A stretch of DNA of 50,752 nucleotides from Sulfurovaceae bacterium (GTDB lineage: Bacteria; Campylobacterota; Campylobacteria; Campylobacterales; Sulfurovaceae): NCBI GenBank assembly GCA_028715055.1, contig JAQTLE010000003.1:323462-374213 (forward strand), in the 5' to 3' direction. The notes under the pieces are model-generated. The model had not been told where the DNA came from. It ran no database searches and saw only the letters and a program-made list of their open reading frames with translations. Below, one piece after another: positions 1 to 50,752 of the stretch. Numbering within the stretch: the stretch's first letter is position 1; every line of letters starts with the position of its first letter. The translations under genes were made by a program, and so were the position numbers.

Positions 1-273
1 TTCTTCGGCCGCTTTTTTAGCTTTTTGAGTTGCACTGCTTACGCTTTTTTTGGCAGTACTAGTTGCTTTCTTTGCTTTTTTTACAGCAGTTTCCAAACCT
101 TCTTCGGCCTTAGCCTTAGCTTTAGATGCTTTTTCGCTCAATTCTTCCATGCCTTCTTCGGCCGCTTTTTTAGCTTTTTTGCTAATTTCTACAGCATTTT
201 CCTCAATCTCTTTGGCTGCTTCAGCACTTGCTTTGCTAGCTTTCCCAAACAATTTTTTAATCAAACCAAACAT
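1..273 (-). CDS. Lys/Ala/Glu-rich low-complexity protein (3' end outside window)
   Basis: A reading frame opens at an ATG (273-271) preceded by a good ribosome site (GAAGGAGTGTTACA) and stays open through the left edge, giving at least 91 residues. The protein starts MFGLIKKLFGKASKASAEAA and then consists almost only of K, A, E, S and T, with repeated AAEEG and KAKKA units. This predicts a long charged amphipathic helix or coiled coil. Similar composition is found in histone-H1-like, YtxH-like and LEA-like proteins; I cannot assign a function. The opposite-strand frames here are Phe/Ser-rich mirror images of this helix and are not genes. The gene diverges from hemB. Confidence 0.7.
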   Translation of the reverse strand, partial: MFGLIKKLFGKASKASAEAAKEIEENAVEISKKAKKAAEEGMEELSEKASKAKAKAEEGLETAVKKAKKATSTAKKSVSSATQKAKKAAEE

Positions 274-420
274 TGTAACACTCCTTCGTGCGCAGTTTCA
301 TTATCCAGTGCGATAATAATGATTATAACATAAATTATAAAAATGTGTCATAATTAATTGTGAGGATAATTATATTTTTAGCATGTAAGCTTTTAGCCAC
401 CATTTGGTACAATATCTCAC

Positions 421-426
421 TATAAT
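421..426 (+). promoter_or_regulatory. -10 box (TATAAT) upstream of hemB
   Basis: A perfect TATAAT lies 17 bases before the hemB start, and a second candidate TACAAT lies at 408-413. No good -35 hexamer is placed for either, which is normal for the housekeeping sigma factor of Campylobacterota. The leader would be very short and carry the AGAGG ribosome site. Confidence 0.45.
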
Positions 427-443
427 CAAAAGAGGTTTATTAT

Positions 444-1421
444 ATGTTTGCACGATTTAGAAGAAACCGTATGCACCCTGTGTTAAGAGAAATGTTAACT
501 GAAACACATTTACGGGTAGAAGATTTTATATATCCGTTATTTATTCGTAGTGGCAATGGTATAAAAAAAGAAATAAGCTCTATGCCCGGAGTGTTTCAAA
601 TGAGTATAGATGAAGCCGTCAAAGAATGCGGTGAACTAAAACATCTTGGGCTTAACGCGATCATTCTTTTTGGCATACCTGATGTCAAAGACAGTGTTGG
701 AAGCGAAGCAATGTGCGAGCATAGTATCATAGCCGAGAGTATACGAGCTATTAAGGTTGCATATCCTGATATGTTTATTGTGACCGATTTGTGTTTTTGC
801 GAATATACGGAACATGGACATTGTGGTGTTCTTGATCCTCATACTCATTCAGTAGATAATGATATAACGCTTAACAATTTAGCGCTCCAAGCCGTAGTCC
901 ACGCAAAAGCAGGTGTTGATATGATAGCACCTAGCGGCATGATGGATGGAATGATAACCGCGATTAGAAATGGGCTTGATGGTGCAGGTTTTGTAAACCT
1001 CCCCATTATGAGTTATTCAACCAAGTTCGCTTCGGCTTATTATGGTCCGTTTCGTGATGTGGCTGAATCTGCTCCAAGCTTTGGTGATAGACGTACCTAT
1101 CAGATGAATCCGGCTAACCGTAGAGAAGCGATAAACGAAAGTATAGAAGACGAAGCAGAAGGTGCTGATATACTTATGGTCAAACCGGCCCTTGCTTACT
1201 TGGATATCATAAGAGATGTTAGAGAACATACTTCTAAGCCACTTGCAGCATATAATGTAAGCGGAGAATATGCGATGCTAAAAGCAGCAGCAAAAGCAGG
1301 GGTTATAGATTATGACAGGGTAATGATGGAGACATTACTTGGCATAAAAAGAGCAGGGGCAGATATTATTATTAGTTATCATGCCAAAGAAGCTGCAATT
1401 ATTCTAAAGCAAGGTGCATGA
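444..1421 (+). CDS. hemB: Delta-aminolevulinic acid dehydratase (porphobilinogen synthase)
   Basis: Condenses two 5-aminolevulinate molecules to porphobilinogen, an early cytoplasmic step of haem synthesis. The 325-residue length is typical of the family. Visible hallmarks are the metal-site segment [14 protein letters not shown] with three cysteines in the zinc-type arrangement, the Schiff-base lysine in [13 protein letters not shown], and the second active-site lysine in [10 protein letters not shown]. The ATG at 444 has AGAGG upstream. Its end runs to 44 bases before the argF start, and hemN follows, so two haem genes flank an arginine gene. This order is familiar from Campylobacter relatives. 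Confidence 0.97.
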
Positions 1422-1464
1422 AAGTTATGATAGAATCTTGCTTTTACTTCATGAGGATAGACAT

Positions 1465-2382
1465 ATGAGACACTTTTTGACAATAGCAGACTTTACAAAA
1501 GAAGAGTTATTAGAGATGATAGCTCTAGCTCAAAAGATCAAAGAACAAACGAAGAAAAAACAATTCGTGCCATATTTAGAACATCAAACTTTGGGTATGA
1601 TCTTTGAGAAGAGTTCTACGCGAACCAGGGTCAGCTTTGAGACAGGAATTTATCAGCTTGGCGGAATTGGGCTGTTTTTGTCCAATAATGATATACAGCT
1701 AGGACGTGGAGAACCTCTGAAGGATACTGCTAGAGTCATTTCTCGTATGTTAGATATGGTGATGATCCGTACATTTGAACAAAGTCGTCTAGATGAATTT
1801 GCTGCATATTCAAAAGTACCTGTTATTAATGGGCTTAGCAATGAGTATCATCCTGTACAAATCATGACAGATTATTTCACACTTTTAGAGCTTGGCATAT
1901 CCGATCCTGTAGTGGCATATGTCGGGGATGGTAATAACATAGCCCACTCATGGTTAATGTTGGCATCGAAACTGGGTCTTAACATTAGAATCGCTACACC
2001 AAAAGGCTATGAGTGTCAACAAAGTATTGTAGATGAGGTTATGAGTTTTGCTGAATTCAGCGGAGCTAAAATCACTTTTTCAAATGATCCAAAAGAAGCA
2101 GTCAAGAATGTAGATGTAGTGATCACAGATACTTGGATCTCAATGGGACAAGAGAGCGAAAAAGAGACAAAATTAAAAGCTTTTGACGGTTACATGGTTG
2201 ATAATACCATGATGAGTCTAGCAAAATCAAGTGCTGTATTTATGCATTGCTTACCGGCTTATAGAGGATATGAAGTAAGCGAAGAAGTCTTTGAAGCGCA
2301 CAGCGAGACTGTATTTTTGGAAGCAGAAAATAGACTTCATTTGCAAAAAGGCATTATGGTGTGGTTGGATAACCATCGTTGA
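1465..2382 (+). CDS. argF: Ornithine carbamoyltransferase
   Basis: Transfers the carbamoyl group of carbamoyl phosphate to ornithine, giving citrulline in arginine synthesis. The 305-residue product shows the carbamoyl-phosphate loop [12 protein letters not shown], the conserved YHPVQIMTD, the DTWISMGQE ornithine-binding loop and the HCLPAYRG motif near the C-terminus. I chose the ATG at 1465 because GAGGAT lies just ahead of it and [14 protein letters not shown] matches the family N-terminus. The frame extends upstream to 1414 inside the end of hemB, but those residues ([13 protein letters not shown]) look unlike the family. Probably cotranscribed with hemB. Confidence 0.96.
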
Positions 2383-2468
2383 TTTTTGTAGCCTTTAATA
2401 ATTGTATTTGAGGTTCACAAAGCTTATATAGCAGTCTAAAATATATCAGCAATTTAGAGGAAAAACAG

Positions 2469-3839
2469 TTGAGCAGTATAGATTTTGAAAAATTTGGCAA
2501 ATATTCCAAGGCGGGCCCTAGATATACAAGTTATCCAACAGCATTGGAATTTAATGATGATTTTAAATATGAAAAATATATAGAATTTCTAGAATCTCCC
2601 AATAAAGATAAATTATCACTTTATATACATTTGCCTTTTTGCCGAAGTGCATGTTATTTTTGCGGATGCAATGTTGTCTTTACATCAAAAGAAGATAAGC
2701 TGGATAGATATGTCGATTATCTAAAAAAAGAAATTGATATCCTCGCTAAGCATCTTGATACAAATAGAGAAGTTATTCAGTTTCACTTTGGGGGTGGAAC
2801 GCCTACTTATTATAGTGCTGAAAGTCTAGATGAGATAGTCAGTTATATCAAGAAAACTTTCCCAAATTGGAGCAAAGATGCTGAGATCAGCTGTGAGATA
2901 GACCCTAGATTTTTTAATGAAGATCAGATGAAAGTTTTTGTAAAACATGGGTTTAATCGTATTAGTTTTGGGGTACAAGATTTTGATGCAAAAGTCCAAG
3001 AAGCCATTCATAGGATACAACCATTCGAGCTTACCAAAAGTGCAGTTGACCTAGCTAGAAGATATGGCATAAATTCCATTAATATAGATTTGATATATGG
3101 TTTGCCTTATCAGACTTTCGATAGTTTCAAAAATACTTTAAAACTTGCATTTAGCCTGGAACCTGATAGATTGGCAGTATTTAACTATGCTCATGTGCCA
3201 TGGCTGAAAAAAACTATGAGAAAATTTGATGAAACCACATTGCCTCATCCTAGCGTAAAGCTTGAGATCTTCAAATATACTATTGATTTTTTTGATAAAA
3301 ACGGGTATAAGATGGTAGGCATGGATCACTTTGCCAAACCAAGCGATGAACTTTTCACTGCGATCGCAACAGGCGAATTGCATAGAAACTTTCAAGGATA
3401 TACTACAAAGGGCGGAGCAAACTTGATAGGTATTGGACTTACAAGCATAGGAGAGGGCAAGAGATATTATGCCCAAAATACCAAAGATATGTGCGAGTAT
3501 GAAAAAGCTATTGATAACGGAAAATTACCGTTTGAAAGAGGTGTGGTGTTAAATGATGATGATTTTATCAGAAAATCTGTAATTATGGAGCTTATGGCAA
3601 ATTTCTCTATAGACATAAAAAGAGTTGAAGAACAGCACCATGTAGATTTCAAAAGCTATTTTTCTGATGCACTAAATGAACTTCAAGAATTTGTAGAAGC
3701 AGGACTCGTAGAGATAAATGATAACAAAATCCAAGCCAATTCAACAGGAGCTATGCTTATACGAAATATTGCTATGCCATTTGATGCATATATGAAAAAG
3801 TATGCCGGCACTAAAAAAAGTTTTTCAAAGACGGTATAG
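2469..3839 (+). CDS. hemN: Oxygen-independent coproporphyrinogen III oxidase (radical SAM)
   Basis: Decarboxylates coproporphyrinogen III to protoporphyrinogen IX without oxygen, using a 4Fe-4S cluster and S-adenosylmethionine. The 456-residue protein has the radical SAM motif CRSACYFCGC with the extra cysteine typical of HemN, the FGGGTPTYY glycine motif, and the GVQDFD segment. The start is TTG at 2469, placed by an AGAGGA ribosome site about ten bases upstream and by the family N-terminus. It follows argF after an 86-base gap and is followed closely by an Fe-S oxidoreductase, as in other Campylobacterota. Confidence 0.96.
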   Translation: MSSIDFEKFGKYSKAGPRYTSYPTALEFNDDFKYEKYIEFLESPNKDKLSLYIHLPFCRSACYFCGCNVVFTSKEDKLDRYVDYLKKEIDILAKHLDTNREVIQFHFGGGTPTYYSAESLDEIVSYIKKTFPNWSKDAEISCEIDPRFFNEDQMKVFVKHGFNRISFGVQDFDAKVQEAIHRIQPFELTKSAVDLARRYGINSINIDLIYGLPYQTFDSFKNTLKLAFSLEPDRLAVFNYAHVPWLKKTMRKFDETTLPHPSVKLEIFKYTIDFFDKNGYKMVGMDHFAKPSDELFTAIATGELHRNFQGYTTKGGANLIGIGLTSIGEGKRYYAQNTKDMCEYEKAIDNGKLPFERGVVLNDDDFIRKSVIMELMANFSIDIKRVEEQHHVDFKSYFSDALNELQEFVEAGLVEINDNKIQANSTGAMLIRNIAMPFDAYMKKYAGTKKSFSKTV

Positions 3840-3845
3840 GCTTAT

Positions 3846-5141
3846 ATGAAAGAAACTAAAGATATTTTTGATTTTACTGCTACTAGCGAAGATTGTGTTA
3901 AGTGCGGAAAATGTATCCCTGTTTGTACTATCCATCAGATAAATCCGGATGAGGTTACCAGCCCGAGAGGATTTATTGATCTGCTCGGAGCATACCAAAG
4001 AGGTGATCTAGAGCTAGACAAAAATGCCAAAAATATCTTTGAGAGCTGTTTTTTGTGTACCAACTGTGTTGATGTATGTCCAAATTCGCTACCAACCGAT
4101 ATGGTCATAGAGGAAATTAGAGCGGATATTGCAGATAAATTTGGTATCGCATGGTTTAAGCGAGGTTTTTTCTGGCTGCTTAGACATCGTATCGTCATGG
4201 ATATAGCAATGAAGTTTGGGTATATGTTCAAAACTTGTGCATTGGCTAGTGATGAAAAAGGTCGCGGACTTTTTGTACGATTTAGTCTGCCTATGGTCAA
4301 AAAAGGTAGGCTTCTTCCGTCCATGGCAAAGACAAGTTTTTTAAACAGCTACCCAGAAGAAATACCAGCTAAAAGCAAAGGCAAAAAACCTCGTGTTGCA
4401 ATATTTATAGGATGTCTAGCAAACTATAATTACACTACTATCGGAGATAGTTTGGTAGAGATCTTGAGCAAACTTGAAATCGATGTTTTTATACCAAAAA
4501 AACAATTATGTTGTGGGGCTCCGGCATATTTCACCGGCGATACAAAAAGCGTAGAATATCTCATACTTAAAAATGTGGATTATTTCGAGACATTTATGGA
4601 CGAGTGTGATGCGATGATCATCCCGGAAGCTACTTGCAGTGCAATGATAAAACATGACTGGGAGATCTTTTGTAAAAATAATGAGATGAATGAACTGATC
4701 CCGAGGATCCAAAAACTTCTTCCAAAAATTCACATGGCTACAGCGTGGCTACATGACAATACCGACCTTAAAGAACTTTTGGCGACCAAAGGCAAAAAGT
4801 TTGACGATATAGTAACTTATCATGATCCATGCCATGCTAGAAAAATGCAAGGCATCTACCAAGAGCCCAGAAATCTTTTGGCGCCAAACTATCCAATGGT
4901 AGAAATGAGCGATCCGAATCGTTGTTGCGGATTTGGCGGTGTTACCATGCAAACTGAAAAGTTTCATTTTGCCGAGCTTGCAGGCAAGCCAAAAGCAGCT
5001 ATGATAGATGAAACCAAGGCAAAATATGTGGCTGCAGAATGCAGTGCATGTAGAGTACAGCTCAGTGAAGCTATGAGCGCTTGCGGCGTAGAGACTATAT
5101 TTAAAAATCCACTGGAATTGATAGCCGAAGCATTAAAGTAA
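3846..5141 (+). CDS. GlcF/HdrD-like Fe-S oxidoreductase with two CCG domains
   Basis: A 431-residue soluble electron-transfer protein. The N-terminus carries two 4Fe-4S motifs (CVKCGKCIPVC, and CFLCTNCVDVCPN near residue 70). The C-terminal half carries two cysteine-rich CCG domains (GCLANYN..CCGAPA and DPCHARKM..CCGFGG). This is the architecture of glycolate oxidase GlcF, LutA-type and heterodisulfide-reductase D subunits. The substrate cannot be read from sequence. It begins 6 bases after hemN, so the two are probably translated from one message; this pairing is common in Campylobacterota, where the protein may serve haem synthesis or lactate/glycolate oxidation (inference). Confidence 0.85.
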   Translation: MKETKDIFDFTATSEDCVKCGKCIPVCTIHQINPDEVTSPRGFIDLLGAYQRGDLELDKNAKNIFESCFLCTNCVDVCPNSLPTDMVIEEIRADIADKFGIAWFKRGFFWLLRHRIVMDIAMKFGYMFKTCALASDEKGRGLFVRFSLPMVKKGRLLPSMAKTSFLNSYPEEIPAKSKGKKPRVAIFIGCLANYNYTTIGDSLVEILSKLEIDVFIPKKQLCCGAPAYFTGDTKSVEYLILKNVDYFETFMDECDAMIIPEATCSAMIKHDWEIFCKNNEMNELIPRIQKLLPKIHMATAWLHDNTDLKELLATKGKKFDDIVTYHDPCHARKMQGIYQEPRNLLAPNYPMVEMSDPNRCCGFGGVTMQTEKFHFAELAGKPKAAMIDETKAKYVAAECSACRVQLSEAMSACGVETIFKNPLELIAEALK

Positions 5142-5188
5142 AAAGACCGATTTGGTTATTATCACAATTTTTTGAATAATAAACTCGC

Positions 5189-5194
5189 TATAAT
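5189..5194 (+). promoter_or_regulatory. -10 box (TATAAT) upstream of rhodanese gene
   Basis: A perfect TATAAT 34 bases before the ATG of the rhodanese gene. No matching -35 is obvious. The predicted leader carries the TAGGAG ribosome site. Confidence 0.4.
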
Positions 5195-5228
5195 TAGTAG
5201 TATTCCATACTATTTTATAGGAGTCAAG

Positions 5229-5678
5229 ATGAATAATTTACATACAAAACTTAATGAATATGTGATTAGATATGACGAGGCTTCACTCTCGGAACATCTG
5301 AAAACTTTGGTAGACGCAGCAGGGGAAGAAACAGCCCAATTATCTCCCGATGAACTTATAATCGATGACAGCACTATTTTACTCGATGTCAGAGAACCTG
5401 AAGAGTTTGCCAGCGGATATATCGAAGCAAAAAATATCTTGACTATTCCTAGGGGAAAGTTGGAATTTGTTGCTATTGATAAAATCGCCAAAGTTTACGG
5501 CGAAGATGCAAAAATTGTAACATATTGTCTCAAAGGTCCTAGAGGCGCTTTGGCAGCATCGCAGCTCAAAAAGTTGGGCTTTACTAATGTTTCAAATCTA
5601 AAAGGTGGACTTGCCTGTTGGCTTGAGAGCGGAAGAACTATCAAAAATTATCTAGGTGAACTAAGGCTTATTAAGTAA
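5229..5678 (+). CDS. Rhodanese-domain protein (sulfurtransferase-like)
   Basis: A single-domain protein of 149 residues. The rhodanese fold is seen from about residue 55: ILLDVREPEEFASGYIEAKN, then the active-site loop TYCLKGPRGALAA with the catalytic cysteine, then GFTNVSNLKGGLACW. It is expected to carry sulfane sulfur as a cysteine persulfide in the cytoplasm; donor and acceptor are unknown. The N-terminal 45 residues are an unassigned helical extension. The ATG at 5229 has TAGGAG ahead. An upstream in-frame start at 5172 would overlap the -10 box and is less likely. Its stop codon abuts the stop of the convergent transporter gene with no spacer. Confidence 0.88.
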   Translation: MNNLHTKLNEYVIRYDEASLSEHLKTLVDAAGEETAQLSPDELIIDDSTILLDVREPEEFASGYIEAKNILTIPRGKLEFVAIDKIAKVYGEDAKIVTYCLKGPRGALAASQLKKLGFTNVSNLKGGLACWLESGRTIKNYLGELRLIK

Positions 5679-6590
5679 TTAGTTTAATATATACTCAAAT
5701 AGCTGCATATAAAAGTATATTGCAAATATGAAAAACATAGTTGTAAATAGTATCGCTTCTGTGGTCTTGGTAGGATTACACTTATATAGTGCTGCCATAT
5801 TGACATTGTTTACTGCCAAAGGTACGGAAAGTTCCAGAAGTAAAATAACCGATACGTGAGGATTTAATTTAAATAACCAAATAGCTGCCAATCCTACTAC
5901 TGGAAGTATGAAGTGCTTGACCGCGGTTATCTTGGTACAAAAACCATAATCTATAGTTCTTATCTTTATGTCAGCTAGATATATACCAAAGATCATAAGC
6001 TGCGTTACAATAGTCGCGTATGCGCCCATCTCTAAAAATTTATCAATGCTCGGATTGATCGCAATGCCTACAGCGTTGAATGCAATTGCAAATATAGCAA
6101 ACCATAGAATAGGGATTTTGACTATCTGCATCAGTGATTGCTTGATGCTAAATTCGCCTTTGGCATAAAAAAATACTCCTATTGTATAGATAAAAAAGAC
6201 ATTTGCTATGTTTATGATACTGGTATATGCCACACTCTGCTCACCAAACAGCGCTATGCCAAGAGGAATACCCAGATTGCCCGTGTTGCCTATGAGAGAT
6301 GCTGCTATAAATATAGATCTCTCTTTGGGGTCTTTGAGTATGTATTGTGAAGCAATGATAGAAAATAGTAACACAATACCTACTATCAGTAAATATACAA
6401 ATGGAACGAGCAATAACTCTTGATTTATAGGTGTACGAGTCAGTCCCCAAAATGTAAGTATAGGTTGCAAGAAATATAAAGATATAAGTATGAGGGTCTG
6501 TTCGTTTATTTGTCTTTGGAATATTTTTTTGGCAATAAAGCCAAGCACGATAAATACATAGACCATCGCTATGGATATTAGTGCTTCCAA
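5679..6590 (-). CDS. AEC (auxin efflux carrier) family transporter
   Basis: A 303-residue integral membrane protein with about ten hydrophobic segments in the 5+5 arrangement of the AEC/BASS-like family. Typical features are GNTGNLGIPLGIALFG near residue 105 and the C-terminal ELSVPLAVNNVNMAALY. Characterised relatives move malate and other small carboxylates; the substrate here is unknown. The start is TTG at 6590 with an AGAGAG-like site, 12 bases after the truncated haemoglobin stop, so the two are probably one transcript. It is convergent with the rhodanese gene. Confidence 0.85.
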   Translation of the reverse strand: MEALISIAMVYVFIVLGFIAKKIFQRQINEQTLILISLYFLQPILTFWGLTRTPINQELLLVPFVYLLIVGIVLLFSIIASQYILKDPKERSIFIAASLIGNTGNLGIPLGIALFGEQSVAYTSIINIANVFFIYTIGVFFYAKGEFSIKQSLMQIVKIPILWFAIFAIAFNAVGIAINPSIDKFLEMGAYATIVTQLMIFGIYLADIKIRTIDYGFCTKITAVKHFILPVVGLAAIWLFKLNPHVSVILLLELSVPLAVNNVNMAALYKCNPTKTTEAILFTTMFFIFAIYFYMQLFEYILN

Positions 6591-6602
6591 TTGTGCTCTC
6601 TT

Positions 6603-7070
6603 TTATAGATCTTGATAGTATTTACTGCCGTCAACTGTTGTGTTGACAGTAAGTTTGGAAAAACTTTCTATATAATTCCAAAAATCATCTTTGAGATGTT
6701 GAGCTATATCTACCTTTTTTAGTGCTTCGCGCATAGCTCCTAGCCATTCAAGACGAGATTTTTCATAGATAGAGAAATCATCGTGCAGTCTTACCATATA
6801 TTGATTTAGTTCCACGCCTCTGGTTTCTTCTTCATAAACTTTTGGCCCTCCGCAAAGTTGTATAAAAAATTTGCTGTTTCTTACTTTGACTTCGTCAAAC
6901 TCTTCACGATCTTGAGGGAAGAAATGAGCAATGTCGCTTTCATATATGATGTCATAAAAATCATACATTAGTTTACGCATACCTTCTTCGCCTATAGCTT
7001 CATAAAATACCGGATCTGGTGCTTTGAAATGCACCTTTTCACCTTGAACTGTTGGACTTATTTTGTACAT
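6603..7070 (-). CDS. Truncated haemoglobin, group II-like
   Basis: A 155-residue globin of the 2-on-2 type. The segment VRLHDDFSIYEKSRLEWLGAM fits the proximal (F8) histidine and the G8 tryptophan of group II truncated haemoglobins, and CGGPKVYEE matches their E-F region. Expected to bind oxygen or NO at a cytoplasmic haem. It is slightly longer than the 120-130 residues usual for the family, from an N-terminal extension and a C-terminal tail. The ATG at 7070 has an AAGAGGGAAA ribosome site. The gene leads an operon with the AEC transporter. Confidence 0.85.
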   Translation of the reverse strand: MYKISPTVQGEKVHFKAPDPVFYEAIGEEGMRKLMYDFYDIIYESDIAHFFPQDREEFDEVKVRNSKFFIQLCGGPKVYEEETRGVELNQYMVRLHDDFSIYEKSRLEWLGAMREALKKVDIAQHLKDDFWNYIESFSKLTVNTTVDGSKYYQDL

Positions 7071-7098
7071 CCGTTTCCCTCTTTGTTATCTAAATTTT

Positions 7099-7211
7099 AT
7101 AATGTCACCCGAACGTTCGAAAAGCAGCGAGATTTTGAGCATATGTCGCAAAAATCTAGCGTTGCGGTTCGTGAGCGGTACGCTTTTTGTGCTACTTTTA
7201 TAAAAAAGTAG
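7099..7211 (+). repeat. Structured intergenic repeat, copy A (inverted partner at 11432-11544)
   Basis: Shares two conserved arms with the reverse complement of 11432-11544. The left arm holds AATGTCACCCGAACG(T/C)TCG followed by AAAAGCAGC. The right arm holds GCGGTTCGTGAGCGGT and then TTTTTGTGCTACTTTTATAA. The core between the arms differs in sequence, but here it folds as AGATTTT..AAAATCT. The right arm ends in a hairpin CTACTTTT-ATAA-AAAAGTAG. Confidence 0.8.
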
Positions 7212-7236
7212 TGAAAGAAAAAATATAATATTTTAG

Positions 7237-7257
7237 ACTCCGTATCGAGTACGGAGT
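7237..7257. repeat. Small palindrome (stem-loop followed by GACT)
   Basis: ACTCCGTA, loop TCGAG, TACGGAGT, followed by GACT. It sits between repeat copy A and the aguB stop and may act as a terminator. It has the same plan (8-bp stem, then TGAC) as the palindrome at 11564-11583 next to copy B. Confidence 0.6.
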
Positions 7258-7274
7258 GACTATAGTATTAAAAT

Positions 7275-8147
7275 CTAATCACAATACCTCTTGAGCAAAT
7301 CGTTATACGCATCGATGCGGCGATCTCGCAAAAATGGCCATATATCTCTTACTGCTTTTGTGCGGCCATGGTCAATATCAGCATAAAGTATCTCTTGGTT
7401 TTGATGGTTGGCATGAGCAATGAGTTCTCCTTGTGCCCCACAAACAAAACTATTCCCCCAAAATCGTATGCCATCTATGGCGCCGCAACTATCAGGCTCA
7501 AATCCGACACGATTGCACGAGAGGACCGGTATGCCATTTGCTATGGCATGAGAGCGTTGGATAGTTATCCATGCTTCTTTTTGTCTTTCTTTTTCTTCGA
7601 TACAATCGCTATCAAACCATCCGATAGCTGTCGGATAGATGAGCATATCAGCACCTTTTAGACTCATGAGTCTGGCAGCTTCTGGGTACCACTGATCCCA
7701 ACACACTAATACTCCAAGACGACCCACGCTTGTGTTGATAGGTTCAAACCCAAGATCCCCTGGGGTAAAATAAAATTTTTCATAAAATCCCGGATCATCC
7801 GGGATGTGCATCTTGCGATATTTGCCAGCTACGCTTCCGTCACGTTCAAATACTACTGCGGTATTGTGATATAACCCAGCCGCGCGTCGTTCAAATAGAG
7901 AGGTGACCAGCACTACTCTGTTTGTTTTGGCGACTTCTCCCCAAAATGCTACATCAGCCTTAAAATCAACGGCGTAATCAAAAAATGCAGTATCTTCGCT
8001 CTGGCAAAAGTATTCATTTTGGTGAAGTTCCTGAAGCACCACCAGATCTGCGCCGTTGCTCGAAGCTTCCTTTATCATTTTAGAGGTAGCTTGGATAGTC
8101 GCCTCTTTTGAGCCGTAGTATTTCTGCTGAATAAGTGCTACTTTCAT
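7275..8147 (-). CDS. aguB: N-carbamoylputrescine amidase (carbon-nitrogen hydrolase)
   Basis: Hydrolyses N-carbamoylputrescine to putrescine, CO2 and ammonia, the last step of the agmatine route. The nitrilase-family catalytic triad is visible: Glu in VLQELHQNEYF, Lys in YRKMHIPDD, Cys in VLVCWDQWYPEAAR. The 290-residue length and the HIPDDPGFYEKFYFTPGD segment fit the AguB subfamily rather than generic nitrilases. The start is ATG 8147 (MKVALIQQKYYG) with AAAGGGAAG ahead; an upstream in-frame ATG at 8180 gives residues unlike the family. Agmatine deiminase, the preceding step, lies 1.2 kb away on the same strand. Confidence 0.93.
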   Translation of the reverse strand: MKVALIQQKYYGSKEATIQATSKMIKEASSNGADLVVLQELHQNEYFCQSEDTAFFDYAVDFKADVAFWGEVAKTNRVVLVTSLFERRAAGLYHNTAVVFERDGSVAGKYRKMHIPDDPGFYEKFYFTPGDLGFEPINTSVGRLGVLVCWDQWYPEAARLMSLKGADMLIYPTAIGWFDSDCIEEKERQKEAWITIQRSHAIANGIPVLSCNRVGFEPDSCGAIDGIRFWGNSFVCGAQGELIAHANHQNQEILYADIDHGRTKAVRDIWPFLRDRRIDAYNDLLKRYCD

Positions 8148-8274
8148 TGCTTCCCTTTGTGATTTTTGATATTTTAACATAGTTTGACTTTGGAGTTTAG
8201 AATAGACATTTAATGATAAAAATAATTATAATGATTTCAGAGGTTATATTAATAAGTCATAAACAATAAAATAT

Positions 8275-8874
8275 CTATTTTTTCAAATCACATATAGATT
8301 GCATCTCATCTATCAATGTACCTTTGCAATCGAGTCTGGCATCTATCCCATCATCTAATAGCTTAATGCGTTCATCTTCTTCTTTTGGGAAAAGTCCTAA
8401 TACGCACTCTCCATTATCTCTGCACCAGTATATATCTTCAGGGGCATAATGAATCATTATTCCTCTATTGAGAGTGCATTGTGCATCTTTGTGCTGTAAT
8501 CTTTTGATATTAATATTATTTGCCAAATTGGGACACGAGCGTACTAATTTTTTGAAAATAGAATGTTTTGGATTGGTTTGAATATCTATCAGTTTGTTTA
8601 CGGTAATGATAGCAATAGTTTCAAGGTTTTTCGATTTCGTATTTGACATATCAAAATCATAGTTGTTTGGATAGAAGTCTGATTTGATAAATTTAATATT
8701 TGTTTCTTCTATAAGTTTTTTGCCTACTTTCTCTACTTTATTTATTTCTATAGTTTTAGTATTATCTTTATGTATATCTGCACACGAGATATCGTTATTT
8801 TTACATATTATTAAATCATTTGAAAATAAGCAGCTGAGAGTAAAAATAAAAACTATAACAGCATGATGTCTCAT
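8275..8874 (-). CDS. Secreted protein of unknown function, 199 aa
   Basis: I do not recognise a family. The N-terminus (MRHHAVIVFIFTLSCLFSND) is a probable Sec signal peptide. The mature part is hydrophilic with several cysteines (including CADIH, SCPNL, QCTLN and CRDNGECV), which suggests disulfides in the periplasm. The ATG at 8874 has AAGGATTT upstream. It lies between the two polyamine genes but has no evident link to them. Its codon use looks more AT-rich than that of its neighbours. Confidence 0.7.
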   Translation of the reverse strand: MRHHAVIVFIFTLSCLFSNDLIICKNNDISCADIHKDNTKTIEINKVEKVGKKLIEETNIKFIKSDFYPNNYDFDMSNTKSKNLETIAIITVNKLIDIQTNPKHSIFKKLVRSCPNLANNINIKRLQHKDAQCTLNRGIMIHYAPEDIYWCRDNGECVLGLFPKEEDERIKLLDDGIDARLDCKGTLIDEMQSICDLKK

Positions 8875-9042
8875 TTGAAATCCTTGAAAAAATATACTTT
8901 GAATTTATTATATCCCATTTTTCCATTAAAGAAAAAATGCAAGTAAATTAGTCAAATTATTATATTTAAAATTAATATCACGAATAGTATAATTATTTTA
9001 TGGAGAATATATTCTTCAGTTATATTAGAAAGGGATGGTAAA

Positions 9043-9357
9043 ATGAAAAAGATATTAATTTTATCAATGGCTACATTGATGATATCGTTTTTGACAGGTA
9101 AAAGTGGGATTATTACTGTTGCATATGCAGACAGTGCAATGGATCAATTGCAAGATGCAGATGAGTCAAGCAGTCAAGCTGCAGATGAAGCTGATCACGG
9201 GGATTATGAAGGTGCTCACAATGATGCAGGAGCATCATTTGACGGAAATAGTTATAATGATCCATCAGTAGTGGACCTGAGTGACAAACAAGGCGTAGTA
9301 GATCCTCAGGATCTCAAACAATATGATCCGCAAGATAACGGCGGACCAATAGAATAA
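9043..9357 (+). CDS. Small acidic secreted protein, unknown function
   Basis: A 104-residue protein with a clear signal peptide (MKKILILSMATLMISFLTG, probable cleavage after AYA) and a very acidic mature part rich in D, S, Q, A and N, with almost no basic residues. No family recognised. The ribosome site AAAGGGATGG precedes the ATG. A TATAAT at 8988-8993 could be its promoter. Its stop touches the stop of the convergent agmatine deiminase gene. The acidity suggests cation binding or intrinsic disorder in the periplasm (inference). Confidence 0.7.
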   Translation: MKKILILSMATLMISFLTGKSGIITVAYADSAMDQLQDADESSSQAADEADHGDYEGAHNDAGASFDGNSYNDPSVVDLSDKQGVVDPQDLKQYDPQDNGGPIE

Positions 9358-10359
9358 TTACACTGCTATTTGCATCGTAGAGCAATGCAGGCTTCCGCCT
9401 TGCTCTATTAGACGAAGACAATTTATAGGTATGATCTCTCTTTCGGGGAAAAGTGCTTTGAATGTTTCTCCGGCTGCTTTGTCCATAGGGTCATTGTAAG
9501 TCGGATAGAGTAGGGCATGATTAGTGATGAGGAAATTGGCATAGGTCGCGGGGAGTCTTTTGCCATCCTCGTCAAAGATAGCTGATGTCATCGGCAGCTC
9601 GACAAGATCATAAGGCTTGTTGTCAATAGTACGGAATTCACGTAATTGCGCTTCCATAAGAGATAATGCCTCATAATGCTCATCGCTTTTGTCATCACAT
9701 TTTACATAAGTTATTGTCGTAGGGTTGACAAATCTAGCCAATGTATCAATATGGCTATCGGTGTCATCACCTGCCAAATAACCATGATCCAGCCACAAAA
9801 ACCGCGTTGCTCCTAGATATTTTTTTAATTTTTCTTCAACTTCAGATTTGCTAAGACCGCCGTTTCTATTTGGATTACATAGGCACTCACTAGTTGTTAG
9901 CATCGTTCCATTTCCATCGCTCTCCAATGAGCCACCTTCTAATACTAGATCAATAGTTTCAAATGGAGTTGTTCCGAAATATCCTTTTTGGTGTAAAGCT
10001 TTATTGACATCATTGTCAAGATGTGCATCAAATTTACCACCCCATCCGTCAAATGTAAAATCAAGGAATTTGGTCTCACCGTCTTCTTCTGTGCTGATAA
10101 CGCCGTAATCTCTAGTCCATGTATCATTGGTAGGAAGCTCTATAAATGTCATATTTGCCGTATTGCAAAATAGACTTGATATTGACTCTTTGTTGTCACA
10201 TACGATGTAAACCGGTTCTTTATAAGCAATGGCTTGAGCGATGCGTACAAATACACTTAGAGCTGAATTTAGATCGTCACTCCAGTCACTTTTTTCATGA
10301 GGAAAAGAAAGCAAGACCGCTCTTTGTTTTTCCCATTCAGCCGGCATGCGTTTATTCAT
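9358..10359 (-). CDS. aguA: Agmatine deiminase
   Basis: Converts agmatine to N-carbamoylputrescine and ammonia, the substrate for the AguB product at 7275-8147. The 333-residue protein is a guanidino-modifying pentein: MPAEWEKQRAVLLSFPHE at the N-terminus, ELPTNDTWTRDYG, LVLEGGSLESDGNG, the YLAGDDTDSHIDTLARF histidine motif, and the catalytic cysteine in EQGGSLHCSTMQ near the C-terminus. ATG 10359 has GGAGATAAA ahead. It diverges from alr with only 43 bases between the two start codons. Confidence 0.95.
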   Translation of the reverse strand: MNKRMPAEWEKQRAVLLSFPHEKSDWSDDLNSALSVFVRIAQAIAYKEPVYIVCDNKESISSLFCNTANMTFIELPTNDTWTRDYGVISTEEDGETKFLDFTFDGWGGKFDAHLDNDVNKALHQKGYFGTTPFETIDLVLEGGSLESDGNGTMLTTSECLCNPNRNGGLSKSEVEEKLKKYLGATRFLWLDHGYLAGDDTDSHIDTLARFVNPTTITYVKCDDKSDEHYEALSLMEAQLREFRTIDNKPYDLVELPMTSAIFDEDGKRLPATYANFLITNHALLYPTYNDPMDKAAGETFKALFPEREIIPINCLRLIEQGGSLHCSTMQIAV

Positions 10360-10391
10360 ATTTTATCTCCAATGTTTTATATACAAAAGTG

Positions 10392-10397
10392 TATAAT
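10392..10397 (+). promoter_or_regulatory. -10 box (TATAAT) directly in front of alr
   Basis: TATAAT ends 5 bases before the alr ATG at 10403. Transcription would be expected to start within a few bases of the ATG, so the message may have no leader. No Shine-Dalgarno sequence is seen before the ATG. Confidence 0.45.
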
Positions 10398-10402
10398 TGC
10401 TT

Positions 10403-11413
10403 ATGGCATATATAACACTCAGTCGTTCAAATTTTTATCATAATCTTAGCCAAATTGCACTGAAAACCGGCTCTTTGGACAAGATAGCTATCGTACTTAA
10501 AGACAATGCATACGGGCATGGAGCAATTCCAATGGCACAAATGGCTAGCGAATTTGGGATTCGCAAGGCAGTAGTACGCAATTATAAAGAAGCTATAGAG
10601 ATAGAACAATATTTTGATGATATCATCATACTTGGAGGAGAAATAGATCCTAAGCCAAACTTCTCTTTTACTATTAATTCCCTCGAAGCTCTCAAAGCGG
10701 TCCCATTTGATATCAGAATAGAACTTAAAGTCGATACAGGAATGCACCGAAATGGCATTATGCTAGATGAACTGGATGCTGCAATTGACATTATCAAAAA
10801 AAGAGAGTTAAAGTTAACTGGGGTCATGAGCCATTTTGCTAGTGCAGATGAGCTTGGAAGCGAATACTTCTATCAATACCAAAATTTCAAATATGCTAAA
10901 AATAAGATATTGAGCCAAGGTTTTGAAGGTGTGAGATTTCATATACATAATTCCGGCGGCATCTTACGATGCGGAGAGTTTGAAGAAGATCTAGTGCGCC
11001 TAGGGATCGGAGCTTATGGGTATAGCCATATGCCGCAATCTTTTGGCGATATGAATCTAAAACCCGTAATGAGTTTGTATGCCAAACGCGTATCCACTAG
11101 AATCCTGCGCAAAGGTGATAGAGTAGGGTATGGCGGAGAGTATATAGCACCTAGAGAGATGACAGTATCCACTTATGATATCGGTTATGGGGATGGCTGG
11201 AGACGCGGAAGTGCATTTGATCCATATATCACGCATGATAGCGGACCGATACTCGGTAAAGTGTCTATGGATCTTGTTTCACTTGAGGGTGATAAAGATG
11301 AGGTGTGCATCATGAGTGATGCCCTCAAAGCTTCTAAGCATTACCATACTATTAGCTATGAGATCACTTGTGCATTGCATCCTGGCATAGAGAGAATAGT
11401 TGTAGATTCTTAA
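10403..11413 (+). CDS. alr: Alanine racemase
   Basis: PLP enzyme making D-alanine for peptidoglycan. The PLP lysine is in IAIVLKDNAYGHGA near residue 34, followed by RIELKVDTGMHRNG, the RLGIGAYGYS segment and the second catalytic tyrosine region RVGYGGEYIAPREM, then GYGDGW and GKVSMDLVS. At 336 residues it is slightly shorter than the usual 355-370. The ATG at 10403 fits the family N-terminus (MAYITLSRSNFYHN); a TTG at 10397 in the same frame overlaps the -10 box. Followed at once by repeat copy B. Confidence 0.94.
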   Translation: MAYITLSRSNFYHNLSQIALKTGSLDKIAIVLKDNAYGHGAIPMAQMASEFGIRKAVVRNYKEAIEIEQYFDDIIILGGEIDPKPNFSFTINSLEALKAVPFDIRIELKVDTGMHRNGIMLDELDAAIDIIKKRELKLTGVMSHFASADELGSEYFYQYQNFKYAKNKILSQGFEGVRFHIHNSGGILRCGEFEEDLVRLGIGAYGYSHMPQSFGDMNLKPVMSLYAKRVSTRILRKGDRVGYGGEYIAPREMTVSTYDIGYGDGWRRGSAFDPYITHDSGPILGKVSMDLVSLEGDKDEVCIMSDALKASKHYHTISYEITCALHPGIERIVVDS

Positions 11414-11431
11414 TTTAGATTCTCGTCTTAG

Positions 11432-11544
11432 CTACTTTTTTATAAAAGTAGCACAAAAATCGTCACCGCTCACGAACCGCGACGCATAATCTCTGCGAAG
11501 CTTCTCGATATTATGCTGCTTTTCGAGCGTTCGGGTGACATTAT
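11432..11544 (-). repeat. Structured intergenic repeat, copy B (inverted partner at 7099-7211)
   Basis: The reverse complement matches copy A in both arms, with a few mismatches, but has a different core (here ATAAT..ATTAT with an inner GAAGCTTC palindrome). On the + strand it begins with the hairpin CTACTTTT-TTAT-AAAAGTAG, 18 bases after the alr stop, where it could end transcription. With copy A it brackets aguB, two secreted-protein genes, aguA and alr. Confidence 0.8.
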
Positions 11545-11563
11545 TTTTATAATAAATATGTGG

Positions 11564-11583
11564 ATTCCTGCTTTCGCAGGAAT
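11564..11583. repeat. Small palindrome (ATTCCTGC-TTTC-GCAGGAAT, then GACA)
   Basis: A perfect 8-bp stem with a 4-base loop. It resembles the dispersed ATTCCnnn..nnnGGAATGACA palindromes known in many bacterial genomes. It lies in the 338-base gap between alr and ssrA, which otherwise holds repeat copy B and the ssrA promoter. Confidence 0.6.
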
Positions 11584-11680
11584 GACAGGAAATATTGTAT
11601 TATTCAGATGGGACTGCCACAACTTCCCCAAAGTCCAGCAATGACACCCATACTCTTAGCTTATGTACCCCACCCCCAAC

Positions 11681-11709
11681 TTGACAAGCGGTCACAAAAG
11701 TGTTACAAT
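11681..11709 (+). promoter_or_regulatory. Sigma-70 promoter of ssrA
   Basis: TTGACA at 11681-11686 and TACAAT at 11704-11709 with exactly 17 bases between. This is the best consensus promoter seen in the window. Transcription would begin about 36 bases before the mature tmRNA 5' end, as expected for a precursor trimmed by RNase P. Confidence 0.85.
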
Positions 11710-11751
11710 CCCACTCATGTTTCCAAGACAACTTGGTTTCATCTCTTTTAT

Positions 11752-12117
11752 GGGGGTGACTGGTTTCGACTGGAGCAGTATGGATTATGTGCATGTCGGA
11801 CTGGGCAATTCCGTTACGCGGCCCAAATTGCTTAAACGCAAACAATACAAATTATCGTCCTGCTTACGCTGTAGCGTAAGTTTAACTTAACTTAGGACTG
11901 CCTTGCTACCGAGTGTCCTCATAGGTAGATTATAAGGTATCACATTATGATGACTTTTTCTTTGACTCGCCAAACCCAGAGAAGAACTTTTGGCTGGTCT
12001 TGTGTAGTTTTGGGTGTTGTACCAAGCAAGATAAGAACCAAACAACATTATCTAAGCATGTAGAGTCATAGTTTTAGCTGTTTTAGGACTGGGGTTCGAT
12101 CCCCCACACCTCCACCA
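11752..12117 (+). ncRNA. ssrA: Transfer-messenger RNA (tmRNA)
   Basis: Rescues stalled ribosomes. The 5' end GGGGGUG pairs over 7 bp with CACCUCC near the 3' end, which is followed by A and an encoded CCA (12115-12117). The T-arm (GGGGTTCGATCCCCC) and the 5' GACTGGTTTCGACTGG block are intact. The tag frame runs from GCA at 11838 to TAA at 11877-11879 and encodes ANNTNYRPAYAVA, resembling other Campylobacterota tags (for example the PAYAKAA ends). The total length of 366 nt is normal for a one-piece tmRNA. Confidence 0.97.
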
Positions 12118-12140
12118 ATATATAATCTAACAATTTCTAA

Positions 12141-12195
12141 TAAATATAATTTAAGCCTCTGAAATACGAGGTTAATATTCTCTGGTACTATTTTT
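12141..12195 (+). repeat. Direct repeat, copy C (partner at 12965-13017)
   Basis: About 53 bases alignable to 12965-13017 in the same orientation, including AAGCCTC..GAGGTT(A/T)ATATT and a following CTnnnACTA-like segment. Each copy contains a short CCTC..GAGG stem-loop. The two copies lie on either side of the orphan gene 12417-12923. The rest of the 299-base gap after ssrA shows no gene. Confidence 0.6.
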
Positions 12196-12416
12196 TAATC
12201 CAACAAAAGCTTTGAAAATGTAACGTTTAAATGGATATTTTTAATAGAATTAAACATGATATATCTAATAATACCTAGAGAGATGCTATCTGATGTTATG
12301 CAAAAGGAAGCAAAGTTAAAAAAGTATATACTCACAAAATAGATTATATAAAACAAATGTGAGCACTTTTAGAATAGCGAGAATAATTTTTAGATAAAAC
12401 AAAAAAGGATCTAAAT

Positions 12417-12923
12417 ATGATTAAAATAATTATAGGGATCGTCATAATAAGTATTAATTTATATAGTGAAAATAATTGGGCACAAGAAGGAATAAATGAA
12501 GGTTTTAGACAAACAGCAAGATATATAACTGGAACAAAAAATGATGTAGATAAATGTTGGGAAAAATACTGGAGTTATGAATATAAAAGCAGTAGTTATT
12601 ATCATAAAATAAATAATGAAAATACTCAAATGAAAAAAGTATTAGAGGCAAATCATATAAATTACATAGTAATACTAAATACATTAAAAACGGCATATAT
12701 AAATGAAAACAAAGAACCTATAAAATATCAAAAAGAAAAAAGCACAAATAGCAAGATAGAAAACTGTAACAATCAATATGAAAACTTATACAACAGAAGA
12801 AACAATGAAATTATTAAACTAGAAAAAGAAAATAAAGAATTAAAAAGATTAATAACAACAAACAATCTGGGAATAGATGAAGAACCAAAACAAAAAAAGA
12901 AAATAAAAATTGAAATGAAATAA
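12417..12923 (+). CDS. Orphan secreted/anchored protein, very AT-rich, coiled coil
   Basis: A 168-residue protein, no family recognised. The N-terminus (MIKIIIGIVIISINLYSENN) is hydrophobic and may be a signal peptide or anchor. The rest is rich in N, K, E, Y and I, with a probable coiled coil around residues 120-150 (IKLEKENKELKRLI) and a lysine-rich tail. The DNA is far more AT-rich than the backbone: 12841-12900 has 15 G or C in 60 bases. AAAAAGGATC precedes the ATG. The composition and flanking direct repeats suggest recent acquisition. Confidence 0.65.
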   Translation: MIKIIIGIVIISINLYSENNWAQEGINEGFRQTARYITGTKNDVDKCWEKYWSYEYKSSSYYHKINNENTQMKKVLEANHINYIVILNTLKTAYINENKEPIKYQKEKSTNSKIENCNNQYENLYNRRNNEIIKLEKENKELKRLITTNNLGIDEEPKQKKKIKIEMK

Positions 12924-12964
12924 AAAATTTACTTGTTATTTTTAGAAGATTATCTACTATCCAA

Positions 12965-13017
12965 AAAATATTATTTGAGCCTCAAATATGAGGTTTATAT
13001 TTCCAGAACTACTTTTC
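12965..13017 (+). repeat. Direct repeat, copy D (partner at 12141-12195)
   Basis: Second copy of the ~53-base repeat, with stem CCTC-AAATAT-GAGG and the same flanks (TTATTTGAG before, TTTATATTTCCAGAACTAC after). It follows the orphan gene and is immediately followed by the hairpin at 13021-13043. Confidence 0.6.
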
Positions 13018-13020
13018 ATC

Positions 13021-13043
13021 GTTCCCATCGTCCCAATGGGAAC
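13021..13043. repeat. Palindrome GTTCCCAT..ATGGGAAC
   Basis: An 8-bp perfect stem with a 7-base loop in the gap between the orphan gene and the next gene. A related palindrome (CGTTCC..GGAACG) is at 13144-13165. They could be terminators or members of a dispersed family; no U-tract follows. Confidence 0.5.
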
Positions 13044-13143
13044 GCAGATATAAAACATCATAAAATCTTGTCTGCATAATCCTCATTTATGGGCATAGAA
13101 TGAAACTGTCTAAAATTAGTTATAATTATTAAAAATAAGTATA

Positions 13144-13165
13144 CGTTCCCATCATGATAGGAACG
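13144..13165. repeat. Palindrome CGTTCC..GGAACG before gene at 13194
   Basis: A 6-bp stem with an inner TCATGA palindrome, 28 bases before the start of the next gene. It shares the CGTTCCCAT sequence with 13020-13028. An operator or a dispersed repeat are both possible. Confidence 0.4.
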
Positions 13166-13193
13166 AGATTACAACTATAGGATGGAGGATTTT

Positions 13194-13508
13194 ATGTCAA
13201 CAACGATCAAAGCAAGCCTCAAGCGGCTAAACGATAATCAGGTTGAGTGGGAAGTTTATGGTACAACGGATTTGGAGCAACTCCATGTGTTTATGAGTGT
13301 ACAAACTGATCTATACCCGCATCAAGTTGATTCTCATAGCTCTTATCAAAATGAGTATACCGGAAGAGGAATAATTGAAGTGCCTGGCAATATTAGGATT
13401 CCGTGGCACGCAAAAGCTATTGGATACCCTGGGGACCAAATGGCAACATTGAATGAAATTTTAGAAACAGGTGAGATTTTTTCTAGTGGATCAGAAACAG
13501 TAAAATAA
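13194..13508 (+). CDS. Conserved-looking small protein of unknown function, 104 aa
   Basis: No family recognised. A soluble protein (MSTTIKASLKRLNDNQVEWE...) with no signal peptide or cysteines. It shows alternating hydrophobic residues (IKASLKRL, VEWEVYG, RGIIEVPGNIRIPW) suggestive of a beta-rich domain. The ATG at 13194 has a GGAGGAT ribosome site at 13184-13190; an ATG at 13182 overlaps that site and is unlikely. It sits alone between hairpin repeats and the NlpC gene. Confidence 0.65.
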   Translation: MSTTIKASLKRLNDNQVEWEVYGTTDLEQLHVFMSVQTDLYPHQVDSHSSYQNEYTGRGIIEVPGNIRIPWHAKAIGYPGDQMATLNEILETGEIFSSGSETVK

Positions 13509-13660
13509 ATTTTGTTGATGTAGTGAAAAATAAGTATAAATTTATTCATTCCTTTCCGAAGAGACCATTGAAACGAGGGAAAGAGATACCTATAAATAAA
13601 GATAATGCCAAAATGGACATTTTTTTGATAGAATCAAACTATAACTTTTAGGATGAGCAT

Positions 13661-14197
13661 ATGAGATCAAACAAATCTATTAAAATTTTTATCCTTATGC
13701 TTCTGACTTGTTTTGTAAACGCTGAAACAACTATTGAGTCAAACGAACTTAATGAGCAAAATGATCTGTCTTATCAGCCTAAAGAGAACAATGCAACGGA
13801 CAATATGAGTAAAGTTGACAAACTGATCTTGCTTGCAAAAAGTAAACTGGGCAGTAGCTATGAACCTACAAAAGCAGGACCGGATCATTTTGATTGTTCC
13901 GGATTTGTGTATTACATCTTCACAACTATCGGTATTTCTATTCCCCGCACGTCAATAGATCAGTCTGAAAGCGGTAAAAAGCTCTCTAGAGAGGAGTTGG
14001 AAAAAGGAGATATACTCTTTTTTGACACTTATGAGAGAAACCATGTCAATCATAGCGGGGTCTATCTAGGAGATGGGAAGTTTATCCACGCAAGTTCCGG
14101 TAAAGCCTACGGAGTCATAATCTCTGATCTGGATAAAGGATTTTATTTGGATAAATTTCGCTGGGGTATACGAAAAATAGAGGATGAGTCAAAGTAA
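13661..14197 (+). CDS. NlpC/P60 family cell-wall endopeptidase
   Basis: A 178-residue exported cysteine peptidase predicted to cut peptide stems of peptidoglycan. An N-terminal signal peptide (IKIFILMLLTCFVNAE) is followed by a linker and the NlpC/P60 domain from about residue 52. The catalytic Cys is in DHFDCSGFVYYIF, the His in NHVNHSGVYLGDG, and the third polar residue (His) in FIHASSGK. The start is ATG 13661 with TAGGATGAG ahead. No bacteriocin or phage genes are nearby. Confidence 0.88.
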   Translation: MRSNKSIKIFILMLLTCFVNAETTIESNELNEQNDLSYQPKENNATDNMSKVDKLILLAKSKLGSSYEPTKAGPDHFDCSGFVYYIFTTIGISIPRTSIDQSESGKKLSREELEKGDILFFDTYERNHVNHSGVYLGDGKFIHASSGKAYGVIISDLDKGFYLDKFRWGIRKIEDESK

Positions 14198-14285
14198 TCC
14201 ATCCTGAGGAACGAGGAAAATTGAATTCTTTTTTCTCAACCCTTGTATTTCATTTCTGAGTTTGAAAAACAGTTCCGTTTTGAGA

Positions 14286-14612
14286 CTAAAAAGTCTCGAT
14301 ATCAACCAATTCAACCATAGAACAATCTTTTTTGAATAACTTTTTAGCCGTAGCATCTTCTTCTGCTAAAACCAAAACATCTGCATAATCATCTTTACGC
14401 ACTTCAAATGTTTGAATATCTTTTTTTGTAACTAATTCAATGGTCGTATTACTCTTATCAAAATTAATATCAATATTTCTATGCCCTTTGGCAAATTCAT
14501 TTTTGATGAGCCTTAGTACATTTTCATTTTTTAATAAGTCTTCCATAGTTATAGAACTATAGAAGTCTCCATCACATAACACTTTGTATGATATCAAAAT
14601 CCCACCATCCAT
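14286..14612 (-). CDS. Small protein of unknown function, 108 aa
   Basis: No family recognised. A soluble, acidic protein beginning MDGGILISYKVLCDGDFYSS, with alternating strands and helices and no membrane segment. An AAGGAGAGATAA ribosome site precedes the ATG. The stop codon lies inside a GAGACT-TTTT-AGTCTC stem-loop (14281-14296) that may end transcription. The 296 bases upstream, to the TonB receptor gene, hold no convincing gene. Confidence 0.6.
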   Translation of the reverse strand: MDGGILISYKVLCDGDFYSSITMEDLLKNENVLRLIKNEFAKGHRNIDINFDKSNTTIELVTKKDIQTFEVRKDDYADVLVLAEEDATAKKLFKKDCSMVELVDIETF

Positions 14613-14871
14613 TTATCTCTCCTTATTTGAACTAACATAGCCCTTAGCCAACTCGGGCAATAGCGCAATAGGAGATGATATTAATGCTCTATATTTCATT
14701 TTTTCTTAATTATCCCCTATCTGGCTTGATTAAGCTCCAATATTTTAGCGATGATATGTTGAGAATAGCCTTGTTGACAATCAAAGTTGTCGTTTTTCAC
14801 CCAGCACTATATTTAATAATCGAAGAAAATAATTTTTTTTCCAGAGAACGAGGAAATAGGAGAATAATAGC

Positions 14872-14899
14872 AGTTTGCTTCCTTTAAGAGAAGCAAACT
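14872..14899 (-). terminator. Stem-loop downstream of the TonB-dependent receptor gene
   Basis: AGTTTGCTTC and GAAGCAAACT form a perfect 10-bp stem with an 8-base loop, 9 bases after the receptor stop. No long U-tract follows, so it may be a terminator helper or an mRNA stabiliser. Confidence 0.55.
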
Positions 14900-14908
14900 A
14901 AAGAATAT

Positions 14909-17011
14909 TTAGAATTTGAAGTTTAAAGCGACATTAAAGGATCTACCCTTGCCGGCAAGAGCAGTATAAGTATTTGCCGAATAATCTACAACATCAATTC
15001 CACCAAGTGGTAACACATATGCATTATCAAATAGATTTGTCACCGCAAGATCAATGCTTGTATTTTTGCTGATCTTATAGTTGGTTCTAAGATCTACAAG
15101 CATATATCCTGATGTTGTCGGTTCTTTTCTGTCAGCATCTATTTTATCTTTTTTGCCTACAGCTACTAGATCGATGCCGTTCGTCCAGTTGCCTATAGAT
15201 TGTTCCAAATAGATATTCGCATTCAAAGGCATGATATGATAAAGGTCACCCCCGTCTTCTCTATAGCCTTTTGTATATGTAATCGTTCCGCTTAGTGTCC
15301 CAAGACCGAAGCTATCATTATTCCATAATACCGCATCAGCACTTACATCTACACCATAAAGCGTTGCATCATGATTGGCAAATTGAAGATAATTAATACC
15401 GCCTGAAGTTCCTATTATGTCCGCGTCAATAAAATCTTTTACTTTCGTATAGTACGGCGTGACTTTCACATTCCAAGAGCCATCTCTATCTCCATGCCAA
15501 GTACCTGTCAGGCTTATGGTATCGGCGGTTTCTGGTTTCAGGTTGATATTTCCAACATAACCGTTACCATCACCAAACCAGTTGACCATACGCATATCCA
15601 TCATCATCGGCATTGTAAGTGTGCCGCCATTCATCGCGGTATTGAGTCCTGCCCATGTATATCTTTCATAGATGTTTGGCGATCTTGTTTTGTGTGCAAA
15701 TCCGATCTCGTAGTCATTAGACGGACTGTATTCATATGTTAGCATCGCAGTCACATCAATATTATGATCTGTCTTTTTATGATCAAGTGCATTGAAGATA
15801 GCCGCATCTATAGGATCGTTAATTGTTGAATTATATCCTACAACATCACCGGTATCCATTTTGACAATATCCGTGCGAATACCTACATTTGAACTAAGTT
15901 TCTCACTCCAGCTTGAAGTAGCTTCAGCAAAAAGTCCTAGTCTGTCTCTTTTCCCATCATTGATATTCCAAAAGGTATTCGGATACATTCCGGGTTTTTT
16001 ATTAATCTCGTCAGGTGGCCACCAGTCATTAAGTCTGTAGTTGTCATAGTCACTTCCGATCTTGATCGTGTGTATCTCTGAAAGCGGGATAGTTGCAGCA
16101 ATATTGTAGCCTGACTCTTTGGCTTCGGTATTCATCGGCATATTGCCGATTCTTTCAGAGAGAATTTTATTCATATAGTGTGTGGTTTTTTGGTGAAATG
16201 CATTTGCTTCTATTTTTGCAGAACCGATTTTGCCTTCATAACTTAGATTTTCGCTTGTTGCTTTGTTGTCAAGCATATCCATATATTCGTTTACAAAACC
16301 TTCATACGGAACTTCCTGGTGTCCAACACGAAGCGCAACAGTATCGTCTTCATTGATCTTGTATGCAAGTATTGCAGATTGGTCAATTCGCTTAAATAGT
16401 GTTGATTTGACTTTGTTGCCGTTGCCATCTTTGTAATCATCGGCTTTTTCAGACATGCCGGCATAGCTAAAGCTTAGCTTGTCGTTTGCAACGTCTATCG
16501 CAGAAGAGATACCACTATTATGTCCGTTGCTTTTACGATAAGATGAAGCCTCAAAACTTTGGAATGCGATTTTGTCATCTTTAGCAAATTTAGGCTTTTT
16601 GGTTTTGACTATGATCGATCCCCCGATACTATCTCCGCCTTCGCTAACCGGCGTGATACCAGCGACTGCTTTTATCTTTGCTACTTTAGATGGATCGACA
16701 TATGATAGAGCCGGATTCATATGGTTTGGACAAGCGGATGTGATCTGCATGCCGTCTATGCTGGTTTTGATTCTGTCATCAGCCATGCCATGGATTGCAG
16801 GAAGTGCCGAAATACCGCCACCGGTATTCATGCTGACACCGGCTGTTTTTCCAAGCAGCATAGCCGTATCGCTTGGCAGAGATGCTTTATTTTGCGTAGT
16901 ATTTGTATCGGCTTTGGCTTCTACGGCCACTTCGCCTAATTCAATGGTTGCCGCATTCGCTGTTACTATAAACGAAGCGGCAACAATTGACATTATTATT
17001 TTTTGCCCCAT
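14909..17011 (-). CDS. TonB-dependent outer-membrane receptor, OprC/NosA-like (probable copper)
   Basis: A 700-residue outer-membrane receptor with a signal peptide (cleavage near TANA-ATIELG), a plug domain and a 22-strand-type barrel ending in FNVALNFKF with a terminal aromatic residue. The plug contains DGMQITSACPNHMNPALSYV. The CxxxM arrangement (C-P-N-H-M) and the following MNPALSYV match the copper-binding plug of OprC/NosA receptors. A methionine cluster (MPMMMDMRM) lies in a barrel loop. This points to copper uptake, though haem, siderophore or molybdate-linked roles are not excluded. It sits between the accessory region and nifK, on the same strand as nifHDK. Confidence 0.85.
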   Translation of the reverse strand: MGQKIIMSIVAASFIVTANAATIELGEVAVEAKADTNTTQNKASLPSDTAMLLGKTAGVSMNTGGGISALPAIHGMADDRIKTSIDGMQITSACPNHMNPALSYVDPSKVAKIKAVAGITPVSEGGDSIGGSIIVKTKKPKFAKDDKIAFQSFEASSYRKSNGHNSGISSAIDVANDKLSFSYAGMSEKADDYKDGNGNKVKSTLFKRIDQSAILAYKINEDDTVALRVGHQEVPYEGFVNEYMDMLDNKATSENLSYEGKIGSAKIEANAFHQKTTHYMNKILSERIGNMPMNTEAKESGYNIAATIPLSEIHTIKIGSDYDNYRLNDWWPPDEINKKPGMYPNTFWNINDGKRDRLGLFAEATSSWSEKLSSNVGIRTDIVKMDTGDVVGYNSTINDPIDAAIFNALDHKKTDHNIDVTAMLTYEYSPSNDYEIGFAHKTRSPNIYERYTWAGLNTAMNGGTLTMPMMMDMRMVNWFGDGNGYVGNINLKPETADTISLTGTWHGDRDGSWNVKVTPYYTKVKDFIDADIIGTSGGINYLQFANHDATLYGVDVSADAVLWNNDSFGLGTLSGTITYTKGYREDGGDLYHIMPLNANIYLEQSIGNWTNGIDLVAVGKKDKIDADRKEPTTSGYMLVDLRTNYKISKNTSIDLAVTNLFDNAYVLPLGGIDVVDYSANTYTALAGKGRSFNVALNFKF

Positions 17012-17058
17012 AAATTCTTCCCCTTTGTAAAAATAAACCTTGAATTCTACAAAAAAAT

Positions 17059-17084
17059 TGTTAAGTGAATGTTAAATTTGTTAG
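17059..17084. promoter_or_regulatory. Direct repeats TGTTAA, possible response-regulator site
   Basis: TGTTAA at 17059 and 17070, exactly 11 bases apart, and TGTTAG at 17079. Direct repeats with an 11-base period are the usual target of OmpR/PhoB-type regulators. The site lies 48 bases upstream of the receptor start, so it could be a metal-responsive operator (inference). Confidence 0.35.
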
Positions 17085-17303
17085 GATTATTTAGGCAACA
17101 TGGGTAGAATATAGATAAGAAATTTTCAATAGAACATAAAAACAAATGGCTTTGATCCGCTTGTAAAATCATCAATTTTCTTTTTACATTTTTTATAAAG
17201 TGGAGCAAAATTGTCATTCAAACAAATTACTAAAGCTTGTTCATGCATTACCGTAATAAGCCTTGCTTTTTAGTGCTGAAGTGACATATTTTATATATTC
17301 GCA

Positions 17304-17319
17304 AAAGGCGTAAGCCTTT
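17304..17319 (-). terminator. Stem-loop after nifK
   Basis: AAAGGC-GTAA-GCCTTT just downstream of the nifK stop. On the minus strand the second arm runs into TTTT. Placed as a terminator of the nifH-nifK operon. Confidence 0.55.
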
Positions 17320-17327
17320 CACAAAAT

Positions 17328-18875
17328 CTATCTGACGCAGTCGAAGAAGTAATCTGTTTGTGCGATATTTTTGGTCTCTTCATCGAGCTGATCCAAGACA
17401 GCATTGGTAATCCAAGTAAGAAGATTCAATGCGCCCTTATATCCGCTGATAGAATATCTATGCAAATGGTGTCTATCAAAGATAGGGAAACCTATTCTAA
17501 TAAGCGGGATGCCCGTATCTCTATAAAGCTCTTTGCCGTAAACGTTGCCTATCAAGAAATCTACAGGCTCAGTAAATAGAAGGCTTCTTAGGTGCCATAG
17601 GTCTTTATTTGCCCAGATATTACATTCATCTTTCCATAATGATTTGGACAAGATCTTTTTCATATCGTCTTCCCAGCCTTTGCGAGGAGCATTATGACAC
17701 AAGATATGAGTAGGTATACCACCCATTTCTACTATGAATGATACAAGACCAAGCAAGAAATCAGGATCACCATAGATCGCAAACTTTTTGCCGTGCATAT
17801 AAGGATAGCTGTCTTGCATAGCATCAACTAGTTGTGCTCTTAGTTTTTTGAGTTCTTCAGGAACCGGTTTGCCTGTCAGTTCGCTCAGTTTCATCACAAA
17901 TGCATCAGTACCGCCTAGTCCGATAGGATTGGCAGTCACATATTCTTGTTTCCAAATATTTTTTATAGTTTTTGCTGTTTGGACAGTAGAATATTTTTGT
18001 AAACTGATAGTCGCTTTGGCATTGATAGCTGTTTTGGCGTCAGCAAGTGTAGTGCCTCCGCTATAGAGTTGGTATTCTCCTGCTCCAGTATTCCACTGAG
18101 CTTCATGGTCACCTATCATGACTATTTTGTCACTAAACATAGCTGCTATCTCTTTGACTTCTGCAAGTGAGCCAAGGTACGGTTCAAATCCAGGAATGAT
18201 ATTGATGCGTTCTTCATCCACAACTCTTTGAGAAACATCCGGATTTAGCTGCTCCAATATTGATTTTATCATATTATCATAGCCTGTTATATGGCTGCCG
18301 ACAAAAGAAGGTGTATGAGCATGAGTAATAGCGACATTGTCCAATTCACCTTCTGCTTCTTCTATTGCACCTTGTACAAATGCATTGAGGTCATCACCGA
18401 TAACTTCTGCCATACAAGTAGTGCTCACTGCTATCATGTCAGGTTTATACATCGCATTACAGTTTCTTAAACCATCTTTCATATTAGCAAGTCCGCCAAA
18501 AACCGCAGCACTTTCACTCATAGAATCGCTTACACAAGGAGTAGGCTCTTTGAAATGTCTAGTGAAATAACTTCTAAAATATGCTACACATCCATGGCTT
18601 CCATGTACATAAGGCATAGTATTTTCAAAACCAAGACTCGCCATGACAGCCCCTAGAGGTTGACATGCCTTAGCAGGGTTGACAGTGATCGCTTCACGAG
18701 AGAAGTTTTTCTCACGATAGTCCCAGCTTTTGGTCCACTCTGCGATCTCATCGACTTTTGATGGATCGATTGAGCCCATATTGCTTTCAAATTCTTTTTT
18801 ATTTTTCAATACTTCTTGATATTCCGGTTTCAAGAAGAGTTTTTGTCCATTGACAATTTGTTCTACATTTTGCAT
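17328..18875 (-). CDS. nifK: Nitrogenase MoFe protein beta chain
   Basis: Beta subunit of dinitrogenase, sharing the P-cluster with NifD. The three P-cluster cysteines are visible in ACQPLGAVMASLG, VHGSHGCVAYFRSYF and STTCMAEVIGDDL, and the conserved serine region in PSFVGSHITGYDNM. The 515-residue length is typical of Mo-type NifK, with the long N-terminal extension (MQNVEQIVNGQKLFLKPEYQ) absent from VnfK/AnfK. It starts one base after nifD stops. Ribosome site AAAGGAGCTT is present at the end of nifD. Fourth gene of the nifH operon. Confidence 0.98.
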   Translation of the reverse strand: MQNVEQIVNGQKLFLKPEYQEVLKNKKEFESNMGSIDPSKVDEIAEWTKSWDYREKNFSREAITVNPAKACQPLGAVMASLGFENTMPYVHGSHGCVAYFRSYFTRHFKEPTPCVSDSMSESAAVFGGLANMKDGLRNCNAMYKPDMIAVSTTCMAEVIGDDLNAFVQGAIEEAEGELDNVAITHAHTPSFVGSHITGYDNMIKSILEQLNPDVSQRVVDEERINIIPGFEPYLGSLAEVKEIAAMFSDKIVMIGDHEAQWNTGAGEYQLYSGGTTLADAKTAINAKATISLQKYSTVQTAKTIKNIWKQEYVTANPIGLGGTDAFVMKLSELTGKPVPEELKKLRAQLVDAMQDSYPYMHGKKFAIYGDPDFLLGLVSFIVEMGGIPTHILCHNAPRKGWEDDMKKILSKSLWKDECNIWANKDLWHLRSLLFTEPVDFLIGNVYGKELYRDTGIPLIRIGFPIFDRHHLHRYSISGYKGALNLLTWITNAVLDQLDEETKNIAQTDYFFDCVR

Positions 18876-18876
18876 A

Positions 18877-20343
18877 TCAAGCTCCTTTCTCTTCTGTATC
18901 CCATGGTGCTTTAGTGTGGCTCCATACAGGTGAATTCATTGCCAGATCCATATCTTTGGCAAAGATAGCAAACGCATCATAGCCATGATAAGGACCACTA
19001 TAATCCCATGAGTGCATTTGTCTGAAAGGAAGACCCATTTTTTGGAAAACATACTTCTCTTTAACACCACTTGCAACAAGATCCGGTTTTAGTTTTTTAA
19101 CAAATGCTTCGAGTTCATACTCATTTACATCATCATATATTAGTGTGCTTCTAGATATCTCTTCTTTTGTTCGTTTATAGTCATCACCATGACCAAATTC
19201 ATAACCGGTACCTACAACTTCCATACCCAAATCTTCATATGCTCCTATTACGTGTCTAGGTCTAAGTCCACCAACATAAAGCATGACAGTTTTGCCTTCT
19301 AATTTTGGTCTATATTTTGCGATGACTTGATCTGTCATAGCAGTATATTTGGCTATCACTTCTTCTGTTTTTGCCTGTACTGTTTCATCAAAACATGCAG
19401 CAATTTTACGAAGACTTTCTGTTGTTTTAGTCGGTCCAAAGAAGTTGTATTCTATCCAAGGCACTCCAAACTCTTGCTCCATGTGTCGTGCAATATAGTT
19501 CATTGAACGATAGCAGTGAAGCAGGTTCAGTTTTGCTTTGGGTGCTATCGCCATCTCTTTGTAAGTAGCATCACCACTCCATTGAGCGATAACCCTAAGA
19601 CCCATTTCTTCAAGAAGGATTCTCGAACTCCAAGCATCACCGCCGATATTGTAGTCTCCTACAATGGCTACGTCATAAGGAGTGCTTTCAAAATCTTTTC
19701 TGGCACTATCATCTGGCATGATCTCATCTCTGATCATGTCATTTGCGATATGGTGCCCAAGTGATTGGCTAACACCTCTAAAACCTTCACAAGATACAGC
19801 AATAGTAGGTTTGGCACTATCGGCTTTGTGTTTTTTGGCAACAGCGTGGATATCATCACCGATCAATCCGATAGGACATTCTGATTGGATAGAAATACCA
19901 TTATTAAGCGGGAAAAGAACATCGATCTCTTCAAGAGCCTTTTTAAGTTTTTTGTCTCCGCCAAAAACGATATCTTTTTCTGTAAAATCTGTACTAAAGT
20001 TCATCGTTACGAACGTATCGATACCTGTAGTTCCAATGTAATAGTTTCTTCTGCCGGCACGACTGTATTGCCCACAGCCTATTGGTCCATGAGAGATATG
20101 TATCATATCTTTCACAGGTCCCCATACGACGCCTTTTGAGCCTGCATATGCACAGCCTCTTTGGCTCATGACGCCAGGAACTGTTTGTTTATTGCTTCTT
20201 GAAGTATCACATGCTCCTTTGGATTCCTCCGGGGAATCAACACCAAGGTGTTTGGCACGATTTTTGCTGAGTTTTTCCGGATATGATTCCAATATTTCAG
20301 CGATTGCTTCTTTTTGTAAATTTTCTAAGTTTAGCGGACCCAT
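18877..20343 (-). CDS. nifD: Nitrogenase MoFe protein alpha chain
   Basis: Carries the FeMo-cofactor where N2 is reduced. P-cluster cysteines lie in [16 protein letters not shown] (near residue 64), [12 protein letters not shown] and [12 protein letters not shown]. The cofactor cysteine is in [15 protein letters not shown] and the cofactor histidine in [16 protein letters not shown]. The Gln and His of [11 protein letters not shown] beside the cofactor are present. These residues and the absence of a delta-subunit gene mark a molybdenum enzyme. 488 residues, usual length. Follows the unknown 121-aa gene by 25 bases, with an AAAGGAGAAAA ribosome site. Confidence 0.98.
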
Positions 20344-20368
20344 CTGTTTTCTCCTTTTTTCTTAGAAA

Positions 20369-20734
20369 TTATGCTATTTTGAGTCTATAAAGATTCATAT
20401 CATCAAGTTTTCTGCATAATGCTTTTTCTTCTTCACCATCAACGGCTTTTGAAATCTCACTGATTTGATATTTATTTGTATAGTAAATCATTTTGAATCC
20501 ATCTTTTTCCGGAACATCTGATTTGTTATAATAGTCTGCTAATGCAGTAAACAAGAATGATCCCGGTGTGACTGTAAATTTTTCTACGATCTCACCTTTG
20601 GCAGTTTCACCGGTTACTTCAATAGAAGATATACCGCTTAGATCACCGGCTTCTCCATTTACTTTTTCTATTACTTTATCCATACTTACGTCGTTGCCCA
20701 TACTTGCTGGGAAGTGATAACCACATACAAACAT
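20369..20734 (-). CDS. Unknown protein encoded between nifH and nifD
   Basis: A 121-residue protein starting MFVCGYHFPASMGNDVSMDK, with an AAAAGGAGAATAAA ribosome site. I do not recognise a family. It is soluble and predicted mixed alpha/beta (TPGSFLFTALADYYN, GFKMIYYTNKYQISEISKAV), with only two cysteines (residue 4 and one in KALCRKLDD), so it is not a ferredoxin. The nifH-nifD gap is where archaea and some anaerobes carry nifI1/nifI2, but this protein lacks the PII T-loop, the IRTGE C-loop and the PII fold pattern. Placement within nifHDK argues for a role in nitrogenase regulation, assembly or protection (inference). Confidence 0.85.
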   Translation of the reverse strand: MFVCGYHFPASMGNDVSMDKVIEKVNGEAGDLSGISSIEVTGETAKGEIVEKFTVTPGSFLFTALADYYNKSDVPEKDGFKMIYYTNKYQISEISKAVDGEEEKALCRKLDDMNLYRLKIA

Positions 20735-20761
20735 TTTATTCTCCTTTTTACTATTTATTTT

Positions 20762-21700
<939 letters not shown>

Positions 21701-21715
21701 TTACGAAAGAGATAA

Positions 21716-21731
21716 TGCATATAGTGTTCCA
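21716..21731 (-). promoter_or_regulatory. Sigma-54 promoter of nifH
   Basis: TGGAACACTATATGCA on the minus strand: the invariant GG and GC are separated by exactly 10 bases. It lies 40 bases before the nifH ATG. No TGT-N10-ACA NifA-type upstream site was found in the 130 bases behind it. Confidence 0.85.
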
Positions 21732-21860
21732 TAGAAAGTGTATATAAAGAAAAAATTGAAATATTGGTTCGATTTTGTAAAAATAAAATGTAGAATATTT
21801 TGGCAATAGTTCTATGGAATCGTTATATCTATAATATATTAGAAGATTTAAAAGTTTTGA

Positions 21861-22157
21861 TTAATTCTGGCAAGCAAAACAGTGTACATTGTCATTGCAA
21901 TTTTCGCAAGCCGGAGCAACTTCTCCGATACTGTCATAAATAAATTTTTTCCATAGCACGTCTTTTGGTTTTATAAGCAACGGAAAATGCATAGACATAA
22001 ACTGGTGCATCTCCATGCGGTTTGCAAATCCCAAGTCTTGATATAGATGATTTTCAAGAAGAGATTGTTTGGCCACAAGAGGAGCAATGTGTTCACGGGA
22101 ATAGTGACTGCTTGCGTGATCTTGCAGAAAACAGATAACTTTTTGTTCCAAATTCAT
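21861..22157 (-). CDS. nifQ: Short NifQ-like protein (molybdenum delivery for FeMo-co)
   Basis: NifQ passes molybdenum to the NifEN/NifH complex. The C-terminal half matches NifQ: HQFMSMHFPLLIKPKD, LWKKFIYDSI and the cysteine cluster PACENCNDNVHCFACQN. Known NifQ has C-x4-C-x2-C-x5-C; here the first cysteine position is Glu, but an additional cysteine follows (C-x2-C-x5-C-x2-C). At 98 residues it is about half the usual length. The ATG at 22157 has TAAGGAGGTTAT ahead; an upstream start (to 22220) would overlap nifX and is less likely. Follows nifX by 20 bases. Confidence 0.75.
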   Translation of the reverse strand: MNLEQKVICFLQDHASSHYSREHIAPLVAKQSLLENHLYQDLGFANRMEMHQFMSMHFPLLIKPKDVLWKKFIYDSIGEVAPACENCNDNVHCFACQN

Positions 22158-22177
22158 GATAACCTCCTTATTTGTAT

Positions 22178-22558
22178 TCATAGAGCCATTCCTTGTTGGT
22201 ATATAATTCTTTTGAACCACAAAGGCGCATGTTCATCTTTTAGATAATAATATAAAGTATTATTTATCGATTCTATGGTTTCGTTTTCATTTGAAGACCT
22301 AAGAGGATATATACCGAAGCTTTGCAATAGAGTTGCCGCCTTTGGACCGATTTGAGCTACACATGCTATATTGCTGTCTTTTAGGCATTCGATTTTATAA
22401 TCAAGCCTGTCTATCTCTTCTTCGAATTTTAAAGATGCATCGGATGTGCCAAGATCGTGAACCCCATTAGAATCTATCTTGTAGAGATAAAATTTTTCAC
22501 ACCAACCAAAATGCTCATTTACATGTACGCCGTCTTTGGATGCAAAAGCAATTTTCAT
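22178..22558 (-). CDS. nifX: NifX-family FeMo-cofactor binding protein (first copy)
   Basis: A 126-residue single-domain member of the NifX/NifY/NifB-C-terminal family that carries NifB-co or FeMo-co precursors between NifB, NifEN and apo-dinitrogenase. Seen: MKIAFASKDGVHVNEHFGWCEKF with the conserved HFG, and CVAQIGPKAATLLQSFGIYP. A second copy is at 26110-26493 and the same domain forms the C-terminus of NifB. The two stand-alone copies differ enough to suggest separate roles. An AAGGAGCTTATT site precedes the ATG. Part of the operon starting at 23329. Confidence 0.88.
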   Translation of the reverse strand: MKIAFASKDGVHVNEHFGWCEKFYLYKIDSNGVHDLGTSDASLKFEEEIDRLDYKIECLKDSNIACVAQIGPKAATLLQSFGIYPLRSSNENETIESINNTLYYYLKDEHAPLWFKRIIYQQGMAL

Positions 22559-22588
22559 AATAAGCTCCTTTATATATTTTGATTTGGG

Positions 22589-23329
22589 TTATGCTGCATA
22601 GATCTCTATACCTTCATCTATTAGAACTGTAAGGATATTTCTAATCATTTCGTATGTGCCTGTAGTCGAAAGCGAACATCCGGAACAACTACCCATATAC
22701 AACATTCTTATTTCAATGTTTTGCATATTTTTGACTTCGAGAAGCAATATATCCCCGCCATCTTTAAGCAATGTAGGCTTGATGTGTTCGTCTATAGCTT
22801 CTTGGATCATGGTGAATTGAGTTTCGTTTGATTTAGAGCGAAAAATTTCATTATATTGTTCTTTCGGCAATTCAACATTTCTGCCAATTCCTCCTATCTT
22901 TGCCATAGCCATAGGATGTCCGTTTTTTGCTGCGAACAGCAGATACTCGAATCCTTCTTTTAAAAGATCGATATTGTCTTTTTTGTCTAAAAGCATAAGG
23001 GCTAATCTAAAATTTGCTCCAATGTGTCCATTTGAAGCTGCATGCTTAAAGTATGTCAACGTCAAAGCATCATCTTTTTCTACTCCTATGGCATTTTGAT
23101 ACATGAGAGCGACGTTATAATATGCAGAAGCATTATTGTAAATGATAGCTTGTTCAAACCAGTCTTTTGATAGCACAGGATCCTGTGCGACCCCTTCGCC
23201 TTTAAGATAAAGAAGACCGATATTTACCATAGCTTGATCATTGCCTCTTGAAGCTTCTTCTTTCCATATCAAAAAAGCTTTTTCATATTTTTTTTGTTTG
23301 TAAAATGCTAATGCTTGAACATGACTCAT
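22589..23329 (-). CDS. Sel1-repeat / Nfu (NifU C-terminal) fusion protein
   Basis: A 246-residue fusion. Residues 1-160 are Sel1/TPR-like helical repeats (AMVNIGLLYLKGEGVAQD, ASAYYNVALMYQNAIGVEKD, IGANFRLALMLLDKK, AMAKIGG). Residues 175-246 form an Nfu domain: ESIxxxIxPxLxxDGGD-type EHIKPTLLKDGGDILLLEV, then the cluster motif GSCSGCSLS. Nfu domains carry 4Fe-4S clusters to target proteins. The IscU-like and central 2Fe-2S domains of full NifU are absent, and no nifU or nifS is in the window. The start has an AAGGTGTTTT site. First gene after the sigma-54 promoter at 23363-23378. Confidence 0.88.
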   Translation of the reverse strand: MSHVQALAFYKQKKYEKAFLIWKEEASRGNDQAMVNIGLLYLKGEGVAQDPVLSKDWFEQAIIYNNASAYYNVALMYQNAIGVEKDDALTLTYFKHAASNGHIGANFRLALMLLDKKDNIDLLKEGFEYLLFAAKNGHPMAMAKIGGIGRNVELPKEQYNEIFRSKSNETQFTMIQEAIDEHIKPTLLKDGGDILLLEVKNMQNIEIRMLYMGSCSGCSLSTTGTYEMIRNILTVLIDEGIEIYAA

Positions 23330-23362
23330 AAAACACCTTTGAGCTGAAATATAAAAAGTGAA

Positions 23363-23378
23363 TGCAAAAAGTGTTCCA
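23363..23378 (-). promoter_or_regulatory. Sigma-54 promoter of the Sel1-Nfu/nifX/nifQ operon
   Basis: TGGAACACTTTTTGCA on the minus strand, GG-N10-GC, 34 bases upstream of the ATG. Its -24 element lies back to back with that of the divergent nifE promoter, forming the dyad GTTCCA-TTG-TGGAAC (23373-23387). Confidence 0.85.
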
Positions 23379-23381
23379 TTG

Positions 23382-23397
23382 TGGAACGATTATTGCA
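23382..23397 (+). promoter_or_regulatory. Sigma-54 promoter of nifEN
   Basis: TGGAACGATTATTGCA, GG-N10-GC, 38 bases upstream of nifE. Only three bases separate it from the opposing promoter, so two RpoN holoenzymes probably cannot occupy both at once. Confidence 0.85.
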
Positions 23398-23434
23398 TAA
23401 GAGCTTATATTATTAGAAACGAGGTATTTGTATA

Positions 23435-24787
23435 ATGGTCAACAAAAAACAGATAAAAGAACTTCTTAATGAGTCAGCTTGCAACCACAGCGAACAAAAA
23501 AAGAGCAGCTGTGATAGACCAAAGCCAGGAGCTACTAGCGGCGGATGTGCTTTTGAAGGGGCGCAGATCTCTTTATTTCCTTTTGCTGATGCAGTGCATT
23601 TGGTTCATGCACCTTCAACGTGTCTTGGCGCTTCTTGGGAGACAAGAGCAACACCGAGTAGTTATGATGGAGAAAACAATACTTATCTTGGATACTGCAC
23701 AAACGTTACTCTCAATGATGTGATCTTTGGAGGTAATAAAAAATTGGAAGACTCTATAGAGTATATTATAAAGCATAAAAAACCAAAAGCAATCTTTGTG
23801 TATGAAACTTGTGTAACTGCCATGATAGGAGACGATATGGACAATATCGCTTCACGTATGGAGTTAAAGTATAGTATTCCCATAGTGGTCGTACATGCTC
23901 CTGGATTTGTAGGCAGCAAGAATCTAGGCTCAAGATTAGCCGGAGAAGCGGTGTTGGATAAACTCGTAGGTACCAAAGAGCCAAATGAGATTCATCCTTT
24001 TGGCATCAATCTCATTGGAGAATATAATGTCACGGGAGATATGTGGCAATATACTCCTATCTTGGAAAAAATAGGTATCAAGGTAGTATCCACTCTTGCA
24101 GGTGACGGCAGGATAGAGTCTATACAGACGGCGCATAGAGCGAAATTAAATGTCATAGTATGTGCCAAATCGCTCATAACGCTTTGCAGAAAAATGGAAG
24201 AGAGGTTTGGCATACCGTATATCTCGGTTTCGTTTTACGGCAAAAGGGATACATCTAATGCCTTGCGAAGCATTGTGGCTGCATTTAAAAATGAAGAGTT
24301 GTCAAAAAAAGCAGAAATCATTATAGCCGAGGAAGAAGAAGCGCTCGAAACAAAACTTCTTCCTTACAAAGAAGTATTAAAAGGCAAAAAGGCTATATTG
24401 AATACAGGAGGCAATAAATCATGGTCTATCGCTTCAGCTCTTCAGGATATCGGAATAGAGGTAGTAGCAACAAGTATAAATAAATCTACTTTGGAAGATA
24501 TAGAAATCGCTAAACAATATGTTCCGATACTCATGAAATCTCCAGCCAATGAGCAAGCAAAACTCATAGATGAGCACAACGTAGATATTTTGCTTGCCGG
24601 CGGAAGAAGTTTATATACCGCTATCAAGAAAAAAATAGCTTTTGTTGATGTAAATCAAGAAAAAAAGGTTAGTTACGGAGCTTACGGGGGACTGGAAAAT
24701 TTAGCAAAAGATGTTTGCGCTGCAGTTAAAAATCCGGTGTTCTCTATAGTTGGTACTCCCGCACCGTGGGATGGTTTGCATGAATAA
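23435..24787 (+). CDS. nifE: FeMo-cofactor assembly scaffold protein NifE
   Basis: With NifN forms the NifD/NifK-like scaffold on which NifB-co is matured to FeMo-co. The 450-residue protein resembles NifD: RPKPGATSGGCAFEGAQ with the first cluster cysteine, HAPSTCLGASWETR, and VYETCVTAMIGDDM for the third; the region around LIGEYNVTGDMWQ is typical NifE. An ACGAGGTATTTGTAT leader precedes the ATG. It overlaps the nifN start by 8 bases. Confidence 0.96.
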   Translation: MVNKKQIKELLNESACNHSEQKKSSCDRPKPGATSGGCAFEGAQISLFPFADAVHLVHAPSTCLGASWETRATPSSYDGENNTYLGYCTNVTLNDVIFGGNKKLEDSIEYIIKHKKPKAIFVYETCVTAMIGDDMDNIASRMELKYSIPIVVVHAPGFVGSKNLGSRLAGEAVLDKLVGTKEPNEIHPFGINLIGEYNVTGDMWQYTPILEKIGIKVVSTLAGDGRIESIQTAHRAKLNVIVCAKSLITLCRKMEERFGIPYISVSFYGKRDTSNALRSIVAAFKNEELSKKAEIIIAEEEEALETKLLPYKEVLKGKKAILNTGGNKSWSIASALQDIGIEVVATSINKSTLEDIEIAKQYVPILMKSPANEQAKLIDEHNVDILLAGGRSLYTAIKKKIAFVDVNQEKKVSYGAYGGLENLAKDVCAAVKNPVFSIVGTPAPWDGLHE

Positions 24788-26048
24788 ACCATTAGAGATA
24801 AATCCGCTTAAGCTTTCTCAACCTATGGGCGCATTGTTGGCATTTTTGGGCATTAAAAATTGTATGCCGCTTATGCATGGAGCTCAAGGATGTGCATCTT
24901 TTTCTAAAGTATTTTTTACAAGACACTTTAATGATCCAATAGCCATACAAACTACTGCAGTCAATGATATAACAGCAGTGATAGATGGCGGAGATTACAG
25001 TATCAGTGAAGCAGTTAAAAACATAACCGCCAAAGTAACACCTGAACTCATAGGCTTATTTACAACCGGGCTTACAGAGACAAAGGGTGATGATATCAGA
25101 GGAGTGGCTTCGATTCTAAACCCGCAGCATAACATAGTTTATGTTCATACACCGGATTTCGAAGGAGGGCTGGAAAGCGGATATACCAAAACCATCGAAG
25201 CAATTATAGAGCAATTAGTCGAGCCGCAAGACCATATAGAAAAAAAAATAACATTAATCCCCCATGTAAGTATGACACCACTCGAAGTAGAAAGGGTAAA
25301 AGAGCAGATAGAGCTTTTTGGTTGGAGCGTATTTGCATTGCCCGATATCAGCGAATCACTTGATGGGCATTTGGGACTTAAGCAAGGAGCTTTGAGTAGT
25401 AACGGCATCTCAGTATCCGAGATACAAGGTCTAGGTTCATCACATGCGGTCATTACCATTGGAGCCTCTGTGCGTAATTGCGGTGAGAAATTATGCTCTA
25501 AAAATCAAAATATGCAGCACCTGCATTTTGATACTATTGGGGGCTTGCGTGCAAGTGATGCTTTTTATGGTGAGCTAATTAGTCTAAGTCATGTGCTCCG
25601 GCCTCATGCTTCTATTATGAGATGGAGAAAACGACTTCAAGATGCACTTCTAGATACGCATTTTATATTGGGTGGACTCAAGGTCGTTTTGGCGTGTGAG
25701 CCTGATCAAATGGTTTTGTTTTCTTCGATACTTACAGAAGCCGGAGCGAAGATCAAAGCAGCTATTTCTTCAACTAAAAGTGATGCATTAGACAAGATGC
25801 CGTCAAGTCATATAATTATTGGAGATCTTGATGATGCAGAAAGATTTTTGGATGAGTCTACACTGCTTATTACTAATTTTCATGGAGAAAGATTGTCAAA
25901 AAAATATAAAACTGCATTGATAATGAGAGGTTTCCCGGATTATGAAACATTAGGGAACCAACTGAAAGATGACATATTATATCAAGGCTCTACGCAATTT
26001 CTTTTTGAGGTTGCAAATTGTGTCTCTGTTCATAGTCATCATAATTAA
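24780..26048 (+). CDS. nifN: FeMo-cofactor assembly scaffold protein NifN
   Basis: Beta-like subunit of the NifEN scaffold. Its N-terminus (MNKPLEINPLKLSQPMGALLAFLG) and MHGAQGCASFSKVFFTRHF match NifN; the third NifK cysteine is replaced (FTTGLTETKGDDI), as is normal in NifN. 422 residues. The ATG at 24780 lies inside the last codons of nifE (GTGGGATGG may serve as ribosome site); an upstream in-frame start at 24750 would add unrelated residues. Translationally coupled to nifE. Confidence 0.95.
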   Translation: MNKPLEINPLKLSQPMGALLAFLGIKNCMPLMHGAQGCASFSKVFFTRHFNDPIAIQTTAVNDITAVIDGGDYSISEAVKNITAKVTPELIGLFTTGLTETKGDDIRGVASILNPQHNIVYVHTPDFEGGLESGYTKTIEAIIEQLVEPQDHIEKKITLIPHVSMTPLEVERVKEQIELFGWSVFALPDISESLDGHLGLKQGALSSNGISVSEIQGLGSSHAVITIGASVRNCGEKLCSKNQNMQHLHFDTIGGLRASDAFYGELISLSHVLRPHASIMRWRKRLQDALLDTHFILGGLKVVLACEPDQMVLFSSILTEAGAKIKAAISSTKSDALDKMPSSHIIIGDLDDAERFLDESTLLITNFHGERLSKKYKTALIMRGFPDYETLGNQLKDDILYQGSTQFLFEVANCVSVHSHHN

Positions 26049-26056
26049 AAATCCTA

Positions 26057-26072
26057 TGGAACACTTTATGCA
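26057..26072 (+). promoter_or_regulatory. Sigma-54 promoter of the nifX2-rpoN gene series
   Basis: TGGAACACTTTATGCA, GG-N10-GC, 9 bases after the nifN stop and 38 bases before the next ATG. It gives the downstream genes their own start in addition to read-through from nifEN. Confidence 0.85.
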
Positions 26073-26109
26073 TATAAAATATAAGAAATTAATTTACAAG
26101 GAGTGACAA

Positions 26110-26493
26110 ATGAATATCCAAACCTCTTTTTTATCGAATGCTATAAAGGTTGCATTTGCGACGAATAACACTACGCATATCGATGCACATTTTGGTTCTG
26201 CCAAAGAGTTTCATATCTATGAGATTACAAACGATAGTTACAATTTTTATGGTGTAGTACCGATTGCATCTAAAGATACTGATCGCACTATTGAGCTTTT
26301 AGATGGTGTGGATATTGTATATTTTATCAATATCGGTCCGGCTGCCGCAGCCAAGATCATCAATCATGGTATTTTCCCAATCAAATATAAAGAATCGGTA
26401 AGTATCGATGAAGAGTTGGCAAAACTCATGAATATGTTAGGGAGCAATCCTCCTCCTTTTATCAAAAAAATATGTGAAAGAAAGGTTTCATAA
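26110..26493 (+). CDS. nifX: NifX-family FeMo-cofactor binding protein (second copy)
   Basis: 127 residues. Family motifs: IKVAFATNNTTHIDAHFGSAKEF and YFINIGPAAAAKIINHGIFPIK. Position directly after nifN and before the DUF269 gene is the classical nifX place, so this copy is the likelier functional NifX, and the copy at 22178-22558 may be NifY/NafY-like (inference). An ACAAGGAGTGACAA site precedes the ATG. Its stop overlaps the next ATG by one base (TAATG). Confidence 0.9.
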   Translation: MNIQTSFLSNAIKVAFATNNTTHIDAHFGSAKEFHIYEITNDSYNFYGVVPIASKDTDRTIELLDGVDIVYFINIGPAAAAKIINHGIFPIKYKESVSIDEELAKLMNMLGSNPPPFIKKICERKVS

Positions 26494-26933
26494 TGGAAAA
26501 ATTGTTTATAAAAACTATGGTCGGGCAGATAAGAGCATTGGATCAATTCGGTACGTGGTCGCATAAAAGCGATATGGAATTATTAAGTGAAAAATATGTC
26601 AAAACCAAAGAAGATCTAAGAAATATTCCTGTCATTGCTGATATTGATGAGATGCAGATCAAAGAAATTCGTCTCATTTTCCAAGCACTTGCTCTCGCAT
26701 TTGAGATGAAGACAGGAGTAATGTGTTCAGTAGTTATGGAGATGAGCCATGAAGGATTTGGAAGGGCAGTAGTCATAGCAGATCGCATAGTAATAGTTAA
26801 TAAGTTTTTCAAAGATGCCCATCGTTATTCATTTCGCACCTATGATGCATTTATAGACGAAGGCGAAAAAATGTTAGAGGACGCATTGGCAATTTATCGA
26901 ACTTATCAACTACAAAAGGAGTTGGCATGCTGA
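26493..26933 (+). CDS. NifX-associated nitrogen fixation protein (DUF269)
   Basis: 146 residues of the DUF269 family, found almost only next to nifX in nif clusters and of unknown biochemical role. Seen: FIKTMVGQIRALDQFGTW at the N-terminus, IRLIFQALALAFEMKTGV and the C-terminal YDAFIDEGEKMLEDAL. Coupled to nifX by a one-base overlap and overlapping the flavodoxin gene by 7 bases. Confidence 0.92.
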   Translation: MEKLFIKTMVGQIRALDQFGTWSHKSDMELLSEKYVKTKEDLRNIPVIADIDEMQIKEIRLIFQALALAFEMKTGVMCSVVMEMSHEGFGRAVVIADRIVIVNKFFKDAHRYSFRTYDAFIDEGEKMLEDALAIYRTYQLQKELAC

Positions 26934-27442
26934 AAATAGGAATTTTTTGTGCATCGGCAGGCGGTAATAGTCTCAAAATAGCCGAAGCATTGAATGAAGC
27001 ATTTGAAACTGATGATATCATTAATATGGAAGAAGATTTTGATGAGGTTGCACAACTTCTGGAGTATGATGTTTTGTTTATCGGAAGCTCGACATGGGGG
27101 CAAGGAGACGTACATCATAGCTGGGTGGATCCGCTTTTTGAAATTACTTTTGAAGATATTGATCTTAACGGAAAGACTGTAGCATTTTTTGGTGCAGGAG
27201 ATAGTCAAAAGCATGGCGAGCATTTTTGTTCAGCGCTTGGTAAGCTTTACAAGATCTTTACTAATGCTGGAGCAAAAGCTGTCGGATTTATGCCAAAAGA
27301 GGAGTATAACTATGACTTTTCTTTGGCAGAAATAGATGGTAAATTGTGTGGTTTGGCAATAGATGAGCATAATGAGTCACAAAAGACAGATGTGCGGATT
27401 GAGCAATGGATTGAACAGCTTAATCAAGAGTTGCGATTATAA
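26927..27442 (+). CDS. nifF: Flavodoxin, long-chain (probable electron donor to NifH)
   Basis: A 171-residue FMN protein. The phosphate loop FCASAGGNSLKIAEAL, the first flavin-side loop SSTWGQGDVHHSWVD and the second loop FGAGDSQKHGEHFCSA are all visible, and the 20-residue insert of long-chain flavodoxins is present. Its place in the nif operon makes it the likely low-potential donor to the iron protein (NifF). Starts inside the end of the DUF269 gene, with AAAAGGAGTTGGC ahead. Confidence 0.92.
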   Translation: MLKIGIFCASAGGNSLKIAEALNEAFETDDIINMEEDFDEVAQLLEYDVLFIGSSTWGQGDVHHSWVDPLFEITFEDIDLNGKTVAFFGAGDSQKHGEHFCSALGKLYKIFTNAGAKAVGFMPKEEYNYDFSLAEIDGKLCGLAIDEHNESQKTDVRIEQWIEQLNQELRL

Positions 27443-27457
27443 AAAAAGGAGAACAAA

Positions 27458-27859
27458 ATGTTTTTAGTTGTAGCAGTTTTTAATGAATATAATTTAAAAG
27501 ATGTCTTGGAAGACTTGTTTCAAAACAATATAGAAGGTGTTACTGTTTCACAAGTGGTAGGCAAAGGTTCCTATGGTGTCAAAGAAGCAGATCAACAATG
27601 CCCCGATCTTGTTGAAAAAGTCAAATTAGAAATAGTAGTTTCTGATGAAAAAAACAGAGCAATAGCCATGGAATGTATCAGAGCCAATTGCCAAGATCTT
27701 GGTAGGGGTGCGGGAAAAATGTGGTGGCTAGACGTGGGTGGGGTAGAACGTATTCGTACAGGAGAACAAAATGAAGAAGCTCTCACTACCCAAATCGATA
27801 AAAAAATCAAAAATATTCCTCTATCAGTAACCACAGCTATTGATACACCATGTAGTTAA
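27458..27859 (+). CDS. PII-like (GlnB-family) protein with altered T-loop
   Basis: 133 residues. The PII core is recognisable: VVAVFNEYNLKDVLEDLF, GVTVSQVVGKG, VEKVKLEIVVSDE, and the C-loop GKMWWLDVGGVERIRTGEQNEEAL. The T-loop is shorter and different (SYGVKEADQQCPDL), without the uridylylated tyrosine of GlnB/GlnK, so control by GlnD is unlikely. Nif-linked PII relatives (NifI) in other phyla inhibit or tune dinitrogenase. A role as ammonia or energy sensor for nitrogenase or NifA is an inference. An AAAAAGGAGAACAAA site precedes the ATG. Confidence 0.85.
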   Translation: MFLVVAVFNEYNLKDVLEDLFQNNIEGVTVSQVVGKGSYGVKEADQQCPDLVEKVKLEIVVSDEKNRAIAMECIRANCQDLGRGAGKMWWLDVGGVERIRTGEQNEEALTTQIDKKIKNIPLSVTTAIDTPCS

Positions 27860-27869
27860 AGGAGAAAAA

Positions 27870-28205
27870 ATGCTTACATTATCATTGGAAGAGTTTTATC
27901 ATTTAAGGGATGCTGAAGATTATTTTGAGTTTTTTGATATTGCTTATGATAAGTCACTGATAGGTGCCAAACGCTTTCATATACTAAAAGAGTACAGCAT
28001 GATGATCAAAAAAGGAATGGATTATCTATCCAATGATGAGGGTAAAATGTTGGATTTTTTGAAATTCTCATTGCTCAAAGTTTATGGAAAATTTAAAGAC
28101 GGATATGCTCCTAGTGCAGCAGAAGTGTGGAATATGTTTGAAAATGGCAAATTAAAAGGATGTGCAGCATGTACTCCGCAGCAAGGAAATAGCTGTGGAT
28201 GCTAA
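27870..28205 (+). CDS. nifW: Nitrogenase-stabilising/protective protein NifW
   Basis: 111 residues. NifW pattern: LEEFYHLRDAEDYFEFFDIAYD, AKRFHILKEYS and VYGKFKDGYAPSAAEVWNMFE. NifW helps NifDK mature or survive oxygen. Unusual here is a cysteine-rich C-terminus (GCAACTPQQGNSCGC). The ATG at 27870 has AAAGGAGAAAA ahead; an upstream start at 27840 lies inside the PII-like gene. Confidence 0.9.
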   Translation: MLTLSLEEFYHLRDAEDYFEFFDIAYDKSLIGAKRFHILKEYSMMIKKGMDYLSNDEGKMLDFLKFSLLKVYGKFKDGYAPSAAEVWNMFENGKLKGCAACTPQQGNSCGC

Positions 28206-28584
28206 AAGTGATATTAAACTTTATGATAGCGTAACAGCCAAGCGCTCAGGCAAAGATAGTGATGAACCGCTTTTTCATATAGGGCAAAAAGTTCGTCTTT
28301 TGGAAGATATTGTAAATGATGGTACGTATCCGCATGCTCCTATAGGTACTCTAATGATGCCAAAAGAAAGCATTGGATATGTCAAAACCATGGGTGAATT
28401 TTTACAAGTAATTCGAGTTTATGAAGTACATTTTTTAGGAGGTGAGCCGGTTGAAATTGTGGGATGCAGAGAACATGAATTAGAAGCAATGGAAGAATAT
28501 GTAGATTCTATCCAGGAAGAGAGAGATTTTATTGAGGCACATCGTAAGCGTATGCAAGCTTTACATACCAAAAATAAATCTTAA
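28195..28584 (+). CDS. nifZ: Nitrogen fixation protein NifZ
   Basis: 129 residues. Pattern: FHIGQKVRLLEDIVNDGTYPHAPIGTLM, SIGYVKTMGEFLQVIRVYEVHFLG, typical NifZ. NifZ assists P-cluster formation. I place the start at GTG 28195 because AAGGA lies 7 bases upstream (28183-28187); another GTG at 28162 in the same frame has its purine stretch too close. It overlaps nifW by 11 bases. The C-terminus is a charged helix. Confidence 0.9.
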   Translation: MDAKSDIKLYDSVTAKRSGKDSDEPLFHIGQKVRLLEDIVNDGTYPHAPIGTLMMPKESIGYVKTMGEFLQVIRVYEVHFLGGEPVEIVGCREHELEAMEEYVDSIQEERDFIEAHRKRMQALHTKNKS

Positions 28585-28738
28585 AAAATGAGGAGCAAAG
28601 ATCGCCAAAGTGATTTTCAAACAATTGATTAAAAATTATACATTATCTATGATGCTAAAATAGACAATCTGTTGTAAGATTATCAAAGATAAAACCGATC
28701 AATGTCAACAATATAATTAAAAAAACAAAGGAGATACA

Positions 28739-29035
28739 ATGACAACACGTGTAGAGATTATTAATGACTTTTTGGCAATAAACGTCAAACCGGGGAGCAC
28801 TATCCAAGATATCGTAGAGGCGAGCGGAAGTGCATTGCCTTTTGGATGCAGAGATGGTGAGTGCGGTACATGCGTAGTGGAGGTAGTACAAGGTATGGAG
28901 TTTTTGACTCCCAAAACTGATAAAGAAATCAAAGTACTAAAAGAAATTTGCTCAGGTACTTGTACTCCAAATTCAAGACTTTCATGCCAAATGAAAATAG
29001 CAAAACCAAGTGGCATCGTAAGATTGAAGTATTAA
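28739..29035 (+). CDS. 2Fe-2S ferredoxin (plant/FdxD type)
   Basis: 98 residues. Cluster cysteines are in FGCRDGECGTCVVEV and a fourth in SRLSCQMKIA. nif-linked 2Fe-2S ferredoxins of this type shuttle electrons during cofactor assembly or to the iron protein. It follows nifZ after a 154-base gap in which TATAAT (28712-28717) could be a constitutive start; no sigma-54 site was found. An AAAGGAGATACA site precedes the ATG. rpoN follows 41 bases later. Confidence 0.92.
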   Translation: MTTRVEIINDFLAINVKPGSTIQDIVEASGSALPFGCRDGECGTCVVEVVQGMEFLTPKTDKEIKVLKEICSGTCTPNSRLSCQMKIAKPSGIVRLKY

Positions 29036-29076
29036 AATGCCCATATATTCAAAGTGAAAAGAAAAGGTAAGTTGCT

Positions 29077-30312
29077 ATGAACTATAATCCAGGTCTAGCT
29101 GTAAAACAAAAACAGACCATACAACTTTCACTTCGAATGTGGCTACCGCTTTTACAAGCACCCCTCCAAGAACTAGATACACTATTAAAGGAGCATAGCT
29201 ACGAAAATCCCTTCTTGGAACATACCTCTTCATTTGAAGTTAGTGATTCATCGCGATATGATGACGATAACAAGCGTGGGTTTATAGAGAATATAGGCAC
29301 ATACAAAGAATCACTATATGATAAACTTTTAGATCAAATATGCGAACCTATTTTTCCTACGCCAAGATCACAGAAGGTTGCATTGGAGATATTGCAGCAT
29401 ATAGAAAGTGATGGTTATTTTACAGGTGATATAGAGCAAATCGCCATCGAATGTAATACTACCGATGAGTTTGTAGAGACAATACGCAAACGGTTTGCAT
29501 ATCTTGAACCTTATGGAGTAGGTGCTATGAATAATGAAGAGTCATTTTTGTTCCAATTGGAGGCCATGGATGTGCCAAGTGGAATATATGAGCTTGCTTG
29601 TATCATAGTGAAAAACCTTAAGAATATAGACAAATACCATAAGCATCACTTTTTTGATGAAGCAATGCGTGTCATAAAAATGCTAAATCATCCGCCGGCT
29701 ATAGATTATATAGATGATGAACCATATGTAATCCCTGATTTTTTCGTAGAAGTAGATGATGATATAACTATAAAGATCAATAACGATTATTATCCCGATA
29801 TAGAGATAAAAGATCCATTTTTGGCTAAAAACAGTGAACTTAGATCAAAACTAAAAGAAGCAAAAGACTTAATAAGTCTTTTGGAGTTAAGAAAAGCAAC
29901 GCTGTATAAACTTGTCATTAGTATCGTAGATAAACAGACAAGATTTTTTCTAGGCGGTGAACTAAAACCGTTGACTATGTCTGATATTGCATTAGAGCTT
30001 GGATTCGAAGAATCAACTATTAGCCGAGCAGTATCCAACAAATATCTTCAATGTGAACGTGGTACGTTTTCTTTGAAATCATTTTTTACAAATGCAATTA
30101 CACATAATCTATCATCATCTGAAATTAAAAATTATGTGCAAGCACTAGTCGATAATGAATCTCATAATGCACCACTTACTGATGATGAGATCATGAGTAA
30201 AGTCACACAAAAATATGGGATCAGCATGGTAAGAAGAACCATTACTAAATATCGTAAACTTCTTGATATACCATCTTCGAAAGAGCGTAAGAAACTTTAC
30301 ACGTTTTCTTAA
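29077..30312 (+). CDS. rpoN: RNA polymerase sigma-54 factor
   Basis: 411 residues. Region I (LAVKQKQTIQLSLRMWLPLLQAPLQELD, glutamine and leucine rich), the core-binding region, the helix-turn-helix LTMSDIALELGFEESTISRAV and the RpoN box MVRRTITKYRKLL that contacts the -24 element are all present, so it should be functional. It ends the nifX2 gene series. Campylobacterota normally use one rpoN for flagella, so this may be a second, nif-dedicated copy or the only one moved here; the window cannot decide. The stop overlaps the convergent gene by 4 bases. Confidence 0.96.
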   Translation: MNYNPGLAVKQKQTIQLSLRMWLPLLQAPLQELDTLLKEHSYENPFLEHTSSFEVSDSSRYDDDNKRGFIENIGTYKESLYDKLLDQICEPIFPTPRSQKVALEILQHIESDGYFTGDIEQIAIECNTTDEFVETIRKRFAYLEPYGVGAMNNEESFLFQLEAMDVPSGIYELACIIVKNLKNIDKYHKHHFFDEAMRVIKMLNHPPAIDYIDDEPYVIPDFFVEVDDDITIKINNDYYPDIEIKDPFLAKNSELRSKLKEAKDLISLLELRKATLYKLVISIVDKQTRFFLGGELKPLTMSDIALELGFEESTISRAVSNKYLQCERGTFSLKSFFTNAITHNLSSSEIKNYVQALVDNESHNAPLTDDEIMSKVTQKYGISMVRRTITKYRKLLDIPSSKERKKLYTFS

Positions 30313-30563
30313 TTTTTAATATCACATTTTTTTGTATCTATTTGTTCTATCAAGAGATCGATCTCTTCATAATCAATTTCTCCGGATTTTACCATTTCAA
30401 AAAGTCTCATTAGAGGACCTCTGCAACAAGCGGCATGATTGCACTGTGTGACTAGTTTTTTGGCTTTTTTATATGGCAGCGAAGAAGAGCAAAATATCTC
30501 TATAGCCTGTTTGACAGATTTATCTCCGCATTCACATATGATTTTATCTTCAAGCTTTTTCAT
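30309..30563 (-). CDS. Small BFD-like cysteine-rich (2Fe-2S?) protein
   Basis: 84 residues with cysteines IICECGD (10, 12) and TQCNHAACCRG (41, 46, 47). This resembles bacterioferritin-associated ferredoxin and the central 2Fe-2S domain of NifU (C-x-C..C-x-n-C), but the second pair is spaced C-x4-C rather than C-x2-C, so the assignment is tentative. Last gene of the nifV operon, convergent with rpoN, the stop codons overlapping. It may supply the part of NifU absent from the Sel1-Nfu protein (inference). Confidence 0.65.
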   Translation of the reverse strand: MKKLEDKIICECGDKSVKQAIEIFCSSSLPYKKAKKLVTQCNHAACCRGPLMRLFEMVKSGEIDYEEIDLLIEQIDTKKCDIKN

Positions 30564-30572
30564 ATTTATCTC

Positions 30573-30779
30573 TTATGATAAAAAATCATGCTCCGCTCTC
30601 ATTTTTATAACATCTTGCATAGCATCTTGGATCTTTTGGCTCAAAATCGGAAGTTTATTGTAATCTGTCCATATTGTATCTTCTACTATATCGTGAATCT
30701 CTCCGGCTATTTCAACAACTTTACGTTTGTATCCGGCAAATATTTTTTTTATCTCTTTTTCGTCTATTATTGTTTCCAT
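30573..30779 (-). CDS. Rop-like helical hairpin protein (CCE_0567/DUF683 type)
   Basis: 68 residues, two predicted helices: IKKIFAGYKRKVVEIAGEIHDIVED and LPILSQKIQDAMQDVIKMRAEHD, with the family pattern ExHDxxED..WxDYxKLPxLxQK. Members of this family occur in nif clusters near nifX and DUF269 and form Rop-like bundles; a metal site has been proposed. An AAAAGGAGTAAAC site precedes the ATG. Between the GNAT-like and BFD-like genes. Confidence 0.8.
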   Translation of the reverse strand: METIIDEKEIKKIFAGYKRKVVEIAGEIHDIVEDTIWTDYNKLPILSQKIQDAMQDVIKMRAEHDFLS

Positions 30780-30803
30780 GTTTACTCCTTTTGTTGTTTT
30801 ATC

Positions 30804-31616
30804 CTAAAATGCATAGATCATATCTAATTGGAAGGCAGGAGGTTGCCGTAGATACATCAGGTGGTATGATTGTGTAAATTCAAACTTATACATTTCATAC
30901 AGATCAGTAATTTCTCTAATAGTGCTAGGGATCAATGCTATCACTTTTTTTAAGCCTCTGTGATACAGCACTCCTCGTAAAAGTTTTTCAGCATCACTAT
31001 ATGCAGAAGCTTTCATGATCCATGGAGCAATTTTGATATATCTTTCTCCTAATGCATAAGAGTGCAAAAATCCATTGGGAGTGCAAAGAGGTAAAGAGGA
31101 GGGACGTTGCATAACTTCTTTTAAATAGTGCATTCTTTCCATGCAAAATGCTTGGATATCTAATTGATTGGCAACAGATAAGTAGTTTTCACCACTAATA
31201 CTTTTGGCCGTGGCATGAGAAAAATGGAATGCTACTCCGCCGCCTTGATGAATAGCTTGATAAAACGAGGCATACTCTTTGAAATAAGCTTGCGAGAAAA
31301 GCTCTTTTTCGTACTCATTAGCAAGTACCAAGATCGGTTGCTCTTTTGTTGGGAGATTGCGAAGCAATAATCCTATTAGTCGCACTTTGGTCTCACTATC
31401 CAGTGTTTTGGTATAGTAGAAATTGTTGATCAAGATACTATTCTCCCAAGCGAAAGCACTAATAAAGCCGACTAGTTTATCATTATCATAAGCTCCAAAA
31501 CATAAACTCATATTATATTTATATGTACGATAACATAAATGCTTATCGCACAAGAGTTCTTTGCTTAGCTGTGCCAAATCATTTTCAATATTAGGACGGA
31601 TCCAACCTACGAACAT
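30804..31616 (-). CDS. GNAT-like protein of unknown substrate
   Basis: A 270-residue protein. The first part has a GNAT-like strand pattern (SLCFGAYDNDKLVGFISAF) and the rest may be a second GNAT fold (PNGFLHSYALGERYIKIAPWIM.. DAEKLLRGVLYHRGLKKVIALIP), but no clear acetyl-CoA loop (Q/RxxGxG/A) is seen. The activity is therefore unproven. It overlaps the nifV 3' end by 10 bases and is surely cotranscribed with it under the sigma-54 promoter at 32746. Function in nitrogen fixation unknown. Confidence 0.65.
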   Translation of the reverse strand: MFVGWIRPNIENDLAQLSKELLCDKHLCYRTYKYNMSLCFGAYDNDKLVGFISAFAWENSILINNFYYTKTLDSETKVRLIGLLLRNLPTKEQPILVLANEYEKELFSQAYFKEYASFYQAIHQGGGVAFHFSHATAKSISGENYLSVANQLDIQAFCMERMHYLKEVMQRPSSLPLCTPNGFLHSYALGERYIKIAPWIMKASAYSDAEKLLRGVLYHRGLKKVIALIPSTIREITDLYEMYKFEFTQSYHLMYLRQPPAFQLDMIYAF

Positions 31617-32713
31617 AGATATAGCTCTTTAAGTTCAAATAGATTCAATACTTTTTTGCGGCCAGTTACGATTTCTCTTATTTTAGGTAGCATTCGAAAT
31701 AAAGTAGATCTATCAGCACTTATACCGATAGATTTCAGATGATACCACAATGTAGATGTTCCTGAATGTTTGCCTATCGGAAAATCTCGATGCAGTCCAA
31801 CTTCCTCTGGGCAAAAAGGTTCATAGGCATTAGAGTTCTTTATCATGCCATTGACATGTATGCCAGATTCATGAGCAAAGATATGCTCTCCTACGATAGG
31901 CAAATTGGCATCAATTGGTTTATTTGCTGCCTTGCTGACACATATGACAAGCTCTTGCAGCTTTTGGGCTTGCATCGTGCGAGAATCTCCAAATTGATGA
32001 ACCAAACTCATCAATACTTGCTCAAAAGAGGCATTCCCGGCACGCTCGCCTAAGCCAATTACTGTGGTATTGGCACTTATGGCCCCCGCTTCAATACCAG
32101 CAATTGCATTGGCTGTTGCCATCCCAAAATCATTATGGGTATGCATCTCAATAGGAAGCAAGTCCCATGATGCGAGTGTAGATATTGCGTGATATGTTTT
32201 CATAGGTGTCAAAATACCTATAGTGTCGCAATAGCGAAATCTATCTGCCCCAAATTCAACTCCCAAAGAAAGTATTTCTTTGAGAAATGCTTCATTGGCT
32301 CTACTGGCATCTTCTCCGCCGATACATACAAAGAGACCCTCTTGTTTGGCAAGCTTAATTGTTTGTTCCAATGAAGATAGGAGTTTTGTTTTATTTCCTT
32401 TATATTTGATATCAATAAGCAAATCTGAAACAGGAATAGAGAGGTCAACAGCATTAACTCCACACGATAAAGATGCCTCCAGATCTTCTAGTACAGCTCT
32501 ATTCCAGCTCATAATAGGAATGGGTAGATTTAGAGCTATAATCTCTTTGATATCTTGTACCTCTTTTTTTCCCATAGCAGGAATTCCGACTTCGAGCTCG
32601 TCAGCACCTGCTTCATAAAGCAGTTTGGCAATTTTAATTTTTTCATTTGTATTAAAAGCAACAAAAGGAGCTTGTTCGCCATCGCGTAAAGTAGTATCAT
32701 TGATGCGTATCAT
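31607..32713 (-). CDS. nifV: Homocitrate synthase
   Basis: Makes R-homocitrate, the organic ligand of FeMo-co, from acetyl-CoA and 2-oxoglutarate. 368 residues of the HMGL-like family: INDTTLRDGEQAPFVAF, RYCDTIGILTP, the metal histidines in EMHTHNDFGMATANA, and HIFAHESGIHVNGM. Length and GERAGNASFEQVLM match NifV rather than 2-isopropylmalate synthase (no C-terminal regulatory domain). An AAAAGGAGTAATAA site precedes the ATG. First gene of an operon with the GNAT-like, Rop-like and BFD-like genes. Confidence 0.95.
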   Translation of the reverse strand: MIRINDTTLRDGEQAPFVAFNTNEKIKIAKLLYEAGADELEVGIPAMGKKEVQDIKEIIALNLPIPIMSWNRAVLEDLEASLSCGVNAVDLSIPVSDLLIDIKYKGNKTKLLSSLEQTIKLAKQEGLFVCIGGEDASRANEAFLKEILSLGVEFGADRFRYCDTIGILTPMKTYHAISTLASWDLLPIEMHTHNDFGMATANAIAGIEAGAISANTTVIGLGERAGNASFEQVLMSLVHQFGDSRTMQAQKLQELVICVSKAANKPIDANLPIVGEHIFAHESGIHVNGMIKNSNAYEPFCPEEVGLHRDFPIGKHSGTSTLWYHLKSIGISADRSTLFRMLPKIREIVTGRKKVLNLFELKELYLCS

Positions 32714-32745
32714 TTATTACTCCTTTTAGTTTTTATAAATCAATA

Positions 32746-32761
32746 TGCAAAAACTATTCCG
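32746..32761 (-). promoter_or_regulatory. Sigma-54 promoter of the nifV operon
   Basis: CGGAATAGTTTTTGCA on the minus strand, GG-N10-GC, 33 bases before the nifV ATG; it begins only just after nifB ends (32767), so it lies wholly in the short nifB-nifV gap. Confidence 0.75.
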
Positions 32762-32766
32762 TTACA

Positions 32767-34212
32767 TTATCCTACCTCTTTGACCAATTGGAAAAAATAT
32801 TTCTTCGTTGCTTCGAAAACCGATTTTTCGATAGGTTGTAAGGCATAACTATCATCACAAATTAATCCGATGGAGCCTAGCTCTTCCATTGGACATTCCC
32901 CTATTTTTTCAGTCAAAAGAATATCACAGTCTTTTAGTGTTTGCTTGATCTCTTCAATAGGATTATTGCCATGGCAATTTTCAGGACCACTGCAATATGC
33001 GCTCTCTATTTTACGGTGCATCACAAATTTGATAGCTTTATCTCCGGCTTCATAGATCAGAAATTCTTTTGCACTTCCAAAGTGCATATTGATCACACCT
33101 TCTCCAGAAGTTGTAACTGCAACTAGTTTGGTTTGGCCAGATGAACTTAATTGTTCTTTTGATGCTTGTTCTATCTTGATGCGTTCATTTGCATATTCAA
33201 GTGCCTTTCTCCATGTTTCTATTTTTTGATGCGTTTCTTGTCTGGCATGGATATTATATTTTTTCTCTAGGGTATCAAAATCCATAGCACCGAATGCTTC
33301 TCTGGTAAATTCGCTACCTCTATCTTCACCAATGAGCCCAACCGCGTCAGCTCTGCATTGTCTGCAATGGCTCATAAGCTTCATATCCATTCCGCATGCT
33401 TCTTGGGCTGCCATTACTTCTTGATCCGTTGCGCTTGGTACGCCACTTAAGCCAAATTTTGTTCCAAATTCTGGAGCTGAGAGCAATGGCATGATATTGT
33501 GCAAAAAGACATTTAGTTCTTTAAGCTTTTTGGCAACATTTGGTAGATCTTTATCGTTTACACCTGGGATGAGTACAGAATTTGCTTTTACCAATACACC
33601 TCTATCTGTAAGCATTTTGATGCCTTCTAGTTGTTTCTCAAGAAGTAATTTTGCACCTTCCTTACCTTTTAATTTGCGATGTTCCCAATGTATCCACGGA
33701 TAGATCTTCGCACCTATTTTTCCTGTTTCATCTACAGTATTAATGGTCACAGTTACATGATCTACATTATATTTGATGATCTCATCGATATATTCAGGGA
33801 GTCTCAAACCATTTGTTGACAAGCACAGTTTCAGATCCGGAGCTTTTTCTTGCAATAATCTAAATGTAGTAAAAGTTTTATCCGGGTTAGCCAATGCATC
33901 CCCGGGTCCTGCAATACCGACAACTGAAAGCTGTTGTATCTCTCCGCCCACATAAAGCACTTTTTTGACAGCCTCTTCAGGACTAAGTTTACCGCTTGTA
34001 ACTCCAGGCCTGCTTTCGTTCGAGCAGTCATATTTGCGATTACAATAGTTACATTGTATATTACACGCTGAAGCTACTGGTACATGTATTCTTGCATAAT
34101 GCTGATGAGCTCCCTCGCTATAGCATGGATGATTGCTGATCTTGGCTTGTATCTCTAAAGCTTTTGGATCGTTTGGGTTAAAATTACTAGATGTTCCACA
34201 TGCACAGCTCAT
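32767..34212 (-). CDS. nifB: FeMo-cofactor core synthase NifB (radical SAM + NifX-like domain)
   Basis: Builds the 8Fe-9S-C precursor NifB-co. The radical SAM motif is ACNIQCNYCNRKYDCSNE, followed by ESRPGVTS, the AGPGDALANPDKTF segment and CRQCRADAVGLIGED with cluster cysteines. The C-terminal ~120 residues (TKLVAVTTSGEGVINMHFGSAKEF..) are the NifX-like domain present only in longer NifB forms. 481 residues from the second ATG (34212), which has the better spacing from AAAGGAG; the ATG at 34215 is too close. It follows two ferredoxin genes. Confidence 0.97.
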   Translation of the reverse strand: MSCACGTSSNFNPNDPKALEIQAKISNHPCYSEGAHQHYARIHVPVASACNIQCNYCNRKYDCSNESRPGVTSGKLSPEEAVKKVLYVGGEIQQLSVVGIAGPGDALANPDKTFTTFRLLQEKAPDLKLCLSTNGLRLPEYIDEIIKYNVDHVTVTINTVDETGKIGAKIYPWIHWEHRKLKGKEGAKLLLEKQLEGIKMLTDRGVLVKANSVLIPGVNDKDLPNVAKKLKELNVFLHNIMPLLSAPEFGTKFGLSGVPSATDQEVMAAQEACGMDMKLMSHCRQCRADAVGLIGEDRGSEFTREAFGAMDFDTLEKKYNIHARQETHQKIETWRKALEYANERIKIEQASKEQLSSSGQTKLVAVTTSGEGVINMHFGSAKEFLIYEAGDKAIKFVMHRKIESAYCSGPENCHGNNPIEEIKQTLKDCDILLTEKIGECPMEELGSIGLICDDSYALQPIEKSVFEATKKYFFQLVKEVG

Positions 34213-34240
34213 CATTTCTCCTTTGTGTTATATATACTTA

Positions 34241-34256
34241 TTCATAAAGTGTTCCT
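34241..34256 (-). promoter_or_regulatory. Degenerate sigma-54 promoter in front of nifB
   Basis: AGGAACACTTTATGAA on the minus strand. It equals the promoter at 26057 in 13 consecutive bases (GGAACACTTTATG), but the -12 GC is GA. It overlaps the stop codon of the preceding ferredoxin gene. It may be weak or decayed; nifB can also be read from the promoter at 35058. Confidence 0.4.
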
Positions 34257-34632
34257 AGAGCACACTTTCATGAGATTCTCTGTCATTTATAGAGATATTT
34301 TCTCTAAATGGGCGAGGCTGCATCTCAGGAGATAGCATTCCTCTTTTTGGATGCACCCTGATAGAATATAAGCCTTGTGTCTGACCATCCATATAATATT
34401 GATGATACGATGCCGTGTACGGCATATCCCAAACTATTGCGCCTTCGGTTGGACATACATCGGCACATTTTGGCACGGTACTATCAACACATTCGATACA
34501 TTTTTCAGGTTTAACATAAGTGTACTCTTTTGTATCAAGAGGACTATTGTCTGCGTTCACTATTGCTGTAGCCGGACACTCATCAATACATGTATCACAA
34601 TTGATACAGCAATCTGTAATCATAACGGCCAT
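34255..34632 (-). CDS. 4Fe-4S dicluster ferredoxin (FdxB-like), second of a tandem pair
   Basis: 125 residues. First motif CCINCDTCIDECPATAI and second motif CIECVDSTVPKCADVCPTEG with an insert between cysteines, typical of nif-linked FdxB ferredoxins. The C-terminal extension (IVWDMPYTASYHQYY..) is shared with the preceding gene, showing tandem duplication. ATG 34632 (MAVMITDCC) aligns with its twin and has GGTAGGTAG ahead; an in-frame TTG at 34647 is less likely. It precedes nifB by 42 bases. Confidence 0.9.
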   Translation of the reverse strand: MAVMITDCCINCDTCIDECPATAIVNADNSPLDTKEYTYVKPEKCIECVDSTVPKCADVCPTEGAIVWDMPYTASYHQYYMDGQTQGLYSIRVHPKRGMLSPEMQPRPFRENISINDRESHESVL

Positions 34633-34640
34633 ATTGCTAC

Positions 34641-35027
34641 CTACCAATCGCCAAGCATGGCATGTGATTGTCTATCACTTTGTGATACATGCTCTATAAA
34701 TGACTGTTCTTTTACAGATGGGAGCATAAGGCCTTTTTTGTTGTGTACGCGAATCGCGTAAGTACCGTCGTTATTGCCATTTGTATAGTATGTTTCAAAT
34801 TCCACGGTGTATGGCATATCCCATACTATGGCTCCTTGTGTAGGACAAGCCTCGGCACAGCGAGGTGAATCAGCATGTCCAACACACTCTACACAGCTTT
34901 CCGGTTTTACATAATATCTATTCCCATGAGGGTTTTTTTCATTTTTCTCATCCAAAATCGCTGCTACCGGGCATTCCATTGCACAAGCATCACAGGCGAT
35001 ACATTCATTTGTGATCATTACTGCCAT
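34641..35027 (-). CDS. 4Fe-4S dicluster ferredoxin (FdxB-like), first of a tandem pair
   Basis: 128 residues. Cluster motifs CIACDACAMECPVAAI and CVECVGHADSPRCAEACPTQG, then IVWDMPYTVEFETYY and a C-terminal tail parallel to its twin. It probably donates electrons to NifB or NifH. A TAAGGAGTAACAA site precedes the ATG. First gene after the sigma-54 promoter at 35058-35073; stop is 8 bases before the next start. Confidence 0.9.
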   Translation of the reverse strand: MAVMITNECIACDACAMECPVAAILDEKNEKNPHGNRYYVKPESCVECVGHADSPRCAEACPTQGAIVWDMPYTVEFETYYTNGNNDGTYAIRVHNKKGLMLPSVKEQSFIEHVSQSDRQSHAMLGDW

Positions 35028-35057
35028 TTGTTACTCCTTATATTTTAGGAGTTCTTA

Positions 35058-35073
35058 TGCAAGTTTCATTCCA
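35058..35073 (-). promoter_or_regulatory. Sigma-54 promoter of the ferredoxin-nifB operon
   Basis: TGGAATGAAACTTGCA on the minus strand, GG-N10-GC, 30 bases before the first ferredoxin ATG. Confidence 0.8.
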
Positions 35074-35095
35074 TTGGATAAGAAGTTGTTGATAT

Positions 35096-35542
35096 TTATA
35101 ATATTTTACGGAACGGTACCATCGAAGATAAAGAAAAATGATTTTTTTTGTAAAACTTATGAGCTTTTATATTTATTCCGTCAGTTAGAAGTGTGATGCG
35201 TTTTAAACCTTGTGATCCAGCAAACTCAAGCGCATAATCCATCAGCATGGATCCGAAGCCTTTATTTTGATACTCATGATCGATTATCATATCTTCGAGT
35301 AATCCGACTTTTTCATTGAGGGCCGTAGAAAATGTATACAAAATCGTAACCATGCCAATGATTTTATCGGATACCTCAATGACTAATATATGTCCTAATT
35401 GCGGAGAATCAATAAGTGTTTTTAATGCATTTCCTTGTTTTTTTTGTTCATAAGAAAATTCTGCTTCTTGTTCAAAAAGAATCTTAAGTAAATCGCATAG
35501 CTCATAAATATCATCTAAAAGAGCTAGCCTTTGAGTGATCAA
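35096..35542 (-). CDS. GNAT-family N-acetyltransferase
   Basis: 148 residues with the whole GNAT pattern: VIEVSDKIIGMVTILY, VGLLEDMIIDHEYQNKGFGSMLM (acetyl-CoA loop YQNKGFGS) and RITLLTDGINIKAHKFYKKNHF. The substrate is unknown. The TTG start (35542) overlaps the clpX stop (TTGA) and has AAGGAAG ahead, so it is translated with clpX. Last gene of the nifA operon. Confidence 0.88.
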   Translation of the reverse strand: MITQRLALLDDIYELCDLLKILFEQEAEFSYEQKKQGNALKTLIDSPQLGHILVIEVSDKIIGMVTILYTFSTALNEKVGLLEDMIIDHEYQNKGFGSMLMDYALEFAGSQGLKRITLLTDGINIKAHKFYKKNHFSLSSMVPFRKIL

Positions 35543-36756
35543 TTGGCTTCCTTTTGAAGCTTATATTCCAGTTTGACAGCTTCTTTATTTTCGATAAATT
35601 CTTTAGTGATGATGCATTTTGAGATATTTGATTTTGATGGAAGATCAAATTGAAGCGGCAGCATGATTTTTTCTATAATTCCTCTTAGCCCTCTAGCCCC
35701 AACTTCTTTTTCTTCCGCAAGATTAGCAATATATTCAAGCGCGTCTTGTGTAAATTCCAAATCTATCCCATCAAGTTCAAAAAGAACCTCGTATTGTTTA
35801 ATAATTGCATTTTGTGGCTCTTGTAAAACTCTGATAAGGTCTTGTGCGCTTAATGCGTTCAGTTTTGCGATTACAGGAATTCGTCCTATAAATTCAGGTA
35901 TCATTCCAAATGCTATTAGATCTTTTGGCACAATATCTTTGGGTAATTGATCATTTTTTTCTTCTTTTAAAAAACCCATGGTATTTACGGTTTTTTTCTT
36001 TTGGTTTAAAACACCATTTTCTAAACCGACAAATGCTCCACCGCATATAAATAATACATGTGTTGTATCAAATATAATAGTTTCAGCTGATGAGTTTTTG
36101 CGTCCGCCTTTGATTGGTACATAAACTTCTGCGCCTTCTAGTATTTTTAGCAAACCTTGCTGCACCCCTTCGCCGGATACGTCACGCCCGCTTGTTGCGC
36201 TTTCGCTTTTATGTGCAATTTTGTCAATCTCGTCTATATAGACAATACCTTTTTGAGCTTTTTCTATATCATAATCAGCTGCAACCAATAACCTTGACAA
36301 GATTGATTCTACATCTTCTCCTACATATCCTGCTTCGGTTAATGCTGTCGCATCAGCTATCGCAAATGGAACATTCATGATTTTTGCCAAAGATTTTGCC
36401 AGTAATGTTTTACCGCTTCCTGTAGGGCCTATCAACAAAATATTACTTTTTTCTATCTCTATTTGTTTGATCTTTGGCTTATCGATTCGTTTATAATGAT
36501 TGTACAATGCTACTGCTAAGACTTTTTTGGCTTCCTCTTGCCCGATCACATACTTGTCAAGATGTATTTTTATATCATGAGGAAGTGCAAGACCTTTTTG
36601 AAATTCCTCTTTATGATTTTCTAGTTGGAATCTATGCCATTCTTCGTGACATGTATCTATACATTCATTACAAATGTGTGCATTTTCTGCACTAAAAATT
36701 TTTGTCACATTGTCTATGCTTTTGCCACAGAAATCACAAATTTTATCGCTTTTCAC
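35539..36756 (-). CDS. clpX: ATP-dependent unfoldase ClpX in the nif cluster
   Basis: 405 residues, a complete ClpX: zinc-binding domain [18 protein letters not shown], Walker [15 protein letters not shown], Walker [12 protein letters not shown], pore loop GYVGEDV, MGF in the place of the ClpP-binding IGF loop, and GARGLRG sensor 2. It delivers proteins to ClpP or remodels them. In Azotobacter a nif-linked ClpX2 controls NifB and NifEN levels (established). No clpP is in the window. The GTG start (36756) overlaps the SIR2-like stop by one base, with AAAGGATTATA ahead. Possibly a second, nif-specific copy. Confidence 0.93.
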
Positions 36757-37577
36757 TATAATCCTTTGATAAAATCCTCTAATCCAAGTGCTACCTTAGA
36801 TAAATTATGAGTAGCGACAAATCGCTCTTCTTTTTTACTCAACAAATTTTTATCATCAACTATATAGCCGTCATTTAGTCCCAAAGTTAATTCATTGGCT
36901 ACCATCCGATATGTATCTTTGGAAAAATCAACACCCAAAAACAGATATGATCTTCCTTCCTTGTACCTTTTTAATAAAGGTGGCATTGCAAACCCGGCCA
37001 TAGCTTCTGTAAGCCAATCTACAAAATCGGCGTCACTGATAATAAAATTCTTTCGCGGCATAGTCGAACCTAGAGGTTTAAATAAGATCGGGATAGAAGT
37101 GTTTAAATCTTCTTTGTAGATTTCATTATAGTTTTTTGTATTTACGTCATATTTATAGATGATGAATCTATCCTGGCTGCCCATGATCCTAGAAATTCCA
37201 ACTATCATGAAATGTTCTACATCTTCATATATTTTACAAGCGCTATCATCAAGATTGGTATCTATCATATATTTTGGTTGCACAGTTTTTAGATATTGAT
37301 ATATAGGCGGAAGTTCATATTGTTTAGAGCTGTAGATATGGTTTGTCATTTCAACTATAAATTCTCTGCCTTTTCGTTGCTCCAAGCTCATTGCTACTCT
37401 TGTATATTCATACATTAATCTTGTGCTCATAGGTCGATTATCATTAAGGGCGAGTGACATGCTGTCACTATCAAACGGCAATATGCTTCCATCGGATGCG
37501 ATCGCACCTTTAAATACTCCCATACCTAAAAACGGTATCAAAGTACCATTTACTAACGTTTCTTTAATTTTATCCAT
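36756..37577 (-). CDS. SIR2-like domain protein in the nifA operon
   Basis: 273 residues. The order of SIR2_2-type motifs is visible: LIPFLGMGVFKG (for the GAGxS nucleotide loop), KYMIDTNLDDSACKIYE (for TTNxDxxxE), ILFKPLGST (where HG is usual), FIISDADFVDWLTEAM and RSYLFLGVDFSKDTYRMV. The catalytic His-Gly pair is replaced by Leu-Gly, so deacylase activity is doubtful; NAD or ADP-ribose binding is still possible. The ATG 37577 has AGGAG 9 bases before; the frame continues to a TTG at 37586. Overlaps the Tpx-like gene by 8 bases. Confidence 0.7.
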   Translation of the reverse strand: MDKIKETLVNGTLIPFLGMGVFKGAIASDGSILPFDSDSMSLALNDNRPMSTRLMYEYTRVAMSLEQRKGREFIVEMTNHIYSSKQYELPPIYQYLKTVQPKYMIDTNLDDSACKIYEDVEHFMIVGISRIMGSQDRFIIYKYDVNTKNYNEIYKEDLNTSIPILFKPLGSTMPRKNFIISDADFVDWLTEAMAGFAMPPLLKRYKEGRSYLFLGVDFSKDTYRMVANELTLGLNDGYIVDDKNLLSKKEERFVATHNLSKVALGLEDFIKGL

Positions 37578-38103
37578 GACATCCAACTCCTGTATATATA
37601 GAAAATGCTTTATTAAGTGCGATATGCAGCTTTTCTAAATTTATTCCATCTGACATGTCAGATGGAATATCGACATAAAAAACAGCACCATCTTTGCTGA
37701 TCAAAAAAAGAGATTTACAAAGAAGATCAGTTAAGCTGCCTTCTATTATTTTTGTTCCATACCATGTACCAAATTCATCATAAGTATCATATGCCACCTG
37801 CAGGGCTTTTAAATGTTTTTGCAGCTTTTCAGCCCTTTGCCATGGTTTATTTATAATAAGATAACTTTGAATAGGAACCTGCGATTGACCTAGAAGTTCA
37901 TCTATTTGCATGATCTCATTTTTAAATTCCAAATTAGGAACTGAAAACAAAATAGTCATATTAATATTTTTTGAACTTCTTTGGATTGTAAACTTATTGG
38001 CATTTGGAGTGCTTATTGCAATGTTTCTTGCCATATATCCTTCTTCCATAGCATCGTCTATTAGGGTTAATACTTCATCATGATAAGTTATTTTGTTAGA
38101 CAT
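37570..38103 (-). CDS. Thiol-peroxidase (Tpx)-like fold protein lacking the catalytic cysteines
   Basis: 177 residues. The Tpx pattern can be followed: ILFSVPNLEFKNEIMQIDELL (Tpx: VPSLDTxVCDxQTRRFNEE), PIQSYLIINKPWQRAEKLQK (Tpx: resolving-cysteine helix), DEFGTWYGTKIIEGSLTDLL and KSLFLISKDGAVFYVDIP. Neither the peroxidatic nor the resolving cysteine is kept. Remaining cysteines are in DLLCKSL and the C-terminal GVGCHG. It is therefore not expected to be a classical peroxidase. An AAAAGGAGCAATAAA site precedes the ATG. Directly follows nifA by 13 bases. Confidence 0.7.
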   Translation of the reverse strand: MSNKITYHDEVLTLIDDAMEEGYMARNIAISTPNANKFTIQRSSKNINMTILFSVPNLEFKNEIMQIDELLGQSQVPIQSYLIINKPWQRAEKLQKHLKALQVAYDTYDEFGTWYGTKIIEGSLTDLLCKSLFLISKDGAVFYVDIPSDMSDGINLEKLHIALNKAFSIYTGVGCHG

Positions 38104-38116
38104 TTTATTGCTCCTT

Positions 38117-39472
38117 TTATTTTTTGGATGCTAAAGCAGGTAAAAGCAGCTGCATTTCTTCAGCGCTAATTCCATCGTCACTGCCCATTAGAACTATTCT
38201 TTCGATTGTGTTTTCGAGTTCTCTGATATTGCCAGGCCACTTATATGACATGAGTTCGTTCATCGCTTCTTCGGTTATGACTATCTTTTTTTTGTGATTT
38301 TTCATTGAACGCTCCAAAAAGAAATTAACCAAAAGCTTTATATCTTCCCCTCTTTCTCTAAGAGGCGGCATATCTATCGGTATTACGTTTAGTCGGTAGT
38401 AGAGATCCTCGCGAAATTTTCCTTCTTTGACCATTTCTTCAAGATTTCGATTTGTTGCGGCTATCAATCTCACATTAACTTTAATAGTTTTACTACCTCC
38501 TATACGTTCAAATTCTCTCTCTTGAAGAACTCTTAAAAGTTTGACTTGTGCAGAAGCGGAAATATCTCCGATTTCATCTAGAAATAGCGTACCTCCATGT
38601 GCCAGCTCAAAACGTCCTTTACGCATTTCTTTTGCATCCGTAAAAGCACCTTTTTCATGTCCAAATAGTTCACTCTCTATTAAGCTATCAGCAATTGCGG
38701 CACAATTTATTTTTACGAACGGTTCATCTGCTCTCTTGCTTCGTTTATGAATCGCAGCAGCGACAAGTTCTTTGCCTGTACCGGTCTCTCCTCGCACAAG
38801 TACTGTTACATCACTTTGCGCTATGCGATTAATAATCTTATATATGATTTGCATTTGTGTGCTATCGCCGATAATATCTCCAAAATTATGTACTTTAGAA
38901 TCCCATTCCATTTTGTAGTACTGTTTTAGGTCTTGGAGATGTTCTTTTTCTTGCGACAAAATATATTGTGCATGTAAAAAATGACCCAAAAGCGAACCTA
39001 TAATAGAAAGAATTTTGACTGTCTCATCAAAATCAATCTCAGTAGATTTAGTCAAATTAGCTGCCAACACCCCCCATACTTTATTTTCTACAAGCATAGG
39101 TACTGCAATGTATGAGATAGTTTCAGCATTTCTATTCCCGGATTTGTTTAAAAATAATGTATCGTTATGAATATTTGCAATTACTATAGGTTCTTTGTTT
39201 TTGGCTGCTAATCCTGTAGCCCCTTCTCCTATATGATATTCTGACATTGCTTGCTGATATTTATTGAAGCCATTGGCTATATATATGTGCAGTTTCTCAT
39301 CAGATTCAAGTCTATAAATAGCGCAATTTTCAAGTTGCAACGATTCTTTGAGGGCGGCTAGCGAGCGCTCGGCTGATTTAACTGCATCACGGGAGTCTGA
39401 GATATTCATAGCAATATCATAAAGTACGGATAACTCACGATTGCTTAGACAAGTTTTGCAGTTTGGCAGCAT
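38117..39472 (-). CDS. nifA: NifA-like sigma-54 activator without DNA-binding domain
   Basis: 451 residues. An N-terminal CxxC ([14 protein letters not shown]), a GAF domain at about 15-170, and a complete AAA+ activator domain from about 200: [15 protein letters not shown] (Walker A), [15 protein letters not shown] (GAFTGA-type sigma-54 loop), [13 protein letters not shown] (Walker B), and [16 protein letters not shown]. The protein stops 20-odd residues later ([17 protein letters not shown]) with no C-terminal Fis-type helix-turn-helix. GAF plus AAA+ and its nif location make NifA the best name. The start has an AAAAAGGAAG site. First gene of a five-gene operon. Confidence 0.88.
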
Positions 39473-39503
39473 ATACTTCCTTTTTATAATTTAATATGAT
39501 TAT

Positions 39504-39509
39504 ATTATA
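39504..39509 (-). promoter_or_regulatory. -10 box (TATAAT) of the nifA operon
   Basis: TATAAT on the minus strand 31 bases before the nifA ATG, in an AT-rich stretch without a GG-N10-GC site in the sense of nifA. It suggests that the activator operon is read by the housekeeping sigma factor. Confidence 0.45.
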
Positions 39510-39555
39510 AGATTATTGTTGGTATAAATATTTGCATTTTATGTCTATTTTTTCA

Positions 39556-39765
39556 TCAATCCTCTATTTTTTTACATACAGCCTCTTTTGGGAGCTGTTT
39601 TATGCCAGGCTCGATCCACCAAAGCTCACCATTGCTTAATCGTACCTCTCCTCCCCATTTTTTATCTTGATCAAATTCGATCTCTTCTATTATCTCTTCC
39701 ATATCTTTTTTTGCGATATAAAAATATATTTTGTCCTCTTTTTCTCTTATCATAACTTTTGCCAT
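39556..39765 (-). CDS. nifT: NifT/FixU family protein
   Basis: 69 residues: AKVMIREKEDKIYFYIAKKDMEE, KKWGGEVRLSNGELWWIEP and LPKEAVCKKIE match NifT, a small beta protein of unknown role usually located after nifK. Here it is instead the last gene of the aldo/keto reductase-flavoprotein operon. An AAAAGGAGAAGAG site precedes the ATG. The 83 bases to nifA hold the nifA promoter. Confidence 0.88.
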   Translation of the reverse strand: MAKVMIREKEDKIYFYIAKKDMEEIIEEIEFDQDKKWGGEVRLSNGELWWIEPGIKQLPKEAVCKKIED

Positions 39766-39777
39766 CTCTTCTCCTTT

Positions 39778-41421
39778 TTAATTATTTGAAAACCATTTTC
39801 TGATTTTGTATAAGAGCTGATTTTCTTTGAACCAAACCCTTAGTTGACCTTTGCTTAATTCTTTTACCATTATATTTTGTTGTTCGTTGTCATTACTTTG
39901 CGGGAAATCCTTGCGATAGTGAGAGCCTCGACTCTCATGTCGTTTCAGCGCCGACAATATTACCGCTTCGGCAATTTCTAGTGCATTTCGCAGTTCAAGT
40001 ATGGCGATGAGTTCTACGTTATTTGTTCTTTCTTTGTTGACGCAGTGCAGTGTTGGCACTTCGCTTCTAAGGTAGCTTATGTAATCGTATGCTTTGATCA
40101 AGCCTTGTTCATCTCTTTGAATCCCGACATTATCAAACATAACTTTGCCTAAACTTATACGCATAGCATTAAAGTTTTTGGTCGTATCTGAGCTAAAAAT
40201 ATGATCAACTAATTTAATATCTTTTATTACATTGCGGTAATCTATAGGTAAAAAATCTTTTGTTTTGGAATGTGCCAAGGCTTTTTGCCCGGCCATTTCC
40301 CCAAAGACCATCCCCTCAAGCAAAGAATTTCCTCCTAGTCTATTGGCTCCGTGTACGCCGTTAGATGCACATTCTCCACAAGCAAACAATCCTTCTATAT
40401 CGGTTTTGACCATATAGGTTTCAATCCCGCCCATAGTATAGTGAGCGACTGGCTTTATGGGCAGCAGTTCTTGACTTATATCAATACCGGCTTGCATGTA
40501 AGCTGTTTTATACAGTGCCGGAAGTTTGGTTTCTATAATCTCTTTAGGCAAGTGTCTTAGATCCAAAAATACTTCTTTGCCGTTTTCTATCTGATTCATT
40601 ATGGATCTAGCGACTATATCTCTAGCACCAAGTTCATCTACAAATCTTTTTCCATCGCCATTAATAAGATATCCTCCTTCACCTCTGGCTGCTTCGCTTA
40701 CTAAATAATTTGTTTTTACAAAACCTGTTGGATGAAATTGTACGAACTCCATGTCTTTTAAATGCAATCCCATTCTTAAACCAATAGCCAATAGGTCGCC
40801 AGTGTAGTCTTGTGCATTTGTACTGTATCCTCTATAGATCCCTGCATATCCTCCACCTGCTAAAATAACTGATTTTGCAGGATAAACAATTACTGAAGAA
40901 TCAGATCTTCTGAGCGCGACAATACCGCTTATTTTGTGATCAAGTGTTGTTAGATTCATTGCAAAATTATTTACTAAAAACTTTATGCCTTTATCGTTTG
41001 CATTTTTTATCAAAACTTGAGTAATTTCTGCACCCGTTTTGTCACCGATAAAACATGTTCTTTTACTACGCCCACCGCCAAAACTTCTTTGTAATATATT
41101 CCCATGCTCATCGCGATCAAATTTTACGCCCATATTGACTAGTTTTTCTATCATCTTAGGTGCACGATAACACATATATGAGATAGTTTTTTTATCGCCA
41201 AGACCATAAGCTCCTATGAGCGTATCATTAATATGTTGTTCAATCGCTACAGAATCATCAGCATCCAATACCGCATTTATGCCCCCACTCGCAAGTGCAC
41301 TATTTGATTTAAAGATATTTCCTTTCGTCATTACCGCAACTCTATTATTATCAGTTTTGGCTTCAATGGCTGCCATAAGCCCGGCTATTCCGCCTCCGAT
41401 TACGATCACATCATACATCAT
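39778..41421 (-). CDS. FAD flavoprotein of the fumarate reductase / L-aspartate oxidase family
   Basis: 547 residues. FAD Rossmann motif DVIVIGGGIAGLMAAIEA, substrate-site segments MEFVQFHPTGF, RGEGGYLINGDGKRF, ARDIVARSI, VAHYTMGGIETY and GANRLGGNSLLEGMVFG are all present, so it could dehydrogenate or reduce a dicarboxylate. It lacks partner iron-sulfur subunits nearby, which speaks for a soluble NadB-like or stand-alone enzyme. The start overlaps the aldo/keto reductase stop by 4 bases. Control by the sigma-54 promoter at 42650 links it to nitrogen fixation; the substrate is unknown. Confidence 0.82.
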   Translation of the reverse strand: MMYDVIVIGGGIAGLMAAIEAKTDNNRVAVMTKGNIFKSNSALASGGINAVLDADDSVAIEQHINDTLIGAYGLGDKKTISYMCYRAPKMIEKLVNMGVKFDRDEHGNILQRSFGGGRSKRTCFIGDKTGAEITQVLIKNANDKGIKFLVNNFAMNLTTLDHKISGIVALRRSDSSVIVYPAKSVILAGGGYAGIYRGYSTNAQDYTGDLLAIGLRMGLHLKDMEFVQFHPTGFVKTNYLVSEAARGEGGYLINGDGKRFVDELGARDIVARSIMNQIENGKEVFLDLRHLPKEIIETKLPALYKTAYMQAGIDISQELLPIKPVAHYTMGGIETYMVKTDIEGLFACGECASNGVHGANRLGGNSLLEGMVFGEMAGQKALAHSKTKDFLPIDYRNVIKDIKLVDHIFSSDTTKNFNAMRISLGKVMFDNVGIQRDEQGLIKAYDYISYLRSEVPTLHCVNKERTNNVELIAILELRNALEIAEAVILSALKRHESRGSHYRKDFPQSNDNEQQNIMVKELSKGQLRVWFKENQLLYKIRKWFSNN

Positions 41422-42524
41422 CTTGGCAACCTGTATAGCAGATCATATTTACTGTTTTTTGCAGGACTAATGGTTGCAATTTTGCAATTTTGCTCCACAT
41501 GATCTTGCCACCTTGTACTAAAGAGAGAACTAACTATCCCAGGCGTGGATCTTACGAACTGGAGAGCTAGCTGGATATCGTTTTCTAGTGTCATGCTTTC
41601 ATCAAGCACAACGCCGATTTCAGCAGCAAAAGACTTTTTAAACAGATGCATTTGAAGCAATGATGAAGATGTTATAACTCCGATACCTAAACGATGAGCT
41701 GCTTGAATCAAGGTGCATTTATCGCCATTTATACTTTGGGTTTCTTGAGTATAGATATTTGTTTTTGCTAAATTGAATGGCGTTTGGATATAGGCAAAGC
41801 GGTGATTTTGGCCACCAACCTCTCTGGCAATAGAAACTAGCTTCTCTAAACTTATATGTTCTATTGTATCAGTGATAAAGGCATTCCATACTGCTACACC
41901 GTAATTTGCAAAGAGTCCTTCATCAGCCAATGTTTCAAATCGTTCGAAGATACTATAAATATTTTTATAAAATGTATCTTGTCCTAATCGAATGAGATGC
42001 ATTTCTGGATTGTGCAAATAATATATATCGAGTTTGTCTATGCCTAGGTTAGCAAGGCTTCTTTTGCACGACCATTCCAAAAAATCCGGTGTCATACAAT
42101 GCTGATCCAGCTCAATATCGTCTTTTGTTGCGAGACCAGAAGATATTATATGCTCATCGATCCATGCATACGGGTTGGAAGGGAATGGAAAATCAAGTGG
42201 AATAAATCCGCCTTTTGAGGCAATGATCAGAGATTTTCTATCAACCTTATTTGATAGAGATGCCAGGACTTTTCCTATCTCTTTTTCACTTTGACCGTAA
42301 CGATAATTGCTTGCAGTATCTATATGGTTTATTCCGTTTAAAATAGCTTTGCTTAAAGGTTCTTCAAATGAAAATAGATAATTTTCTTCTTTATACGGTT
42401 CTGGCCTAAAAGTTCCTAATCCTAATTTAGAAAAAAGCAAATTACGATGTTGGGCATAAAAACCTTTATATTGTGAAAACCCTTTGGCGTATTTCAAAGT
42501 TTTTTCATGTGTAGCACTACTCAT
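41418..42524 (-). CDS. Aldo/keto reductase
   Basis: About 368 residues of the TIM-barrel aldo/keto reductase superfamily: LGLGTFRPEPYKEENY, NGINHIDTASNYRYGQSEKEIGKVLAS with the catalytic Asp and Tyr, SLIIASKGG (lysine), and KLDIYYLHNPEMHL (His position). A C-terminal LALQFVRSTPGIVSSLFSTR fits the cofactor phosphate site. Substrate unknown. The start may be ATG 42524 (GAGATTATTT ahead) or ATG 42536. It overlaps the end of a 33-residue ORF and is followed with 4-base overlap by the flavoprotein. Confidence 0.85.
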   Translation of the reverse strand: MSSATHEKTLKYAKGFSQYKGFYAQHRNLLFSKLGLGTFRPEPYKEENYLFSFEEPLSKAILNGINHIDTASNYRYGQSEKEIGKVLASLSNKVDRKSLIIASKGGFIPLDFPFPSNPYAWIDEHIISSGLATKDDIELDQHCMTPDFLEWSCKRSLANLGIDKLDIYYLHNPEMHLIRLGQDTFYKNIYSIFERFETLADEGLFANYGVAVWNAFITDTIEHISLEKLVSIAREVGGQNHRFAYIQTPFNLAKTNIYTQETQSINGDKCTLIQAAHRLGIGVITSSSLLQMHLFKKSFAAEIGVVLDESMTLENDIQLALQFVRSTPGIVSSLFSTRWQDHVEQNCKIATISPAKNSKYDLLYRLPR

Positions 42525-42615
42525 AAATAATCTCATTTTTTGATGAAAGATAATAAAATAATCTTCCGATCAATAAAAAATAACTTAAGATAGCTCCGCA
42601 GATAACATCAATCAT
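42517..42615 (-). CDS. Small membrane protein, 32-33 aa, translationally coupled to aldo/keto reductase
   Basis: A short frame directly after a sigma-54 promoter: ATG at 42615 (or 42618) with AAAAAGGATT ahead, ending with TAG at 42517-42519 inside the aldo/keto reductase start region. The product begins MIDVICGAILSYFLLIGRLF and ends with a short polar tail, a plausible single membrane helix. Too small to match a family by eye. The ribosome site and the 8-base overlap support translation. Confidence 0.5.
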   Translation of the reverse strand: MIDVICGAILSYFLLIGRLFYYLSSKNEIIYE

Positions 42616-42649
42616 CATATAATCCTTTTTGGAAATATGTCAATTGATA

Positions 42650-42665
42650 TGCAAGAAGTATTCCA
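42650..42665 (-). promoter_or_regulatory. Sigma-54 promoter of the aldo/keto reductase-flavoprotein-nifT operon
   Basis: TGGAATACTTCTTGCA on the minus strand, GG-N10-GC, 32 bases before the small ORF start. It marks the right border of the nif regulon in this window. Confidence 0.8.
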
Positions 42666-42705
42666 CTAATAAGCTAAAACGATAAAATTATATATTAATA
42701 TCAGG

Positions 42706-43203
42706 TTATGACTTTTTTAATAGCTTCGGATAGACAAAAAAATCTATATTTCCTTTATGGTCTTTAATATCTTCCCACTTTTTGATATCAAACTTGATAG
42801 CTACGATACCAAGTGTCGGTATATTATCAATTTTTTCATCTGCTAACATGTTGGCTAGATCAGTAAGTGCAGGATTGTGATTTACAAGAAAGATGTTTTT
42901 GTTTTTGTTTTTTTGATCTGACAAGATATCCAATATAGTTTTAGGATCAGGCATATAAAGCTCATCCATGTATTTTATATCTTTATTGTATTTGATTTTT
43001 TTAGATATTTTTTTTGCTGTTTTTTTGGCGCGTAATGCCGGACTTGAAAGTATTAAATCAGGTTTGATCTTTTTTTTCAAAAGATAAGAACTCATCGATT
43101 TCAAATCTTTAGATCCTCGTTTGGTTAGACCTCGATCAAGGTCGGCTATGTTTTCTTTGCTCCAGTCTGATTTGGCATGTCTGATAAAATATATGGTTTT
43201 CAT
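42706..43203 (-). CDS. sixA: SixA-type histidine phosphatase
   Basis: 165 residues of the histidine phosphatase (RHG) superfamily: YFIRHAKSDWS with the phospho-accepting histidine, DRGLTKRGSKD, ILSSPALRAKKTA and the second histidine in FLVNHNPALTDL. SixA enzymes remove phosphate from histidines of phosphotransfer proteins; other phosphatase roles are possible. Lysine-rich. Divergent from ribA; not part of the nif regulon, as its promoter must lie at 43204-43326. Confidence 0.85.
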   Translation of the reverse strand: MKTIYFIRHAKSDWSKENIADLDRGLTKRGSKDLKSMSSYLLKKKIKPDLILSSPALRAKKTAKKISKKIKYNKDIKYMDELYMPDPKTILDILSDQKNKNKNIFLVNHNPALTDLANMLADEKIDNIPTLGIVAIKFDIKKWEDIKDHKGNIDFFVYPKLLKKS

Positions 43204-43313
43204 ATCATTGCTCCTGTGGTATTTATATTATTATAGCCAAAAATAGTGATCATATAATTATCAAAATATAAAATATTAAAACATAATTGTATTAAATTTT
43301 AACACCATTTGGA

Positions 43314-43319
43314 TATAAT
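43314..43319 (+). promoter_or_regulatory. -10 box (TATAAT) directly in front of ribA
   Basis: TATAAT ends 7 bases before the ribA ATG. Transcription would start at or within a base or two of the ATG; no Shine-Dalgarno is seen, so the message may be leaderless as suggested for alr. Confidence 0.45.
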
Positions 43320-43326
43320 CCTTTTC

Positions 43327-43896
43327 ATGAAAACAAATATACAAATTTCAAGCACAGCATCATTGCCGACACGTCATGGAACATTTCGTATTCAGGCATT
43401 CAAAGACGGATGTCAAGAACATTTGGCTGTCTTTACAGATCCATTACCGGAAATTCCTCTAGTGCGTGTACATTCAGAGTGCGTAACAGGCGATGTCTTT
43501 GGTTCTCAAAAATGTGATTGCGGTTCGCAATTGGACGCTGCATTAAAAATGATAGCCGAACATGGTGGCATGGTCATATATCATCGTCAAGAAGGACGAA
43601 ATATAGGATTACTCAACAAGGTCAATGCATATGCACTTCAAGATCAAGGTTTTGATACTGTAGCAGCCAATCACCAATTGGGTTTCCAAGCTGATGAAAG
43701 AACATATCATGCCATTGAATTTATATTGAATCATTTTGGATTGAAGAAAATAAAACTGATTACGAATAATCCAAAAAAAATAGAGAGTATAAAAGGTGTA
43801 GAGATAGTGCAAAGAGTACCTATTATTACGACGCCTACTGAAAACAATATAGGGTATTTAAAAGTCAAAAAAGAGCAAATGGGACATATGCTCTAA
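43327..43896 (+). CDS. ribA: GTP cyclohydrolase II
   Basis: First step of riboflavin synthesis from GTP. 189 residues, single-domain RibA: RVHSECVTGDVFGSQKCDCGSQLD with the zinc cysteines, YHRQEGRNIGLLNKV with the catalytic arginine region, and LITNNPKKIESIKG. There is no DHBP synthase domain. The ATG at 43327 fits the family start; an in-frame TTG upstream (43309) lies in the -10 region. rsmG follows 24 bases later. Confidence 0.94.
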   Translation: MKTNIQISSTASLPTRHGTFRIQAFKDGCQEHLAVFTDPLPEIPLVRVHSECVTGDVFGSQKCDCGSQLDAALKMIAEHGGMVIYHRQEGRNIGLLNKVNAYALQDQGFDTVAANHQLGFQADERTYHAIEFILNHFGLKKIKLITNNPKKIESIKGVEIVQRVPIITTPTENNIGYLKVKKEQMGHML

Positions 43897-43920
43897 TAAT
43901 AAATTTGCAAAGGAGTTTAT

Positions 43921-44520
43921 TTGAGCATAGCAAATAGTCTAATAGCAGATGGTATTGAGCTGGATAGTGTGACCATATCCAGGCTAGATAGATTTACATC
44001 ATTGCTTTTAGAATGGAACAAGATACATAATCTAACAGGCGCAAAAGATAAAAAATCAGTATACGACAATATAACAGATGCTCTTTATCCGATCAATTTC
44101 ATATCTTTTCCAAAAAATATCTTAGACGTTGGCACAGGAGCAGGATTCCCTGGTCTTGTGCTTGCTATTGCTCTGCCAAATTCAACATTTGTACTTAGTG
44201 AACCGCTTAAAAAAAGAGCATCATTTTTACGCTTTGTTATTATAGAACTTGGACTTAAAAATGTAAAAGTTGAAGCCAAAAGGGTAGAGGAGATAACCGA
44301 AATGTCTTTTGACATGATAACTTCAAGAGCAGTTACAAATACTAAATTTTTATTGCATCTTACACATGGTCTTAGAGATGCCGATACTCAATATTTGCTT
44401 TATAAGGGTAGCAGAGTATTTGATGAGATCGAAGATGTATCTGGCTGTCAGTTGGATTATGATATATTACAAAAAAATAGACGAAACTATCTATATATAA
44501 AGAGTGTTCATGTTGCTTAA
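43921..44520 (+). CDS. rsmG: 16S rRNA (guanine-N7) methyltransferase RsmG (GidB)
   Basis: Methylates G527 of 16S rRNA. 199 residues: [20 protein letters not shown], the SAM-binding motif [18 protein letters not shown] and [14 protein letters not shown]. The start is TTG at 43921 with AAAGGAG 6 bases upstream. It overlaps the next gene by 11 bases. The ribA-rsmG-PP0621 order is seen in other Campylobacterota (from memory). Confidence 0.93.
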
Positions 44521-44722
44521 ATTTATAATAATCGGTTTATTGTTTTTTGGAATATATAAGCTTTTTGGCGGCAAATTATTACCAACAACACCATCGCAAA
44601 AAGATGTACAAAATATGTTAGAGTGTGATACATGTGGTACTTTTGTGTCCGAAAAGGATATGATCAGGTTTAGCGGCAGATTTTATTGCTCAAAAGCTTG
44701 TAAAGATAAGCATCAAGGATAA
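44510..44722 (+). CDS. PP0621 family membrane-anchored zinc-ribbon protein
   Basis: 70 residues. An N-terminal hydrophobic helix ([19 protein letters not shown]) is followed by a cysteine module [31 protein letters not shown], with C-x2-C..C-x3-C for a metal. This is the PP0621 type; function unknown. The ATG at 44510 lies inside the end of rsmG; a GTG six bases upstream is also possible. Confidence 0.78.
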
Positions 44723-44726
44723 TCCA

Positions 44727-45107
44727 ATGTTAGTATTCGGCCATTCGTTAATCCCGTGTAAGCCTTGGTATACGGCAAGTTCAATTGATGATATTTTACA
44801 ACCCCCCCCATCTAGCATAATTCTGATCTCAAATTTATCAGAAAATAGTGATATAGCTATGCATTGTAAGAAAAATGATTTACCTTTCGCCGTGAAAACA
44901 GAATCTATAAAAGACGCCGTAATAGCAGCAAATCTCGGCGCATCATATGCATTATGCGAGATAGAAAATACGCGAGAGATACAGCAAATTGCCAATGAAT
45001 ATTTATGGACAATGCGAATAATAACACCCATTAATGACGAAAATGAAATCGAATCCATTGCCTTGCAAGGCATAGACGGCGTTATATTTAAAAATTTTAT
45101 TGTTTAA
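44727..45107 (+). CDS. Conserved-looking protein of unknown function, 126 aa
   Basis: Starts 4 bases after the PP0621-type gene with CAAGGATAATCCA ahead. The sequence (MLVFGHSLIPCKPWYTASSI..) has alternating strands and helices with KTESIKDAVIAANLGASYALCEIE and IALQGIDGVIFKNF, recalling part of a TIM-barrel, but no family is certain. Probably cotranscribed with rsmG. 203 non-coding AT-rich bases follow before the MFS gene. Confidence 0.7.
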   Translation: MLVFGHSLIPCKPWYTASSIDDILQPPPSSIILISNLSENSDIAMHCKKNDLPFAVKTESIKDAVIAANLGASYALCEIENTREIQQIANEYLWTMRIITPINDENEIESIALQGIDGVIFKNFIV

Positions 45108-45310
45108 ATACAAAGAAATTTCAAAAAATCAAATATTGCATTTGTCTTTTAAAACACAAGAATTTCATATTTTTGGTTTGGCAATTTTTAAAAAATGAAA
45201 TAAAAGATACATACAAAATATATTATTGGAGATTGTAAGCTTTCTAAAAATCTTTTAAATGATAAATAACAATATAATATAATTTATTTTACTAAATATA
45301 GAAGGCAACG

Positions 45311-46504
45311 ATGAGATCAAAAATACTTTCTTTGGATAGAAATATATGGATATTAAGTGTCAATAGTTTTTTTACTGATTTTTCTACTGAAATGATTTTA
45401 CCGCTTTTCCCTATATTTATGGATAGATTTTTGCATGCAAGCAAATCAGAAATTGGATTTATTGAAGGGTTGGCAGAATTTACCGTAGCAATACTTATCG
45501 CGTTAAGCGGATTTTATTCTGACAGGATCGGCAAAAGAAAAGGATTGGCTGTTTTCGGTTATGGTTTTTCAAATCTAATAAAACCGCTTGCTTTTTTTGC
45601 CGACAGTATGATGTTTTTGGGCTTAGTGAGAGTAGGCGACAGAATAGGAAAGGGCATAAGAGTTGCACCAAGAGATGCACTTATAAGTCAATCAACATCA
45701 AAAAAAATAAGTGGTTTTGTATTTGGGTTAAGCAAAATGATGGATAGTGCCGGTGCATTGATCGGTTCACTCTTTGCTTCTTTGTTTTTATTTTATTTAG
45801 GTAATAGTGAGTTGACCTTTAGAGCCATCTTTCTTTTTAGTCTTGTACCAGGGTTGATATCTATGGCCATCTTAATATTTCTATTAAAAGATAAAACTTT
45901 TACGCCATCCAAGGAAAAATTATTTAGGCCATCAGAATTACCTTTTGAATTTTATTTGATTGTATTGTTTCAAGGTATCTTTTCTTTGCTTGCTATGAAT
46001 TATTCATTTATGATTTTAAAAGCACAAGACAATGGAATGTCATTGGTTATTATCCCTATTGCTTATGCAGTTTACAATCTATTTGTCTCAATTTTTGCTA
46101 TACCGATAGGCAGTTTTGCAGATAAGATCGGCAAAGCGACTATGCTTTCTTTTGTATATTTGGCATTTGGACTGAGTGCTATATTTATAAATTTAAAAAT
46201 TGAATATACAACATGGATAGCATTTGTTATTTACGGCTTTGTCGGCGGTGGGTTTAATGCTCTTGCTAAGGCTATTATTTCTGATCTGACCCCTGTTCAT
46301 TTTAAAGCTACTGCTTATGGAATTTATTATGGTTTTGTTGGTGTTTGTACATTTTTATCTTTATATTTTGCAGGCATAATATGGGATAATTTCGGTTCTA
46401 CAATTTTGTTTAATATAACTATTTCAGGTTCGATTTTTCTTGCGTTGCTTTTATTTTTAAATAGAAAAATATGGCAAGATCATGCCGGTTTAGAAGAATT
46501 GTGA
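45311..46504 (+). CDS. MFS transporter
   Basis: 397 residues, twelve predicted membrane segments in two halves. MFS loop motifs: GFYSDRIGKRKGLAVFGY after segment 2, RVGDRIGKGIRVAPRDALI, and SFADKIGKATMLSFVY in the second half. The RIGKGIRVAPRDALIS signature is typical of a group of uncharacterised MFS carriers; the substrate is unknown. Stands alone; a GAAGGCAACG stretch precedes the ATG. Confidence 0.88.
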   Translation: MRSKILSLDRNIWILSVNSFFTDFSTEMILPLFPIFMDRFLHASKSEIGFIEGLAEFTVAILIALSGFYSDRIGKRKGLAVFGYGFSNLIKPLAFFADSMMFLGLVRVGDRIGKGIRVAPRDALISQSTSKKISGFVFGLSKMMDSAGALIGSLFASLFLFYLGNSELTFRAIFLFSLVPGLISMAILIFLLKDKTFTPSKEKLFRPSELPFEFYLIVLFQGIFSLLAMNYSFMILKAQDNGMSLVIIPIAYAVYNLFVSIFAIPIGSFADKIGKATMLSFVYLAFGLSAIFINLKIEYTTWIAFVIYGFVGGGFNALAKAIISDLTPVHFKATAYGIYYGFVGVCTFLSLYFAGIIWDNFGSTILFNITISGSIFLALLLFLNRKIWQDHAGLEEL

Positions 46505-46668
46505 TATATTCGGAATCATATTGATAAATAAATTGTATTTTTGGATAAATATACATTTTTTTAAGCGATTTTATTGACAAAAAATAATAATTGATTTATC
46601 ATATAGATAGGATATTTTGTCCAGATCTCAAAAAAAGATACTTAAGGGTATTTTCAAAGGAAGAACCA

Positions 46669-47097
46669 ATGAAATTAGAAAACACAATTATCATAGTTGC
46701 AGATTTAGGGGAGTTGAAAGCCTATAAAGTTCATGAAAATGACGGTTCGATCAGCGGAGAATTTAAAAATTCGTTTAGACTTGAGATGATTGCAGATGAG
46801 AATTTTATTGAGGGCAGAAAAAAAATGAGTGATTTGGTGAGTGATAGTTCCGGCAGACTGAAACATTATGCTTTGGAAGAAAAAGATAAAAGAGTTCTAA
46901 AAGATATAGTTCATGCTATAGAAGAGATTGTAGCCGATAAAAAACCAAAACAGATATTTTTAGCATTTCCGGAAGAATACAACCATCATTTAATGAAAAA
47001 ACTAGAAGATAACATAAAAGATCTCATAACAAAAAATCTAATCCATGATCTGGTAAAAACAGATAAAAGCGAATTGCTATCACATTTTATAGATTAG
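46669..47097 (+). CDS. Host attachment protein family (eRF1-like fold) protein
   Basis: 142 residues: NTIIIVADLGELKAYKVHEN, SDSSGRLKHYALEEKDKRVLKDIVHAIEEIV, and KQIFLAFPEEYNHHLMKKLE fit the family annotated as host attachment protein (PF10116), related to the archaeo-eukaryotic release-factor fold. Its role is unclear despite the name. ATG 46669 has AAAGGAAGAACCA ahead; residues from an upstream ATG (46591) do not look like the family. The next gene follows 9 bases later. Confidence 0.75.
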   Translation: MKLENTIIIVADLGELKAYKVHENDGSISGEFKNSFRLEMIADENFIEGRKKMSDLVSDSSGRLKHYALEEKDKRVLKDIVHAIEEIVADKKPKQIFLAFPEEYNHHLMKKLEDNIKDLITKNLIHDLVKTDKSELLSHFID

Positions 47098-47106
47098 ATC
47101 AGAAAG

Positions 47107-47793
47107 TTGGATGCATGTATCAAAAGCAGCTATGATCTATTTTGTGCACTGAAAAAATTAGATTATTTACAAGCTACTAAAGATTTTTTATGGTGGCCAA
47201 ATAACGGTACATTTGAAGTAGTTGTCGGAGCTATTTTGACACAACAAACAAAATGGGAGAGAGTAGAAGAGTCTTTGTGTAACCTCAAAAAAGCAGATCT
47301 TCTCTCCCCGGAAACATTAAAGAACGGAAATTTAGAGCAAATAACTCTTTGCATCAAACCTAGTGGATTTTATAACACAAAAGCACATAGGCTTAGATCC
47401 ATTTGTGAAAATATGGTTAAAGATTTCGGTTCATTTGAAATATTTCAGAGAAATGTTTCCAGAGAATGGCTGCTCGCACAAAAAGGTATAGGCATGGAGA
47501 GTGCAGATTCTATACTTTGCTATGGATGCAAAAGAGAGATTTTTGTAGTTGATAGCTACACCACAAGACTTCTTCAAGCTTTTGGTTACGATTTAGATAA
47601 TTATATGCAAATACAAGAATGGATACAAAAAGGCATAAAAGAAAATCTCCAAACAATAAAAGAACTTTATAGTGATAATTTGGATCTATCTTCTATATAT
47701 GCTAGATTTCACGGTAAGATCGTCGAGTATGCCAAAAGACATATTCGCGGCCAAAATGTAGATATTAAACCGATAATAAATTTAATTAATTGA
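47107..47793 (+). CDS. 3-methyladenine DNA glycosylase, MagIII-type (HhH-GPD)
   Basis: 228 residues of the endonuclease III superfamily: VVVGAILTQQTKWERVEESL, the helix-hairpin-helix WLLAQKGIGMESADSILCY and the catalytic aspartate in IFVVDSYTTRLL. The 4Fe-4S loop of Nth is missing. The helix sequence resembles Helicobacter MagIII, which removes 3-methyladenine. Start TTG 47107 (only a weak AGAAAG ahead). A bidirectional-looking terminator follows. Confidence 0.85.
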   Translation: MDACIKSSYDLFCALKKLDYLQATKDFLWWPNNGTFEVVVGAILTQQTKWERVEESLCNLKKADLLSPETLKNGNLEQITLCIKPSGFYNTKAHRLRSICENMVKDFGSFEIFQRNVSREWLLAQKGIGMESADSILCYGCKREIFVVDSYTTRLLQAFGYDLDNYMQIQEWIQKGIKENLQTIKELYSDNLDLSSIYARFHGKIVEYAKRHIRGQNVDIKPIINLIN

Positions 47794-47802
47794 GAAAAAC
47801 GC

Positions 47803-47830
47803 GACGATCTTTCAATACACCAAGATCGTC
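47803..47830. terminator. Bidirectional Rho-independent terminator between magIII and sodB
   Basis: GACGATCTT and AAGATCGTC make a 9-bp stem with a 10-base loop, with a T-run after it (ATTTTTC) and a GAAAAAC stretch before it, so it can stop both convergent transcripts. Confidence 0.85.
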
Positions 47831-47856
47831 ATTTTTCTTTACAGTTCTATAAAAAA

Positions 47857-48540
47857 TCAACTGTTTACTTTTTCTTGATTTGTCATATCATCAAGATATT
47901 CACAAATAGGATCACGCGGATCATTGCAGAGCGGAATGGTTGTTGATGATATTAGGTGTTCTTTATCTTCAAATATTTTGGATGCATGTTCCCAGTTGGC
48001 CAAAAACCAGAAATTACTTACATATTTTGCACGCTCGTTTCTATAGTCGATATAATACGCATGTTCCCATACATCACATACAAGTAAAGGCGTTAAATGA
48101 TGCTCTATAGGAGTATGCGCATTTGATGTTGCTTTGATGTATAATTTTTCATGTTCATCGACTACCAGCCAAGCCCAACCCGAACCAAATTGCCCTGTTG
48201 CTGCTTGTGCAAATTTTTCTTTGAAAACTTCCATAGAACCAAAATTATCTTCTAAGGCTTTTAGCAAAAGTGCCGATGGCTCTGTTTTTGTTGGACTTAA
48301 ACATTCCCAGTAAAAATTATGATTAAATGCCTGTGCAGCATTATTAAAGATCGCTCCTTCGGATTGAAGTATGATTTGTTCCAACGTCATTTCATCATAC
48401 TCAGTATTTTTGATCAGTTCATTTAATTTGTTGATATATCCTGCATGATGTTTGCCGTGATGATATCTCAGGGTTTCTTCGGAAATATATGGTGCCAAAG
48501 CATCCATCTCATAAGGTAATTTCATTAGCATATGTGTCAT
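47857..48540 (-). CDS. sodB: Superoxide dismutase (Fe type)
   Basis: 227 residues. Metal ligands: first His in ETLRYHHGKHHAGYI, second in AAQAFNHNFYWEC, then CDVWEHAYYIDYRN for Asp and His. The GSGWAWLVVD stretch and FNHNFYWE pattern indicate Fe-SOD. The C-terminal tail with CNDPRDPICEYLDDM goes beyond the family and adds two cysteines. An AGGAGGAAACA site precedes the ATG. Convergent with magIII. Confidence 0.95.
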   Translation of the reverse strand: MTHMLMKLPYEMDALAPYISEETLRYHHGKHHAGYINKLNELIKNTEYDEMTLEQIILQSEGAIFNNAAQAFNHNFYWECLSPTKTEPSALLLKALEDNFGSMEVFKEKFAQAATGQFGSGWAWLVVDEHEKLYIKATSNAHTPIEHHLTPLLVCDVWEHAYYIDYRNERAKYVSNFWFLANWEHASKIFEDKEHLISSTTIPLCNDPRDPICEYLDDMTNQEKVNS

Positions 48541-48630
48541 TGTTTCCTCCTATATTATTAATTAGGGACTGATAAACTTTAAGCCATATTTTTTGAATTT
48601 CAAAGATGACCACCTCTTAAACTCTTTAAT

Positions 48631-48640
48631 ATTATATCAT
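48631..48640 (-). promoter_or_regulatory. Extended -10 promoter of sodB
   Basis: TG-A-TATAAT on the minus strand, about 90 bases upstream of the sodB ATG. No -35 recognised. The leader in between is AT-rich with no further gene. Confidence 0.45.
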
Positions 48641-48754
48641 ACAAGTTAATATGTTTTTATATATAAAACAAATTCATTTTTTGAAATGCAAATGAAGTAT
48701 TATTAAAATGTCAAATAAATTTTCCTTGCCATCTATATACCACACTTCTCATTT

Positions 48755-49420
48755 TTAGTATTGAATCAGTTCTTTTGAGTACTGAATAAGTTTTACTGTT
48801 TTAGCTGATATAGAGACTAGTTTTTTTGCTTCGGCTGTGCCATTATAAAATTGTTTAAACTCTGGCTTAAACGCCTTGAAATAATCTTGAAATTTATCAG
48901 AACCCAATACGCCGACTACCCAAAGAGTATCATCGCTTGCATGCTCCAATACTATAGATGCTAATGGTTGCGATGCCGGACCTGCTAGCACTTTTGCACC
49001 GGCTTTTGCATCATAAGCAGAAAGATGTGATGAACAAACAACAACGCCACTAGATGAATAAGCCATTGTTGGTTTAGTTTTAGGAACATATTGTATAAAA
49101 CTATCATTTCGTGTAGGATGAGTTAATTGATGTGCACAAATAGCACTATATGCTACAATGGTGCGGTCTTTGCCTACACCGCTTTTCCAAACATACTCTT
49201 CACCCATTTCAGATTTCAACTTAACGTCTTGGTTGGTAGGTTCCGGTAGATCGATCAACATACATGGCGTTGAAGCATAAGGATAGTTAAAAACATATGT
49301 TACCTCTTTTTCAAGTGACGATGCTTTGATAGGTTTACCCGATTCATCAACTATCTGTGCTTTTTCATATGCTACATACAATTGCCCGTCTGCTGAATAA
49401 GCAGTTTCTGTTTGTTTCAT
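48755..49420 (-). CDS. Rieske-type 2Fe-2S protein
   Basis: 221 residues. The cluster ligands follow the Rieske plan: SAICAHQLTHPT (C-x-H) and VVVCSSHLSAYDAKAG (C-x2-H), then GPASQPLASIVLEHA. There is no obvious membrane segment in the coding part. The neighbouring flavocytochrome-c-like flavoprotein upstream suggests a paired role in sulfur oxidation (inference). ATG 49420 has AAGAAGGAGAAGAACA ahead; in-frame codons continue upstream to 49504 but look like a remnant. The C-terminus ends KLIQYSKELIQY. Confidence 0.85.
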   Translation of the reverse strand: MKQTETAYSADGQLYVAYEKAQIVDESGKPIKASSLEKEVTYVFNYPYASTPCMLIDLPEPTNQDVKLKSEMGEEYVWKSGVGKDRTIVAYSAICAHQLTHPTRNDSFIQYVPKTKPTMAYSSSGVVVCSSHLSAYDAKAGAKVLAGPASQPLASIVLEHASDDTLWVVGVLGSDKFQDYFKAFKPEFKQFYNGTAEAKKLVSISAKTVKLIQYSKELIQY

Positions 49421-49436
49421 TGTTCTTCTCCTTCTT

Positions 49437-49470
49437 TGGCATTGAATCAATTCTTTTTGAATACCAATTA
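49437..49470 (-). repeat. Short duplicate of the Rieske gene 3' end
   Basis: Upstream of the Rieske ATG, codons for LIGIQKELIQCQ resemble the end of the same gene (LIQYSKELIQY, 48755-48790) at nucleotide level too (ATTGAATCA..TTCTTTT shared). This suggests a tandem duplication with loss of one copy. Low information, so it could be chance. Confidence 0.4.
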
Positions 49471-49522
49471 ACCGATATAAGGACCCATTTTTCTCATAAA
49501 ACAAAGTCGCGCAATATAATAT

Positions 49523-50752
49523 TTAGCTAAAAAGGTCTCTATAAAGACCATTCCCCCATTCTATAAGACCTTTACCTGCAGCAAGTCCTTCTGCTCCATC
49601 CCATTTTTCCATTGAACCGACATTTGCAAAACCAAATGATTTTTTAGCATCATCGTATGAATATTCTGCATGAATTGACATAGCACGCAATGGATCGCCT
49701 TCAACTGCTGAGTAGCAAACAGTAAGCGGAGATTTCCAATCTGCTCGGCTAAGATTTTCTCCGTTAAGATATTTCACTATATGCGCTGCAACGATCTTAC
49801 CTTCAGTATTTGCAGTATTTCCGGATTTGCTGAAGCCCATAGGACGTGCATCACCTGCACAGAAAACATTTTTATCTCCAATAACTTGATAAGTGAACGG
49901 ATCAATATTAGCTTCTCCTTTATTAAATGTACTATCTTTTGCCACACCGGCAATCTCAAGTAATTTATTGCCACGAACACGAGTATACAAAGCTGCATCA
50001 GTGAAGTTGATCTCTTCTCCCAACTCAGTAGTAATTTTTTGGTTATTCGGATCAATGCTCGTAATAGTTGTACTTGGCATATAAGTGATATAATCTTTAT
50101 ATAATTTATCAAACGCAGAGTGGAAACCATCGGCTTTGATCGTAATATTTGGATTTTCATCTAAAATAATTACTTTACCTTTGATATTATTGCGTTTCAT
50201 GTAATCAGCGATCAAACAGCTGCGCTCATACGGTCCAGGTAAACAACGATAGTTACCGCCGGGTACCGTTTGTACAAATACGCTGCCGTCTTCTAAGTTT
50301 TCAATTTTAGATTTAAGTGATAATGTTTCACTGCCTGGAATAAATGCACCTGGGAATTTAGTTTTTAATGCGCTTTCTAGCTCTATGTCCCCTTTTGACC
50401 ATCTTGAATAATCATAATCGATCCCGGGAGCTAGCACTAATACATCATATTTTAATGTACCTTCATTTGTATAAACTTTTTTTGATGTACGATCAATATC
50501 ATAAACAGTAGCTTGCAAAAAGTTATAATTTCCATTACGAGCACCTTCTAGGAAATCATGTGTAATAAATTCAAGCGGAAGAATACCGGTAGCTACCAAG
50601 TTACTGATAAAACCGGACATAAAGACCGAACGCTTGTCTATCAAAACAACATCGATCTTCGGATTGCCTTTTTTGATATATTTTGCGATTGTAAGACCTG
50701 ATGGTCCAGCTCCAACAATAACAACTCGTTTGCCTTTTGGTGCAGGAACCGG
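49523..50752 (-). CDS. FAD flavoprotein of flavocytochrome c / sulfide:quinone reductase type (5' end outside window)
   Basis: The frame is open to the right edge, giving at least 410 residues. FAD-binding Rossmann: RVVIVGAGPSGLTIAKYIKK; later DVLVLAPGIDYDYSRW, TVPGGNYRCLPGPYERSC with cysteines in the expected redox place, and NVFCAGDARPMGFSKSGNTANTEG. This matches FccB sulfide dehydrogenase flavoproteins and related SQR. The N-terminus, with a probable twin-arginine signal, lies beyond the window. An internal TTG at 50644 is not the true start. A Rieske gene follows 102 bases downstream. Likely a sulfide or sulfur-compound dehydrogenase. Confidence 0.85.
   Translation of the reverse strand, partial: PVPAPKGKRVVIVGAGPSGLTIAKYIKKGNPKIDVVLIDKRSVFMSGFISNLVATGILPLEFITHDFLEGARNGNYNFLQATVYDIDRTSKKVYTNEGTLKYDVLVLAPGIDYDYSRWSKGDIELESALKTKFPGAFIPGSETLSLKSKIENLEDGSVFVQTVPGGNYRCLPGPYERSCLIADYMKRNNIKGKVIILDENPNITIKADGFHSAFDKLYKDYITYMPSTTITSIDPNNQKITTELGEEINFTDAALYTRVRGNKLLEIAGVAKDSTFNKGEANIDPFTYQVIGDKNVFCAGDARPMGFSKSGNTANTEGKIVAAHIVKYLNGENLSRADWKSPLTVCYSAVEGDPLRAMSIHAEYSYDDAKKSFGFANVGSMEKWDGAEGLAAGKGLIEWGNGLYRDLFS

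Follow-up and report, generated by a model that had tools for sequence, protein, structure and literature searches.

A Tpx-fold protein without the canonical peroxidase site and with an invariant C-terminal Cys-His is encoded beside nif regulatory genes in Campylobacterales

Thiol peroxidase (Tpx) is an atypical 2-Cys peroxiredoxin (NF001808; PDB 2yzh, 9f5v, and 1qxh). The thiol peroxidase Prx-SUH (NF045827) is a selenoprotein family with the motif CxxU (PMC13188914), and in a thiol peroxidase ORF of Campylobacter curvus, the in-frame TGA is placed differently from that in other Sec-containing Tpx (PMC4607533). The thioredoxin-fold protein YjbH acts as an adaptor for ClpXP (PMC7253607). In Azotobacter, ClpX2 controls NifB and NifEN according to a work cited in PMC3916325. 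The R. capsulatus member of a nif-linked SIR2-like family, Rcc03262, disappears in a nifA mutant (PMC6925177).

The DNA analysed here is a 50,752-nucleotide stretch from a Sulfurovaceae bacterium, referred to as the window. An ORF on its minus strand (37570..38103, with an ATG start) encodes a 177-residue protein that has a Tpx fold without the peroxidase active site, and the working name TpxL is used for it. TpxL shares with Tpx the fold (TM 0.84), the length, Pro56, Asp106, Tyr115, and Gly139, but lacks the peroxidatic Cys, the Thr, the Arg, and the resolving Cys, and has an extra invariant C-terminal tail and a place in a nif operon. Prx-SUH, which is found in the same order, resembles TpxL in its Tpx fold and in a C-terminal Cys/Sec-His at the matching position. 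However, Prx-SUH has an intact peroxidatic Cys (Cp) and a CxxC/U tail, whereas TpxL has the terminal Cys-His only, with a second Cys at another spacing in one lineage. YjbH/SpxH of Firmicutes may serve as a functional precedent, with a thioredoxin-superfamily fold and a redox and ClpXP context like those of TpxL, kinship not being implied. Like an adaptor encoded together with ClpX, TpxL lies near a clpX gene in 18 of 20 loci, the adaptor activity itself being putative. The Azotobacter vinelandii ClpX2 is also a second ClpX in a nif context, and the parts of the literature consulted on it describe no TpxL or SIR2L partner. Rcc03262 and the SIR2 family proteins of rhizobial symbiosis plasmids belong to the same family as the TpxL neighbour named SIR2L below; unlike in Campylobacterales, no TpxL is annotated beside the SIR2 family gene on the rhizobial and Methylococcus plasmids. 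No account of a TpxL protein turned up in literature searches.

In a single-sequence phmmer search of PDB, TpxL matched 9f64, the Tpx of H. pylori (E 3e-6). With a profile of the orthologues, the same database gave 13 hits, all of them Tpx chains, the best being 2yzh at 7e-13. The AlphaFold2 model (mean pLDDT 89, pTM 0.88; pLDDT 90.3 with a deeper alignment) matched 2yzh, the Aquifex Tpx, at E 4.4e-16 and a TM of 0.84. Since the phmmer, orthologue-profile, and predicted-model matches all point to Tpx, the fold assignment stands, and the resemblance to Tpx is well above chance. Thus, the Tpx-like fold claimed in an earlier sequence-only reading was recovered both by the PDB searches and by the structure prediction and Tpx comparison which that reading had proposed as a check. 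Pfam Redoxin matched weakly (E 2.3e-4). NF001808 gave 24.4 bits (E 1.6e-5) with a cut-off of 123 bits, and NF045827 gave 29.2 bits (E 5.3e-7) with a cut-off of 298 bits. A mis-called frame was ruled out as an artefact, the frame being open with the same end in more than 50 genomes.

The former P-x-x-x-T-x-x-C site corresponds to residues 55-66, VPNLEFKNEIMQ (37906..37941, minus strand), where Pro56 is the sole residue of the motif retained. The site reads VPNLEFKNEI, without the Cys of P-x-x-x-T-x-x-C. The sequence-only reading had matched this same segment to VPSLDTxVCxxQ, and the window sequence agrees with it: the Thr and the peroxidatic Cys are gone. I compared these residues in 41 distinct TpxL orthologues and in 19 ordinary Campylobacterales Tpx. 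The Cp column has Cys in 19/19 ordinary Tpx and in only one of the 41 orthologues (K in the window); that lone Cys (L048) is isolated, lies in a gapped stretch, and is not accompanied by the Thr. Pro is kept and Thr is lost in all 41 orthologues, while the ordinary Tpx have Pro, Thr, Cp, and Arg in 19/19. The active-site Arg is replaced by Lys in 40/41 orthologues, the residue in the window being Lys130 (37714..37716, minus strand). The resolving Cys of helix 3, present in 18/19 ordinary Tpx, is missing from the window and from 40/41 orthologues, as had been stated for this helix from the window alone. Cys129 was also considered as a relocated catalytic Cys and was rejected, as it is found in just 7/41 orthologues. 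Because TpxL lacks every catalytic feature of Tpx that was examined and scores below all family cut-offs, I do not class it as a peroxidase. On contig C1, the genome of the window also carries a separate, intact Tpx of the ordinary kind (203.6 bits); therefore, TpxL is a paralogue and not the peroxidase of that genome. As judged from the aligned residues, a loss of peroxidase chemistry with retention of the fold is well supported.

All 41 orthologues have the tail Y-[T/N]-G-x-G-C-H followed by at most one further residue, an ending found in 0/20 ordinary Tpx of the first sample. In the window, it is YTGVGCHG (residues 170-177; 37573..37596, minus strand). Eleven residues are invariant in 41/41 (G22, Y23, P56, D106, Y115, G139, Y170, G172, G174, C175, and H176), and five of them fall in the last eight positions. 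The mean column entropy of the tail is 0.36 bits vs 1.75 bits over the whole alignment, while its pLDDT is about 50, so that it is predicted to be flexible. Since Cys175-His176 is invariant, the earlier statement that both redox cysteines were lost holds for the two canonical positions only and goes too far for redox function in general. To read TpxL as a sensor or a binding protein would be natural and would fit the invariant terminal Cys-His. The unvarying pair suggests that TpxL acts as a switch governed by redox state or metal and not as an enzyme.

The TpxL gene belongs to a tight gene row on the minus strand. Thirteen bases separate it from nifA (38117..39472), which encodes a GAF and sigma-54 activator of 451 amino acids without a C-terminal HTH; the position just after nifA had been noticed from the sequence alone and recurs, with nifA directly upstream on the same strand, in 16/20 loci. 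The end of TpxL is overlapped by the start of SIR2L, a nif-type SIR2-like gene (PF13289; 36756..37586). The second clpX of the genome, of nif type, follows (35539..36756), a higher-scoring clpX being present on contig C1. The clpX end overlaps an ORF named GNAT-like by eye (35096..35542), which is next to clpX in several loci and is likely to be in the same operon. Thus, the genes of the row nifA-TpxL-SIR2L-clpX-GNAT overlap or are 13 bases apart. In 18/20 loci, SIR2L lies no more than 1 kb and clpX no more than 2.4 kb downstream of TpxL. In two genomes (G020 and G075), nifA and TpxL stay together and SIR2L and clpX are located elsewhere. A second lineage has the order small NifX-like ORF (by eye, with no Pfam hit), TpxL, SIR2L, clpP, clpX, and nifS-like, and nifA is absent from its TpxL neighbourhood. 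The clpP between SIR2L and clpX in this lineage (L077-L080 and L134) makes a complete nif ClpXP pair. A direct partnership of TpxL and NifA is plausible from their adjacency. Since nifA is away from TpxL in the second lineage and SIR2L, clpP, and clpX are near it, the SIR2L/ClpX module is as good a candidate partner as NifA.

Upstream of nifA, genes for a FrdA/NadB-like flavoprotein and an aldo-keto reductase (39778..42536, minus strand) are conserved with nifA. Nearly every first-lineage locus, with or without TpxL, has them ahead of nifA. A sigma-54-like promoter site, TGGAATACTTCTTGC (42651..42665, minus strand), lies ahead of the aldo-keto reductase gene and is possibly the head of the operon. 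The window has six TGGAAYN5WTGC sites vs 0.79 expected by shuffling, all within the nif region (21717, 23364, 23382, 26057, 35059, and 42651); by their motif, they are likely to be sigma-54 promoters. The NifA of the window ends after the AAA+ lid and has no helix-turn-helix. NifA is 452-454 amino acids long in Sulfurovum-like relatives and 452 in G125, and the other 11 nifA neighbours encode proteins of 501-520 amino acids with an HTH-like end. Elsewhere in the nif cluster of the window, a Sel1-repeat protein is fused to a NifU-like C-terminal domain (22589-23329).

SIR2L adjoins nifT on rhizobial symbiosis plasmids and also occurs in the nif region of a Methylococcus plasmid. The nif-linked SIR2-like family (L081-L084) spans Campylobacterales, rhizobial symbiosis plasmids, and Methylococcus, and its SIR2 NADase His and Asn vary or are missing. 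The only PDB match of SIR2L is 7uxt, whose KLHG-motif His is replaced by Leu or Met in the Campylobacterales proteins in a weak alignment. On this alignment, SIR2L might have lost NADase activity. A search for a defence role of SIR2L gave no PADLOC match. Two ClpX were found in the genome of the window and in 39/41 TpxL genomes of the order. Among nif genomes, at least two ClpX are present in 36/37 with TpxL vs 10/29 without it. Some ten nif genomes lack TpxL while having SIR2L, a second ClpX, or both, so that the module can run without TpxL.

TpxL is nearly confined to nif genomes. Of the 299 genomes of the order, TpxL is present in 41, nifH above the cut-off in 66, and both in 37 (Fisher p 1e-24, with genomes counted as independent despite their kinship). 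The four TpxL genomes without a full nifH hold incomplete nif loci: in G192 and G271, nifH is present as fragments where contigs end, and in the fragmented assemblies of G129 and G182, TpxL still adjoins SIR2L or nifA. There are 29 nif genomes without TpxL; thus, it is an accessory and not a core nif gene. On the basis of gene order and co-occurrence, a role of TpxL in the nif system is strongly supported.

What might this role be? The reading preferred here, to which I would give a probability of roughly 40%, is that TpxL is a regulatory adaptor, a redox- or metal-responsive accessory of a ClpXP/NifA control module of nif. TpxL arose from a thiol peroxidase and, as its lost residues indicate, gave up peroxide reduction, but it kept the Tpx fold and the C-terminal Cys-His. 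The tail Cys-His may report the redox state, oxygen, or the supply of metal or cluster, and the folded body may dock on a co-encoded partner, which would be NifA, the SIR2-like protein, or the second ClpX. Under bad conditions, nif proteins would be held back or handed to ClpXP. The adaptor role, the sensing by the tail, the partner, and the substrate are all putative here. In relatives such as Prx-SUH the same tail site is redox-active, and this counts in favour of the reading. Against it count the nif genomes with SIR2L and/or a second ClpX but no TpxL, the two genomes in which TpxL stays beside nifA apart from SIR2L and clpX, the second lineage with nifA away from TpxL, and the kinship behind the co-occurrence counts; the tail might instead serve a metal site or catalysis. 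A more specific form of this reading is rather doubtful as a whole: TpxL, SIR2L, (ClpP), and ClpX may form a dedicated nif quality-control module in Campylobacterales diazotrophs, with the C-terminal Cys-His of the peroxidase-derived protein replacing the lost active site as a redox/oxygen switch, by which NifA or proteins of cofactor assembly are passed to a ClpXP dedicated to nif. These diazotrophs inhabit oxygen gradients, and protection or shutdown of nitrogenase there is not explained by NifL, which the genome of the window lacks above the cut-off. The literature searched turned up no role of such a protein in nitrogenase protection or shutdown. The conserved, peroxidase-dead TpxL, with its unvarying tail Cys-His and its operon shared with nifA, a SIR2-like gene of nif type, and the second ClpX, is a concrete candidate for nitrogenase control. 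It is also a peroxiredoxin that lost its old active site and retained a C-terminal Cys-His, which is redox-active in selenoprotein relatives.

An alternative, unlikely but ahead of the others below, is that TpxL handles metal or Fe-S clusters in nitrogenase assembly, with the Cys-His (two per putative homodimer) binding Fe, Mo, or a cluster on a scaffold formed by the Tpx body. The invariance of the pair would suit this, as would the place of the second-lineage TpxL between the NifX-like ORF and SIR2L-clpP-clpX-nifS. The tails of ordinary Campylobacterales Tpx may also be Cys-rich and metal-binding in look, e.g., GCGCGCH. However, each chain offers one invariant Cys and one His, no other Cys or His being conserved across the orthologues, and most loci link TpxL to nifA and clpX and not to nifB or nifEN.

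Next in likelihood, and also improbable, comes a NifL-like anti-activator that binds NifA directly, without SIR2L or ClpX. It would account for the adjacency of nifA and TpxL in 16/20 loci, including the two from which SIR2L and clpX have moved away, and would fill the place of the NifL missing above the cut-off from this genome; the NCBIfam scan of TpxL itself listed no NifL. On the other hand, the second-lineage TpxL is beside SIR2L-clpP-clpX and not nifA, and many nif genomes have nifA but no TpxL.

It is less likely again that TpxL is still an enzyme, a thiol-disulfide reductase or a peroxidase of a novel type, in which the C-terminal Cys-His has taken over catalysis. The matching tail position is Sec in Prx-SUH (CxxU), and Sec is expected only for redox chemistry. 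On the Prx-SUH model, 178 positions long, TpxL residues 98-175 fall on positions 99-177, with C175 opposite position 177. The second-lineage tail, C-Y-T-G-K-G-C-H, has two Cys (C-x5-C in seven members). However, most members, including the window with its one tail Cys, are without the partner Cys of a CxxC/U pair; the model shows the tail as a short stretch of low confidence; and neither the Thr nor the Arg of the peroxidase site remains. The Campylobacterales members of Prx-SUH recovered in this analysis have an intact Cp and, for the most part, the ending SCCG[ST]C[HQ]. Among Campylobacterales Tpx with an intact Cp (L145-L181), many have short Cys-rich tails, such as SCCGTCH, GCGCH, CCGGGCH, GCGCGCH, and others. 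These tails recur in several places among ordinary Tpx, appearing and vanishing across the tree. When a placement of TpxL inside the tailed Tpx was attempted with tail-free sequences, TpxL formed one clade (100/100) on a long branch. From the alignment, the TpxL tail may be homologous to the Prx-SUH tail, although tails arose or were lost several times in the Tpx tree.

The TpxL family is well delimited. In 397 Campylobacterota genomes, 52 strong matches were found (152-258 bits), and the next matches are at 72 bits, where ordinary Tpx begins. In trees, the orthologues are set apart from ordinary Tpx as a single clade (100/100 support). The named relatives are two Sulfurovum MAGs and Sulfurospirillum arcachonense, and a single-sequence contig scan matched only Sulfurovum and Sulfurospirillum. 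S. arcachonense DSM 9755 (tpxL in L033) can be cultured, is a non-pathogenic diazotroph, and has the operon. A tblastn search found no TpxL on plasmids. The dN/dS of close pairs is about 0.13-0.2 (for example, 0.154/0.783), and by this estimate TpxL is evolving under purifying selection. That TpxL is a decaying, functionless Tpx copy would fit the loss of active-site residues and the TpxL fragment in a decaying nif region of one genome (G130), but it is very improbable and was ruled out by the dN/dS and the conservation, with open frames in more than 50 genomes, eleven invariant residues (five in the tail), and a stable operon position. In the G130 region (L142; G130:C1:1426500-1436700), which seems to be decaying, SIR2L and nifH have in-frame stops, nifV is split, and TpxL survives as a fragment only.
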